Part shown: positions 1 to 64,000 of the stretch, one piece after another
Layout of the letters: each line of letters begins with the position of its first letter
Position numbering within the stretch: position 1 is the stretch's first letter
DNA from: Arcuatula senhousia
Taxonomy: Eukaryota; Mollusca; Bivalvia; Mytilida; Mytilidae
Direction: 5' to 3'
Assembly: GCA_963971305.1 (NCBI GenBank)
Contig: OZ020305.1
Coordinates: 11,937,001-12,001,000 of the forward strand
Length of the DNA: 64,000 nucleotides
The notes under the pieces: generated by a model
The model's input: the letters and a program-made list of their open reading frames with translations, nothing else
Databases searched by the model: none
Told to the model about the DNA's origin: nothing
Position numbers and translations under genes: made by a program

Positions 1-1023
1 TTTTCTTCTTAACATCTGGTGACAGAATATTTTTTTCCATCACTAATAAGATTCACGAGATTCACATAATTTCTTTAAAAAACGCCAACCGCACATCTTC
101 AAGTTAAATGGTCAGCCACTCATAAATGGAATAATAATTAATGGTTGAACAGTTTCAATAAAGGGCGTAACTCCATTAATGCAAATGAGGTAAATGCCTC
201 ATGACGATATTGGCATTTTCTTAATGATTATGTTTTTGTCATTGTAAGAATTTGGATAAGTTCTTTGAAAAGGAAAAAGACATTGAACCAAAAGTTTCTT
301 TACAAAGATTTAGTATTGATTAAGACAAATTGAATAACTTCGCGAGGGTCAAATGAGAATATAGTCTTGCATAGCCAATTTGCTCGTCAGGTAACGTTTA
401 ACTACCATAAAGTTGTATGGTCAGGTCACATTGCCTTAAGCGACTCAGACCCGTGCAGAAAAAAGTTGGCCTCGCTTAAGTTGCTCTTTTACAACTTCTG
501 TCTCATTTTATAAGATATTTTTTATTTTGGTTGTGGCCATGGAGTGAATGGGTGAATTTCCCTATATGGTTTAAAATCATAAATATTTCTTAAAAAGTGT
601 AGATTTTATATCCCACTTTCATGACTTTAAGGTAAGAGTAGTCTATAGTTTCCCGCCATTTTTATGAGTGAAATTTAAATTATCTCTCTTTAACAAAATA
701 TTTATTGATTTGGTAACAGAAAAACTTCCTGGTTCAAGTTTGACTTTGAAGGTAATATATGAAAGATTTGAATTGATTTGCCATAAAAGCGATATAAATA
801 TACTGTAAATTGAAACAAGAGTTGGGTGACAACATTATTTATAAAAATATATTGTTGATAGCCGAGTTTGAAAGCTCGTTCGTCTAAAAAGTACAGACGG
901 TCCTGTTGCTATGTTGAAACGAAACTAATAACTCCAATTGACTGTCCCCGCATCGGTAGGAATTTCATATGAAGGGCAAAATTTGTAATTTTACATAATC
1001 CTCCGAGAAAACAGATTCTTTCG
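1..1023. other. Intergenic, no gene recognised
   Basis: AT-rich sequence with frequent stops in all frames. I see no coding exon, RNA gene or clear repeat boundary. Confidence 0.6.
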
Positions 1024-1152
1024 GATACATCACAGGGACTTGCTTCCCTCTATGAATATTTTGTTAATAAGAGTCAATGTGCAGTTTTTTTCGTACCGCA
1101 CATTGACTTTAACAAAATATTGATAGGATGGAGCAAGTCCCTGTGGATACAT
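1024..1152. mobile_element. Palindromic MITE with target duplication
   Basis: A nearly perfect long inverted repeat fills 1,031-1,145. The left arm begins CACAGGGACTTGC and the right arm ends GCAAGTCCCTGTG; the inner arms pair around AATATTTTGTTA and AGTCAATGTGC, leaving a T-rich loop of about 12 bases. It is flanked by GATACAT on both sides (1,024-1,030 and 1,146-1,152), 8 bp if the shared G is counted. A 7-8 bp duplication with CA-starting termini fits a hAT-type miniature element; the superfamily is inferred. It has no coding capacity and would fold as one hairpin if transcribed. Confidence 0.85.
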
Positions 1153-2084
1153 GTATATTCATTGGATATTCGGGTGCAAGAGTGCCAACAGCTCGGACCA
1201 ACTGCACTTCAAAAATAAACCACTCATATAGTTAAAAATGAAAATATAAAGTGAACCCATTCATATATATTGAATGTCAAATAAACATTACATGCATCAA
1301 TACCACCATGTATTTCTACATTTTATCCGACTTTTAAATGTCACACAAAACGATTTTTTTTTCATAATTTGTCTACGTTTTCAAAATCGCGACCGTTTAC
1401 TAAAATAGAGAAAGACATGTAGTTATTCGATTCTCGCGAAATTGGCTTATCTGAATCAGGTAATTCGAGGTCTATGGTGCAGTCAAAACTTTGCCTCGAC
1501 TTCCGGTTTAAAAATGATGACCAATTTTACTACACTCCCGCCCAGTTAAAATGTAAACTTTGCTCGATATCCTTTGCCTGTTTTGATTTACCGTTCTTGT
1601 CGACTCTAATATACATATCATGGTTATACAAACACGTAACCATTTGAAAAGTAACTATATATTAAAAATAAAAAGCTAGCTTTCAAAGTGTAGGACTCAA
1701 CTTACAGTCGTTCGAGTAGGTCTGTGGTATTGCATGATAGTGAATGCTAACGATTTTTTGTGCGACCTAATTATAATTATTTTCCTTTATGTTTCAAATT
1801 TGCTTTTCACCATAATATGTAAAAAAAGAGCAGTTTTTATATTTAAACCCAACGCTTCAAATGGGTATAAAGTGATAGGGTCGTCCATTCGTCCATTCGT
1901 CTGTCCTTCCCTTACACCACTGGGTATACCCGGCTCTTATCCACCCTTTCTCCTAAATCCCCCAAATGATTTTCATGAAATTTTCACACAAATTTTTTGA
2001 CAAATTAAAATGTTCACCTTACATTTTAAATATTAATCTGTTTGATTTTTTGGAGAGCAATGGTATTCGTTTGTGATCAACTGC
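1153..2084. other. Intergenic, no gene recognised
   Basis: No coding region. The part around 1,850-2,000 (GTCCATTCGTCCATTCGTC and a C-rich stretch) resembles the start of a dispersed repeat, but I cannot set its boundaries. Confidence 0.5.
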
Positions 2085-3435
2085 TCACAGTTTTTGTCTC
2101 GCCTGCGACGAAAAGTCGCGGAAGGCGAGACATAGGTATTACTTTCCGGCGGCGGCGACGGCGGCGGCGGCGTCGTAAACTTTTTTGTAAGACTTTTGTG
2201 GACGATGAATTGCTGGAAAAGTATAATAGCTAGGCATCTGATATTTGGTATACAGACAGTTCAGGTTATGGTCTACGCAACTGTCACCATGCCGTGTGAC
2301 CCTGACCCCATTTATACGCTCCAGTGACTCTGTGAACTTAGGTGTTTTTTCAGGCTGTAAACTTTTTTGTAAGACTTTTGTGGACGATGAATTGCTGGAA
2401 AAGTATAATAGCTAGGCATCTGATATTGGGTATACAGACAGTTCAGGTTATGGTCTATGCAGCTGTCACCATGCCGTGTGACCCTGACCCCATTTGCACG
2501 CTCCAGTGACTCTGTGAACTTAGGTGTTTTTTCAGGCTGTAAACTTTTTTGTAAGACTTTTGTGGACGATGAATTGCTGGAAAAGTATAATAGCTAGGCA
2601 TCTGATATTTGGTATACAGACAGTTCAGGTTATGGTCTACGTAACTGTCACCATGCCGTGTGACCCTGACCCCATTTTCACGCTCCAGTGACTCTGTGAA
2701 CTTAGGTGTTTTTTCAGGCTGTAAACTTTTTTGTAAGACTTTTGTGGACGATGAATTGCTGGAAAAGTATAATAGCTAGGCATCTGATATTTAGTATACA
2801 GACAGTTCTGGTTATTGTCTACGCAACTGTCACCATGCCGTGTGACCCTGATCCCATTTTCACGCTCCAGTGACTCTTTGAACTTAGGTGTTTTTTCAGG
2901 CTGTAAACTTTTTTGTAAGACTTTTGTGGATGATGAATTGCTGGAAAAGTATAATAGCTAGGCATCTGATATTTGGTATACAGACAGTTCAGGTTTTGGT
3001 CTACGCAGCTGTCATCATGCCGTGTGACCCTGACCTCATTTTCACGCTCCAGTGACTCTGTTAACTTAGGTCTTTTTCAGGTAGAAAACTTTTTTGTAAG
3101 ACTTTTGTGGACGATGAATTGCTGGAAAAGTATAATAGCTAGGCATCTGATATTGGGTATACAGACAGTTGAGGTTATGGTTAACGTAACAGTCTCCATG
3201 CCATGTGACCATGACCCCATTTTTAGGGTCCAGTGACTCTGTGAACTTAGGGTTTTTTTTTCAGGCTGAAAACTTTTGTTTTGTGTGGACAATAAATTGC
3301 TTGAAAAGTTTAATAGCTAGGCATCTGATACTGGTTATACAGACACAATTTGTGTTTATATCAAGAAATGAAAGCTAAGGTGGTTGATTTTAGTGATGGT
3401 GCCGGCAGGCGAGACATACTTTTAGTGGCCACACT
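2085..3435. mobile_element. Tandem-core Helentron/pearl-like element A1
   Basis: From left to right: a terminal hairpin at about 2,098-2,132 (GTCTCGCCT, then CGAC/GTCG, then AAGGCGAGAC), a GGC/GGCGAC microsatellite (2,149-2,174), about six full copies plus a partial copy of a 182-bp monomer (monomer starts 2175, 2357, 2539, 2721, 2903, 3084, about 3,265), and a right end with GGCAGGCGAGACATAC. Hairpin, microsatellite and tandem core are the architecture described for Helentron-associated elements and bivalve 'pearl' repeats. Elements at 19,531-20,282 and 55,200-56,062 share it in the opposite orientation. No protein is encoded; short ORFs across the array are by-products of the repeat. Confidence 0.75.
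2175..3275. repeat. 182-bp tandem array
   Basis: Monomers begin with GTAAACTTTTTTGTAAGAC and contain GACGATGAATTGCTGG and CACCATGCCGTGTGACC. Starts are spaced 182, 182, 182, 182 and 181 bp. Divergence rises toward the right (3,084 onward), so the homogeneous left copies look more recently amplified or converted. Confidence 0.9.
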
Positions 3436-3964
3436 TGTTTCTAGTTAAAACTATATTCTTGTATATTACTTAGTGGGTTTTCTGATGATCCACGAATACT
3501 GTGGCAAAGTCTATAGTTTCCAATATTTACGAATGGAAACATGATTTCCGAAAGAACTTAAAAATAAAAATCTGATTGAAAAAGCAAATACGGACAATTA
3601 ATATATAACATGCATGCACGAATCAAAACAAGTATAAATATGTACATGTATGCACAAGTTCATGTTAGCTTCCTATACTATTTTTCATGTGACCTAACGA
3701 CTAAACAGACGTTACTTAACAACAACATTTTCATCTGGAAGACTTTTAAGGGTGTGAGTTTATCCTTCATTTTTTATCATCATTGTAGTTGTTTTTGACT
3801 AAAGATTTTTTTAAGACCTACAAGACCTGAATCTTAGAATAGATTGGCAAAACTGATGAAGTCTCAAAACATTATGCACGAATTTTGTCTACTAGTAAAC
3901 CAAAGAATTACACGGTGTATATCCATATCGGATATATATGAAATATAGGTTCTTACATAAGTTC
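3436..3964. other. Intergenic, no gene recognised
   Basis: AT-rich, with only short open frames. Nothing supportable as a gene. Confidence 0.5.
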
Positions 3965-4082
3965 GATCTTGGAAAAGACCGGCTGATCTTTCACAAGTGA
4001 TGGAATTTTTCAGTCTTTTTGCGAGTGAAGCGGAGCGAAACGAGTCAAAAGACCATAAAAATTATATTGCCGGCTTTCCGAG
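3965..4082. repeat. Imperfect palindrome, MITE-like
   Basis: GACCGGCTGATC on the left pairs loosely with ATTGCCGGC on the right. The inner arms AGTCTTTTTGC and GTCAAAAGACC pair around a GC-rich centre (GTGAAGCGGAGCGAAACG). It resembles the palindrome at 49,929-50,033 in style (GC-rich GAAGCGGAGC/GCGCAGCCGA centre). No target duplication was identified. Confidence 0.45.
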
Positions 4083-4780
4083 AACGCGTGTAAGAACGTA
4101 AAAATCAAATTTTATATTCTGAAACCTTAGGTGACTTCATTCTAATAAAAAGCTACGCCGAGCGAAGCATGATACGACCGCAACAAGTTGAATCCTGTTC
4201 GTTGGAGGCCCTATGTGGATAGTCTATTGCTTTTGTCACACGAAGCCCATGGTAGACTTACAAAACTTTTTGACACATGCATCCTGTAGTGGACTTTAAA
4301 CATATGTACTTACGTCGAGGTCTAATACAGAAAATCAGACAGAGATTTTCACAAGGAATCTAATGAAAGAAGATTTTGAAAACCCCAAATTCAATACCAA
4401 CATTTATTTAATGTATATGATCATCATATAAAAACTTCATAACAATTGGCTGGCCTACTTCAACTTAATTTTAGCTATAAGACTATTTGCCTCAACAAAC
4501 TTATTATAATGTTTTATTTTTGCCCCTTCACCCCTAATTTTTCAAAAACGGTTAGAGATATTGCAAATCTGATTGAAAAACGTAGGCAGGGATTTTTACA
4601 AGGATTCCAAAGAAAAAAAGATTTTGATAATCGGACCAAAAATAAAAAAAGTAGATTTCTGAGTGTGGCCCCTTTTTGATCCCCCTATAGCAATGTTACA
4701 CTGCAATATATATCGAGACCATTGACACATTTAGTTGACAGAATTTAATGAAGAATTTTCAAAATTGAATGCCTGAATAA

Positions 4781-6755
4781 TAGCGAGCATCGCAGATGCG
4801 AGCCCTACGGCATTGTGCATGTTTTGAGATGTGCCAGAAATATACTGACGATAGAACCGGAACAGGTTTACTTTTAAGGAGTGAAAAAAATAATAGGCAC
4901 GGAACAAGTAAAACAATCAACCCTCTGGGCTTATAATCTAGAGGCTCCCAGGAGCCTGAATCGCTCACCTGATCTCTTATGCCAAAGTTTGAATAAATTT
5001 CACAAACTTTCAAGTATACAAAGTTGCAAAGCAATCCCTTCAGTGGTTTCAGAGAAGATTGTTGGAAATCAGTTTAAATTGATAGAAAAAAAACAGTTAA
5101 AGGGCAATAACTTCTGTAAGGACCTTTTCATGCTAAACAAGAAAAGTTGCTTCGGATTTACTATATCTTTTTTACTTTTCGAGTTATAAGCCAAAACAAT
5201 TTTCTGACCCCCTGTTATATTTTTTAGCAATGGCGGCCATGTTGGTTGGTCAACGTGTATATAATTCACAAACTTGGTAGAGGACATCCTAAAGATCAAG
5301 TATAACAAGTATCAATGCAATCCCTTCAATGGTTTCAGAGCAGAAGATTTTTGAAAATCAGTTAAAATTAATGGAAAAAAAACAGTTAGAGGGAAATAAC
5401 TCTTAAACGGCTGATCTGACAATTTTGACCCTGAATCATTTTTGTAGATCTCAATAAGCTTAACAATGCTGCAATGCTAACTTTTCCTCTAGCTCTAACG
5501 GTTTTCAAGATATTGTCCAAAAACTGCAAAAATGGTCAATTTTGATGAATAAAGGGCAATAACTCCTAAAAGGAGTCGTTTCACAACTTCAAATAAATGC
5601 AAGGAATAGATTTGTAGAGCTTATGATGCTGAACAAATAAGTTGCTTCGGATTTTTTCGATACTTTATACTTTTCGAGTTATAAGCCAAAAACAATGGTC
5701 TGACCCTCCTGTTCTTTTTTTAGCAATGGCGGCCATGTTGGTTGGTCGACGTGTATATAATTCACAAACTTGCTAGAGGACATCCTAAAGATCAAGTATA
5801 CCAAGTATCAATGCAATCCCTTTAATGGTTTCAGAGCAGAAGATCTTTCAAAAAAAGTTAACGACGGACGACGGACGGACGACAGACGGACGACGGACGC
5901 CTGACGATGACAATAGCTCACCTGGCCCGAATATCATAATCTGCTATGCAGAAAGATAAAAATTGAAATTCAAAAACAGTGATAAAACCCTCATTCATCC
6001 ACTTGTTATTTTTACACACAGATTTTTATTTAAACACCATTCGGTCTTTTCCGCTGAAAACCAATTTTCCGGAAATTACCGAGCTAGCTTTTGGCAACAT
6101 CGTCCCATTGACTAGTCATACCAAATGCATGATACTGACCAAGCTTTGTTAGATTCTAAGTAAGATAAAATAAGATAAAGAAATACATAAATTTACTTAA
6201 AAAAACCTACTCATAATAATAAATAAAAGGTTCTTACTTGAAAATGAAAGAAAAGTCCCATCCTGTGGAGTTTCACTCACTTTCCTCAGTCCCGAATGAT
6301 ATTTTTACTTTACCGTTTTTCCGCCAGGTTTCTTTATGTACCTTCTGTTACCAATGCTTCAAATAAAACACTGATACTCAGAAAATCTCACAAAACCTGA
6401 CAGAATCTAAATGTTGTTATGGTCTGCTGAAGAAGCGCAAAATACTCTGACAAGGAAATGACGTCACATAATCCATAAAATAGATAATTACGTCCCCGCT
6501 CAATGTAGTCCCAGAATGTTACAGGATTTATATATTATTTGCACAAATAATTGAATTTTTAATAAGTAGTAAGTTATTGATCCCAGATATTTTAACAACA
6601 ACTTTCTCAAGTGCATATAATTTGGGTTGGGTGGGGTCAGACTTTGCTAATGGATATTTAATTCCTTTTTTAAAAGTTCCCTCTTCACGTTAAACTTAGC
6701 CGGTCGAGCACATAGATTTATTTTGAAAAGGTATATCTATTTTCGATGCTCGCTA
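4781..6755. mobile_element. Candidate TIR insertion inside D1
   Basis: Short terminal inverted repeats TAGCGAGCATCG (4,781) and CGATGCTCGCTA (ending 6,755) bracket sequence absent from the uninterrupted relative D2. The outermost TA on each side could be a TA target duplication. It contains element E1 (4,941-5,935). The rest (5,936-6,755) has no recognisable gene. Confidence 0.4.
4941..5935 (+). mobile_element. Tandem-core element E1 with GACGGAC microsatellite end
   Basis: It starts with the hairpin GAGGCTCCCAGGAGCC, followed by TGAATCGCTCACCTGATC. The body carries partial copies of a unit with GGCGGCCATGTTGGTTGGTC and ATTCACAAACTTG. It ends in a GACGGACGACGGACG microsatellite and GATGACAATAGCTCACCTGG. 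The same start and end recur at 9,939-11,215, 37,341-38,345 and 56,375-56,810. The architecture parallels A1 but the sequence is unrelated. No protein; ORFs here are incidental. Confidence 0.7.
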
Positions 6756-7526
6756 AAAAGGCAGGGCCTTAATCAAATTTAACATTCTACAACAGTTTTG
6801 TCAATGCACCCACTTTAGCCCCCTATGACCCTTTTTTCTAAAACAGCAGGGGCCACAAACACCAAATACAATAACAACCTTCCTTAAGTGGATATAATCA
6901 TCATATTAAATCTTCATAACAATTGACTGGCCCACTACAAATTAATTTTAAGTATATAACTATTTGCCTACTAAACTTTTAAAAATGGCGTTTTTTGCAC
7001 CTTTGACCCTTAATTTCTAAAAAAAAAAAACTGCTAGAGATATTGCAAATCTGATTGAAAAACGCAGGCAGAGATTTTTACTAGGGTTCAAATGAAAAAA
7101 AAAAAGATTTTGAAAATCGGAAAACAAATAAAAAAGTAGATTTTTTGGGTGTGGTCCCTTTTTGACTACCCTATAGCAATATAACAGTGCAATATATATC
7201 GAAACCATTGACACATTTATTTGACAGAATTTAATGATGAATTCAATAAAAAAATCAAAATTGAATGAACAATGAACATTCTACAACAGTTTTGTCAATA
7301 CACCCGATTTAGCCCCTTTTGGCCTTTTTTTATAAAACAGTAGAGGCCACAAACCCCAAATACAATACCAAGTTTCTTTAAGTCGTTACAAACATCATTT
7401 CAAAATTTCATATCAATCGGTCTATTTTTACTCACGTTATCGCACGGAAACCAATTGTCCACAGACGACAACGACGACGACATCGCAATAACATTATATG
7501 ATCGGAAAAATTTTGCGGTCGTATAA

Positions 7527-7886
7527 AAACCGAAAGTTTTGAATGACATCACATTTCATTGGTCGATAGCAAGCAGGAACTGCTTACTCTTCCGGAGCAC
7601 CTGAGTTCACTCTTGTTTCGACTGGAGTTCGCGTTGTTGATTGATATTCAGTTGTTTTGTGTTTCCATGTTTTACATGTTGTCTGTGATTGTCCTGTTCT
7701 TGTTGGTGTTTACTGGTTTTGTCTCTGCTCTTTCGGACTTTTGACATTCGGATACCCCATTGGTACCTCTGCTTCTTTCGACATCATCAATCAATATCAG
7801 TACCGATGTTTAATTTTTATTGGTTAATTAACCCATGTGAGATCGCTGCACGTGCTGGCATCTCAACCTGGTCATCTCACACTGAA
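7527..7886. repeat. Dispersed repeat segment shared with 15.5 kb
   Basis: GCTTACTCTTCCGGAGCACC followed by GAGTTCACTCTTGTTTCGAC at about 7,580-7,625 recurs almost exactly at about 15,520-15,562, just upstream of the DIRS-like element. Short open frames here are not supported as genes. Confidence 0.55.
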
Positions 7887-9227
7887 ATAAAAAGCTTCGC
7901 CGAGCGCAGCATGATACGACCGCAACACGATGAACCCTGTAATTTTTAGGCCCAATACGGATAGTCAATTGCTCTGGACACATGCAGCCCATGGTGGACT
8001 GAAAAAGGTTTTTGACACATGCCTTCTTTAGTGGCATTTTCAGCCACATTTTACAGGGAATTCAAAAGTTTTAACTATTTTAAAAGCAAATGGAAAAAAA
8101 ATTATTCTTACAATATCATATTTATATTATTTCAATATCCCCACTCAATTTAATATTAAGAAATCGACCCATTTTCTTGGTTAATCTATTATTATTGATG
8201 TTGTTGACCCCTTTGCCACCTAACTTCTTGAAATCAGTAAGAGATATTCAATTAAAAAAGTTTCAATTTTGGCCCCTAAATACGTTATAGGGGAAAAAAG
8301 GGAGGTTGCAGAAATAAATTCTCAATTGTATCCACTAATTGACAAGAACAAACATGCAACAAAAATTTTCAAAATCGGATCACAACTAACACATTTTTGA
8401 GTTGGTCTCTTTTGGCCCCTTATTACGTTAAAGGGTAAAAAAGGGAGTCTCAAATATTAATTCTCAATTTGTATCCGCTATTTGACATAAAAAAACATGC
8501 AAAAAAATCAAAATCGGATCACAAGTAAACAAGTTTCGATTTTGATCCATTTTGGCCCCTAATTACCTAATAGGGGGGGGGGGGAAGGAGGTTTGCAAAA
8601 ATTTATTCTGAATTTTATATCCGCTACTTGACACGAACAAACATGTAAAATAATCAATATCGGACAAAAATAAATAAAAATCGATTTTGGCCCCTTTCGG
8701 CCCCTAATTACATAACGGGAAAAGGGGGCGCAAAAATTGATCATGTTCATTTTGTTACTACATGTATAAGAAACATTCTTGAAAAATTTCCCAGCAATAG
8801 GCCAACTAGGACCAAAGTTATGGTGGAAACAAATAACATATTTGAATTTTTTGCCCCTTTTGGACCCCTTATTTCGAAACAAAAAAGGGGGGACCCCCAA
8901 AATTAATACCATTCATTCTATTATGGTAAGGAACATAATTGCCAAATTACAAACCAATGGAATAACTAGAACTAAAGTTATTGTGGCAACAACCATAAAA
9001 GTAGCATTTTAGCCCCTTTTTGGCCCGTAATTTCGAAACGAAAAATTAAGGGACCCCAAAATCAATCCCATTCATCCTTGTATGGTAAGAAGCATTATTG
9101 TAAAATTCCAATCGGATAACTGGAACTAAAGTTGTTGTGGAAACACTAAAAAGTTAACAGACAACGACGACGACGACGACATCATCATACCATAATACGC
9201 CCACAATTTTTTGCGGTCGTATAAAAA
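7887..9227. mobile_element. GCGGTCGTAT-ended element D2
   Basis: A second, uninterrupted copy of the D family. The left end has GCCGAGCGCAGCATGATACG; the right end has an ACGACGACGACGACATC microsatellite and TTTTTGCGGTCGTATAAA. The core (8,200-9,150) has about six degenerate units spaced roughly 140 bp, each with TTTTGGCCCC and a G-rich segment (one a run of about a dozen G at 8,574-8,584). No coding capacity. Confidence 0.65.
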
Positions 9228-9654
9228 GGTATTTACGGGAAAAAATGACTAAAATCTTTAAGTTTTCGAAGAATCTTGTCACGTCCATTAGTTCTTCAAT
9301 AACTTTACTTATAATCTATGCATTGTTTTTTGTTTGACTCTTTAAGTGAGTATAGGACTTTAATTGCTGGAAAATCAAACAGTTCTTACCGTCTATGACT
9401 GTAAATATTCCAGTCCTCAACCTCGTATGTTGAAAGAAGCAGAAACTGTTTTCTGTTGTGTTGTTGTATTTGGTTTTGCGTAGCTTTCTAAATTACTGAG
9501 TTCTAAGTTTTACAGACACAATCCGAAATAGAAGGTCGTGGGTTGATTCTCGCATATCGCATTAAACAGTTCACCTATGGAGACACACGCGTGGAGACAC
9601 AAATGATCACTTTTAAACTTTTCATTTTTTTTTGTTACGCCTGCGCTGAAACTT
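9228..9654. other. Intergenic, no gene recognised
   Basis: No coding region, RNA gene or clear repeat seen. Confidence 0.5.
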
Positions 9655-10160
9655 GGCATGCGTTTGTTGAAGCTTGGCAGTTTTGCCAACTCATTGATCT
9701 TGGTTTGCCAATTGAGTGTCTACTCGTATATAGGATAACCCTCTGGGTGCTCCATATGAACCCCTTTTTCAAAAGAGACTTTTTCGTCGATTTTTTTATT
9801 ATATTTCTCATAGTATTGAAGTAACCCAAGTATGAATAGAAGATATTGTTTGATGATATATTTGCATTATAAATGATTATGAAAAATGTAACAAAAAAGT
9901 AATCGAATAAAATCTCAGTCGTGAAATCGAAATGCTATAAGGAGCCTGAATCGCCCACTTGATCTTTAATGCTGAAACCTTTTTACCTAGAGTGCAAAGG
10001 GAAACTAACTCTCTGTAAGGAGTTGTCCCACAATTTTGGCTTAATGGAGAGTTATGTGAAGCTTTTGTCATGTTTGATGCTGAGGAATGAAGGTGGCCTC
10101 GGATTTTCTCTATGGTCTGATCCCCTATTCTATTTTTCGCAACGGTGACCATGTTGGTTG

Positions 10161-10772
10161 TGTAACCGGAGAGCATGAATTACGTCACAAAATCGACATG
10201 TCTAGATATAACCGGGGTTTTTCCGGCTACATAACATACACACAGAAACGGTAGTCCAATTTCAATAACTTTGTTTTAGCGATCTGTGTCCTTCCAGATC
10301 TAAGACCGAAACTGAATAAACAATACAAAATACAACAATATAAAATAACATGAAAATATAAGTAACTATGTAAACAGATTAATGTCTCTGGATTAGCAAG
10401 TCCTGCCGACAGGTCGCTAGCGCATTTAATAAACATTTCTGACAATAGAAATAATTAAAGATTTAGATAGGAAAACCGGACATGAAACAACTTATAAAAC
10501 ATCTAATAGGAATAACATAATTTAGCACTTATAAAAGATTACAATTATGAATCAATGTTCAAATTATAAACCAAAAGACAGATAAAGCCGAAACAATTGA
10601 ACTTTAAAAATTTCCACAAAATATCCCGGATATTGTCCTTACCGGGAATCGAACCCGAGACCTATAGGTTAACAGTCAGGCACTCTACCTCCAAACTAAA
10701 GAAGTACTTCCCTTGTTCAGGAATAAAGGCTTGCTATTTAAATCTACTAGGAAGAGGAGCAACCCTGTTACA
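10161..10772 (-). repeat. 3' LTR of miniature element 1 with 435-bp insertion
   Basis: Outer parts match the 169-bp partner LTR: 10,161-10,202 and about 10,638-10,772. Between them lie about 435 bp of foreign sequence starting near TATAACCGGGG and ending near AATATCCCGGATATT, a possible degenerate inverted repeat. The tRNA-like segment of this LTR is in 10,638-10,705; its A box is degraded while the B box (antisense GAATCGAACC) is intact. Confidence 0.75.
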
Positions 10773-10867
10773 CTTCCCCCTCCTCAAGAGTCATCATAAC
10801 TTCATGTATGACTCTTAACACAACCAACCCTGGCACGTTTTCCTGTTATAACCATCGTGGGTTTTTT

Positions 10868-10879
10868 AGTTGGGCGCCA
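10868..10879 (-). other. Primer binding site, tRNA-Lys type
   Basis: Minus strand TGGCGCCCAACT, one base after the LTR terminus. Its first 11 bases equal those of primer binding sites complementary to a tRNA-Lys 3' end in known retroelements; the match ends there. Confidence 0.75.
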
Positions 10880-10880
10880 A

Positions 10881-11049
10881 TGTAACCGGAGAGCATGAAT
10901 TACGTCACAAAATCGACATGTCCTGACCGGCAATCGAACCCGAGGTTAACAGTCATGCAGTCTACCTCTGAACCAAAGAAGTACTTCCCTTGTTCAGGGA
11001 GAAAGGCTGGCTATTTGAATCTACTAGGAAGGGGAGCAACCCCGTTACA
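10881..11049 (-). repeat. 5' LTR of miniature element 1 with tRNA-like core
   Basis: 169 bp, TG...CA ended. On the minus strand it holds an A-box-like TGGTTCAGAGG (10,975-10,965) and a B box GGTTCGATTGC (10,940 downward) with one change from consensus. About 8 bp between the boxes (the CTAGAGGTC part) are missing relative to the copies at 26.8-27.2 kb. Confidence 0.8.
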
Positions 11050-11479
11050 CTTGGTAGACATGCATTATTTCACAGACTTGGTATAGTACACCCTAAAGAC
11101 CGAGTGTACAATTCCTTTAGTGGTATCGGAAAATAAATCTTTAAAGAAAAGATAAATAACGGACGAACGCCGGACGCCCAGATATGACAATAGTTCACAT
11201 GACCCTTCGGGTCCGTTGTGCTAAACAAAAGGGGGGGTCATACGGGCGACCCAAGGGGTTAACTTGTATGCAAGTACCCGCGCTTTAACTGACGATTTTC
11301 AATACATATAAAGCAATCTAACTTTAAGTTTAGTGTCGAGACCTCTATATCTTAAGAACTGTAAATCCTAGGCTAAGAAACTTTAAAGGCATATGCCCCA
11401 GTAGTAGCTCAGCAGAGTTGTATTTCCATTTTTTTTTATCTTGACCTTGATCTGCCAGTTTAGTGATTTTGAAAATTTT

Positions 11480-11690
11480 TAATACATACAATACTTCTGA
11501 AATACAAATGACAACAAAGTTCCAGACAATAAATTTTGCTACGCCTGACGCGCGTTTCGTCTATTTAAGACTCATGAGAGGCGCTCTACCAAAATTATTG
11601 AAAATGCCAAACACTGTATGAATATGAAGAGCAAAGAACAGTTTAACCAAAAATACCAAACTGGGGAACCAAAGTATCTGAATCATTTCT
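11480..11690. repeat. Dispersed repeat with CGCCTGACGCGCGTTTCGTC
   Basis: The segment with ACAACAAAGTTCCAGACAAT, GCTACGCCTGACGCGCG and GGCGCTCTACC is absent at the corresponding place in the paralogous segment (near 57,040), so it inserted after the duplication. Relatives lie at 27,320-27,360 (inverted), 30,165-30,370 and 47,860-47,925. I associate it with Mytilus genomes from general knowledge; that needs a repeat-library search. Confidence 0.65.
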
Positions 11691-11954
11691 AGACAGTTAC
11701 AATTACATTCTCATCTTTTGACCTTGACCTTAGCTAACAGTATTTGTATATATAAGTTGGATTAATTCATTAAGAGTATTACTGAATACTCAGTGATCGA
11801 ATGTATAAAAGAAATCAAATTGGAATGTTTAAGAATGGAATGCATAGAAAACGATGATTCACGTGATTTGATTTTAATTCGACTGGTACAGTATAAAATT
11901 ATCATAATTAGACATAACTTCAGTCTTGAAGGATTTATATTTTTGAATAACTTT

Positions 11955-11967
11955 CTGTCTTTCGCAG
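11955..11967 (+). promoter_or_regulatory. Splice acceptor before the TRIM-like pseudogene
   Basis: Pyrimidine-rich CTGTCTTTCGCAG, then GTCTGTATTGCAG and the ATG 22 bases later. The same arrangement occurs before the intact copy (57,522-57,534). It implies an untranslated upstream exon outside the conserved coding exon. Confidence 0.65.
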
Positions 11968-11989
11968 GTCTGTATTGCAGCGTTTAGAG

Positions 11990-13675
11990 ATGGCAACGAT
12001 CATTGCATGTGGCCCATGTGAGTTCCGTACTAAATCAACCCCTGCAGAATATTGGTGCCCGGAGTGCGAGGACTTGCTGTGTGAAGAGTGTAACAGCCAC
12101 CACAGTTCAGCTAAATCATCCAGAGATCATACTGCCATAAGCGTGGAAAATTATAGAAAACTACCATAGTCGGTACGCAAGGTCACTCAAATTTGTCCCA
12201 ACCATGGCATGAAATATGTCCATTTCTGTACTTCGCATAATACTACATGCTGTCCAGCATGCGTTTCAGGATTACACAAGTCATGCCCCGATTTACAATT
12301 GCTTGATGATGTTATCAAAACAGCCAAAACATCCAGTTTTATCGACGAAGTTGAGAGGAGCATAAAAGAAATTACATCAAACTTACAGAAAATTATTTTG
12401 GAACGTGATCAAAATTTTTCAAAGATGCAAAAACAGAAACGAGAAATTACGGACAAGATCGGCACTGTACGTAAAAACGTCAACAAGCACATTGACAAGT
12501 TACAGGAAAAGATGCTCGGAGAATTAAACCGCATTGAAGACAGTGAGACAAAGAAGTTGCAACAATCTAAGACTAGATTAACAGCCAAACTATACCTGGT
12601 TAAAAACAAGCTAGAGGAAACGACCATGCTAAAGCAGTACGCCTCAGACCTACAAACCTTTCTTGGAACTCGGGAAATAGAAAAAGTCATAGAGAAAGAA
12701 AAAACATGCTTAGATCATTTATCAAAGAACGGTTCCCTTAATATATACGAACTACAATGCAGCATCAACGATAAAATACAAAGCATTACATCCGATATTC
12801 AAACATTTGGTTCAGTATCAGTCATCTCTAAACCATCCACCGTCAGTCTGACATCCGACAAAGACAAACAGGCACAGATATTTATATCAACACCCCAACC
12901 AAACAGAATCAAATTTGAAAATACTATCACCAATTTAAAATCCAAGTTCAATATCCAAGGGTCAACACTAAGAGGAAGTTCTGTATTTCCCAATGGCAAA
13001 GTCGTCGTTGCCGATTGTTACAGTCGTGCAATCATTTCAAGCGAATCTGGTACAGTAGAGAAAGAAATCCCCATCAGAGGAGGAGGTCCATTTGATGTAA
13101 CAGTCATAGATGACAGATCAATCGCTGTATCTACATTAAATGGAGTAGTGATAGTAGACGTGAATACCGGCACTGTGGAGAGGACGTTTGATGTGGGTTA
13201 TAGTATGGGATTGTCCTATCATGACGGAGTATTGTACTGCTGTGTAGATAAGAAAGGCATCATTTCTATTGAGATGTCTACAGGGAGAAATAAAACATTT
13301 ATAGATGATAAACATCGATACATTTCATACTGTGCTTTGGCTGGTGATCAGTTATATTATACAAGGGCAGATAAGAAAGGTGTGCATTGTTATTCAGTCA
13401 CAGGAGAGAAGATGTGGGAGTTTGAAGACACAACACTGATCGATGGTCCTAGAGGTATTACTGCTGATAGCAGTGGTAACGTCTACCTGGCATCTTATGA
13501 AAACCACCAGATTGTGATGATATCTCCTGACGGACAAACGTGTAAACCAATACTGTCTGGTAATGACGGGATCGATAGGCCGTGGGGACTTTGCTACAAC
13601 AAGGAGAAGAATGAACTTTGTGTTGCCTGTGAACGTGCTCAGTTCTCCCGTTTTCAAGTTAAAAACCGGGAATGA
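11990..13675 (+). pseudogene. TRIM-like B-box/propeller gene, in-frame stop
   Basis: A 561-codon reading frame collinear over its whole length with the intact gene at 57,557-59,245. The start ATG lies 22 bp after a splice acceptor, as in the intact copy. It encodes B-box 1 (Cys/His ligands in residues 7-47), a second B-box (from CPNH to HKSC), a coiled coil (about residues 110-215) and a propeller-like C-terminal half with repeated GNVYLAS-type strands. Codon 60 is TAG (12,167-12,169), where the sister has GAT (Asp): two base changes between the B-boxes. Everything after it remains open to the TGA at 13,673-13,675. An internal ATG (12,209) could start a 488-residue product lacking B-box 1. 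The intact downstream frame suggests a recent lesion, a reinitiated short form or a polymorphism. The family acts in cytosolic signalling or innate immunity in other animals; no RING is present, so ligase activity is not expected. Confidence 0.88.
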
Positions 13676-13712
13676 GAACCTTAATCATCAAAGGAATTAT
13701 TGCTACTTAGAA

Positions 13713-13718
13713 AATAAA
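13713..13718 (+). terminator. Poly(A) signal AATAAA
   Basis: AATAAA 38 bp after the stop codon of the TRIM-like pseudogene. The intact paralogue has one at 59,298-59,303. Confidence 0.5.
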
Positions 13719-13884
13719 CTTTCAAACCCTTGGTGCTTAGAACTCCAAACTTCAAAATCTATAGATTGAATGACATTATACAGTTCAAAGAAACAAAAAA
13801 AATGCGTGTTATGATTGTGAAAAATATAAAGTCGTAGCCATCAAAAGTTTTCTGTTGATTTTAGGTAAATGTATATCAAAGAAT

Positions 13885-14573
13885 GCCAGACAACTCGACC
13901 CGAGGACAAATCGGCCCGGGACAACTCGGCCCGGTCTGTAGGACAAATCGGCCCTCTATAAGACAAGTCGGCCCGACTTTAACCTGTTTATATCTTTAAC
14001 AACAAAGTGAGAATTATTTATTCAAATGTTACACAACTTTGCTTTATTTCAACAAGTCTGCCATAGACATGATTTTTATCAACCAGAAAGCTAATTAACT
14101 TTACAAAAATGTACGATACAATCATTCTTATTTGAGAAAATATGAAAAAAATAAACAATTTATTTTTGTTTAAAAAATCTAAAGCCTTTTTCACACACAA
14201 ATTATTTCCATGTGTAGGCATACTTCTTATTATATATTTTTTTAGAATCAAAGCTGAAGATTTAGATAAATAAAGCTTTAACATTATATTTGCAAAATGC
14301 CGAATATTATCATGAAGTCAAAATCAGAGAACTAGAGAAGTGAAAGGATATTTCGTGAAAAGTGCTATAAAAATTATGCAAATCTAGTGTTTAATGCACA
14401 CAAAATTAACCGAAAATTATTAAGAAAGTATCTTTCCGTGATTATATACGTTGAATATCATAAAATATTTATTTTCTTGAACCGGGCCGAGTTGTCTTCT
14501 ACCGGTCCGAGTTGTCTTAAAATCCGGCCCGAGTTGTCCCGGGCCGACTTGACCTAAAGCCGAGTTGTCTGGC
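13885..14573. mobile_element. Fold-back MITE with iterated terminal motif
   Basis: Terminal inverted repeats of about 95 bp start GCCAGACAACTCG and end CGAGTTGTCTGGC. Each is built of about five iterations of a 14-bp motif with consensus GACAACTCGGCCCG. The 500-bp middle is AT-rich with no credible ORF. Iterated termini recall fold-back elements or clustered transposase-binding sites. No clear target duplication was found. Confidence 0.75.
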
Positions 14574-15272
14574 TACCATATCGAACAGATGTGTAAGATT
14601 CGTTGTATACTAGAGAACAATTCATTTACTGAAAAGTATTTAAATATAATAAATGCTACAGATGATTTACTTTTTGCATCCAAATTTTGAAAACTTTTGT
14701 AAAATGTAGATTTTGTTATAATCATCATATCTTTTTTTTTATATATTTTTTTATTAGTTTCATTTAAGATTACAATGCTATTATACCATTTTATAAATCT
14801 AAGCAAAAAGCTTACAATTGATCAAAGAAGTATATAATTTTCGATTTTAGTAATGCCTTAATGTAAACCAGAATGAAACTTAGGGAAATGTGACTTGTCG
14901 TGTTTGTTGAAAATCAAATCAACTTTAATAATTAAAAAACACTAACAAATTCTTGTATTGAAATCAAATTCTTTTAAGTTCAAATAAACTCAAGTACTAA
15001 TTGTCAAACTTTTATTTCCTTCGTTTATAAAATGTAGTTTTTATAAGTGCTGCTTTTTGAATACATGCTATGAAGCCGATATATCTTGCTGTATGATTTA
15101 AATTTGAGAATTTAAGTTCTCTGTCCCTTCAGACAGATTAATCGATGTCAAATGTCATCTAATACGATTACCACATGTTTCTACTAAGACTTGCATGTCA
15201 TTTATTCTTAAGTAACCGTTATATTTATTAAATATATCTTTTACTATCTACAGCATACAAACGGGACCTGTA
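14574..15272. other. Intergenic, no gene recognised
   Basis: AT-rich, no coding exon or obvious repeat. Confidence 0.5.
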
Positions 15273-15274
15273 GG

Positions 15275-15330
15275 GGTTTGGGTGGCCGAGTGGTTTAGTT
15301 CTAAGGCGCTGTATTACATACCATGCTATT
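15275..15330 (+). other. tRNA-Leu/Ser-like 5' half
   Basis: GGTGGCCGAGTGGTTTAG followed by CTAAGGCGCTG looks like the 5' half (D arm, A box) of a class II tRNA. No anticodon stem or B box (GGTTCGAATCC) follows within 100 bp, so it is a truncated tRNA or SINE head rather than a gene. Confidence 0.5.
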
Positions 15331-16041
15331 GATCACTAGTCTAGTTGATTACCACCACATTTACAAAAACTGGATTTTCCCATCTGTATGGAATTAGGTT
15401 TGTCAGTTTTTCTGCCCAAGGTCCGACTTTTAGAAAGGTTTTATTTGATATTCGGTGAAATAAAAAGATTTTGCATGCCTTGAGGGTATTTGGAAAACTA
15501 CAAGTCAAGACATAGCTCTGCTTACTCTTCCGGAGCACCAGAGTTCACTCTTGTTTCGACAAGAGTTCACATTGCTGAATGCAGTTTGGTTGTATTGTCA
15601 TTTTAGCTTTGTTTTTGTGGTTTGTTTTGTTGTGATGACTTTTTGTCTTTGATTTTTTTCGCATTAACGGTATTTGATTGCCCTTTTGTACACCGTTGCT
15701 TAATCTATGGAAAATATATCCGCCTTTGTGCAAATACCTCTTCAAAGCATCGATATATCTGTTCAAAAGCCAGTGTCTGTTACAGGAAATCCACATTGAT
15801 GGCACCCACACAGTCTCTCCTCAAATAACATGGTCACTTTAAAAATTTTAATGTAGGCATTTTTTTTTAAATATCATGGACCCAGAAGATCGTAAGTCGC
15901 CACTTAAAAAGTGGAACCTCTGCAGGGAATTCAAGAATTCAGGAGCAGATTCAACAGAAATGGTTTCAACCAGAACCAGACATCCACTCAGGGCAATCAG
16001 AACAGACAGTTCTCAAAGAAACCAGCAAATCTTTAGATCTG

Positions 16042-17092
16042 GTGGGTCTATGGAAAACAGTACGGGAAAAACAATCAAAGTTTCAGCTCCCCTTTTCTCC
16101 TGTACAGGAACCAGTGCCTTTAGAGGGGAGGGTGAGTCTTTTTATGGAAAATTGGCAGGCAATAACAAAAGATCCTTTGGTACTGCAATGTGTACAGGAA
16201 ATAAAGTTAGATTTTCTGTCAAAACCCATTCAATCAGATATTCAAAGTCAACCTGTTTTCAATCAAGAAAACCAAGATCTGGTAGACAAGGAAGTCATGA
16301 GCTTACTAGAAAAAAGGGCAATAGAACAATCAACCCCAGACATTTTTAAGCAGCATTTTTCTTGTTCCCAAAAGGGGTGGTCAAAGATCCGTCATAAATT
16401 TGAGAAATCTAAACAAATTTTTAAAGTACGAGCATTTCAAAAAGGAAGGCATTCACTTGCTAGAAAACGGTTGGATGGTAAAGATGGTAAAGTCCGATGC
16501 ATATTAGACATTGAAAATAGCGGAACAAGATCGCAAATTTCTAAAGTTTCAGTGGAGGGGATAGATAATGGCTTTCAAGTCGCTCGTATTCGGAATTTCT
16601 ATAGCTCCCAAAGTTTTCACGCGTATGATGAAAGTACCAATAGCCCTCTTAAGATGAAGGTAAATTTGTCTTATCGTGTACTTAGACGACATTCTTTTAA
16701 TGAATCAGTCAAAGGTAGATCCTTTCAGATCTTTCTACAGTTTTGGAAGTTCTAGAGGGTTTGGGTTTCTAAATAAATACAAAAAAGTCAGTCATAGAAC
16801 CCTCTCAAAGAATGGAATTCCTGGGTTACACTTTAAATTCAATGTTAATGAGACTGTTTTTACCAAAAATAAAGCAAAGTTGTCTCAAGATTCTAAACCA
16901 GAAATTTGTGACGGTCAGGGAGATGTCTCAATTGAAAGGTCAATTAACAGCAACAAACCAGGCTGTTTTACTAGGTCCTTTACACCACCGAGGCCTTCAG
17001 GTTCTAAAAACAGGGGGTCATTACGATCACCATGCAGATATGATAAATCAAGAAGTATAAGACGAGCTAAATTGGTGAATACAAACATTTGA
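16042..17092 (+). pseudogene. DIRS-like reverse transcriptase, frameshifted
   Basis: The N-terminal part, in one frame, shows the conserved lead-in ENWQAITKDPLVLQ and LVDKEVMSLLEKRAIEQS. The middle (16,370-16,670) is scrambled over frames. The catalytic YLDDILLMNQSK motif is at 16,676-16,715 in another frame, followed by MEFLGYTLNS (16,812) and TVREMSQLKGQL, the thumb region typical of DIRS elements, in a third. At least three frame changes are needed to read through. RT palm motif A could not be placed with confidence. Confidence 0.82.
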
Positions 17093-17129
17093 ATCTTTGA
17101 ACGGAAAGGCACTAATTCGCCCAGAACCA

Positions 17130-17585
17130 TATTTAACAATTCAGTCCGATGCCAGTTTTAAAGGCTGGGTTGCCTTGCCAAAGCGAGAAAATAGGGGGTC
17201 TTTGGCTCCACGAAGAACAGTCCCTCCATATCAATCCGTTAGAGCTAAAAGTAGCTATTTTAGTTGTCCAATCCTTTGTCCAATTAAGAGAACAAGCACA
17301 TTCTGATTTACATGGACAACTGGTCTGCCATATGTTATCTGAACAAAATGGTTGGGACAATTTCGAAAATGCTGAATTTTTGGCCAATCAGTTCTGGGAG
17401 TGGTGCCTGAAAAAATAGTAGTTACGGCAGATTACATCCCCAGGCGAAACAATACGATAGCCGACCAAGAAAGAAGACATTTCAAGGACACAAGCAGATG
17501 GAAGTTAAGTCCAACAATTTTCAAGGGTCTAATTAAACTGTTGGGTCAGTGCAATGAAGACATGTTAAATGCCCAGCTCAACTAG
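17130..17585 (+). pseudogene. DIRS-like RNase H remnant
   Basis: The first catalytic region (IQSDASFKGW) lies near 17,140; after a frameshift WLHEEQSLHINPLELKVAIL and QLREQAHSDLHGQL follow. The connecting segment FWEWCLKK, with YIPRRNNTIADQERR next, matches the end of RNase H domains in YR retrotransposons (the ADxxSR-like end is changed to ADQERR). Non-functional. Confidence 0.72.
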
Positions 17586-17880
17586 TATTTTAGATGGAAA
17601 TTGGACCCCCTGTCGAAAGCAGTGAATGGGCTTTTCTTCAGTCGTGGAAAGAAATGAAGGGTTACGCGTTTCCACCATTTTGTCTGATAGGTCCTTATCT
17701 GGCGAAAGTGCGGGAGGAGGGGAGTCCAATAATTTTGATCACACCGGTGTGGCAAGCGCAGACATGATACCCTCTTCTATTGAAAATGACGATAGATTTT
17801 CCAGTAATGATTCCAATATCCAACAACACCCTTCTTAGCCCGACGGAGGAGACGCATTCCTTCATTCTGAACAGTACCCT

Positions 17881-18812
17881 AAAATAAGCACGGTGGAAGG
17901 TCGCCGGAGATCCTTCACAGCAATTGGCATTTCTGAAGAGGCTAAAGAGTTACTCCTCGGATCATGGAAATCAGGCACTAGATCTGCTTACGACTGTGCC
18001 TGGCGTAAGTGGTCTGGCTGATGTGACTCAAGAGAAATTGATCCCTTTCCAGAATCTGTGGCCGCTGTAGTTGATTCTATTTTATAACTTGGGTGTTTCA
18101 AAATGATTTCCAGTATAGAACATTGAATGTCTACAGGTCCGCCATATCTTCAGTATTGCCTTATGCAGATCGGGTTCCCGTGGGTCAGTTACAAATAATC
18201 AAACAGTTCATGAGGGGATTTTGCCAAAGAAACCACCTCTACCAAAACATAAGTTTTCTTGGGATTTAGATTTAGTCCCTAAATATTTACCTAGTTTAAA
18301 ACCTAACAAGTCACTTGACTTAAAGATTCTGGAGAAAAAATTAACCATTCTCCTAGAGGAAGCGGTTCCTAAAAGAATTTCAGAGGTGGCTAGATTTGAC
18401 AGGTATTTTATGTCTAGAACAAAAAATGGTATATTTTTACATATCTGGTTTGTCTAAAACCCCACAAAGATTGTAAAAATAGGTCTGTTAAATACACAAA
18501 GTTTTCAAAGAAGAAACTATGTGTAGCATCATGTCTTCAGGAATATGAATCCAGAACCGAACATACGCGATCAGTAGATAAAAAGAACCAGATCCGTTAT
18601 TAAGGGCATTATCAGGGGCTATCATCTTAAACGATTGGCAACTAGATTAATGGGTAATGAATTAGACGTTTCTCAGTGTCAAGCTCACTCGTGTCGTATG
18701 GTTTCTACTAGTAAGGCTGCTATAAATGGCATAAGCATGGACAATATTTTATCAATTGCCGATTGGTCTAATTCCTGAACATCTCAAAATTTTTATTTTA
18801 GAACGAAAGATG
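17881..18812 (+). pseudogene. DIRS-like tyrosine recombinase remnant
   Basis: The N-terminal core-binding part reads LLLGSWKSGTRSAYDCAWRK and then hits a stop (about 18,020). The next segment (YRTLNVYRSAIS, about 18,110-18,150) is in another frame, and ILEKKLTILLEEAVPKRISE (18,325-18,390) in a third. Near the end, AHSCRMVSTSKAA (about 18,680-18,720) preserves the HxxR box, and DNILSIADWS then NFYFRT the tyrosine-bearing end. At least four lesions are visible. Confidence 0.8.
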
Positions 18813-18863
18813 ATTAATTACGAAAAAAGTCTTGACAGTGGTACATGTGAGTAGGCGTTAAAC

Positions 18864-18980
18864 GTGCATTATTATATCTCACGGAAATCTTAGATTTATA
18901 ATTTAAGATTTTTGAGGCACAAAGCGCCGAAATGAAATATTGATTATATGATAAGATTGAAGTGAGATATAATAATGCAT
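18864..18980. repeat. Perfect 17-bp inverted repeat
   Basis: GCATTATTATATCTCAC (left) and GTGAGATATAATAATGC (right) flank about 80 bp just after the recombinase remnant. It may be part of the DIRS-like 3' terminal structure or an independent palindrome. Confidence 0.55.
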
Positions 18981-18984
18981 TTCC

Positions 18985-19530
18985 CTCCCTACCCTCCCAT
19001 CCATTATTATTTATATAGAGTTTTTTGTTAACTACAGCGCTATTGCTGATACATTTTTTTGACATTTTTATATGTATTTTTCAGTCTGGATGAACAGATA
19101 TGATTCGGATGACAAAAGATGGATGAAAAGGGGAACATGAGATTTCAGAATTCGCTGTGGTGGAGACAGGAACGTTTGATGTCAAGTGCGGATATAATGT
19201 GACTTTAATTTATTGTCGCACTCGGCTATCTGATTTTTTATCCACATGCTTTTCTCTAAGTATGTTCTGGATTTTTATCCCATTTACAGTTCTGTTGACC
19301 TGGACAAGGATTATACAGATCAATTAATCACTATATGTTCAAATCCATTGGTAGTTTTTTTGTATTCCTCGATGACGTTATTTTTACGGTTCAAACCGTA
19401 TCATCTTCTAAAAAGCAGAGCATATCCGAATGCCAAAAAGTCCGAAATGGCAAAGAAAAAAAATCAATCAATACAAACGAAAACAGCACGAAGAAACATA
19501 CAATTCAAAACAAATAAACTGTTAACACAG
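18985..19530. other. Intergenic, no gene recognised
   Basis: No supported gene. A 107-codon open frame over 19,246-19,569 has no recognisable domain and runs into the next mobile element. Confidence 0.45.
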
Positions 19531-20282
19531 AGACATGTCTCGCCTGTCGCACAGTATAAAATGAAGTAAAAATCCTCCTTAAACTGATCTTAACTGATGC
19601 TTAAGCAGCTGCATACATGTACCAAATATAAATGGTGAACCATAACTGATTTATATAAAACACTCATGACATAAGTAAAAAGTTAAAAAGTGTAAAATCT
19701 CAAAGTAAGTAGACTGCGACTGCAGGATCATACAGATAAAATACTTTTGAAATTGATCTGTACTGATGCTAATGCAAGTGCATACCCAATATCAATGATG
19801 TACCATAACTGCTTCATGTTAAACAGACGTAGGGAAAAAGATTAACCTCGGCCAAATCGGTGTAAAATTTCAAAGTCAGTAGACCGTGACTGCAGAAGCA
19901 TACAGATGAAATGCTTTTGAAATTGATCTGTACTAATGCTAATGCAAGTGCATACTAAATATCAATGGTGAACCATAACTGCTTCATGTTAAACAGACTT
20001 AAGAAAAAAAGGTTAACCTCGGCCAAATCAGTGTAAAATTTGAAAGTCAGTAGACCGTGACTGCAGGAGCATACAGGTAAAATCCTTTTAAAACTGATTG
20101 GTACTGATGCTGATGCAACTGCATACCAAATATCAATGGTGTAACATACATAGTTCACACAAAACAGACTTAAGCAAAAACTTTAACCAATTGTGGACGC
20201 CGCCGCCGCCGCCACCGGAATCACCATACCTAAGTCTCGCCTTTTGTGACATTCGTCGCAGGCGACAGAAAAAACTGTAAAG
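19531..20282. mobile_element. Tandem-core Helentron/pearl-like element A2
   Basis: The left end has ACATGTCTCGCCTGTCGC. The core is about 3.6 copies of a 170-bp monomer (AACTGATC-type starts at 19,581, 19,751, 19,921, 20,091), followed by a GCCGCCGCCGCCGCCACCGG microsatellite (20,199-20,219) and a terminal hairpin region (AAGTCTCGCCTTTTGTGAC, GTCGCAGGCGAC). The layout and terminal motifs match A1 in inverse orientation, but the monomer differs, so the core was exchanged while the ends were kept. Confidence 0.72.
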
Positions 20283-20645
20283 TAATTTAAAACACGAAAT
20301 CGTCATGAGAGTGAACCCAGGTGCTCCGGAATAAAGGTAATAACAAAATTAACGAATTTTAAGGATCAATCTCAATGTCCATGATGTCCAAGAAAAAAGA
20401 CAGAACATGGAAGACAAAGTGGAAAAAAATCATAGAAGTGTAAGCAAGTCCCCGTTGCGTTGCTAACAGCCAATTCAGACTGTCAAATTCGACAAATGAG
20501 AACAACACAATGTTAATTAAAAAAAAAACACTTTGAATTTCGAGAGTCTGTGTATGTAGTATTATTTTTGCTGATAAAAAGCCAATATGAAGAGGGCGGA
20601 TTTTTTGTACTATGCAAATTTTAGATACATAAAAAACAAGTAAAT
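20283..20645. other. Intergenic with dispersed-repeat fragment
   Basis: CAGGTGCTCCGGAATAAAGG with GTAATAACAAAATTA at about 20,320-20,355 belongs to the dispersed family listed at 32,395-32,610. No gene. Confidence 0.45.
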
Positions 20646-21044
20646 CTGTGAGCTAATGCTCACTAGTGATACCCCCGCTCCCCAAACTATGCCACACATA
20701 CAAGTTTAAATACTCCGTAAACAAGAAGTAGTTGACATAGGAACATAAAATCGCTATACATTATATTAGACAAATGGATAAAGGTGTATACAAAATGTCA
20801 GACCTCTCTTTCATATAGTTGCCTGGGAAACTTTGACGGAAATTTTGCATTTATGTCCATTATGTGTAAAAACCTAAGTATTCTGTAAACAAGAAATAGA
20901 CTACCCAAGCATAAAATCGGTGTACACCATATGGTACTATAGGAAAAAGCTGTATATACAAAATATCAGACCTCTATCTGATGTATTTGCTAGGGAAACT
21001 GTGACAGAAATTTTGCATTTATGTCCATTATGCGTAAAACCCTA

Positions 21045-21440
21045 AGTAGTAATGTGCAGCACTATAGGTAAGAATGTACTTGATGACCCCGAGTTCATTC
21101 CCATATGTTCCATGTTAAATAGTTGCTATTTTTGTACTGAGAGAGCCACACTAGATCTCTAGCATGTAAAGTCGTGTGCAGTCATGCAGAACGGCAACTC
21201 GTCCCATAATTTCATCACTTTCTTTCGCCCCATTTATGTTATTATTATTTACTTATTAGTTATTATAACCCTTACTCTTTAACCCTAATCCTTATCCTAA
21301 CCCTAACTCTAATCTCTTACCCTAACCCTCACCCTAAAACTCTAACCCTTTCTTATCTCATCATTTCTTTTGAAAATGTCTCCCTTAATGGGCTCCTGAT
21401 TTCTTTTTTGTTTTTTTCTCTTTTGTCTTCGTTTTTTAAG
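21045..21440. repeat. Left TIR of Polinton-derived element
   Basis: Inverse of 25,010-25,326. The inner part (21,270-21,350) is a run of degenerate CCCTAA/CCCTAAC units. Confidence 0.85.
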
Positions 21441-21479
21441 CCTCGCTTTTTGTGGGCTCTTGTGTTGTAGCTCTTATTC

Positions 21480-21780
21480 TTGTGTTTTTTTATAGCTTTA
21501 CCTTCTTCCTCCTCCTCCTCCTCCTCATTTTCCCTGCTCGTGTCCTCATTTTCCCTCCTCTTTTCCTCCTCATTTTCCCTCCTCCTTTCCTCCTTTTCCC
21601 TCCTCCTCCTCTTCCTCATTTTCCCTCCTCCTTTCCCTCATTTTCTCTCCTCATTTTCCTCATTTTCCCTCCACTTCCTCATTTTCCCTCCTCCTTTCCT
21701 CATACCCCCCTCTTCCTCCTTCTTCCCTCATTTTCCTTCTCCTCCTCCTCCTCATTTTCTCTTGTTTTTTTACTTTTGAT
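21480..21780. repeat. Polypyrimidine TCCTCC/CATTTTCCC tract
   Basis: Low-complexity CT-rich sequence of about 300 bp with repeated CCTCATTTTCCCTCC. The mirror (GGAGGA) tract is at 24,784-24,925. Apparent proteins of Phe/Ser/Leu or Arg/Glu are artefacts. Confidence 0.9.
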
Positions 21781-21823
21781 CTTGTATTGCTCAACTCTTA
21801 TTGGTTGTTTTTTGGTTCGCCCT

Positions 21824-23304
21824 TTATGGGCTCTTTTTTGTCTTTGTTATTGTATTGATTGCTTTTATTTTCTTTAAACCTTTGTTGACTACCAATAAAA
21901 ACTCAAAATCGGGTACAACTTGTATTAACATTCCATAATACAGGTATTGCAGAACGGGGATGGAATCGTATCCTTTAAAGTGGTTGCAGATAACGGTGGA
22001 GTTCTTGTTGTCTCCGGAAAATAGCCAATTGCAAAAGTCGTTGTTGGTGTTGTGCCCTCTAAAGATGAGTTGGTTCTGTCCACAGTGCTTACAGCTACTG
22101 TCTTCAGTTACTTCCTCTTCCATGCACACTTTATGGACCACGCATAAGTGGGGTCGGTGCTCCATGGCTCCACAGGTACTGGCATTACAGTGTGAACATC
22201 TTCCGTCGGTGTCAGGTTGGTATCCCATTTCGTACACTACGAGGTCGTCTTGTGTGCTTTCAATATCAAAGAAAATATAGGTTTGTTTTTCTGGAGGGTC
22301 TTTGATTACTATGGGTGTCATGTAACACTGATGGTCTGGATTGCAGTTCTGTTTACAGGATGGACAGTACATGTCGCCACACACGTGCTCGCTTTTCCGT
22401 TTCTCCATGTTGAATGCGTGACTACAGTCTTTACACTTGAGTTGGTTTTCTTTGTTTGTTCTAAAAGGAGTTGGAAACACTCTTTTCCTTTAAAGTTTCC
22501 AGTTGATCCAGTCCTCCTCGCAGGGTTCGTGAATTTTCTTGCAAAGGATGCATGGGTTGTTGCATAAATGTCTTTCAGGATGATCGTGTCCTTTTTCACT
22601 CTCGGTGCAGTTATAGTTTCTGATCAAGAATCCTGTCATGGTAGTAATGACATCGTAATGGTCGTCGTGGTGGTAAAAGTAGATCTCCTTTTCCGCTTCT
22701 GGTCCCTCATAGATAATCCCGTTGAAGTAGTCCTTAGAAAAAAAACGGTTATTTGATATTCCGGCAGTACAGCTTGGAATTTTTCAAGTTCTTCAATGCC
22801 GCGTGCTCCATTTGGTACATAGGCTTTCTCGTGCAGTTGAAGGGCCAAGTATTCTTGCATGTATTTTCCATATCGGATGCTCTCCCATTTCGAGTGTTTA
22901 TCAATTCTTGCTTTAGCGGTGACAATGGCCCTTGCACAACATAGTTCGTCCTGGTTCCGGATTCTGATGATAGTTCGCTTGTCTTTTAACATTCTGTTGA
23001 GATCAACATAGTTGCATCTTTTGCGCCCTGATCATCCGGGAATAGATACGTGAAGAATATCTAATGCTAAGCTTCCATCCAGGACAAACTCTTCGTGAGA
23101 TTGTAATACCCTCTTTATTTCTTTTAATAGTAGGTCCGTAGTCAGGTCCTTGATTTGTAGTAGGGGCAGGGCGGTCGGGAAATCTAAAGAGTTGGTTTGT
23201 ATCGTCAGTTTTGAAAGGTCTTGTTCTTTCATCTCTTTTCCAATGGTTTGCAAGATGGAGTCTAATAGGTGATGTAGTGTTCTCATGATGGAAGGCAGGT
23301 TCAT
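21824..23304 (-). pseudogene. Polinton DNA polymerase B, N-terminal and exonuclease part (left arm)
   Basis: Fragments in several minus-strand frames: an N-terminal piece (23,304-23,032) ending in a stop, a middle piece (22,992-22,636) frameshifted inside a Phe-rich stretch, and a long piece (22,480-21,824). The last shows a Cys/His cluster (CKDC, CGDMYCPSC, CNPDHQC), then the 3'-5' exonuclease motif I FFDIEST (D72, E74 of the fragment) and motif II NHFKGYDSIPVL, as in protein-primed family B polymerases of Polintons. Coding ends shortly after, at the TCCTCC tract; the polymerase palm is missing. In an intact element the enzyme replicates the transposon from a terminal protein. This copy is clearly non-functional. 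Confidence 0.82.
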
Positions 23305-23929
23305 GACTTCGAATTCCTTAAAGCTTTCAAGTCAATCTTTTTTGAAGTTTTTCTTGTTTTTTTGTGTGTAAAATTTCATGGAAACGCTTTATTTAGCTCT
23401 TAAACGGCTTAAAATTGGCGTTAATTGGGGATGGGGAGGAGGCAAATGCGGGAGTGGATATTGGGGGCTGCTGCTGATAAGTAGCCATTATGCTGCTGAA
23501 AAGGGGGAAAATAGCTGCTCTTGCTGCTGAGAAAAACGGAAAATGACTGCTCTTCCAGTAGAAAGGGGTATGGGGATCTCGCTGTTTCATGGGAGGAATG
23601 AAAACGCTTATAAAAGTTTGGATACTTTATTGTGTAAATACAATCTTCTTTACACAGTCTTTTCCTCTTTCATGGGTTGGCTGGTGTCTTTTGGGCGTTC
23701 AGTGTATGCCTTTGCAAGTCTTCCTTTGGGGTTCTTTGTACATCTTGGCTTTCTTCTTCTGAGGTTCTTTGCTTCCTTTTCAAGTCTTCTTCTGCAAGTC
23801 TATATATGTTTGACAGGTTTTCTCCTCATTCTGTCTATGGGGTTGGTCTTTGACTTTGTAAGTCTTCCTTTGTTGGTCTCTACACGCTTGACTGATTTTC
23901 TGGTGTTCTCCTGGAAGGAAGCTTAACAT
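23066..23929. other. Unique spacer of the fold-back element
   Basis: Not duplicated between arms. On the minus strand it includes the beginning of the polymerase frame (to 23,304) and upstream AT-rich sequence with a 65-codon open frame (23,590-23,393, Pro/Ser/Ala-rich, unrecognised). The plus-strand 127-codon hydrophobic frame (23,543-23,926) is CTT-rich and has no recognisable family. Confidence 0.5.
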
Positions 23930-23934
23930 TAGAT

Positions 23935-24790
23935 ATCATTCACGTATCTATTCCTGGAGGATCAGGGCGCAAAAGATGCAACTATGTAGATCTCAATAGA
24001 ATGCTTAAAGAAAAGCAAAGTATCATCAGAATCCGGAAACAGGACGAACTATGCTGTATAAGGGCCATTGTCACCGCTAAAGCAAGAATTGATTAACACT
24101 CAAAATGGGAGAGCAAAATGGGAAAATACATGCAAAAATACTTCGCCCTTCAACTGCACGAGAAAGCCTTTGTACCAAAAGGACCACGCGGCATTGAAGA
24201 ACTTGAAAAATTCCAAGCTGTACTGCCGGAATATCAAATAACCGTTTTTTTTCTAAGGACTACTTCAACGGGATTATCCATGAAGGACCAGAAGCGGAAA
24301 AGAAGATCTACCTTTATCACCACGACGACCATTACGATGTCATTACTACTATGACAGGATTCTTGATCAGAAACTATAACTGCACCGAGTGTAAAAAAGG
24401 ATACGATCATCCTGAAAGACATGCATCATCCTTTGCAAGAAGATTCACGAACCCTGCAAGAAGGACTGGATCAACTGTAGCCATTGTGATAGAAACTTTA
24501 AAGGAAACGAGTTTCCAACTCCATTTAGAACAAACAAAGAAAACCAACTCAACGTGTAAATGGTACTACAAATGTAAAGACTGTGGTCAAACCTTCAACA
24601 TGGAGAAACGGAAAAGCGAGCACATGTGTGGCGAGATGTACTGTCCATCCTGTAAACAGTACTGCAATCCAGACCATCAGTGTTACATGACACCCATAGT
24701 AATCAAAGACCCTCCAGAAAAACAAACCTATATTTTCTTTGATTTTGAAAACACACAAGACGACCTCGTAGAGTGCGAAATGGGATACCG
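23935..24790 (+). pseudogene. Polinton DNA polymerase B fragment (right arm)
   Basis: Inverted copy of the left-arm polymerase starting at the equivalent of 23,065. It has a premature stop near 24,095, the same frameshift in the Phe-rich stretch near 24,245, and a piece from 24,351 with the Cys/His cluster and exonuclease motif I as FFDFENT (D and E kept). At about 24,784 the frame joins a GGAGGA tract, deleting exonuclease motif II, which the left arm retains. The shared frameshift indicates the arm was duplicated after the gene had already decayed. Confidence 0.8.
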
Positions 24791-24928
24791 AGGAGGAGGA
24801 AAAGGAGGAGGAGGAAGGAAAATGAGGAAAATAAGGAAAGGAGGAGGGAAAATGAGGAGAAAGATGAAGAGCAGGAGGAGGAGGAGGGAAAATGAGGAGG
24901 ATGAAGAGGAGGAGGAGGAGGAAGGTTA
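24784..24928. repeat. Polypurine GGAGGA tract
   Basis: GGAGGA/GGAAAATGAGG low-complexity sequence, the inverse counterpart of 21,480-21,780. Confidence 0.88.
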
Positions 24929-25009
24929 AACTATACAAAAACATAAGAATAAGAGCTACAACACAAGAGCCCACAAAAACGAGGCTTGAAAAACGAAGAA
25001 AAAACAAAA

Positions 25010-25326
25010 AAAAGGAATCAGGAGCCCATTAAAGGCGACACTTACAAAAGAAACAATGAGAGAAGAAAGGGTTAGAGTTTTAGGATGAGGGTAAGGGTAA
25101 GAGATTAGGGTTAGGATAAGTAACTAAAAATAACGTAAATGGGCGAAAGAAAGTGATGAAATTATGGGACAAGTCGTCGTTCCGCATGATTGCACACGAC
25201 TTTACATGCTAGAGATTTAGGGTGGCTCTCTCGGTACAAAAATAGCAACTATTTAACATGGAACCTATGGGAATGAACTCGGGGTCATCAAGTACATTCT
25301 TACCTATAGTGCTGCACATTACTACT
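25010..25326. repeat. Right TIR of Polinton-derived element
   Basis: Inverse of the left TIR, ending TAGTGCTGCACATTACTACT; includes degenerate GGGTTAG/GGGTAAG repeats (25,068-25,120). Confidence 0.85.
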
Positions 25327-25559
25327 ACTCTAAGGAAGTAGACTACCTAGGAGCATAACATCGGTATACACCATATGGTAGTATAGGATAAAGCTGTATA
25401 AAAAATATCAGACTTCTATCTCATGTAGATACTCAGAAAACTGCGACGGAAGTTTTGTTACAGACGGACGAACGGACAGGGGTAAAACAGTATACCCCCT
25501 CTTCTTCGAAGCGGGGGTATAATAAGATAAAAGGTTAAGACATATCATGTAAATTTATT

Positions 25560-26283
25560 GTTCCCCATTTCTATGAGTGACAAAACTTGTTCTATTATGG
25601 CAACTATGTGTATAATCCTAAGTATTCAGAAAACAGGAAGTAGTTGACCTAGGAGCATGGAATTGGTATACACTATATGGTACTTTAGGAGAAAGCTATG
25701 CCCAAAATATCAGACCTCTAGGTCATGAAGTTGCTAAGAAAATTGTGACGGAAATTTTGAATGTATGTACACTATGTGTAAAAACCTAAGTATTCAGTTA
25801 ACAGGAAGTAGTTGACCTAGGAGCATTAAATCGGTATACACCATATGGTACTATAGGAGAAAGTTGTAACCAAAATATCAGACCCCTAGGTCATGTAGTT
25901 GCTAAGAAAACTGTGGCGGAAAATTTGAATGTCTGTACACTATGTGTAAAAACATAAGTATTCGGTAAACAGGAAGTAATGAGAAAAATGAGGAAAATGA
26001 GGAAAGGAGAAGGGATAAATTTCTAATCTTGGTGTTGGCCAAGAACCATAAGGCAGATGTCTCTACATTAACTACTTGACCTAGTTGACCTAGGAGTATG
26101 AAATCGGTATACACCATATGGTACTATAGGAGAAAGCTTTACCCAAAATTTAAGACCTTTGCGTCATGTAGTTGCTGAGAAAACTGTGACGGAAATTATG
26201 TTACGGGCGGACGAACGGACGGACAAACGAACTGACAAGGGTAAACCAGCATACCCCCTCTTCTTCGAAGGGGGTATAAAAAA
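25560..26283. mobile_element. 168-bp tandem-core element B2
   Basis: Three to four monomers with CAGGAAGTAGTTGACCTAGG (starts at 25,634, 25,802, 25,970), then a GGACGAACGGACGGACAAAC microsatellite and the terminal hairpin ATACCCCCTCTTCTTCGAAG/GGGGTAT. It follows B1 head to tail and shares its terminus. One monomer is interrupted by a patchwork insertion at 25,977-26,085. Confidence 0.75.
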
Positions 26284-26754
26284 CGAATTTTTATGACAAA
26301 AAGTACAATTTCAAGGTTTTTTGTTATCTTTTTTTTTTATTTCTGATGATTTACACATGCAAAGATTTCGGACTAATCACAATAGTGCTTACAAGAAATT
26401 CAATTTTTTGTTGTTGCTAATATCGAAATTTCTAATCTTGGTGCTGGCCAAGAACCATAAGGCAGATGTCAAACAAAAGGAGATCATTTCTTTGAGCCAC
26501 CGAAAGAGTAATGATAATTTTGGTTATAAATTTAATAAAAAAAAAAGACGCTTTAGACAGTTTAGACCAATGAAATGAAAATGTCTGGATCTACTGGAGG
26601 TGAACGTTAATAATCCAACCCCCTTACGCATATTTTCTATACCAATTCCCAAATTGTTGAAACTCTTACGTTTTTGCTTTCTTTCGTCATAGTTTGGGTA
26701 TTTTTCGGAATTAATTATTTTGTATTGTTCTATGCTTTTCATATTTTTATAGTG
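26284..26754. other. Intergenic, source of a duplicated 43-bp patch
   Basis: No gene. 26,425-26,471 (TTTCTAATCTTGGTGCTGGC onward) is repeated with one mismatch at about 26,016-26,060. Confidence 0.6.
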
Positions 26755-26939
26755 TGTTACCGGAGAGCATGAATTACTTCACAAAATCGACATGTCCTGG
26801 ACGGGAATCGAACCCGAGACCTCTAGGTTTACAGTCAGACGCTCTACCTCTGAACCAAAGAAGTACTTCCCTTGTTCAGGGATAAGGCTGGCTATTTAAA
26901 TCTACTAGTTAATGTACGAAGGGGAGCAACCCCGTTACA
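26755..26939 (-). repeat. 3' LTR of miniature element 2 with pol III boxes
   Basis: On the minus strand: A box TGGTTCAGAGG (26,857-26,847), B box GGTTCGATTCC (26,814-26,804), 43 bp start to start, the spacing found in tRNA genes. A TTTT run about 25-30 bp past the B box (antisense AAAA in CACAAAATCG) could terminate pol III. The anticodon-loop-like CTGTAAA would read GTA (Tyr). Confidence 0.82.
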
Positions 26940-27049
26940 CTTCCCCCTCCTAAAGAGTCATCATACCTCAAAGTATGACTCTTATCACAACAACATAACC
27001 CTGGCTAGGAATCCTTCTAACCACCGTGGGTTTTTCAGTTGGGCGCCAA

Positions 27050-27275
27050 TGTAACCGGAGAGCATGAATTACTTCACAAAATCGACATGTCCTGACCGGG
27101 AATCGAACCCGAGACCTCTAGGTTTACAGTCAGGCGCTCTACCTCTGAACCAAACCTCTAGGTTTACAGTCAGACGCTCTACCTCTGAACCAAAGAAGTA
27201 CTTCCCTTGTTTAGGGATAAAGGTTGGCTATTTAAATCTACTAATTAATGTACGAAGGGGAGCAACCCCGCTACA
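27050..27275 (-). repeat. 5' LTR of miniature element 2, internally duplicated
   Basis: About 40 bp covering the D-arm/anticodon part of the tRNA-like core is tandemly duplicated, giving two A boxes (27,192-27,182 and 27,152-27,142) upstream of one B box (27,109-27,099). Confidence 0.8.
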
Positions 27276-28240
27276 TGTGTTTGGCATTGTCATCGTTTTG
27301 GGGCTAGAAGGCCTCTGTTGAGTCTTGAATAGACAAACCGCGCGTCAGGCGTACACAAATTTATTGGCTTTAACTTTATTTGGTTATAGCGTTAATTTTT
27401 TTAATTAATATTTATTTTCTATAAGTTGAAAATTTTCTCTAAAAGGTTTGTTGCGATGCAAAACTTTGTATACTATGAGTAGTTAATCCTAATAATCGTT
27501 TCATCAAAACTGTTTATTCAGATACAAACTATATAAAGCTATAGAAGTCATTTGAGCAATTCAGGTCCTGACTCGTGTAATGTATTTATACATAAGTATA
27601 TTATTAATTTAAAACAAATATAATTGTAAAGATAGGTAATGGGTACAGGTAAATGTGTATTTTAAAGTTTATCTTCTTGCATTCACAAAATAAACAAAAT
27701 AGATAATAATTGTCCCCCTCACGTGATATCGCTGATTAAATGGGGCGTCATTTGTTTTGAAAAAGGTAAGGTAAAATACAAGTATCAGCTTAAATAAGTT
27801 CCATTTAGATGCGACTTTAATTAGTATGATAATAAGTCTCTAAAACTTGTTTAAAGTTAAAATTTAAATTAAAGTTAACACTTGAAAAGAACAAAAGAAA
27901 GTATGTGAGAGAAGCGTAATCATTTGAATCTGAGACAATAATTAAATATATGATTTTCTCAGTTTGAATGTATTAAAATTTACAAATTTAATGCCTCGCC
28001 GATGCAAATTCATTTCGGAATGACTGTGTAAAATTACTCACCACCGATTTATAATTAATGTAGTCGGCAGAGCTTATGTTTGTAATTATCATATCCGACT
28101 AAAAATAAAATTTCCGTCAGGAAACGGTTTCCGGTAACGGCACCTTTTCAGTACGGAATCTCACAAGTAACAATAAAAATACAATTAGTAATACTCGACT
28201 AATGGTTACTATCAAACTGAAAAAAATGTCGCAAAAAAAA
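27276..28240. other. Intergenic, no gene recognised
   Basis: Only a fragment of the dispersed CGCCTGACGCGCG repeat (27,315-27,365, inverted) is recognisable. Confidence 0.5.
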
Positions 28241-28249
28241 AATAAAATA

Positions 28250-29810
28250 ATTAAAAAGTCATTTGTTCAGAGAACAAATGTGAGGTCTTTCCCATGTTTT
28301 TGTTAGTTTTATGATAACTGTTACGTTCCGTTAGGCTATTTGAGTCTGTTTTTGACAATAGTATTAAATTATAAGTAGCGAAAAATGTCCCAGATTAAAG
28401 AGCAGTGAGCCTGAAGTCAGAAAAGGTATGGTTGCTAAGGACTTTTATGACGGTTGCTAAGGACTAAGGGTTACTTCCGGTTGAAAAATTTTAACTCTAA
28501 ACTCAGAAAGTAGTCTTGGTTAAGAATATATATGGTTGATATGGACTTTTCATAAACGTTACCTTGTTGCTAGGGAATGACCTTGACCCATGACCTTTGA
28601 CCTTGGACTCAAATTGTAGCTCTTTGCATTCTGATTCATTTAAGTATACATGTTTACTATACTATCTGTTATGGTTTTCAAGTTATGGGCAAAAAACGTG
28701 TTTCGCGAAACTTGTTTTGGCCGCCATTTTAAAACCGGTCAACCAAATCATACACTGTTTGGACTCAAATTGTAGGTTTTTAATTCTCTATCAAATAAAC
28801 CCTACATTTCATTCACCATTTGTTACCGTTTAAAAGTTATTATTAAAAAACCATTTTCAAAATACCAATCAAGGGCCGTAACTCAAAAACGACAAGTTTT
28901 ACGGTTTTGCACCTGAAACACTTTTTGTATATTTCGACATGGCGAACATTTTTTTCATGTATTGTCCGCTTCAATTTTGTACGGTTTAAGTGTTATTCCA
29001 TAAAAACTGTTTACGGTGTCAGCCATTTTGAAAATGGCCGCCCGTAACCATTCCACTTTGGTCTTAAATTGAAGGACATATAATGACGGTCACAAAAAAC
29101 CCATATGTTTTACCATATTATCTCTGACGGTTTAAAAGTTACAAGCCAAAAACAGATAAGCCGAAACGCGTTAAGGGCCAAAACTCGAAAACAGTTTGTC
29201 GTACAATGTTCAACCCTTTATATCAGATAAAGGTCTAAATGAGACGAGTATTTTTCCCATTACATGTCTGCTTCAATTTTGTATGGTTTTTGAGCTATAC
29301 TGCAAACAAGGTGTGCCATGACCTCTGACCTTGAGATTTGACCTTTGACCTTGACATTTTTAAATGTAATATAGGTCACCTAGGATGATTGGTGAAGGTC
29401 CCAAGTCTCTAGGACTAACCGTTTTGAAGAATAAAATTTTGACGCATCGCGACAGGTTTCGACTCAAAAATGCGTAACCTGGAAGTTGATCGAAATTTTT
29501 TTTTTGCATGACGAATCATGACCATGAGTCTAGCAACATTTTCACCACTTCAGATTTTTGATAATGGTTACGGTTTTTGAGTTAATCTGCAAACAAGGTT
29601 TTGGGGTTTCGGGCAGATAACTCCGTTACTAAAAATAGATCGGTTTCGCAGGGTTACTCAAGTCATGCCCTCATAGTGTCAGTTAATGTTATGAAGTTTC
29701 GTAATGTTACGTTAAGTATTTCTTTCTTTTTTTTTGGCGAAAAAAAAAAAAATAATAATCATAAGAAATACAGTAAGGTCTTTCCTTCTGTGGAAGGGAA
29801 AGACCTTAAT
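28250..29810. mobile_element. Repeat element with AGGTCTTTCC hairpin ends
   Basis: The left side has hairpin CATTTGTTCAGAGAACAAATG followed by GAGGTCTTTCCC (28,258-28,300). The right side ends in hairpin AAGGTCTTTCC/GGAAAGACCTT (about 29,774-29,808). The interior carries degenerate repeats (GGACTCAAATTGTAG at about 28,604 and 28,760; GGTTGCTAAGGACT twice near 28,430-28,468) and arrays of TGACCTTTGACCTTG. It resembles the other hairpin-ended tandem-core families, with weaker support. No coding region. Confidence 0.5.
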
Positions 29811-30164
29811 TATCGCTGGCTCGAGTTGGTATTCAGTGACCGTTTAAAAAGATGATAAACTGATCAAAATGTCTGAAGAAATGAATCATAAATTGATTTT
29901 AAATGTGAAGCAAAATTCAAGTCTTTCGTTGAAAAAACTAGAACATTTAAAAAGGACAAAACATGACAGTACAAATCTACAAAAGAACGTCTATCAAAAT
30001 CGAAAATAGCAAAAACAGCTATAAGACATAAAGATCTTATATATTGCAACTAAAAATATAATGCATTCAAGGAATACAGTCATGTATTTCTTACAAGTCT
30101 TTAGGATCACATCTGAACTAAATGTAAGTTAACATGGCATGAATTGAATTAAAAAAATATAAAT
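29811..30164. other. Intergenic, no gene recognised
   Basis: No gene or repeat recognised. Confidence 0.45.
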
Positions 30165-30420
30165 CAAAATACAACAAAGTTCCAGACCGTGAATAGATTT
30201 TGCTAGGCCTGATTCATTTAAGACCAAGCAGAGGCACTCTACCCAAAAAGTTGATAAATTAAACCAAACATTAAAAAAATATAAATAAAATTACAACAAA
30301 GTTCCAGAAAATAGATTTTGCTAGGCCTGAAGCATTTAAGACCAAGCAGAGGCACTCTACCCAAAAAGTTGATAAATTAAACCAAATATTATATTATATT
30401 ATATTATATATAATATGTTT
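30165..30420. repeat. Two-copy tandem dispersed repeat plus AT microsatellite
   Basis: Two copies, about 115-125 bp apart, of ACAACAAAGTTCCAGA, GATTTTGCTAGGCCTGA and GCAGAGGCACTCTACCC, related to the insert at 11,480-11,690, followed by (ATATT)n at 30,385-30,415. Confidence 0.8.
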
Positions 30421-31094
30421 GACACAGTTAACATATTTCCAAAATTTAACAACGTTTGGCTGTTTCTTTAGAAATTGATAAATTTTTCTGTTTGGTCATT
30501 GTTGTAATATTTTTTGGCATTTTTGTTTAAAATCAAATCGAAAATTCTACCGGTTTTCCAAGTTTTCTATTCCTAGCGTGTCTGATGAAGGTTAATCCAG
30601 AAAAGCGCTTCACACGCAGTGAAATTTTGCTTTTGTACATTTATTAAAATCATTTCAATATGTGGATCGTGTCTTTTTGGCACATATTCCATATTCTTTC
30701 GTTTTTAATATTATATAAACAGCAGAGAAAATTTACTGTGCAACGAAATTATGACTAAAGATAATATTTTTTGTTTGCGATATTATCATTTCTTTCCGTT
30801 CCTTTATTTTTTGGGGTACTCGTGAGATTCTGGGCTGAAAAGGAACCCTTTCAGGAAACCGATACAGTTTTAGTCATCCCAGTAAAAATATGTTACTCCT
30901 CATAGTCGAGTATTTGTGGCCGAGGCCATCATGGAGGTGTTGCCATGAATTTAAAGCTTTAGTGCACGTGTAATCAGTGAATCATTTATGTAGATATTAT
31001 CAGATTTAAAGCAACTAAACCCATTTGGCTAGGCTTGTACCCCGCTGTTATCTTAATAGAAAGGAGCCAGTTGCCAGCTTTCATTTGGGCATGT
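30421..31094. other. Intergenic, no gene recognised
   Basis: No supported feature. Confidence 0.45.
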
Positions 31095-32100
31095 TCAGAT
31101 GACGTCATCATACAATGTTACAGATGCTTTGATCACAGGGTGGGAACGGAAATTGTATGGTTTCCGGAAGCGCCGTTCGCGGAGCGAGGATTTTTCTGAT
31201 ACAGGTAGCGCCAGATTTAAAAATATCAAAACACGGGAATAAGAAGTCATTTGCAAGCGCAATATGAATAAAAAAACAATAAAATTGTAACAAAAATAAT
31301 TGAAGGTACATTATTTAAGCAGCAATGGTTATTATAATATTACAAACGGCCATGTTTTAGACTATTTAATTTACCTCGAACACCGAGAAGTAGACGGAAA
31401 ATGTGATATGGCTTGTCTTTTTCGGGGTTTGATGTGAAATCGATTTCAATCTAGACCCTGTTATATGTGCCAATCCACAGATCAAACGATTAAGATTCAA
31501 AACATTATAAAAATGTTGTATTTTTTTTGCGTTTTAATCATATTGCATTTCTAACATCCCCTCTAAATTTCAACTCATGAACGGATAGCGTCCGCTGTCT
31601 TGAACAGGTAGCTCCAAAATTCACATTTTGAGTGAACGGGTAGCTCACAATTTAAAACAATGTATATTTCATTTGAATAGCGCAATAAAACATAAAACGG
31701 GGAAATAATGAACAAATGAAAAATAAAAATGAACTCACTGCACCATATCGATCTAGAATTGCTCTTTTTTATTCATTGCTACGTTAAAAATGCTTTAAAA
31801 AATCTTTAAAAATAATCAGAATCAGCCTACCTTTATGAATCGCTGAACATACCATACCTTATGAACAACATATAGTTTATAAGAAACATATGCTTTGATA
31901 TCTATACAGAACAATACAGATCTCTGTTATGAATTTCTAACATCCCCTAACATTGCATTTCTAACATCCCCTCTAAATTTCAACACATGAACGGGTAGCG
32001 TCCGCTGTCTTGAACAGGTAGCTCCAAAATTCACATTTTGAGTGAACGGGTAGCTCACAATTTAAAACAATGTATATTTCATTTGAATAGCGCAAAAGTG
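31095..32100. repeat. GGTAGC-motif repeat, left arm of candidate large inverted repeat
   Basis: ACAGGGTGGGAACGG and GGTTTCCGGAAGCGCCGTTC (31,138-31,185) recur inverted at 41,665-41,702. Motifs of the type GAACGGGTAGC recur at intervals. A near-exact 135-bp direct duplication is present (about 31,553-31,690 and 31,957-32,094). No coding potential. Confidence 0.6.
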
Positions 32101-32394
32101 TTTATATTTCTCAACTTATTCGATATGCCAGAGCTTGCACACATTTCACAGATTTTTTGATCAGACACCGGTTTCTTCGTGACCGACTTTTGAAGCAGGG
32201 CTATAAGAAAATACGTCTCATACGATCACTAAAAAAATTCTTTCTTCGTTATCAGCCACTAGTAGAAAAGTTCAAAATTGAGTTAAAAGATATGATAGTT
32301 AATTGTTTTAATTAGTGTTTGACTGGTCTGCTGTACTGAGATGATCACCTCAATATCCCTATTGTGTCTCACAACTATGTTGTGTTCTATGGTC

Positions 32395-32610
32395 ATTACC
32401 GGATCCTAAGATCGCAATGGAAGAGGGAGGTTTGGCGCCATAAAACCTGGTTTAACCCACCATTTCGTTTGAAATGCCTGTACCAAGTCAGGACCATTGC
32501 GATCCACCAGTTCTCCGGTATGACTGATTCGTTTTTGTCATTTTCTCTGGACTATGAGATTGATCATTCAAGTTCGGTAGTTTTGTTATTACCTTTATTT
32601 ATTTATACTT
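32395..32610 (+). repeat. Dispersed repeat, GGTTTGGCGCCATAAAACC family
   Basis: Contains GAGGTTTGGCGCCATAAAAC, CTGTACCAAGTCAGGACC, TTCTCCGGTATGACTG and TTGTTATTACCTTTATTT. Relatives: 40,560-40,735 (inverted), 46,290-46,467 (inverted, insertion-resolved), 54,780-54,850 and about 20,320-20,355 (fragments). Length about 180-210 bp, class unknown. Confidence 0.75.
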
Positions 32611-32925
32611 AATCATCTGTTCACTAAAATTGTCATGTGGTCGCATTTCATTTTAAAAATTGATTTTTTAGCACTTTAAAACTTCAGCAATTTAATAAGA
32701 ACGTAATTAGCACTGGGCAGGTTTCCGGATATTCCGGTATCCTCCAAAACTGATTGCCTTGTGTGATTTATGTGCATGCATTCACTAACTTTGTGTTTAG
32801 TGCGTCTCTCATGAGTCTTAAATGTACGAAACGTACTTTAGTTATAAAACCAAGTGCTTTATTTTCCGGTAACCCGCAACAGTAAGTTCTGCTGACAGAG
32901 TTATACTAATTCCCGAATAAAGGCC
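32611..32925. other. Intergenic, no gene recognised
   Basis: No supported feature. Confidence 0.4.
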
Positions 32926-32974
32926 ACTTATCTTACTTACTTTTTACTTTTTCTATAGAGGTCTGTGATCTAGG

Positions 32975-34215
32975 CAACTGTGCCTCTCTGACCCATCTTG
33001 AATATGTTGATGCCCACTTCCGGTTCATATATGTCGGGCTCAAATTTTATTTGCAGCGTTTTCCAGTCTTTGTTTAATTGGCTTTTGAAGCTGTTTACAG
33101 TTTTAGCTTCCACAGTACTAGCTGATAAACTATTCCAGGGGTTAACAGTTCTTTGGGAAAATATTTTCTTTCTCTTTTTGTCCTGGAATGCTTTTTAAAT
33201 AATTTCAGGTTGTGTCCCCTTGTATTGTTATTAATTGTGCTCAGTGGTAACATATTTCCTAGATCTATTTTGTCAATGTTTTTTAAGATTTTGAATGTTT
33301 GTATCATGTCTGCTCTTAGACGCCGGTATTGCAGTGATGGTATGCCCAATCTTGCTAGCCTATCACTATAGCTTAAGTGTTCTATGCTTCGTACCAGGCG
33401 TGTTGCCCTTCTTTGGACAGATTCTAATAATACGGCCTCCTTTTTGTTGATGACTGACCAGACTGTACTCGCATACTCAAGATGCGGACGAATCAGGCTT
33501 TTATATAATGTTACAAACATTTCTGGGTCTAGGTATTTGAATGACCTTTTAATTATTCCCAATTTCTGGTTTGCCTTATTGACCTGGTTCTGTATGTGCT
33601 CTTCAAACGAGAGATTCTCATCTATAATCACACCAAGGTCTTTTTCCGATGTAGTTGTATCTAGTATTTGACCTTCCATGTGATATCTATAGTCTGTATT
33701 TGTACCTAGGTGCTTGCATTTACTTTTATTATACTTTAATAGCCATTTGTCCGGCCATTTGGTGAGCTCATTAATGTCATTTTGCAGACTTTGACTTTCT
33801 TCATCATTTGTTACAGTTGCATACACCTTTGTGTCATCTGCAAAAAGTTTAACCATATTATCTAATGCATCTGGTAAGTCATTTATATAGATGGTGAAAA
33901 GAGTGGGACCCAGTACACTTCCCTGCGGTATTCCACTAGTGACCTCTTGCCACAGAGAGCTTTTGCCATTTAAAGTGACCCGTTGTTTCCTCTCTTGTAA
34001 AAAATCTTCCACCCATTGTAATAGATTTCCTGTTATACCATAGCCATTCAATTTTTGTATCAATCTTTTATGTGGCACTGTGTCGAAGGCCTTCTGAAAG
34101 TCTAGGTAGATACAATCAATTGCTTTTTGTTATCCAAGTCCTTTGACCATTTCTCTAATACTTCTAAAAGCTGGGTTACACATGAGCGCCCCTTTCTGAA
34201 ACCATGTTGATTTTT
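32975..34215 (-). pseudogene. LINE reverse transcriptase domain
   Basis: The main open part (34,078-33,095) has TSGIPQGSVLGPTLFTIYIN and the catalytic FADDTKVYA (FADD at 33,844-33,833), then the thumb and C-terminal HLEYASTVWSV and RRATRLV motifs. The upstream RT motifs (a GFRKGRSC-type segment) lie in another frame at 34,080-34,215. A frameshift near 33,130 moves the natural C-terminus to a stop near 32,975. Inactive. Confidence 0.85.
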
Positions 34216-34319
34216 AAAGTATAGTTGGTTTGTCTCCATATATTCCATTATGGCATCTCTGATTATTCTTTCCATCATTTTACATAGTGTAGATGTTAGG
34301 CTTATGGGTCTATAATTGT

Positions 34320-35880
34320 CTACCTTGTTTTTAGGGCCTTTTTCTGTATTGGAGTTATGTTAGCCATTTTCCATGCTTCTGGTAATTTACCTTCATTGGG
34401 TGATTTCTGGAATATTTCAGTGACTGGTTTCGCTATGCTGTCTGCGGTTTCTTTGAGTACTTTTGGGTGAAGTTTGTCAGGACCCTGAGATATGTTTTCA
34501 TATATTTTCTTTAAAAGTTTGTCCACTACTTCTTCATGAAATGTTACAGACTCAAGGGTTTGGTTTGTTCTCTTTTCAAATGGAGGAAGGGCGTCTGTAC
34601 TAGATTACTGGGTAAATTCACTTTGAAAAAAGATGTTAAATAGTTCAGTGTTATCAGTTTTGATATCGCCTTCACCATCCAATTTGCTGTTGATATTCTC
34701 CTTAATCTTTGTTTTAGATTTTACGAATATCCAGAAGAGCTTAGGGTTTTCTTTACTTTTCTGACATATGTCTCTTTTATAGTCTACTCTAGCTGAGCTT
34801 TTCTAATTTTGTTATTAGCGTCATTTCTCGCTTGTACTTAATTCTTATGGTTTTGGGGGGACCTACAGTATAGATATTTTTTCCACTTTTTCCTTTTATT
34901 TTGTACTGCGGTAAGAGCCTCTTTGTTGATCCAGGGTGTATCATAGTGTTTAGGTCCAGATTTGTACACCGGTATGTTTTCTTGGCAAGCACTTGATAAT
35001 TTATCGACAAATCTTTCCCATAGACTATTTGTACTTCCTGTAGACATGAGACTTTCCCAGTCTGTATTGTTCAGTTCATTATTTACTGCATCATAGTCTC
35101 CCTTATAGTACTTCATCTTCTCCCCTGTTTTAAAACTATATACATCATTTGTTTTGAGATAAAATTCTAAGATTTCATGGTCACTATTTCCAAGAGGTGA
35201 CAAATGTTCTATAGTGTCTATCATTCCCTCTTCGTTTGTCAATACTAGATCCAGTATGCTAAGGTATCATTTCCTCGGAATCGTGTTGGCTTATCTACAT
35301 GCTGATGTAAGCAAGTATCTTTGTATAATTCTAGGAATTTATATGTTATGCTATTAGCACTTAGTTGTGTGGATTGATTTATCCAGTTAATGGTTCTAAA
35401 ATTTAGATTTCTCATATGTAAGATAGAATCAAATATGTGCTGTTGAAATGAGACATCCTTAGTACCTGGGTTAGTTCTTCAAAACATTGTGCTGAGTAGC
35501 TACTAGGACTTCTATATAAACAGGAGGTTAATATGTTGCTACCATCATCATTTCTGATTCCTACTAGTACAGATTAAATCGTAGTAGTTTCAATTGTTTC
35601 TAGTTGGAATGACTTAATGTGTTCTTTAATGTAAATGACACTACCCCTACATGTGAAGGTTTTACGGGGTGGATGGTACATTGTAAATCCATTTATTACT
35701 AACTTTGGATCTGAGTATTCAAGCTCTTGGTTCTTTGGAAATATTTCAGTGACAGCAATGATATCATATTTTTTTCTTTTATGAGGGTCATTAATTCACC
35801 CATTTTATTAAAAACTCCATCTGCATTTGTGTACATGACAGATAGTCTTGCATTATTTACAGTGCGGTTTAAAAATCTAA
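34320..35880 (-). pseudogene. LINE endonuclease and linker
   Basis: Pieces in different frames: a YTNADG-like endonuclease start near 35,860, IIAVTEIFPKN near 35,750, LTNEEGMIDTIEHL and GNSDHEILEF (35,242-35,160; the SDH motif binds the catalytic metal in this fold), then KHYDTPWINKEA (about 34,940) and the pre-RT segment GPDKLHPKVLKE (34,526-34,320). At least four breaks. Confidence 0.8.
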
Positions 35881-36164
35881 AACTTCTTCATTAGCTTCCA
35901 TTTTTGTTTCCCACTATAGGACCCCCTGTGCCGGTGTTAAGTCCTCCTATAATGGTTTCATCAATAGAATCTGAGTGTACATGTAGTGGGGTACTACTGT
36001 TTCTACCTAGCAGTGGTTGAAACATGTAGTTGGCAAAAGAGTAGTCCATTTCATTGCCGATGTTTTCAATTGTTGCCATGGTTGTTAATTTCTTGTTGTC
36101 AGTGGGCAATTGTCGCTTTTCGGTGAAATGTAAAACAGTTTCATCATTATATACATGATCTCTT

Positions 36165-36445
36165 TTGGCCCTGTCATTGTTTGACTTTTTTTCCTCTCTT
36201 CATTTTTTATTTTGTTCCCTTTGTCTCACTGTAAGGTCCTTGGAGATTATGCATTTAGCTACCCTGCTGGTTGGGGGGACATTTTTTAGCTTGTGTGCAT
36301 TGTTTAGAATGTCTTTTCTATGCTTCTTATTATTTAATATTATTTTAAGTATATTATCGTTACGAGGCTTTGTGTTAAATTGTAAATTTAACCATTTATT
36401 AGAAGTGGAGAAATCTGTTACGAAACATTTTCTATTTTTTTTTTA
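36165..36445 (-). pseudogene. LINE ORF1 C-terminal fragment
   Basis: One minus-strand frame reads an asparagine-rich stretch with PRNDNILKIILNNKKHRKDI, LKNVPPTSRVAK and DLTVRQREQNKK, then a stop. The DLTxxQREQ ending is typical of ORF1 proteins of CR1/jockey elements. The 5' part is missing. Between it and the endonuclease a 72-codon frame (36,109-35,891) probably belongs to ORF1/ORF2. Confidence 0.65.
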
Positions 36446-37340
36446 CCCTTAAAAAGTCTAAGTCGGCTCAGAAAAGAGAAAGTAGATGTGCAACTGACCT
36501 GAAAGGGGGAGGCACATACAAATCTGAAGCGCCGTACCAAATTTGAAACCAAACCATTCAGTGGAAGTCGAGAACTCTGTTACGAAAGTTCGGACGACAA
36601 GGTATTTGCAATATAACCTCATCTCTTGCGAGAGGGGGTAAAAAAGTATTACTCAAAAAAAGCAGATTTTTACGTCTACATAATATGGAGGTATTAAACA
36701 TAGATGTGCACCATACAAACTCCAGCCGAAAGTCAGCCGTTATTAAAAAAAAAAACAGACAGCAGTTTTAAAAGTAACAGTGGTCACGACAAGGAAACAG
36801 GCATTACGGTACTTAAGATAAATGCTGCCAATCAGGATAATATATCTGCAAGAACTTTTTATTAATATTATTGTAGGGCCCTCTTACTATCAAACATTTC
36901 CGTTACACAGTATTAAAATAAGATTTTAATCAGGGTCAGATCCATAAAAAGAACCGAAGGTTTTCATCTATTACCCAAGCTTAGTTGGGTCATGAAAAAT
37001 CATGACGAAAGTAAGAAAATTTTAATTGATATGGGATTCGAACAGACGACTCAGCCCTATAGATTCGCCACTGAATATACAACAAAAACCAACAAGCATA
37101 AAACAAACAGAGAAGCCAACGTAAACATTATTTGCGCTTCTTTTGATGAAAAAAAACATTCAAACAAGTGGCTATCAGGAACCTCAGTCTTTTACCTGGT
37201 ACCAAGGACCACGAGGATGTCATCTGACAACTTTTATCCAATAGAGACTTTTTATAGCCTTGAATAGGCTGAAGATTTGAGGAAAAAAGTAGCTCTTCTC
37301 TATCTGCTTTAGTTTTCATTCTATAGAACAAAACATGAAA
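36446..37340. other. Intergenic with possible hairpin-ended repeat
   Basis: CCTCATCTCTTGCGAGAGGGGG at about 36,617-36,638 resembles the terminal hairpins of the B/C elements, but no tandem core is visible. No gene. Confidence 0.4.
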
Positions 37341-38345
37341 AAGAGGCTCCCAGGAGCCCGAATCGCTCACCTTGACATTAGGGCCCTATATGGGGTCATC
37401 CATCCTCGGAAACCCAGGAGTTCTTCACTCGCTTACTCATTCATCACCCCTGGGACATTACACATGAAAAACCTCGGTTTGGATATTTTTATATCGAACC
37501 TTCTGATTGTTCGCATTACACTTTTCTAATGCAATTTAAACATGTTTCTATATGAAAATTTTATGAAGTTCAAAATAAAATACTGAACGCAAAACTAACA
37601 AAATCAAATCAAATGTCCCAGGGGTGAAGAATGAGTAAGCTGGGTTTCCGAGGACGGGGGCCATCTGACTATTTTAATCCATGCAATAGAGACGTTTTTA
37701 GATTTTAAAGTAAAGTTAAGATAGTCGCAGCTTTTCTTCATAAGCAATAGTTTTCATTCTACGGGACCAAAAAAAAAAAGAAAAAAAAGACCCCCCCCCC
37801 CAAAACCCCGCAATTTTTATAGGCCCAAAACCCCTATAAGCGTCTATCAGACAATATCGACCCAATGGAGACTTTCGTAGAGCTTATGATTTGTAAGAAG
37901 CCTAAGACTCTCTGTTATAGTTGCTTAGTTAAAGTAATTTATAGTGATTTTATCTTACGTTCTACTTTTGGTTACAGCGGCCACGTGCACGTTTTTATTG
38001 AGTCATTTCAAAATGAGGATCGTGTGTTGCCAACATGTCAAGTATCATTTCTGCCAGGGGCGGATCCAGAAATTTTCGAAAGGGGGGTTCCACATATTGG
38101 GTTCTGTGGGCCAAAGGGGGGTTCCAGACCAATTTTGCTGAAAATCTACACAAAAATTTAAAATTTCGGAGGAAAGGGGGGGGTTCCGACCCCCGGAACC
38201 CCCCTCTGGATCCGCTACTGATTTCTGCAGTTAAATTCGGTTTGTAGTTTCAGAGGAGAACATTTTTGAAATTGCTAACGGACGACTGATGACGACAGAC
38301 GACGGACGCATAGTGATGGTAGTTATAAGCTCGCATGGCTTTTAG
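37341..38345 (+). mobile_element. Tandem-core element E3 with nested MITE
   Basis: Starts with hairpin GAGGCTCCCAGGAGCC and CGAATCGCTCACC; ends with a GACGACAGACGACGGACG microsatellite and GCTCGCATGGC. Same ends as E1, divergent core. A hAT MITE (38,055-38,220) inserted near its right end. A C-run sits at 37,791-37,801. Confidence 0.65.
38047..38228. mobile_element. hAT MITE, 166 bp, 8-bp target duplication
   Basis: ATTTCTGC at 38,047-38,054 and again at 38,221-38,228. Between them the element starts CAGGGGCGGATCCAGA and ends TCTGGATCCGCTACTG, imperfect TIRs with the CA(G)/(C)TG termini of hAT elements. The interior is G-rich with a GTTCCGACCCCCGGAAC hairpin. Non-coding; nested inside E3. 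Confidence 0.93.
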
Positions 38346-39156
38346 CCAGTTAGCTATTAAGTACCACTACAAGTACTTCACTCGTTGCTTGAATGAAAAA
38401 ATATCGTTTAAAGTCTGTTTAAAAAATCATCAATCAGTTTAAGACATGCTGTGCGAGCTAAAAGAAAAGGGTTTGTTTGTATTTCGAATGTAAACACACC
38501 AAAGACAACTGAAAAACCCCCAACTTAAATCGAAGACACAATATCACTTAGAACAAGGGTACAAAATGATTAGACAGGGGCAAATTATGGACGAGGACTT
38601 AAATACTCGGATATTATTTGAACACCTTAATGCCACAGAGTCATGAAGGGAGAACTTGCTAAACGCTCAGTTATATCAGAGGATTTTTCCTAGAGCGACT
38701 TGTATAAGAAATTAGAATGGTTTTATGTATTTTTTACCCCGAAATGAAAACTGTTATTTTCGGCGCTACCTGTTCATGCATTTTTCTTGCCTTGACGCTA
38801 CCCGTTCACTTTTGATTTCAAAATTTTGAGACAAAATCGGAGATTATCAATCAATGATTTTTGCTTTATAAATGCATTTGATTTTTAATTTTTAATATCA
38901 AGAGGCTACAAAAAGTACAATCAATCATACTTTCAATGTGTGTTTACTTTAAAAACGATCGATAAGAGAAGATAGTCTTGTCTTTTTGAGATGTTCGAGC
39001 TACCTTTTTTGTAAAAAATTCCATGCTTAACGCGAACATACGAATATAACGCATTAAATGCAGATACTCGTCACTACATTAAGCTTATATGTGCACTTTA
39101 TTAATGGCAATGTTGGAACGTGATTGTGTATTTAACTTAATAAGAAGTGTTTTTAT
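38346..39156. repeat. GGTAGC-motif repeat, part of candidate right arm
   Basis: GGCGCTACCTGTTCATGC and GACGCTACCCGTTCAC (38,762-38,813) are the inverse of motifs at 31,580-31,650. No gene. Confidence 0.5.
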
Positions 39157-40128
39157 TAATGCTGGCGTCACATTATCCCGATTTTGCCCCCGATGGATAC
39201 ACGATTATGGATATTTTCTAAATCGGGGATGATCGTATCCAAATCGCGCTATTCGTAGTGCCATCTTTTACCATCGTAGCACCATCGGCGGAAATATTTC
39301 AAGTTCGGCAACAACTTTGTGATGCCTTCCTAATTTTTGAACATGTTTAAAAACTGCCGAAGGTTCGTGCGAAGGCCAATCTTCGTGTTGTATTCGTAAT
39401 TCCATCTTTTGCATCGTAATGCCTTCGTGATTGCATCTTATCATTTCGTGTTGCGTTCTTATTGTCGTCGGTTACATTTATCTTACGATGGCGACCAGTA
39501 GGGGTAGATGAGACATTTGATCTAAAGCTAATATGTAGAGGCTATTAAGATATAGAACAGAAAAAGGTGTTGTTGCTTTATCTTGTTTTGTTCGTGCCTT
39601 GTGTGAGTTGCCTGAAGCACACCTAATCTAAAAACAGCAAGTATATGTTGTAACTATGTAGAAAAATTACATCAAATCATGCATTGGTATTGCAAATTGC
39701 GTAAAATAGGACAACCCGTTTTGCAATTAAGTGTAAATTGTTTTGCAATAAAATTATAGTTCAGTCTACAATTTGTCCGTTGCTCTTATTATTGGTATAT
39801 ATGGATAAAAGATAAAACTAGGGCTTTCTTAGTACACCCACGCTGCATGTCCATGATGTCGACAAGTGAGAGTGGATGCATTTAATCTAAATGTCATGAA
39901 TGTAGAGACTGAAGATAGCAAAGAAAACTACTGATGTTTCTTGATTCAAAGTCTAAGAAAGTTAGCCCGTTATTTATATTTAATATGGAATAGAAGCGTG
40001 TTATTTCGGGAGAATTGATAAAAGCGCGTTATAATAATTTTTAGATTACCTATATGAGCCCAATGGCCTTTCGTGCTTTTGGCAAAAGTTCAACAATTTT
40101 AGCTTTTGCGAACAATTCTTGAACAAAG

Positions 40129-40215
40129 CGTGTTCACCTTACAATACATAGTTCCTTACCGGTCCCATATTTGCGTGTTCAACTTACAATACATAGTTCC
40201 TTACCGGTCCCATAT
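40129..40215. repeat. About 45-bp tandem duplication
   Basis: CTTACAATACATAGTTCCTT and ACCGGTCCCATATTT occur twice in direct succession. Confidence 0.85.
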
Positions 40216-40559
40216 TTTAAAGTCCGAAGGTCCCCCGAAACAGAGCGTAAACTTGATCTGTAACCCGTTATGAAGGACCTGCATACAGTACATACAAAAA
40301 AAAACATTCAATTACTATAAGGGTTAAGAAAAAAGTGTGGGAAACTGAAATTTCAGTTAATTTTCAAAGTTCAAAGTGTCCTAACTCCTTTAGTAGTTTT
40401 CGGACCGGAACGACACGTTAACTTGATCTTAAACTCGTCATGGTATACTCACATACCAATATCTATAGACACTGAACATGTATAGGTTTTTCAAAAAAGT
40501 GCGGAAAACTTATTGTGATCGTATGAGAGGGTCGGGCTGGACAGATTCACAAACGGGCA

Positions 40560-40735
40560 GACGTAGTGCAAATGAAGGTAATAAAAAAATTGCCGAACTT
40601 GGAAAATCAATCTCAAATGTCCATAAGACGAGACAAAACAAGGAAAACATACCGGAAAAATTGAAGATCGCAATGGTCCTGACTTGGTACAAGCATTTCA
40701 AAAGAAACCTTACCCCCTTCTGCTTTTTTCGGTAG
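40560..40735 (-). repeat. Dispersed repeat copy (inverted, divergent)
   Basis: AATTGCCGAACTTGG, ATCGCAATGGTCCTGACTTG and ACAAGCATTTCAAA match the family at 32,395-32,610 in inverse orientation; the GGCGCC end is missing. Confidence 0.65.
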
Positions 40736-41616
40736 GGGACTGATAAAAACTAAAGTTATTTCTGATATTGAAATTAAAGTATTGAATGGACGAGGACGCG
40801 GAAGAGGGTACCGCCTGGCAGGAAAGAACAGGACAAAAAGGAAAGCATCAAAATGTTCTAGCATGACTGCCTTCTCCTTGTTTTGTCTGGAAATCGCATT
40901 TAACCATCGCAAATATAAAAATAATAATCACCATTATAAAATTAAAGTTAATGTGTCTAATTCATAGTACACAGAAACGATGACCAAACGATTAAATAGA
41001 TGTCCGTCTGTTAATCTTCATCCTTCGTACATATACATTTAATTTAGCTGAAATTACGAAAATAAGTTCTAGTATATAAGAAAATAAAGTAAAACTTTAA
41101 AGAGAATTAACCATACGACAAATGCATACTGTTGCAAAATTTTGTATTTAGAATTATCTTGCTTCTTAACAGTGCCGTGTTTCCATCTCCATGCCATTAC
41201 CCTATGCCATTACTCTAATTACGACGGCTATACGAATACAAAGCGATGCCCTTGCGACGTCGTGTTCCAATCGGGGACCACCTCGTTTCATTCGTGTGGC
41301 CATCGTAAAATAAATGTAGCCGACGGCATCAAGAAATGATAAGATGCAATCACGAAGGCTTTACGATGCAAACGATGGACTTACGAATGCAACACGAAGA
41401 TGGGCCTTCGCACGAACCTTCGGCCAACATGTTAAAAAAATTAGGAAGGCATCACGAAGTTGTTGCCGTACTTGGAATATTTTCGCCGATGGTGCTACGA
41501 TGGTAAAAGATGGCAACACGAATAGCGCGATTTGGATACGATCACCCCCGATTTAGAAAATATCCTAATTGTGTATCCATCGGGGACAAAATCGGGATAG
41601 TGTGACGCCAGCATAA

Positions 41617-41710
41617 AGAATCCTGGGGATTTGAACGTGGCGCTACCTTTTGCTTGTCATAAGAACGGCGCTTCCGGAAACTATACAATTGTTCCCACCC
41701 TGTGTTGATA
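41617..41710. repeat. Outer right arm of candidate large inverted repeat
   Basis: AACGGCGCTTCCGGAAACTA and TTCCCACCCTGT are the inverse of 31,138-31,185. With 38,690-39,156 it would form one right arm split by the long-TIR element. Confidence 0.55.
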
Positions 41711-42370
41711 TTACCATCATTTAATTTCCAGTGTTGAAACATGTCCGAATGCGTATAATTTGCTGATCTTTGAAATTTTTGTCATTAAGGCATTTAATTT
41801 TAACTGTCTTCAATCAAACATTTTCCATGAATTAAAACAAGTTCAACGGGTCAACCGTGAATATAAATACTCATTCGCCAAGACGAAAGAGAATAAGTTG
41901 TAAATCACAAGGTATACGTTAATACTTTGAAATAAGAAAAATAAAAAAAAACACTTTGTCATTGTCGTTCTACTTCATAAAATTATGTACCAGAAGACCA
42001 CAGAATAAGATAGTTGACAAACACGCTACAAATACCCCCGAAGAATAGCCCTATGGAAGTTTTGGAGGAAAAGATACTTTCAACTGGATGTTTTTGGAGT
42101 AGGGGATAACCGCTGCACCTAAGGACCCCATCCTTATATTCTATACCAAAAAAATCTTGAAATGTAAGGGTTATACATAATAGCTTATTTTTGTAGAAAA
42201 GATAACCTTATCATATACAGTTAAGGACGAGGTTACCCCGATAAAATTCAGATATGTCGTTTTATGTATAAAACACCAGGTGAGACTAAGTGGGTTAATA
42301 TTTGTAAGACGCAAAGAAGAAACAATGGGGTATTCGAAAGTCAAAAGTCTGCACGTAACATAATTTTAAC
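41711..42370. other. Intergenic, no gene recognised
   Basis: No supported feature. Confidence 0.45.
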
Positions 42371-45346
42371 TATACCACACTAGGTAAACGCTGTCCGCGA
42401 GAGCAAGGATATCTCGCGTTTTCACTGTACGGATATTTCGGATTGTTGTTGACATTGGACACCAGGACTGAAATCGGTGTTTATGCTTACAATAAGAAGC
42501 ATGGAATTGTTTATGCTGACCCTATGTCTTTTTTAAAGATATATTTGCAACTCCTTTCAGTTTTAATGAAATTATTTGGTACTTTATCAGAACCTTTATC
42601 AACAATATTTGTATTTTTAGCAGATGTATGGTTTAAAAAAAAACCGATAATTTACCTATTTTCCCAATATTTTAAATGAAAGGCGATTCAAAACACTTCA
42701 AAATACTATTTACCCAAAATGCATTTAGACCCCTTCTTACTTATTATAAATTGTAGAAAATGCTCGTAACAGAGAACCTTCGATACTGTTATTTCCTGTT
42801 CCGATTTGGCTGTCAAAATCTTACTGTGCTGTTATTTTTGCCAAACTGTACTGATATTCTGTGTTCTTGAAAATTTCAATCGTATATAAAAAAACAGACT
42901 TCGAATTGCAAGATTGACTTACTGTCATGTACACATGCATGGCAATGTAACTTGTAATATATACTACCTCCTATATATTTTCCGAATGGTCGATTTGAAG
43001 TATCAATAGCACGATTTGGTGCAGCCCCTTGTTACACAATGCAATCATATTATAGCCAGATAGGCAAATAACTATTCTAACAGTTTACATTTTTTTTTAT
43101 TAAAATACATATTAATACTTTTTTTATTAAACAATATTGCAGTCTAATTTATACCCCCCCTCACAAAAAAAATACTTGGCAAATCGACATAATATTTTGA
43201 TATTCTATGTATTTTCTCTTAACTCAATTCCATGAATAATACTACGTACACGTATACATAAACAAACATAATGAAATTCATGTCCAACCCCATTCATTCA
43301 TAAGTTACAAATTATTGCCCCCCCCCCCCAAGAAAAATTCTTGATTTACCTACATGAACTTCAACATTGTTCTACGAGGAATTTAATGTTGCACGTATGA
43401 ATACTGCTTATGCAAATGCGCGAGTTCGACTCACGATGTAGCACATAGGTCCCTAGCACATATGCCTCTAATGAAAATACATATTTAAAAGATCATACAT
43501 AATACCGCCTGGTCTCCAAAACACATTACCAAACGTGAATATTTACAGGATACTTTTTGTGCTCACCATGCACTAGTCTGAACTTTCAATTTCATCAGTT
43601 TTAAGACATATTGTATACTTTTTATACGACCGTCAAATTGCTATTGCGACGTTTTTGTCTGTAGACATTTGGTTTTCATGAAGGGTTCAACACGGTTGTA
43701 TCATGCTGCGCGTCGTAACTGGTTAAATTTTTGAATTTAGTGTGTTTTGGCAGAAATATTGATAACTTGATACTTACTTAAAAATTTTCATAAGCGTTTT
43801 TACTATTGTCATTTTTAAGCATTATAGAGATCATGCATGTCAGTTTTGTGTGATGACACTTCACCAAATCATTATTGTTTGAAGTGTTGTGTCGGACTGA
43901 AGATCGATATGTTTGATTTTTTTACATCAGTCGATTGATGATTTTCAGCTAGCTGTCAGTAACAGCGAGTGTTCTATAGAGAGTTCCTTTACTGTCCTTT
44001 CGTTTGTTCTTGTTGTCTTTTGTCTGAGTTCTCCCTAGTGGAATTTGACTTTGATTGATTTGATTTTTATTGTGTGTTTAGTTTCTGTGCTTTGTCTATG
44101 AATATTGATAGGGGGAAGGTTGGGCACAAAAAACTAGTTTAACCCTACCATATATTATATGTACCTGTCCTAAGCCAGGAATCCTTGACATGCTTTCGTT
44201 TGTACTTGTCTTTTTGATGTTTTCTGTTCTTTGTTTTAGAAGAGGTTCTATCTGTGACTATTCCAGGACTGGTTTTGAATTATATGCATTTTATTTAGAC
44301 CATGGGCCAATTGCAGAACCGCAAGCAGCGCCTACTGGCCTCGTTGAAGGCTGCTGGCGGTTGTCCATTGTGGTTTTAAGGAATTGCCGATTGATTGTGG
44401 ACTGTATCGCGTACACTTTTTCCACATCTCATTATTTTCTATTTTTATTTATAGTATACAACTAACTAAAAATTCCGAATATGAGGAAATATTGAACGAG
44501 TTACCAAACAATCCAACAACTCACGAGACTGCCTAGCTAGTGCATGAGTGAATTGTAAAGGTTGTTCGGAAACAAGTTGAATGTTTCCCATATTCAGAGT
44601 CTTAAGTTAGTTATACCATGGAAGTATTAAATTGACGTCCATGGTTATACTATTTATTACAAAGATTAAACTATAATTATGGCTTTATTTGTGGCTGACT
44701 TCCTAACATTTTCAGGTGAACTATTTTCATGCAAGCGTTATAGTTTTCGATACTTTTCGATTGATTACCTATTACTTTGGATTTGGATTTAACATAACTC
44801 TTGATTTTCAAAGAGGGATCTATATTCTACTTTTTAAAATATTTTAATACCCGAAATAACAGTACAGTGTTGATAGATTAATACACGAAGTAACAGTACA
44901 GAATGATTTCATGAACACAGAATAACAGTACAGTCAATATTTCTAAGATTGCTGAATTTCAGTTAATAATCTATTAAATTACTAATTTTATGAATTATAC
45001 TGACAAAATATTTTATCAAAAAGCATTCATACTAGCCTTTTCTTCAAACCCGTATATTTTTCATATGTTATAACTGTATTTCCATTGTTTTTCTAGTAAT
45101 TATGCTTCATTGGTTATTTTTCTTTTGTTTTATGCGGATGTTTTTAAAGATTAACCAAATATGTCCAAGACAAATTTTCAATGATTTAAATTTTTACAAC
45201 AAGCAGTATTAAAAGGGTATTAACTCACGAAAATAACATGTTTAATGAGCCACCTATGCCAGTAGACATGACAACATGAAATATCAGTACAGAAAAAACG
45301 CGAAATATCATTTCTCTCGCGGACAGCGTTTACCTAGTGTGTATAC
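42371..45346. mobile_element. TIR element with TATAC target duplication
   Basis: TIRs of at least 65 bp (42,376 onward; ending 45,341) begin CACACTAGGTAAACGCTG and end CAGCGTTTACCTAGTGTG, flanked by TATAC on both sides (42,371-42,375; 45,342-45,346). Repeated GTAACAGTACAG/CTGTACTG words line the inner arms (42,760-42,860 inverted against 44,840-45,290). No transposase is seen. A GCGGTCGTAT-type fragment (about 43,620-43,735), a C-run (43,318-43,329) and dispersed-repeat sequence (43,920-44,460) lie inside. Confidence 0.8.
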
Positions 45347-45830
45347 CCCCATTACAACTAACAACTGATGAAGATTCCTTTGTCATGCGACTGTGATAAA
45401 TCTGATTTCAGATATGCTTTTTTGCAATCGTGTTTTTAACGAGGACCTTACAATCGTCAATGACCAAGCTTAAAAGAGGACCAAAATTACGACCACCCAC
45501 AAACATTAATTGGAATTCCTGCCTAAAATGTATCAATAATTCCCTTTTCTCTTATTGCAAATCTTGGATTTGGATAGAGAAGGCCGACTCAAAATCTTTA
45601 GACCATTTTATTAATAAATTTATGATAATTGCTAAATACAGAATCCATGAATCGGTCAATTTCAAAATTCATTTGTAGATTTAAGACATGATACTTACCT
45701 AAATCGAATAAAGTCGAAAATCCGTGGTATGCGGTACGTGTTTGTTCCCGCTGATATATTATTATAAATCAAAAATGGTGGATATTTTTTCATCAAATTT
45801 CAAAATAGTTTCATGCCTTACCAAGTGGCC
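45347..45830. other. Intergenic; unrecognised 75-codon open frame
   Basis: A frame over 45,455-45,678 encodes PKLRPPTNINWNSCLKCINN and a Trp/Lys-rich end. It might be the N-terminal part of the LINE fragment just downstream, but I do not recognise it. Confidence 0.35.
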
Positions 45831-45832
45831 TT

Positions 45833-45946
45833 AACAAGAAACAAATCTATGCTTGCTTCATTGATCTTAAAAAAAAGGATTTTGATGCTGTATGGAGAAC
45901 AGGCCTTCTTTATAAACTATGTAAAATGGATATAGGACAAAATGAA
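45833..45946 (+). pseudogene. LINE reverse-transcriptase motif A fragment
   Basis: The plus-strand frame reads IYACFIDLKK, then DFDAVWRTGLLYKLCKMDIG, the motif A/B region of an RT (usual form FIDLKKAFDAVW). The Ala before FDAVW is replaced by Lys-Asp, one extra residue, and a TAG follows at about 45,945. No YADD box is seen downstream. Old LINE remnant, different from the minus-strand LINE. Confidence 0.65.
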
Positions 45947-46289
45947 TAGCATTTATGATAAAAGTAAACTAAATTTTTATTTAAAAAGTTAAATCCAGCC
46001 TTAAAAATAAAACCATATCTCTTAATTTCAAACTTTTAATTCAGGAAACTCATTACAAAATTAAGAATCAGTGACCACAAACTGTTCATTAAAAAGGAAG
46101 GAACTTTGAAATTTCTAGAGAAGGAAGATTAAGGCCGCGTTCACACTGAGAAAAACTCATAGTAGTTTAAATGTCGTCCGCACTAACATTAAACATCAAA
46201 GCGTTCACACTGTAAAATTTCTATGTTTACATGTCACCGTTTGGACTCGTGAGCGGATGAAAAGGTGATTCACGTACATGGAAATGGTA

Positions 46290-46467
46290 AATAAAGGTAA
46301 TAACAAAATTACCGAACTTGAATGATCAATCTCATAGTCCAGAGAAAAAGACAAAAACGAATCAGTCATACCGGAGAACTAGTGGATCGCAATGGTCCTG
46401 ACTTGGTACAGGCATTTCAAACGAAATGGTGGGTTAAACCAGGTTTTATGGCGCCAAACCTCCCTCA
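46290..46467 (-). mobile_element. Dispersed repeat, insertion resolved by palindrome partner
   Basis: About 178 bp interrupt the left arm of an inverted repeat whose right arm (48,560-48,590) is continuous, so both boundaries are visible: AAATAAAGG at the left and CCTCCCTC at the right, with AATA possibly duplicated. The inside matches 32,395-32,610 inverted. This defines one full-length unit of the family. Confidence 0.75.
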
Positions 46468-48914
46468 ATAACACACTTTGAAAAGGCAAAATTTTCAAAA
46501 ATAGCAATATGTCATCAAAAAGGTCTATAATAAGCCCAGTAGCCATTCTTATATAAAAACAAATGCTATTGCACGGAACACCTCATATCTTTAGGTGTTT
46601 AATTTTGTTGGCATCATAATTCATTATTGAACGATTTGTTCCACAACCTCTTTACAAAATCAATACTTCATTTGAAATATGAATTTATTTACAAAATAAA
46701 TATTTACACACATTTCTACTCAAACAGGTCAAAATTTTTAGAACAATCATTATCACATGGAATGTGTTAACATGATAAATGAGTTCATTTATCTTATATA
46801 TCGCTTGTAAATGTCGATACACCGAAAACGCAGGGCGAAAAGGTTACAAAATACGTGAGAAAAACTAAAAAGGGTCAATGCGTGTTAAATTACAACACAA
46901 TAATGTAAATAAAGCGAAATTTGTTACATATTTGTTTTTTATTCCCATAAAATATTTTTTAATCAATTGTTGCATATACATGAGGCGAAAAAAACATGTA
47001 TAACCCAATCTTTAATTGCATAATTATACAAACATCTTTACATAAATATGTGTTACTGTTTGGAAAATAAATTTAATTATCAGGTAAACGAAAAAAGGCT
47101 GTGAAATTAAGATAGCACGCGTAGAAGTTTAATTTATTTGATTGTCTTAAATAAGCCTAACTTGATGTTAACGTTTGGCTATAAACTTAACTACCAACAA
47201 TCATGGACAGGAGTTTCTTAAAATAGTTTACTGAATTCCAGCATAAAATTAATTTGAAAGTATTTTTAATGCATTTAAAATTATACTACATACCTTAATT
47301 TCTACAAACTATTAGTAAATAAAAAAAAAACTAAAAAAAACTAAAACTGCTTTTTGACGATTTTTAATTATTAAATTAATGCTTGTATTGATTGAGAAAT
47401 ATATCTCTTTTGTTGTCTTTTCGTGCCACATTTTTGTTTTGGTCGGTTGAGCCATAGTCTGCTTTTCTTTCTTATTGGCATATTACCTGAAAAAAATGTA
47501 CTCCTTAATTCTTGAATGAAGGAAATAAATTGATATTGGTGTATAGTGCTTACAAAATTGTACGCGGACTGTTTTAAAGTGAGTAAGGGAGTTGAATGTC
47601 AGACAATCTGGTCGACTTTGAAAATAACTTTTGCCAAGGAATTTTCCTTCGAGAGAGAGAGTTTTAAAATGGACATGTTTTGTGTTTCGGGTTCATATGT
47701 GTAAAATGTATTTGATAAATACTTTCTATTCTAAAACGTATGTTTAAAATAAATTGTTTTATATGTCATGTTTCAATACGCTTAATATCGCATCGAAATA
47801 GTTGACGGAATAGCCGAAGACGCTGTACATGTTTTCAAAGAAGAAGTTTTCATAAATTCAAATGACAACAAATTTCCAGACATTAAATTTTCCTACGCCT
47901 GACGCGCTCTACCAAAATTAGGATTCCCGACTTTTTATTTCAGAGCAGTATTTTTTCTAATAATGATTCAATTTGAATTGTATCTTTTTTTTGCCCGGCA
48001 GTCTGTATGTGTAACATTGCTCTTGGCAGCCACAGTCATCAACATAGACACTGACTAGTAGATCTACAAATTGAGTAATACAGGTTGTTATTGATTCTTT
48101 CGGAATGAGAAAGATTTATCGTTATATAACCATCCCTTCCAGCATTATTCATTTGTTGTTTCTTGACCATTTTTATATGCGTTACCGATTGATAACCTTT
48201 TCAGACGGCGTTACTTTAATTTTTGGGCATAACTTTTATTATAAGATCCGTGCCTATAAAAAAACGGTGTTTATATATATTTTATATCCCTAAAAGCACG
48301 TGTATGCACATTATATTCTTAAAAAAGGTGATTTTATTAGAAAAAAAAATGTTTTATTGTTATTTTTTTTGTAACATCATTTTGTCATTAAGTTGGAAGA
48401 AAACTGAAACATTCTTTCGAAAAATATCATGCATCTTAAGAAAGGGAACGGTTTCAAGTGTTCCGTGAGCCATGGCATTTAATATATAGTTGAAATGGGT
48501 AACGAAAAATGATACTCAAACATACCTTGTTTTGTTTTTAATCCGTTTATCCCTTTTCAAAGTGTGTTATTAACCATTTCCATGTACGTGAATCACCTTT
48601 TCATCCGCTCACGAGTCCATACGGTGACATGTAGTTTAAATGTTGTGTTCATTACATGCATTCGATACTTAATGTAGTCCTGGTGTGGGTTTAATGTAAA
48701 ATGAATTTTGCTTATTTCTTTTGAATGAAAGGCATGCACATGCATTACTATCATTGGAAAGCTTTATTTTTAGTATATATTTTCTTATATTTCAACATTT
48801 TCTCGGGTGAGTGAAAAAATAGGGGTACATGCAACTTCTAAATATTTAATGTATATGTATACGGCAAGGCGGAATAGAATTTCATAAATTAGGATCTAAT
48901 TTTTGTGGGCAAAG

Positions 48915-49400
48915 CGACCTTTATCAGGAATATGAACATGAACAGGTGATAAAATGAACATGAAATGATGATGATGTGGAGGAAATGGGGGGCAAAGTCC
49001 AATAGGGGATAAGAATTTTGACTGTCAATTGGAAAATCAGGAACGGGCATAAGAATTTTGACTGTCAATTGGAAAATCAGGAACGGGCAGATTTTTACAT
49101 AGGAATCCTATATGGGTTCTCTTAACAAGGCATTCAGCAAGGTTCTCTAACGCGTGAAGAACATGATTTTTTTCCTAACACGTTGCGCCACTATAGTTTG
49201 CGGTCAAGTTTTCCACATTTTACATTTGTAGCCTGACGACACGGCATTATGACGGACTGCCCATTCAACCACCGAGTACACATTCCAGTCGTTTTGTGGA
49301 CAAAGCAGCAGACCCGATATCACGTTGCTGAGCGCTCTTTAGTGGATTTTTACCGACAACATGGCGCTGCCGCGGGCCCGGGCCAGTATTTATGTATAGC
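48915..49400 (+). repeat. Dispersed repeat G, copy 1
   Basis: Shares ATGAACATGAAATGATGATG, TGGAGGAAATGGG, GCCTGACGAC, GAGCGCTCTTTAGTGGA and TTTTTACCGACAA with 51,181-51,715. It holds an exact 40-bp tandem duplication at 49,010-49,089 (ATAAGAATTTTGACTGTCAA onward). Confidence 0.8.
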
Positions 49401-49928
49401 AAAAGCTTTTTATATCAATAAATTTAAAAATACAAACGGACGAACGGACTAAAGCGCCAGAAAATGTGTACACCTTTATTGTTATTCTATAAAAAAAAAT
49501 CAATAAAAAAAGACTGAAGTAAATCAAAATCCATGCGTCATGTGCGTATTCTATGTTTAAATGTCTATTCGCCAAATTAACAATCATGGTTATTTATCCG
49601 TTCATGTTTTCTGTACTTTTAAATTACATGTACACTTGCATTTAATAATGTGAACATATCATATGTCCAGTCATTTAATTTAGGTTTATCAATAAGAACA
49701 AATTTAGTGTGAAACTAGTTTTAAGAACATTAAACTACTTCTACACATGTTTACTGAAAACAACTTCAGTGTGTGAACGCGGCCTTAGACCCTGCAATGT
49801 CATTATTATAACCTATTATACATACACACCATTGTTGCATTATACCCATACAAGAAGTTGAGGAGGGTGTTATGTTTAAGACTGGTCCGTCAGCTTGTTT
49901 ACCCGAGGGGTCAATATTTCCAGTAAAG

Positions 49929-50033
49929 GATATGAGCCGTAAACAGTCCATTCGGAAAAATATTGGACAGGTCTGAGGCGCAGCCGAAGACCTCTCCTAT
50001 ATTTTGCCGAATGAACTGTTTAAGGCTTATATC
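49929..50033. repeat. 105-bp palindrome
   Basis: Arms of about 46 bp from GATATGAGCC to GGCTTATATC (inner CATTCGGAAAAATAT and ATATTTTGCCGAATG, AGGTCT and AGACCT) around GAGGCGCAGCCGA. Palindromic MITE or hairpin-forming site. Confidence 0.8.
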
Positions 50034-50079
50034 TTACTTAACTCTAAGTGAACTCTAATTTGTCAAGTCTTCCAAAGCT

Positions 50080-50335
50080 GAATGGTTAGCGTTGTGGACA
50101 ATATGAAAAGAAAAAAAAAGCGTTGTGGACTATGGTGGGAGAGAATCGGGTTCGAATCCAGCTATGGACAAAACAATTTTTGTTATCGATTTAGATTTAT
50201 TATACACGTTTATACAATCAGAATGATTTAAATACCCCAATCAAACACTTTGAATCAAGCAATCGGTAGCCACAGGCTAAATGACATTGCCTGAAACGAG
50301 AAAGATTGCGGGTTCGAGGCCAGGCATGGCATAAG
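50080..50335 (+). other. Two tRNA-like modules
   Basis: Module 1 (50,073-50,170): TGGTTAGCGTTGTGGA (D-arm-like), a roughly 31-bp partial duplication, then GGGTTCGAATCCAGC (T arm with B box) and CTATGGACA, which pairs with TCCAAAG before the D arm. Module 2 (50,265-50,332): GGTAGCCACAGGCTAA, then GCGGGTTCGAGGCCAGGC. Neither folds into a complete tRNA, so they are most likely tRNA-derived SINE heads. Confidence 0.5.
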
Positions 50336-50339
50336 TTGT

Positions 50340-51180
50340 CAATAATGTATCGAATGTTATACTTGCTGCATTTTCCCATCAATCATTGACTTAGAAAATG
50401 TTAAAGTCACATAAATACTATTACTGACCGTCCAATATTAATTAAAATGAATCCAATATTAAGAAGAAAACAGTCCAATATTAAAACTAAACAGTTCTTT
50501 TCGGTAAAATAAAATACTGCATTAACAATGGCATGACGTCACAACTGTGTTTTAAGAAACTATTGACCTTAGGCTTTCAATACTTGGAATTTATCGTATG
50601 GTCGGATAAGTTTCTTGATATATATATCGTCTTCAGGTCTAAGGGTTTTTTTTTCCCATTAATTGCTTTCAGAATAGAGATTCTGTATAATTTTGTGTTG
50701 TCTGTGTGTTGTCTGTCAATTTCCATGGTCTTCAGCCGCCATCAGACTCCCTGGTACGAAGATCAAATATTTAAAGTCCCGCTTGGCAAATGAAGTAATG
50801 TATTTTAAAAAAAAATCCACATCCCACTGGTAGATCCAGAAAATGTTTATAAGACGGCATTGGTCATTCTTCACAGATTTCTTATTTTTCCATGTTTTGT
50901 TGTTCATATGATGATTTTTTGATGCATTATAAAATCTAAATATCATGATAAGCTTTCAGGAAATCACACGAATAAATGATTTTGCATCATTTACCCAAGA
51001 GCTTTGAGGCCTTCAGCAATCCCCATATCTGTTTAGTATGCTAGTTAATTCGCAGGATCCCTAACCAAATAAAAAGGCTTGTTTTTCTATGATCCCTTAT
51101 TGGCTTCAACTGGTACTTTTCTTTTTCTTATTTTAACCCCCGACAATGAACTTTTGAAAACTTTTAGCCAAAAGGTGAAC
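50340..51180. other. Intergenic, no gene recognised
   Basis: No supported gene. A TCCAATATTAA motif is repeated at 50,431-50,482. Confidence 0.45.
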
Positions 51181-51715
51181 CTAAAAGGTTAGTTAGTTAG
51201 TTAGTTATTGCTTTACTCCCAAGCAGCACGATTTCGGCTATATCCGGGAGATGAACATGAAAGTGGTGAGACAATGAACATGAAATGATGATGAAGTGGA
51301 GGAAATGGGAACACAAGGCCAATCGGGTAGGAGAGTTTTGATTGCCACTGGAAAAAGGGATGATGGGTAGGAGCGGGAAATTTAGCCTCCTGCATGGGGA
51401 TCCTACGGGTCCTACTCTTACCGAGACCTGCAGCAGGGTTCTTTAACGTGCGAGGAACGTGACATTTTTCCCAACACGGTGCACCACTATGGTTTGCGGT
51501 CAGGTTTTTCGCATTGTCGCCTGACGACCCCGCATCTCTCGATGTCAGGGCTGCCTCATTCAACCACCTTGGGCACACATCCCAGTCGCTTTGGGCAAAG
51601 CGGCTTGACCCAATGTCAGGTTTCTGAGCGCTCTTTAGTGGACTTTTACCGACAAGCTTAGCGCTGCTGCGGGCCTATTCGCCACCCGAAACCCGCACGG
51701 GTGGAACCTAAAAGG
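51181..51715 (+). repeat. Dispersed repeat G, copy 2 (longest)
   Basis: Starts with a TTAG microsatellite (51,188-51,207), then TTACTCCCAAGCAGCACGAT, TTTCGGCTATATCCGGGAGA and the blocks shared with 48,915-49,400; ends near GGGCCTATTCGCCACCC. An inverted 5' portion is at 54,495-54,690. The microsatellite-ended, 5'-variable copies suggest a SINE or LINE 3' end. Confidence 0.8.
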
Positions 51716-52040
51716 TACCGTGTAATAAGTTCCCAACGTGACAAGTGTACCAGGGCAATTACAAATGAAATATTGCTTCCACTTCTAGTCTTGATAAGTT
51801 TTAGGACAAGATTTCACATATTAAAAAAAAAGTTTATTTGTAAAAGAAACAAATTTTGGATTTTGGATATCCAGCTATTGTCCATTGAAATAAATATTGC
51901 CACATACTGAATGTTTATTTTTGGGGGGATTCTGGTTTTTAATTATTTTCATTTTTTACTTTGTGCTTGCAATAGAGGTTGGCTGACATATTTGCCATAT
52001 CTCACCATATCCCATTTTTTTTCTATGAATATATATGTTA
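51716..52040. other. Intergenic, no gene recognised
   Basis: No supported feature. Confidence 0.4.
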
Positions 52041-52139
52041 CAGTAATTGTGTGTAATTAGTAATTACATGAAATTCCTAAAATTTCCAGTAATTACATGA
52101 AATTACTGAAAAATTCATGAAATTTACACACATTTACTG
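52041..52139. mobile_element. Palindromic MITE copy 1
   Basis: CAGTAATTGTGTGTAATTAG to TTACACACATTTACTG, an almost complete palindrome with iterated AATTACATGAAATT words. Related to 53,512-53,670. Confidence 0.7.
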
Positions 52140-52199
52140 ACTTCATTATAAGTATAAATTGGCTATTAAATAATGATGAAATCTGCAAAAAATAAAGAA

Positions 52200-53100
52200 A
52201 GAATGTGTCCATGGGACACGGATGCCCCCGCTGGCCCAAAACAGGAAGTAGATTTCTGACAGGTCTGAAAATTGCTAAGGACATACAGTTTGTCATACTG
52301 ATCCATCCTACCAAGTTTCAAAAAATTCTGGTATACAGTTCCTGAGAAAATCTTGATGGAAATTTTCATATCAGGTTCACATATTTTCACATTGGCCTAA
52401 GTCCCAAACAGGAAGTAGATGTCTGACAGGTCTGAAAATCACTAAGGATGTATAGTTTGTCATATTCAACAATCCTAACAAGTTTCAAATCATTCTCATG
52501 TACGGTTCCTGAGAAAAGCTTGACGGAAATTTTCATAGTCATTCTCACATATTTTAACATTGGCCTAAGTCCCAAACAGGAAGTAGATGTCTGACAGGTC
52601 TTAAAATCGCTTAGGACGTATAGTTTGTCATACTTAACCATCCTACCAAGTTTCAAATCATTCTCATGTACGGTTCCTGAGAAAAGCTTGACGGAAATTT
52701 TCATAGTAATTCTCACATATTTTAACATTGGCCTAAGTCCCAAACAGGAAGTAGATATCCGACAGGTCTCAAAATCGCTCAGGACGTATAGTTTGTCATA
52801 CTGAACCATCCTATCAAGTTTCAAATCATTTTCATGTAAGGTTCCTGAGAAAAGCTTGACGGAAATTTGCATAGTCATGTTCACATATTTTAACATTGGC
52901 CTAAGTCCCAAACAGGAAGTAGATGTCCGACAGGTCTCAAAATTGCTTAGGACGTATAGTTTGTCATACTTAACCATCCTACCAAGTTTCAAATCATTCC
53001 CATGTATGGTTCCTGAGAAAAGCTTGACGGAAATTCGTACGGACGTACGTACGGACATGAGTAAAACTTAATGCCCCCCGACATGTCGTTGCGGGGGCAT
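52200..53100. mobile_element. 168-bp tandem-core element C
   Basis: Start: GGACACGGATGCCCCCGCTG. Core: five monomers of 168 bp (GGAAGTAGAT at 52,244, 52,411, 52,579, 52,747, 52,915). End: a CGTACGGACGTACGTACGGAC microsatellite and the hairpin ATGCCCCCCGACATG/TGTCGTTGCGGGGGCAT. It shares the monomer length and the words CAGGAAGTAG and TTGACGGAAATTT with elements B1/B2. Because 168 is a multiple of three, the minus strand stays open for 223 codons; this is not a gene. Confidence 0.85.
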
Positions 53101-53511
53101 AAAAATCATGAAAGAATAGTGCAGAATTATTAAGAGGAATCTGGATTGCTTAATTAGATTTATATAAAAAAAAATAAGTTTCCAACTCCTGAAGAACAAA
53201 ATAATTCACTTTCCATTGTTGAATTTTACACATCTGTATGAGTATGACAAACATTTAAAAAATAAAAAAAAAAGAATATTGTTTTGGGACACGGATGTCT
53301 GCCTCTTCTGGGCCCTAAATAGGAATTAGAAATCACAGTACATAGGTTATGTTAATGAATACATGTGCCCCAGGGGTGATGCTACTGTATGGTTTGAATC
53401 ATTAATTTTCTTCTTTTTTTATTTTGCTTTTAAAACACCTTTTTAAATTTACTATAGCTTTAACTTTTTTAAATACTTTAATAAATCAACTTTAGTTGAA
53501 GATTTTGTTTT
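53101..53511. other. Intergenic with C-element fragment
   Basis: GGGACACGGATGTCTGCC and AATAGGAATTAGA (53,286-53,330) are a truncated, divergent copy of the start of element C. No gene. Confidence 0.55.
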
Positions 53512-53670
53512 CAGTAAATGTGTGTAAAATTCCCTAAAATTTTCAGTAATTTCATGTAATTACTGGCGAAAAGCAGTTATTTCACGTAATTTCTTAGCCC
53601 TTTAGGAATTACACGAAATTCCTGAATTTTCAGTAATTTCATGAAATTCCTAATTACACACATTTACTGT
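53512..53670. mobile_element. Palindromic MITE copy 2
   Basis: CAGTAAATGTGTGTAAAATT to AATTACACACATTTACTG, with inner AATTTCATG/CATGTAATTA words; about 60 bp longer than copy 1. A (TA)n microsatellite follows (53,672-53,690). Confidence 0.75.
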
Positions 53671-53690
53671 AACATATATATATATATATA

Positions 53691-54494
53691 TGTTTTGAAT
53701 ATGCATGTATTCAAAATCAAAATACAATAGTCCAATGAAAAATTCATCTCCTAATGAGAGTTTGTCTGTTTGACATATTCCCCATATCACATTATTCTTT
53801 TTAAAAAATGTGAATGTTTTGAATATAAATGCATTCACGATGAGAATAAATTAGTTTACGAATACAAAACATATGTAAAAAAAATCTGAATTTGTATAAA
53901 AAAAAAGGATTTTGTTTTGGGTAAAAAAAATTGTTACTTTGATTTGGACAGAAAAAAATATAATATCAGGTTACAAAATCCCAGCCTCCCCCACCGTATG
54001 AAAATGGTTCGTACCTTAGTTCTAAGTTTAAGGGGAGACGTTACTTTAGTCGACCATCTTACTTTTCAATAAAATTTTACATAGTTATACCTTTTACCCT
54101 GATACACCAGAATATCAAGTCAAAACATAGTGTTGTGGATCGATTTTTTAAGATATTTAACTTTAAAAACGCCGATTTTGGCGGGAAATTTGTATAGACG
54201 TAATGGGAAAACACAAAAAAATGTACCAAAATTTTCGATTGACATCGAATAAATTCCAGCAAAAATTTTACCTTCCAACAAAAAACTAACATAGTAAAAT
54301 TCAATAAATTTCAAAAATAATGATATAATTTTTGTACTAGGTCATGGACCATCTTTTTTCAAGAATTGAGCTCAAAGATTTAGAATTGTGTAAAAAAACA
54401 GAAAACGTCGACGTCGTGAGTTCAGTATTTGGACGTAAATAGCTTTTAACGTTACGCAAATAAATAACGTATTTGCTGGATTATCAAATTTTGC
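53691..54494. other. Intergenic, no gene recognised
   Basis: No supported feature. Confidence 0.45.
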
Positions 54495-54690
54495 CGTCCC
54501 TACCCATCACTCCTTTTTCCAGTGGCAGTCAAAACTTTCCAACCCGATTGGCCTTGTGTCCCCATTTCCTCCACTTTATCATCATTTCATGTTCATTGTA
54601 TCATCACTTTTATGTTCATCTCCCGGATATAGCCGAAATCGTGCTGCTTGGGAGTAAAGCAATGACTAACTAACTAACTAACTAACTGTC
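54495..54690 (-). repeat. Dispersed repeat G, copy 3 (inverted, 5' part)
   Basis: Inverse of the 51,181-51,370 part of copy 2, ending in a (CTAA)n microsatellite at 54,668-54,688. Confidence 0.85.
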
Positions 54691-54779
54691 ATTTTGAAAA
54701 AGGTATTTTTTTCTACAAACCGAACATGAAATATTCATCAAATAAAAACAAATACACATTTCTACGAATAGCCCGGCTA

Positions 54780-54850
54780 CTGGTGTGCAGGTCAATCTTA
54801 AACCAGGTTTTATGGCGCGCCAAACCTCCCTCTTCCCTTGCAATCTTAGT
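54780..54850 (-). repeat. Dispersed GGCGCC repeat fragment
   Basis: AACCAGGTTTTATGGCGCGC and CAAACCTCCCTCTTCC, the terminal part of the 32,395-32,610 family. Confidence 0.65.
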
Positions 54851-55199
54851 TTCGATAAACTTGAGGTTGGCTTTACTGAAACTACCAAATAAATGTGTAA
54901 GCTTTAAAAGCACCTCCATATCTCAACAAGAGTTAACACTAAAGGATGTCTCGCTTGCTGGCTTCATCAGAATACCTATTTTTTTCTACTATCCATTCCG
55001 AAATTCTCGACCTTTTCCTGTGGACTAACCAAAATGGTTCTAGATATCATATTCATTGAGAAACAGACTTAACATAAAAGATTGAATACACAAAAAAAAA
55101 AGATATTAACAGTTTTTGAGTGTAGAAATGAGGTCAAGGTCAAGGTCAGATGACATGGTGACGTACCTAAAACCCCCAAAATAATTCATCGATATCATA
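54851..55199. other. Intergenic, no gene recognised
   Basis: Contains GAGGTCAAGGTCAAGGTCAG at 55,131-55,150. No gene. Confidence 0.4.
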
Positions 55200-56062
55200 A
55201 AGATATCAGATGCCTTGCTTTTATTCTTTTTTAAAGAAATTCATTTTCCACAAAAGTCTTACAAAGATGTTTACAGTCTGAAAAAAGTTCACAAAGTCAC
55301 TGAAGGGTGAAAATGGGGTTAAGGTCACACATTATGGTGACAGTTGCGTAGACCAAAACCTTAACTGTCTTTATACCAAATATCAGATGTCTAGTTATTT
55401 TACTTTTCAAGTACTTCATCTTCCACAAAGTCTTGAAAAGACGTTTTCGGCCTTCAAAAAACATAGTGCACGAAATCACTGCAGCATAAAACTGGAGTCA
55501 AGGTCACATGGCATGGTGACAGTTGTACCGGAACTGTCCTTATACCAAATACCCGATGCCTACCTATTATACTTTTCGAGAAATTTATTTTCCACAAAAG
55601 TCTAGATCTTACAAAGAAGTTTTTGGTCTGAAAAAAAAAAAGACATAAGTTCACAGAGTCACTTGAGCGTGAAATTTGTGTCAGGGTCATGCGGCAGGGT
55701 TACAGTTGCAAAAAACATAACCTGAACTGCTTGTATACCAAATATCAGATCCCGAGCTATTATACTTTTCAATAAATTTATTTTCCACAAAAGTCTTACA
55801 AAGAACTTTTTGGTCTGAAAAAAAGAAAGACCTAACTTCACAGAGTCACTGGAGCGTGAAAATGGGTCAAGGTCACACGGCATTGTTACAGTTGTATAGA
55901 CCATAACCTAATTTGTTTGTATACAAAATATCAGATGTCTAGCTTTTACACTTTTTAAGTTATTCATTTTCCACAAAAGTCTTACAAAGAAGTTTACGAC
56001 ACCGACGCCACCGGAAAGTAATACATATGTCTCGCCTACAGCGACTATTTGTCGAGGAGAGA
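55200..56062. mobile_element. Tandem-core Helentron/pearl-like element A3
   Basis: Inverse orientation to A1. About five monomers of roughly 180 bp with TTTTCCACAAAAGTCTTAC (near 55,245, 55,430, 55,588, 55,782, 55,968), then ACACCGACGCCACCGGAAAG (decayed microsatellite) and the terminal hairpin GTCTCGCCTACAGCGAC, TTGTCGAGGAGAGAC. The monomer is the reverse complement of the A1 monomer (shared ATACCAAATATCAGATG, ACGGCAT), more diverged. Confidence 0.75.
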
Positions 56063-56374
56063 CAAAACTACATAGGTTAAAATTTCTCATGCATTTGTTA
56101 TAGCTTGGAACAGTTGCATAGTAACCATCTTCTGATACCGATCTTGATTTGCCGATTGATTGTCTACTCGTATAAAGGATAGCCCTTTGGGTGCTCCATA
56201 CGCATGCCATATGAATCCCCATTCCATAATAATAAGTAACCCCATACGAATAGAATGTACTGTTTGATGGTATATTTGCAAATATTTGACTACTCTATAC
56301 GTGATTTTAAGAAATGTACCCCCCCCCCCCAAAAAAAAAAATAAATCGAATGAAATCTTGAGTCTTGACATCTA

Positions 56375-56810
56375 GAGGCTCTAAAGAGTCTCATTAGTTC
56401 AACTGATCTCTCTAACGTTGAACATTTTTTTCAAGCAAAGTGTGCAAAGAGGAAATAATTCTCTATAAGGAGTTGTCCCACAACTATGGCTCAATAGATG
56501 ATTTCGTAGAGCTGTTGATGCGGCGGAATGAAGGTTGCTTCGGATTTTCTCTATTTCTTATACTTTTCGAGCTATGGGTTAAAAACTTTGGTCCGACCCC
56601 TATTCTATTTTTCGCAATGTCGACCATGTTGGTCAGTAGGCGTGCATTTATTTTCACAAACTTTGTAGGTAGAAAACACCCTAAATACCAAGTGTACAAT
56701 CCCTTTAGTGGTTTCAGGGAAGAAAATCTTTGAAGAAACGTTAACTGACGGACGAACGCCGGACGCCCAGAGATGACAATAATTCACATGACCCTTCGAG
56801 TCAGTTGAAC
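56375..56810 (+). mobile_element. Element E4
   Basis: GAGGCTCTAAAGAGTCTC start and GACGGACGAACGCCGGACGC, ATGACAATAATTCACATG end. Orthologous by duplication to E2, uninterrupted. Confidence 0.65.
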
Positions 56811-57521
56811 TAAAAAAAAGGGGTGTCATATGTGGCACCTTAATGGTTATTCTGTATACAAGTACCTACATGTACGCTTTGACCATTTTTAATAGATATA
56901 TAGCTCTAGACCTCTATATCTCAAGAACTGTAAGTCCTAGGTTAAGAAACTTTATATGTCCCAGTTATTGAGTAGTAGCATTGCACAATTGCATCTTCAT
57001 CTTTTGACATTGACCTTGATTTGCCCGTTAAGTGATATCTTTACTAGACTGTTGCAATTGTATACTCATCTATTGACCTTGGCCTCAGCTTGCAGTTAAG
57101 CGACTCCGATGGTGGCATTTGTTATTTTTAAAGCTTGATTTATGCATAAAAGTTTATTAATTAATGATCGAGGATATAGGGACATCAACCTGAAATTTAC
57201 AAGTCGTATGGTGCCGACAGACGTGACGTACTGTAGTGTCCTGCTGATGAGACTGAATTATTAAATAATGTTATGAATGTATAAGTATTTTTCCGGATAG
57301 GCTTTCTTCTTTAAAACAAGCAATGCTTGGTTCTCAGGTCCGAGCCTAAGTGAATAATTAAGATGTAAAGATCCTTTTCTTTAATGAACTGTAGAAAAAA
57401 CTCGACGTGTAAGTAATATGCATAGAAAACGATAATCTACACGTGATTGGCTAGTAAAGTATACAAATTAATCATAATAAGACATAACTAGAAGGGTTTA
57501 TATTTTTGATAAAAAAAATTC

Positions 57522-57534
57522 TTTCTTTTCGCAG
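57522..57534 (+). promoter_or_regulatory. Splice acceptor of the TRIM-like gene
   Basis: TCTTTCTTTTCGCAG ahead of GTCTGTATTGTAG and the ATG 22 bases on. Conserved with 11,955-11,967. The 5' exon is not identified. Confidence 0.65.
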
Positions 57535-57556
57535 GTCTGTATTGTAGCTATTAGAG

Positions 57557-59245
57557 ATGGCAACGATCATTGCATGTGGCCCATGTGAGGTCCGTACTAA
57601 ATCAACCCCTGCAGAATATTGGTGCCCGGAATGCGAGGACTTGCTATGTGAAGAGTGTAACAGCCATCACAGTTCAGCTAAATCATCCAGAGATCATTCT
57701 GCCATAAGCGTGGAAAATTATAGAAAACTACCAGATTCGGTTCGCAAGGTCACTCAAATTTGTCCTGACCATGGCATGAAATATGTCCATTTCTGTACTA
57801 CACATAATACTACATGCTGTCCAGCATGCGTTTCAGGATTACACAAGTCATGCCCCGATTTACAATTGCTTGATGATGTTATCAAAACGGCCAAAACATC
57901 CAGTTTAATCGATGAAGTTGAAAGGAGCATGAAAGAAATTACATCAAACTTACGGAAAATAATTTTGGAACGTGATCAAAATATTTCAGAGATACAAAAA
58001 CAGAAACGAGAAATTAAGGAGAAGATCGGCACTTTGCGTAAAAACGTCAACCAGCACATTGACAAGTTAGAAGAAAAGATGCTCAGAGAATTAAATCGTA
58101 TTGAAGACAGCGAGACAAAGAAGTTGCAACAATCTAAAACCAGTTTAACAGCCAAACTAGACCTGGTTGAAATCAAGTTAGAGGACATGACCATGTTAAA
58201 GCAGTACGCCTCAGATCTACAAACCTTTCTTGGAACTCGGGAAATAGAAAAGGTCATAGAGAAGGAGAAAACTTGCATTGGACATTTATCAAAAGACGGT
58301 TCCCTCAACATATACGAACTACAATACAGCATTAACGATAAAATACAAGCCATTACATCCGATATTCAAATGTTTGGTTCAGTATCTGTCATCTCTAAAC
58401 CATCAACCATCCGGCTGACATCCGACAAAGACAAACAGGCACAGATATTTATATCCACACCCCAACCAAACAGAATCGAATTTGAAAATGCTATCACCAA
58501 TTTTAAAGACAAGTTCAATATCCAATTGCAAGGGACAAGACTTAGAGGATGTTATGTAATGCCGAATGACAAATTCGTTGTTGCCGAAAGTCGTAACAGT
58601 CGTGTTATCATTTCACGTGAATATGGTACAGTAGAGAAAGAAATCCCCATCAGAGGAGGATATGGTCCACGGGACGTGACAGTCATAGACGACAGAACTA
58701 TCGCTGTATCTTCATCTAATGGAGTACAGATAGTAGACGTGAATACCGGCACTGTGGATAGGACGTTTGATGTGGGATGGTGTTATGGATTGTCCTTCTA
58801 TGATAGAATGTTGTACTGCTGTGTATCTAAGAAAGGCGTCATTTCTATTGAGATGTCTACAGGGAGAAATAAAACAATTATAGATGATAAACATGAATAT
58901 CAGTCGTACTGTGCCGTGGCTAGTGGTCATTTATATTATACAAGAGCAGACATTAACAGTTTGCAGTGTTATTCCATTACGGGAGAGAAGAAATGGGAGT
59001 ATGAAGACACAGCTTCGATCAATAGTCTAAGAGGCGTTACTGTTGACGGTAGCGGTAACGTCTACCTGGCATCTTATGGAAAGAATCAGATTCTAATGAT
59101 ATCTCCTGATGGACAAAGATGTAGAACGATACTGTCTGGTAAGGACAGGATCAAAGATCCATGGGGACTTTGCTACAAAAAGAACAAAAATCAACTTTGT
59201 GTTGTCTGTGAATATGGTCAGTGCTTCGTTTTCGAAATCAAATAG
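57557..59245 (+). CDS. Double B-box, coiled-coil, propeller protein (TRIM-like, no RING)
   Basis: An intact 562-residue protein in one exon. Residues 7-47 form B-box type 1 (C7, C10, C23, C26, C31, C34, H37, H47). Residues 69-99 form a B-box 2-like finger (C69, H72, C80, H83, C88, C91, H96, C99). Residues about 110-215 are a Lys/Glu-rich coiled coil for oligomerisation. Residues about 290-562 repeat hydrophobic strand patterns (DVTVIDDRTIAVSSSNG, GVTVDGSGNVYLASYGKNQI, DPWGLCYKKNKNQLCV) like an NHL-type six-bladed propeller. There is no RING before B-box 1, so it is unlikely to be a ubiquitin ligase by itself; relatives serve as adaptors in innate immunity or RNA regulation. The start is the first ATG after the conserved splice acceptor, and the sister copy aligns from the same residue. 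Bivalves carry large, lineage-specific sets of such genes. No exact orthologue can be named. Confidence 0.93.
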   Translation: MATIIACGPCEVRTKSTPAEYWCPECEDLLCEECNSHHSSAKSSRDHSAISVENYRKLPDSVRKVTQICPDHGMKYVHFCTTHNTTCCPACVSGLHKSCPDLQLLDDVIKTAKTSSLIDEVERSMKEITSNLRKIILERDQNISEIQKQKREIKEKIGTLRKNVNQHIDKLEEKMLRELNRIEDSETKKLQQSKTSLTAKLDLVEIKLEDMTMLKQYASDLQTFLGTREIEKVIEKEKTCIGHLSKDGSLNIYELQYSINDKIQAITSDIQMFGSVSVISKPSTIRLTSDKDKQAQIFISTPQPNRIEFENAITNFKDKFNIQLQGTRLRGCYVMPNDKFVVAESRNSRVIISREYGTVEKEIPIRGGYGPRDVTVIDDRTIAVSSSNGVQIVDVNTGTVDRTFDVGWCYGLSFYDRMLYCCVSKKGVISIEMSTGRNKTIIDDKHEYQSYCAVASGHLYYTRADINSLQCYSITGEKKWEYEDTASINSLRGVTVDGSGNVYLASYGKNQILMISPDGQRCRTILSGKDRIKDPWGLCYKKNKNQLCVVCEYGQCFVFEIK

Positions 59246-59297
59246 AATCGTGGCGATTAAGCAACTTAATAACCACAAGAATCACCAATACCACATT

Positions 59298-59303
59298 AAT
59301 AAA
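59298..59303 (+). terminator. Poly(A) signal AATAAA
   Basis: AATAAA 53 bp after the stop codon of the intact TRIM-like gene. Confidence 0.55.
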
Positions 59304-60779
59304 ATATAGGAACTCATTTTTAGCCGGGGTAATCGCTAGCGATTAGCCACGGCTATAGCTACGATAGCCTTTCTGTCAGCTTCATATGGTTTTTCCGGCG
59401 GTTCACCAAAAACCTTCCAATTTAAATATATCAATACACGCTTGCAATATAGTTCTTTTCCATATCTGTTTTTTTTCGTCGCTTTACTCGCAATTATGTA
59501 ATAAAACTTTTTCTTTTAGTTTTCAAATTTTGTACAAGTATGTAAGACTGATGCGATAGTATTAATTGATGAATAACGAATACAAAAGCGGATTTATATT
59601 TTGTTTATAGGAGTGTTCGCCGATCTCATTAGTGATGTCATATTCACTAATTTGCATCTCATTAAGTGTCAAACTAGTACAAGAAATAAAACATCGATGG
59701 ACAGGATAATTTACCCAAAGTTCAAATCCTCATAATTTTTTTATTTGATCAGATAAAATGGTTCTGTAAACGGTTCTTTGAAGAAGAATTTACAATTGAT
59801 TATGAAAATAAGCAATTATAAGGCTTAAAAATAAATTTTCTGTAAAATTGTTTCTGGACCAAGTATTTTTTCAGAGAAAATTTTTAATCAACCAAATTTT
59901 TCGATTTTTAGAACCACTGAACATATTTATTTTCAAGATGCACTACAAAAACGATCTTTTTCTAAATTTGGTAGAACCAAAACTGGCAAAAGGATCTGAA
60001 TAAAGTGTATTTTCTGGTGATATGACGAACGCATATATATACAGTATGCCAATCCCCTTTGGCCAAATTAAAAAAAACCAACGTGTGTTTCTATTACTTT
60101 TTTGTGTTGACTCATTGGTTTAACTGAATTGATAACTTCTGTACAGCATATTTGCTACAGCTTATCTGTATATTTGGTAGATTTTATTCTGCAGGCCAAC
60201 AGACAACTTCCTTTATATAGTTTACTACAACTTTTTTTTCCGATGAGCAAGCAACATTTAATTCTGTAGGCTAACCAAACACATATTTCAAATTAAATGA
60301 GGAATAACCCATTAGAAGTTGTGAAAATTATGTTGAATTGTAAACTTTTGTTGATGTATAAAGCAATTAAAACAAATTAAAAAGAATAAAATTTCTCTCA
60401 TTCTATAGTAAAGAATACAACTTAACAAGCTTAAGATTGCTAAAGGTTGTCAATGTCCTCATGTTAGACTTTGTTCAACTCGAAACTCAAAATAATATTG
60501 TTATACATACATCTGAGATGAATACAACTTAAGCAAAATCTGTTCTGTAACTCCTGTATAATTTATCACTTTAAAATGACATACAATCCAAAATTTCATC
60601 GAAATTTGTTAAGCAGTACCAGAGCAGTCACACTTACAAAGTATTGCTATAACCTCAAACTTACGTCACGGCGAACATTCCTATTTTGATGCTTCGTTTG
60701 CAGGCGCGCAATCACAATACATGTACATTGACAAAACTGTTGTACAATGTTTATTACTTATTTTAAAATTCTCTTTTAT
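59304..60779. other. Intergenic, no gene recognised
   Basis: AT-rich; GGTAATCGCTAGCGATTAGCC at 59,329-59,349 is a small palindrome. No gene. Confidence 0.5.
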
Positions 60780-61330
60780 TTATTGAATTCCTAATTAAAT
60801 TCTGTCAACTATCTTAAATGTGCCAATGGTTTCATTACATTGCAACAGGGGGTCAAAAAGGGGACTTCCGCCTTAAATAGACTTTTTTATTTGGGTTCCG
60901 ATTTGCAATATCTTTTTTTTTCATTGGAATCCTTGTAAAATTCCCTGCCTACTTTTTACAATCAGATTTGAAATATTTCTTACCGTTTTGAGAAATAAGG
61001 GTTGAAGGGGCATAAGCCCATGTTTTAGAGTTTGTTGAGGCAAATAGTTTTACACAACAAATTAAGTTGTAGTGGGCCAGCCAAATGTTATGAAGCTTTA
61101 ATATTATATCCACTGAAGGAAGAACGGTGTTGTATTTGGGGTTTGTGGCCAAAAAGGGCTAAAATGGGCGTATTTACAAAACGACTGCAGAATTTTTATT
61201 ATTCATTCAATTTTGAAATTTTTGTTCATTGAATTCCTCGTTATATTCTGTCAATGGTGTTCATATATATTGCACTGTATTGCTACAGGGAACCAAAGAC
61301 CGGCCACGCCCATAAAATCAAATCTTTAGT
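60780..61330 (-). repeat. Inverted fragment of D-element core
   Basis: GTGCCAATGGTTTCATTACA, TTGCAATATCTTTTTTTTTC, TTTTTACAATCAGATTTGAA and GTAGTGGGCCAGCC are the inverse of the core at 6,860-7,260 and 4,430-4,770. Ends not resolved. Confidence 0.65.
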
Positions 61331-61611
61331 TTGGTTCAATTTTCAACATCTTATTTTCCTTGTGAAAATCATTTTTACACAAAAAGTAGCTTTTAATTTT
61401 ATTTTTTGCTACACATAAACAATTTAAAATCTGTATATTACCCCGGCTGCCAGTACTTTCAGTACTTTGATTATAGATGTGTTGGTTGAAATTTAAAACT
61501 CTCGTTAAAAACTATTTATCTAAAGATTGAATGGTGTAGAACAATAAAAAGACGGAACAACTCAAAAAAATTGTGTGTTGTAGCCAAGGTTGTAGCTGTA
61601 AAAAATAATAA
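61331..61611. other. Intergenic, no gene recognised
   Basis: No supported feature. Confidence 0.4.
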
Positions 61612-61816
61612 GGGAACGACCATTTGATTTTTGGGTGGGGCTATGGTGAAATTTGAATAAACAGAGAGTGCTTTGAACTGAAAAAAAAATGCAGGATGGT
61701 GTTTTGGCTGAAAAAAATATAGTAAGTCAAATCCAGGCTCATATTTTTCAATAAAAAGGCAGGGCGAAGAAAATATCCACAACGTTCACCCATAAAAAAT
61801 CAAATGGTTGCTCCCC
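61612..61816. mobile_element. MITE with GGGAACGACCATTTGATTTT termini
   Basis: The left TIR (GGGAACGACCATTTGATTTT) and the right (AAAATCAAATGGTTGCTCCC) pair over about 28 bp; the 205-bp element is non-coding. Target duplication unclear. Confidence 0.75.
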
Positions 61817-64000
61817 AAGTCGTAACGCCTATAATTTTTTTGTTAGTTAAGATAAATGTCGTAAATCAGCCTAAAAATAAACAGTTTATAAAAAGATTCA
61901 TTGTTAACCATTCATTATAGATACTGCATATCACTCAATTCATAGGATAAAAAGTTTTCATTTATCAAATACAACTTTTTAGATAGACAAACAGGCATGA
62001 TTAAATGTTCTTGAAAGTAAGTCAATTAAGAGGCTGTTCATGGGAAAACCATGCAAAAATGGAAATTTTGTCCAGTAGCAAGATTTTTATTATGTAAAAG
62101 GTATATGGCAACTGAAAGACCATCCTACAAGACTTATTCAAGCAAATTTATTTTTTTTTCGAAAAATTCAAGATGGCCGCCCTACAGGCCTCAATAGCTA
62201 AATATAGCTTTCATCTGATCTATCACTTATTTCAATCAAATTTTATTTGAAAATTTGACATTTTCATTGTGATTTTTTTTCAGTCTATGTAGATGGAATT
62301 AAAATTGTATCAATGTTCTTTTGAAAAAGTGATGTTTGGTCTTTCAAATACAGTGCAATTTTCGTAATTCATAATTTTGGTTTCTTTGGTACCTTTAGGT
62401 AGGACTTGGGCAGTATTCCAGACTGTTCAAAAATGCTGAAATTTGTTATTTTTAAGGGCACTTATTGTCCAAGGTAACGCTTTTTTATCCTTATCGTTTA
62501 GTAATTCAAAAACAATAACATATCAAGACAAGCATATCAAAAAGCCAAGCGGGGACATTTTGACTTAGCCACAGCCCCGGGAAAAATGACATGTTTTGAT
62601 AATTCTACATAAAATCCACTTTTTAGGATTCAGTTTAAAACTCTGAATGTGTTTGCTTTGACGAATTAGTATTTCCATCGTCTGTAAAATGTACACAAAG
62701 CTATAAAAAACCTTACCATTGACTTTGAAAAAAAATTACAATTTTTCACATGTTGTACTATGCATATATGTGTTAGGGAAATCGACCACATATGGCTATT
62801 AATTTGATTAGTCTTCAGAGTCGCCCCAAACAATTCCATTAAATATACGAGTATACATCGATGACAAAATAAATATGAACAAGGAAAAAGAATAATGTAA
62901 TCGGCAAAGCGAACATAGGAACACTTGAAAAGGGGGGGGGGGTGTTTTTTTTTGTCAGAAATCAAAGTGTCGCGACAGAATATTTTTTCATTATATTAGC
63001 ATTATTTTATAATTTTATATAGCGGAAATCTTTCTTCGTGATATTTTTTCTCACCAAACCAAACTAGGAGGTCAAAACCTCTTTTACCGTTATTTTCCAT
63101 CTTCGGTTCACACGACCAGTGATATTGATTCAAGATGACAAAGGAAAAGAGAATTCAAATGAATAGCAGAAATAGTATGATCCGTGAATGTAATGATTTA
63201 CAAGTTCCGTTCATATTAGGTTGACTTGAAAACTTTAACAACACCAAACGGAATTCTACAAAAGATTTTTTTTGCCAAACAATCATTGTGACAATGTTGA
63301 AAATTTTCAATATTCTATTCTACTCTGCTTCTGTCTCATTGATATGACACTATTTCAAGCTAAGAAAATACGTGTTTGTAGAGCTCTTTTAGCTCTCAGG
63401 TTTTTTTTTCCTTTTGAGTTGTCATTTGACCCCTAGTATTGGAAAGGCTCTTAAAAGTAAAAGAAATTGTTTTTTTTCTATGTATTTTCCCTATAGAAAA
63501 AAAACTATTGCAGATCGAGAAAAGTCGTAGCTTGCAAAAATCTTCAGCCCATCAAACCCTACAAAAGTCTCCTCTGGGCCGAAGTTGCTAAATGTCCCTT
63601 ACAGAGGGGTTGTGGTCTATTAACGATAGAATTAAAACTTGTGCTAAAAGTAAAGCTGTTTATTTCTTAAACCTTCAGCAAAAGTCTTTTTTGGATGGAG
63701 GTGTTACATGTAGGTGTTTCCTTATAGGAGTTACAGAAGAGTCCCATATGGCTTACACAGGGTTCTCACACGATCAGGGAAATCGGGAAAAGACCGGGAA
63801 GTTATTTTTTTTCTTATCCCGGTCCGGGACAACATAGGGAAAATTTCACCAACAACCTACATCTGCCAAAAAGTTCTACTTTACCCAAATTTACTACGGT
63901 AATATGTCCAAGACCAATAGTGATTGTCCTTATTTGAGTACGATTTTATAATAGATGTTTAATAAATCCTAGTTTTTAATCACTATTGTTAACATATTTA
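61817..64000. other. Intergenic, no gene recognised
   Basis: Short open frames only, a G-run at about 62,932-62,942, and no domain, RNA gene or clear repeat boundary that I can support. Confidence 0.5.

Follow-up and report, generated by a model that had tools for sequence, protein, structure and literature searches.

Two miniature LTR retrotransposons with a tRNA-like stretch in their LTRs, very probably of the Helenus type, in the bivalve Arcuatula senhousia

The window analysed here, that is, the whole 64-kb stretch of Arcuatula senhousia DNA, contains two miniature LTR retrotransposons, and the original prediction, which had noticed both of them, is confirmed in this observation (Table 1). 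We conclude with high confidence that the two copies form a single family and are TRIMs of the Helenus type, in which a short, non-autonomous LTR retrotransposon has a tRNA-derived internal promoter in its LTR; the assignment is based on features by which Helenus has been described. Of these, the following are present in the window: two LTRs accompanied by a primer binding site (PBS) and a polypurine tract (PPT), a short length, a sense tRNA-like part with an A and a B box, and a PBS of tRNA type.

The name Helenus was given by Kojima 2024 to TRIMs with tRNA-like sequence in their LTRs (PMC10886601). In bivalves 51 families were described across five orders, Mytilida among them, and the mollusc hosts are pteriomorphian bivalves, Mytilidae included; the reported length is 311-1263 bp, animal families have 4-bp TSDs, the primers in bivalves are tRNA Lys, His, Ile, Pro, Glu or Ser, and Gypsy elements share the PBS region with Helenus (PMC10886601). 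Transcription of Helenus by pol III is the author's proposal, stated to be without experimental validation, and the term TRIMp3 was proposed for Helenus, Ajax and Cassandra together (PMC10886601); a meeting report of 2026 repeats the Helenus finding (PMC12859917). Thus, the suggestion that a tRNA-promoter version in a mollusc had gone undescribed fails, since this work describes the kind as Helenus from bivalves that include Mytilidae. What is already known is the kind of element, whatever the family of these copies. They resemble Helenus in being TRIMs with the A and B boxes of a tRNA-like sequence in the LTRs, a tRNA-Lys PBS, as in some bivalve families, and a PPT; they differ from it in flanks that agree at 3/4 positions only, where animal families have a 4-bp TSD (PMC10886601), and in a 40-bp A-box duplication in one LTR, which is a copy-specific change.

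Both elements lie on the minus strand and show the predicted order LTR-PBS-internal-PPT-LTR, with internal domains of 110 and 108 bp where about 110 bp had been expected. Read in the sense direction, the LTR starts with TGTA and ends with ACA, and it is followed by one spacer base, the PBS core, the internal domain, the purine tract and the second LTR. The limits predicted for copy 2 are exact; the element predicted at 10,154-11,055 is there as well, but is slightly shorter at either end than had been given. In copy 2 the LTRs are identical to each other at 178/185 aligned sites (96.2%, K2P 0.039), with two gaps totalling 41 bp, 40 of which are the tandem duplication, and the split 3' LTR of copy 1 matches its 5' LTR at 114/127 sites with two gaps over one piece and at 42/42 over the other (blastn). 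The internal domains of the two copies are identical at 91/106 sites (85.8%). The predicted lack of an ORF is borne out in copy 2, where stops break all three sense frames and no long ORF is left; for copy 1 the ORF list has no stop-to-stop frame of at least 110 aa. The insert that splits the 3' LTR of copy 1 (10203-10633) is 431 bp long, has TGTC at either side and no stop-to-stop frame of 110 aa in the ORF list; its ends are loosely alike by eye when inverted, and it is perhaps a MITE.

Table 1. Positions of the two elements and of their parts in the 64-kb window.
Feature	Position	Strand	Remark
Copy 1, complete element with foreign insert	10161..11049	-	889 bp including the insert
Copy 1 5' LTR	10881..11049	-	169 bp
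Copy 1 5' LTR A box	10965..10975	-	
Copy 1 5' LTR B box	10930..10940	-	one mismatch, GGTTCGATTGC
Copy 1 5' LTR TTTT run	10909..10912	-	
Copy 1 PBS core	10869..10879	-	same core as in copy 2, TGGCGCCCAAC
Copy 1 internal domain	10773..10880	-	108 bp
Copy 1 internal-domain hairpin	10786..10816	-	31-nt inverted repeat
Copy 1 polypurine tract	10773..10785	-	GAGGAGGGGGAAG; directly before 3' LTR
Copy 1 3' LTR	10161..10772	-	split by insert 10203-10633
Copy 1 3' LTR degenerate A box	10688-10698	-	
Copy 1 3' LTR B box	10645-10655	-	
Copy 1 3' LTR TTTT run	10189-10192	-	beyond the insert
Copy 2, complete element	26755..27275	-	521 bp; TG..CA LTR boundaries, internal domain, nhmmer/blastn matches
Copy 2 5' LTR	27050..27275	-	226 bp, with 40-bp tandem duplication of A-box region
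Copy 2 5' LTR TATA-like stretch	27229..27236	-	TTTAAATA; consensus match only
Copy 2 5' LTR A box, first (duplicated)	27182..27192	-	pattern match
Copy 2 5' LTR A box, second	27142..27152	-	pattern match
Copy 2 5' LTR B box	27099..27109	-	GGTTCGATTCC; pattern match
Copy 2 5' LTR TTTT run	27078..27081	-	downstream of tRNA-like part
Copy 2 PBS core	27038..27048	-	TGGCGCCCAAC; tRNA-Lys1,2 type, 11/11 nt, divergent after
Copy 2 internal domain	26940..27049	-	110 bp
Copy 2 internal-domain hairpin	26953..26983	-	31-nt inverted repeat
Copy 2 polypurine tract	26940..26951	-	AGGAGGGGGAAG; directly before 3' LTR
Copy 2 3' LTR	26755..26939	-	185 bp
Copy 2 3' LTR TATA-like stretch	26893..26900	-	TTTAAATA; consensus match only
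Copy 2 3' LTR A box	26847..26857	-	TGGTTCAGAGG; pattern match
Copy 2 3' LTR B box	26804..26814	-	GGTTCGATTCC; pattern match
Copy 2 3' LTR TTTT run	26783..26786	-	

The signals for reverse transcription are placed as predicted, with the PBS core right after the 5' LTR and the PPT right before the 3' LTR in both copies. The exact string TGGCGCCCAAC, searched on both strands, occurs at only two sites in the 64-kb window, those of copies 1 and 2, and an autonomous partner bearing the same core was found nowhere else in it. The leading 11 nt after the spacer are those of the tRNA-Lys1,2 PBS printed in PMC1084362, which stands here in place of a bivalve tRNA set, and only 8 leading nt are shared with the tRNA-Lys3 PBS. 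Over the whole 18-nt PBS the identities to tRNA-Lys1,2 and tRNA-Lys3 are 11 and 10 in copy 2 and 11 and 11 in copy 1; as both types are about equal over this length, tRNA-Lys1,2 is favoured by the leading run only. The 4-bp flanks read AGTG/TGTG in copy 2 and GTTG/CTTG in copy 1, three of the four positions agreeing in each, an agreement (3/4 or better) that has a chance of 0.063 per copy at this base composition; the flanks are suggestive of target duplications and may represent them. Just 5' of the PPT the internal domain contains a hairpin whose stem, AAGAGTCAT/ATGACTCTT, is kept in both copies, with a loop that differs. Folding of the whole internal domains is somewhat more stable than that of shuffled sequences (z -1.74, with 9/200 as good, and z -2.41, with 4/200), and the hairpin may serve in packaging or dimerisation.

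As claimed, all four LTRs have a sense tRNA-like stretch with sites for an A and a B box, always at one and the same place, but the pair of boxes is intact in only two of them, those of copy 2. In copy 1, the 5' LTR retains the A box, while its B box has one mismatch and 8 bp between the two are deleted; in the 3' LTR the B box is intact and the A box degenerate. The 3' LTR of copy 2 agrees with the prediction in the spacing of its boxes (43 bp start to start), in the GTA loop letters and in the TTTT run, which lies 17 bp past the B box. In the 5' LTR of copy 2 the A box is doubled by a 40-bp tandem duplication (27115-27194) of that half of the tRNA-like part which contains it; the two units differ at one site. 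A strict scan of both strands for an A box followed by a B box 20-60 bp on gave two matches in the 64-kb window, both in copy 2, and none in 200 dinucleotide-preserving shuffles. The B box alone, with up to two mismatches, is not enriched in the window (10 matches, 11.09 expected from shuffles); thus the A and B pair and the position in the LTR carry the weight. The shared place in all the LTRs, together with the 85.8% identity of the internal domains, shows that the tRNA-like part was present in the common ancestor, before the copies separated.

A tRNA gene was considered for this part and rejected. ARAGORN, run with the bacterial code, gave 0 genes, Rfam at the gathering level gave no match across the 64-kb window, and the acceptor stem is unpaired by eye; judged from these sequence features, the part is therefore promoter-like, with no recognisable tRNA gene. 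At E up to 10, Rfam matches copy 2 ten times and copy 1 once, all far under the gathering scores; left out of these counts are 3 and 2 further same-clan matches, which overlap others and score lower. The best E-values, 0.0022 and 0.0034, come from the tmRNA model, which picks up a T arm of 15 nt, and the next match is YrlA, Y-RNA-like, at E 0.12 with 20.3 bits where 69 are required. The YrlA family also has a tRNA-like domain.

The most probable alternative is a TRIM transcribed by pol II that once received a tRNA-derived SINE in its LTR and in which the tRNA-like part now plays no role in transcription. This explanation, which fits the Helenus anatomy and not the pol III step, we consider unlikely, yet it draws on several observations. 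The TATA-like TTTAAATA stands upstream of the tRNA-like part, exact in 3/4 LTRs and with one change in the fourth, so a pol II start from it is possible and transcription independent of pol II is putative; moreover, no tRNA gene was recognised, each LTR of copy 1 has one decayed box, and an origin of Helenus by SINE insertion was proposed by Kojima (PMC10886601). An insertion of this kind would nevertheless have to be ancestral to both copies, given the common place of the tRNA-like part in the four LTRs and the divergence of the internal domains, and neither a SINE tail nor a target duplication was seen around it by eye.

The termination signals bear on the pol III model in both directions. 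Each of the three LTRs that are not interrupted has a single TTTT run just past its tRNA-like part (in the 3' LTR of copy 1 the insert lies between them), and TTTT is absent from the internal domains of both copies. Against the model, a lone T4 run so placed occurs in 4.6% of shuffles when one LTR and the internal domain are shuffled together, so that its placement is weak support, and the TTTT of the 5' LTR should end many pol III transcripts early. A scan of three LTRs and both internal domains gave no AATAAA or ATTAAA poly(A) signal.

For a Helenus-type element we propose that the RNA would start in the 5' LTR close to its tRNA-like part, by pol III or by pol II via the TATA-like box, that the TTTT of the 5' LTR would be bypassed and that the transcript would stop at the TTTT of the 3' LTR, with the formation of an RNA carrying a repeat of about 90 nt at both ends and so suited to strand transfer. 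Gag, reverse transcriptase and integrase would be provided by an autonomous element, probably Gypsy, tRNA-Lys bound at the PBS would serve as primer for reverse transcription, and the PPT would prime the second strand. A more elaborate version, which we put forward as a speculation with small odds of being right in full, makes the copies a new Helenus family. Its R region would extend from the start of pol III transcription to the sole TTTT of the LTR, the 5' bypass and 3' stop would set the amount of genomic RNA, and the internal hairpin would be the signal by which the RNA dimerises or is packaged by the Gypsy partner.

The parallel with Cassandra drawn in the original prediction, along with the notion of a TRIM carrying a tRNA-type pol III promoter in the LTR of a mollusc element, is right as far as it is testable, that is, for the parts, the boxes, the PBS and the PPT, and the interpretation as a whole is partly supported. 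Cassandra is likewise a TRIM whose LTR contains a pol III promoter, and its RNA, with an 18-bp repeat, is started by the promoter in the 5' LTR and ended by the terminator in the 3' LTR (PMC10886601). It is, however, derived from 5S rRNA and found in plants, whereas the present elements are tRNA-derived and belong to a bivalve; no Rfam match to 5S rRNA was obtained in the window at the gathering level or in the two copies at E up to 10, which sets them apart from Cassandra. Ajax, of nemerteans, is another animal TRIM with the promoter of a small-RNA gene in its LTR, and differs in being 5S-derived and in having a 5-bp TSD (PMC10886601).

It is very improbable that the copies belong to biv-TRIM (Satovic 2019, PMC6934838) and not to Helenus. 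Also a short non-autonomous LTR element of bivalves, biv-TRIM is alike in size class and host group, but its repeats of 202-218 bp, internal part of 77-80 bp, PPT GGGGAGA and lack of a clear PBS are all unlike what is found here (PMC6934838). It was rejected by the letters too, a comparison made with two TDR primer sites and the internal motif TGATCCCAAAGGAC in place of the full sequence, in which these fit the copies no better than they fit shuffles (81 to 198 of 200 as good or better). The words 'polymerase III' are absent from the main text of that article (PMC6934838). Finally, a tandem or tRNA-SINE array that resembles an LTR element by chance is hardly credible, for although tandem repeats are common in the window, the PBS core and the PPT adjoin the LTRs and the TG..CA ends are in place in both copies.

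With the LTRs as queries, nhmmer and blastn detected no solo LTR in the window, which leaves two copies in all. Two weak LTR matches, at 50145 (E 0.23) and 50299 (E 4.9), seem to be due to no more than a similarity to the B box, and antisense matches inside the LTRs reflect a palindromic stretch. Two more tRNA-like stretches lie on the plus strand at 50070-50170 and 50260-50340, with the B-box-like GGTTCGAATCC and GGTTCGAGGCC; by eye they are perhaps remnants of tRNA-derived SINEs. Three element-specific patterns gave 0 matches in a viral contig collection. Nine viral contig records that match a 16-nt LTR-end pattern were taken as chance, since in blastn neither the internal domain of copy 2 nor its 3' LTR gave anything beyond 16-19 nt. 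In a genome contig collection the patterns gave 0 and 3 matches, and these three are unrelated, overlapping ordinary bacterial tRNA genes.

Several other features of the window were recorded. A large imperfect palindrome occupies 20700-26200, with arms at 22568-22869/24121-24422 and others that are 88-95% complementary and with 168-bp repeats flanking; the three ORFs scanned in it have no Pfam match. A tandem repeat of about 182 bp and an inverted relative (spacing about 170-190 bp) lie at opposite ends of the window, at 2159-3383 and 55229-56013, and are 78-86% complementary. Two related tripartite-motif-like genes, at 12170-13675 and 57548-59245, share stretches at 95% and 83% DNA identity; by Pfam the former has NHL and the latter B-box and NHL. 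For the B-box/NHL protein (57557-59242) the organism names among the 87 relatives listed are all Mytilus, at 25-35% identity; the best match, at 37%, carries no such name. For the reverse transcriptase at 33098-34129, Pinctada imbricata accounts for six of the entries with a named source among the best 120 of 7592 matches (52-64%), the others being a bacterial MAG and an invertebrate metagenome. These names agree with a bivalve host, probably a pteriomorphian one.

The question that matters is whether pol III makes the RNA that is reverse-transcribed. Among the matches listed in the literature on Helenus, TRIMp3, Cassandra and pol III, there is no paper that tests a pol III origin of this RNA. 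That a reading from raw sequence reached independently a class of elements published in 2024 is support for the existence of TRIMs with tRNA promoters in bivalves.
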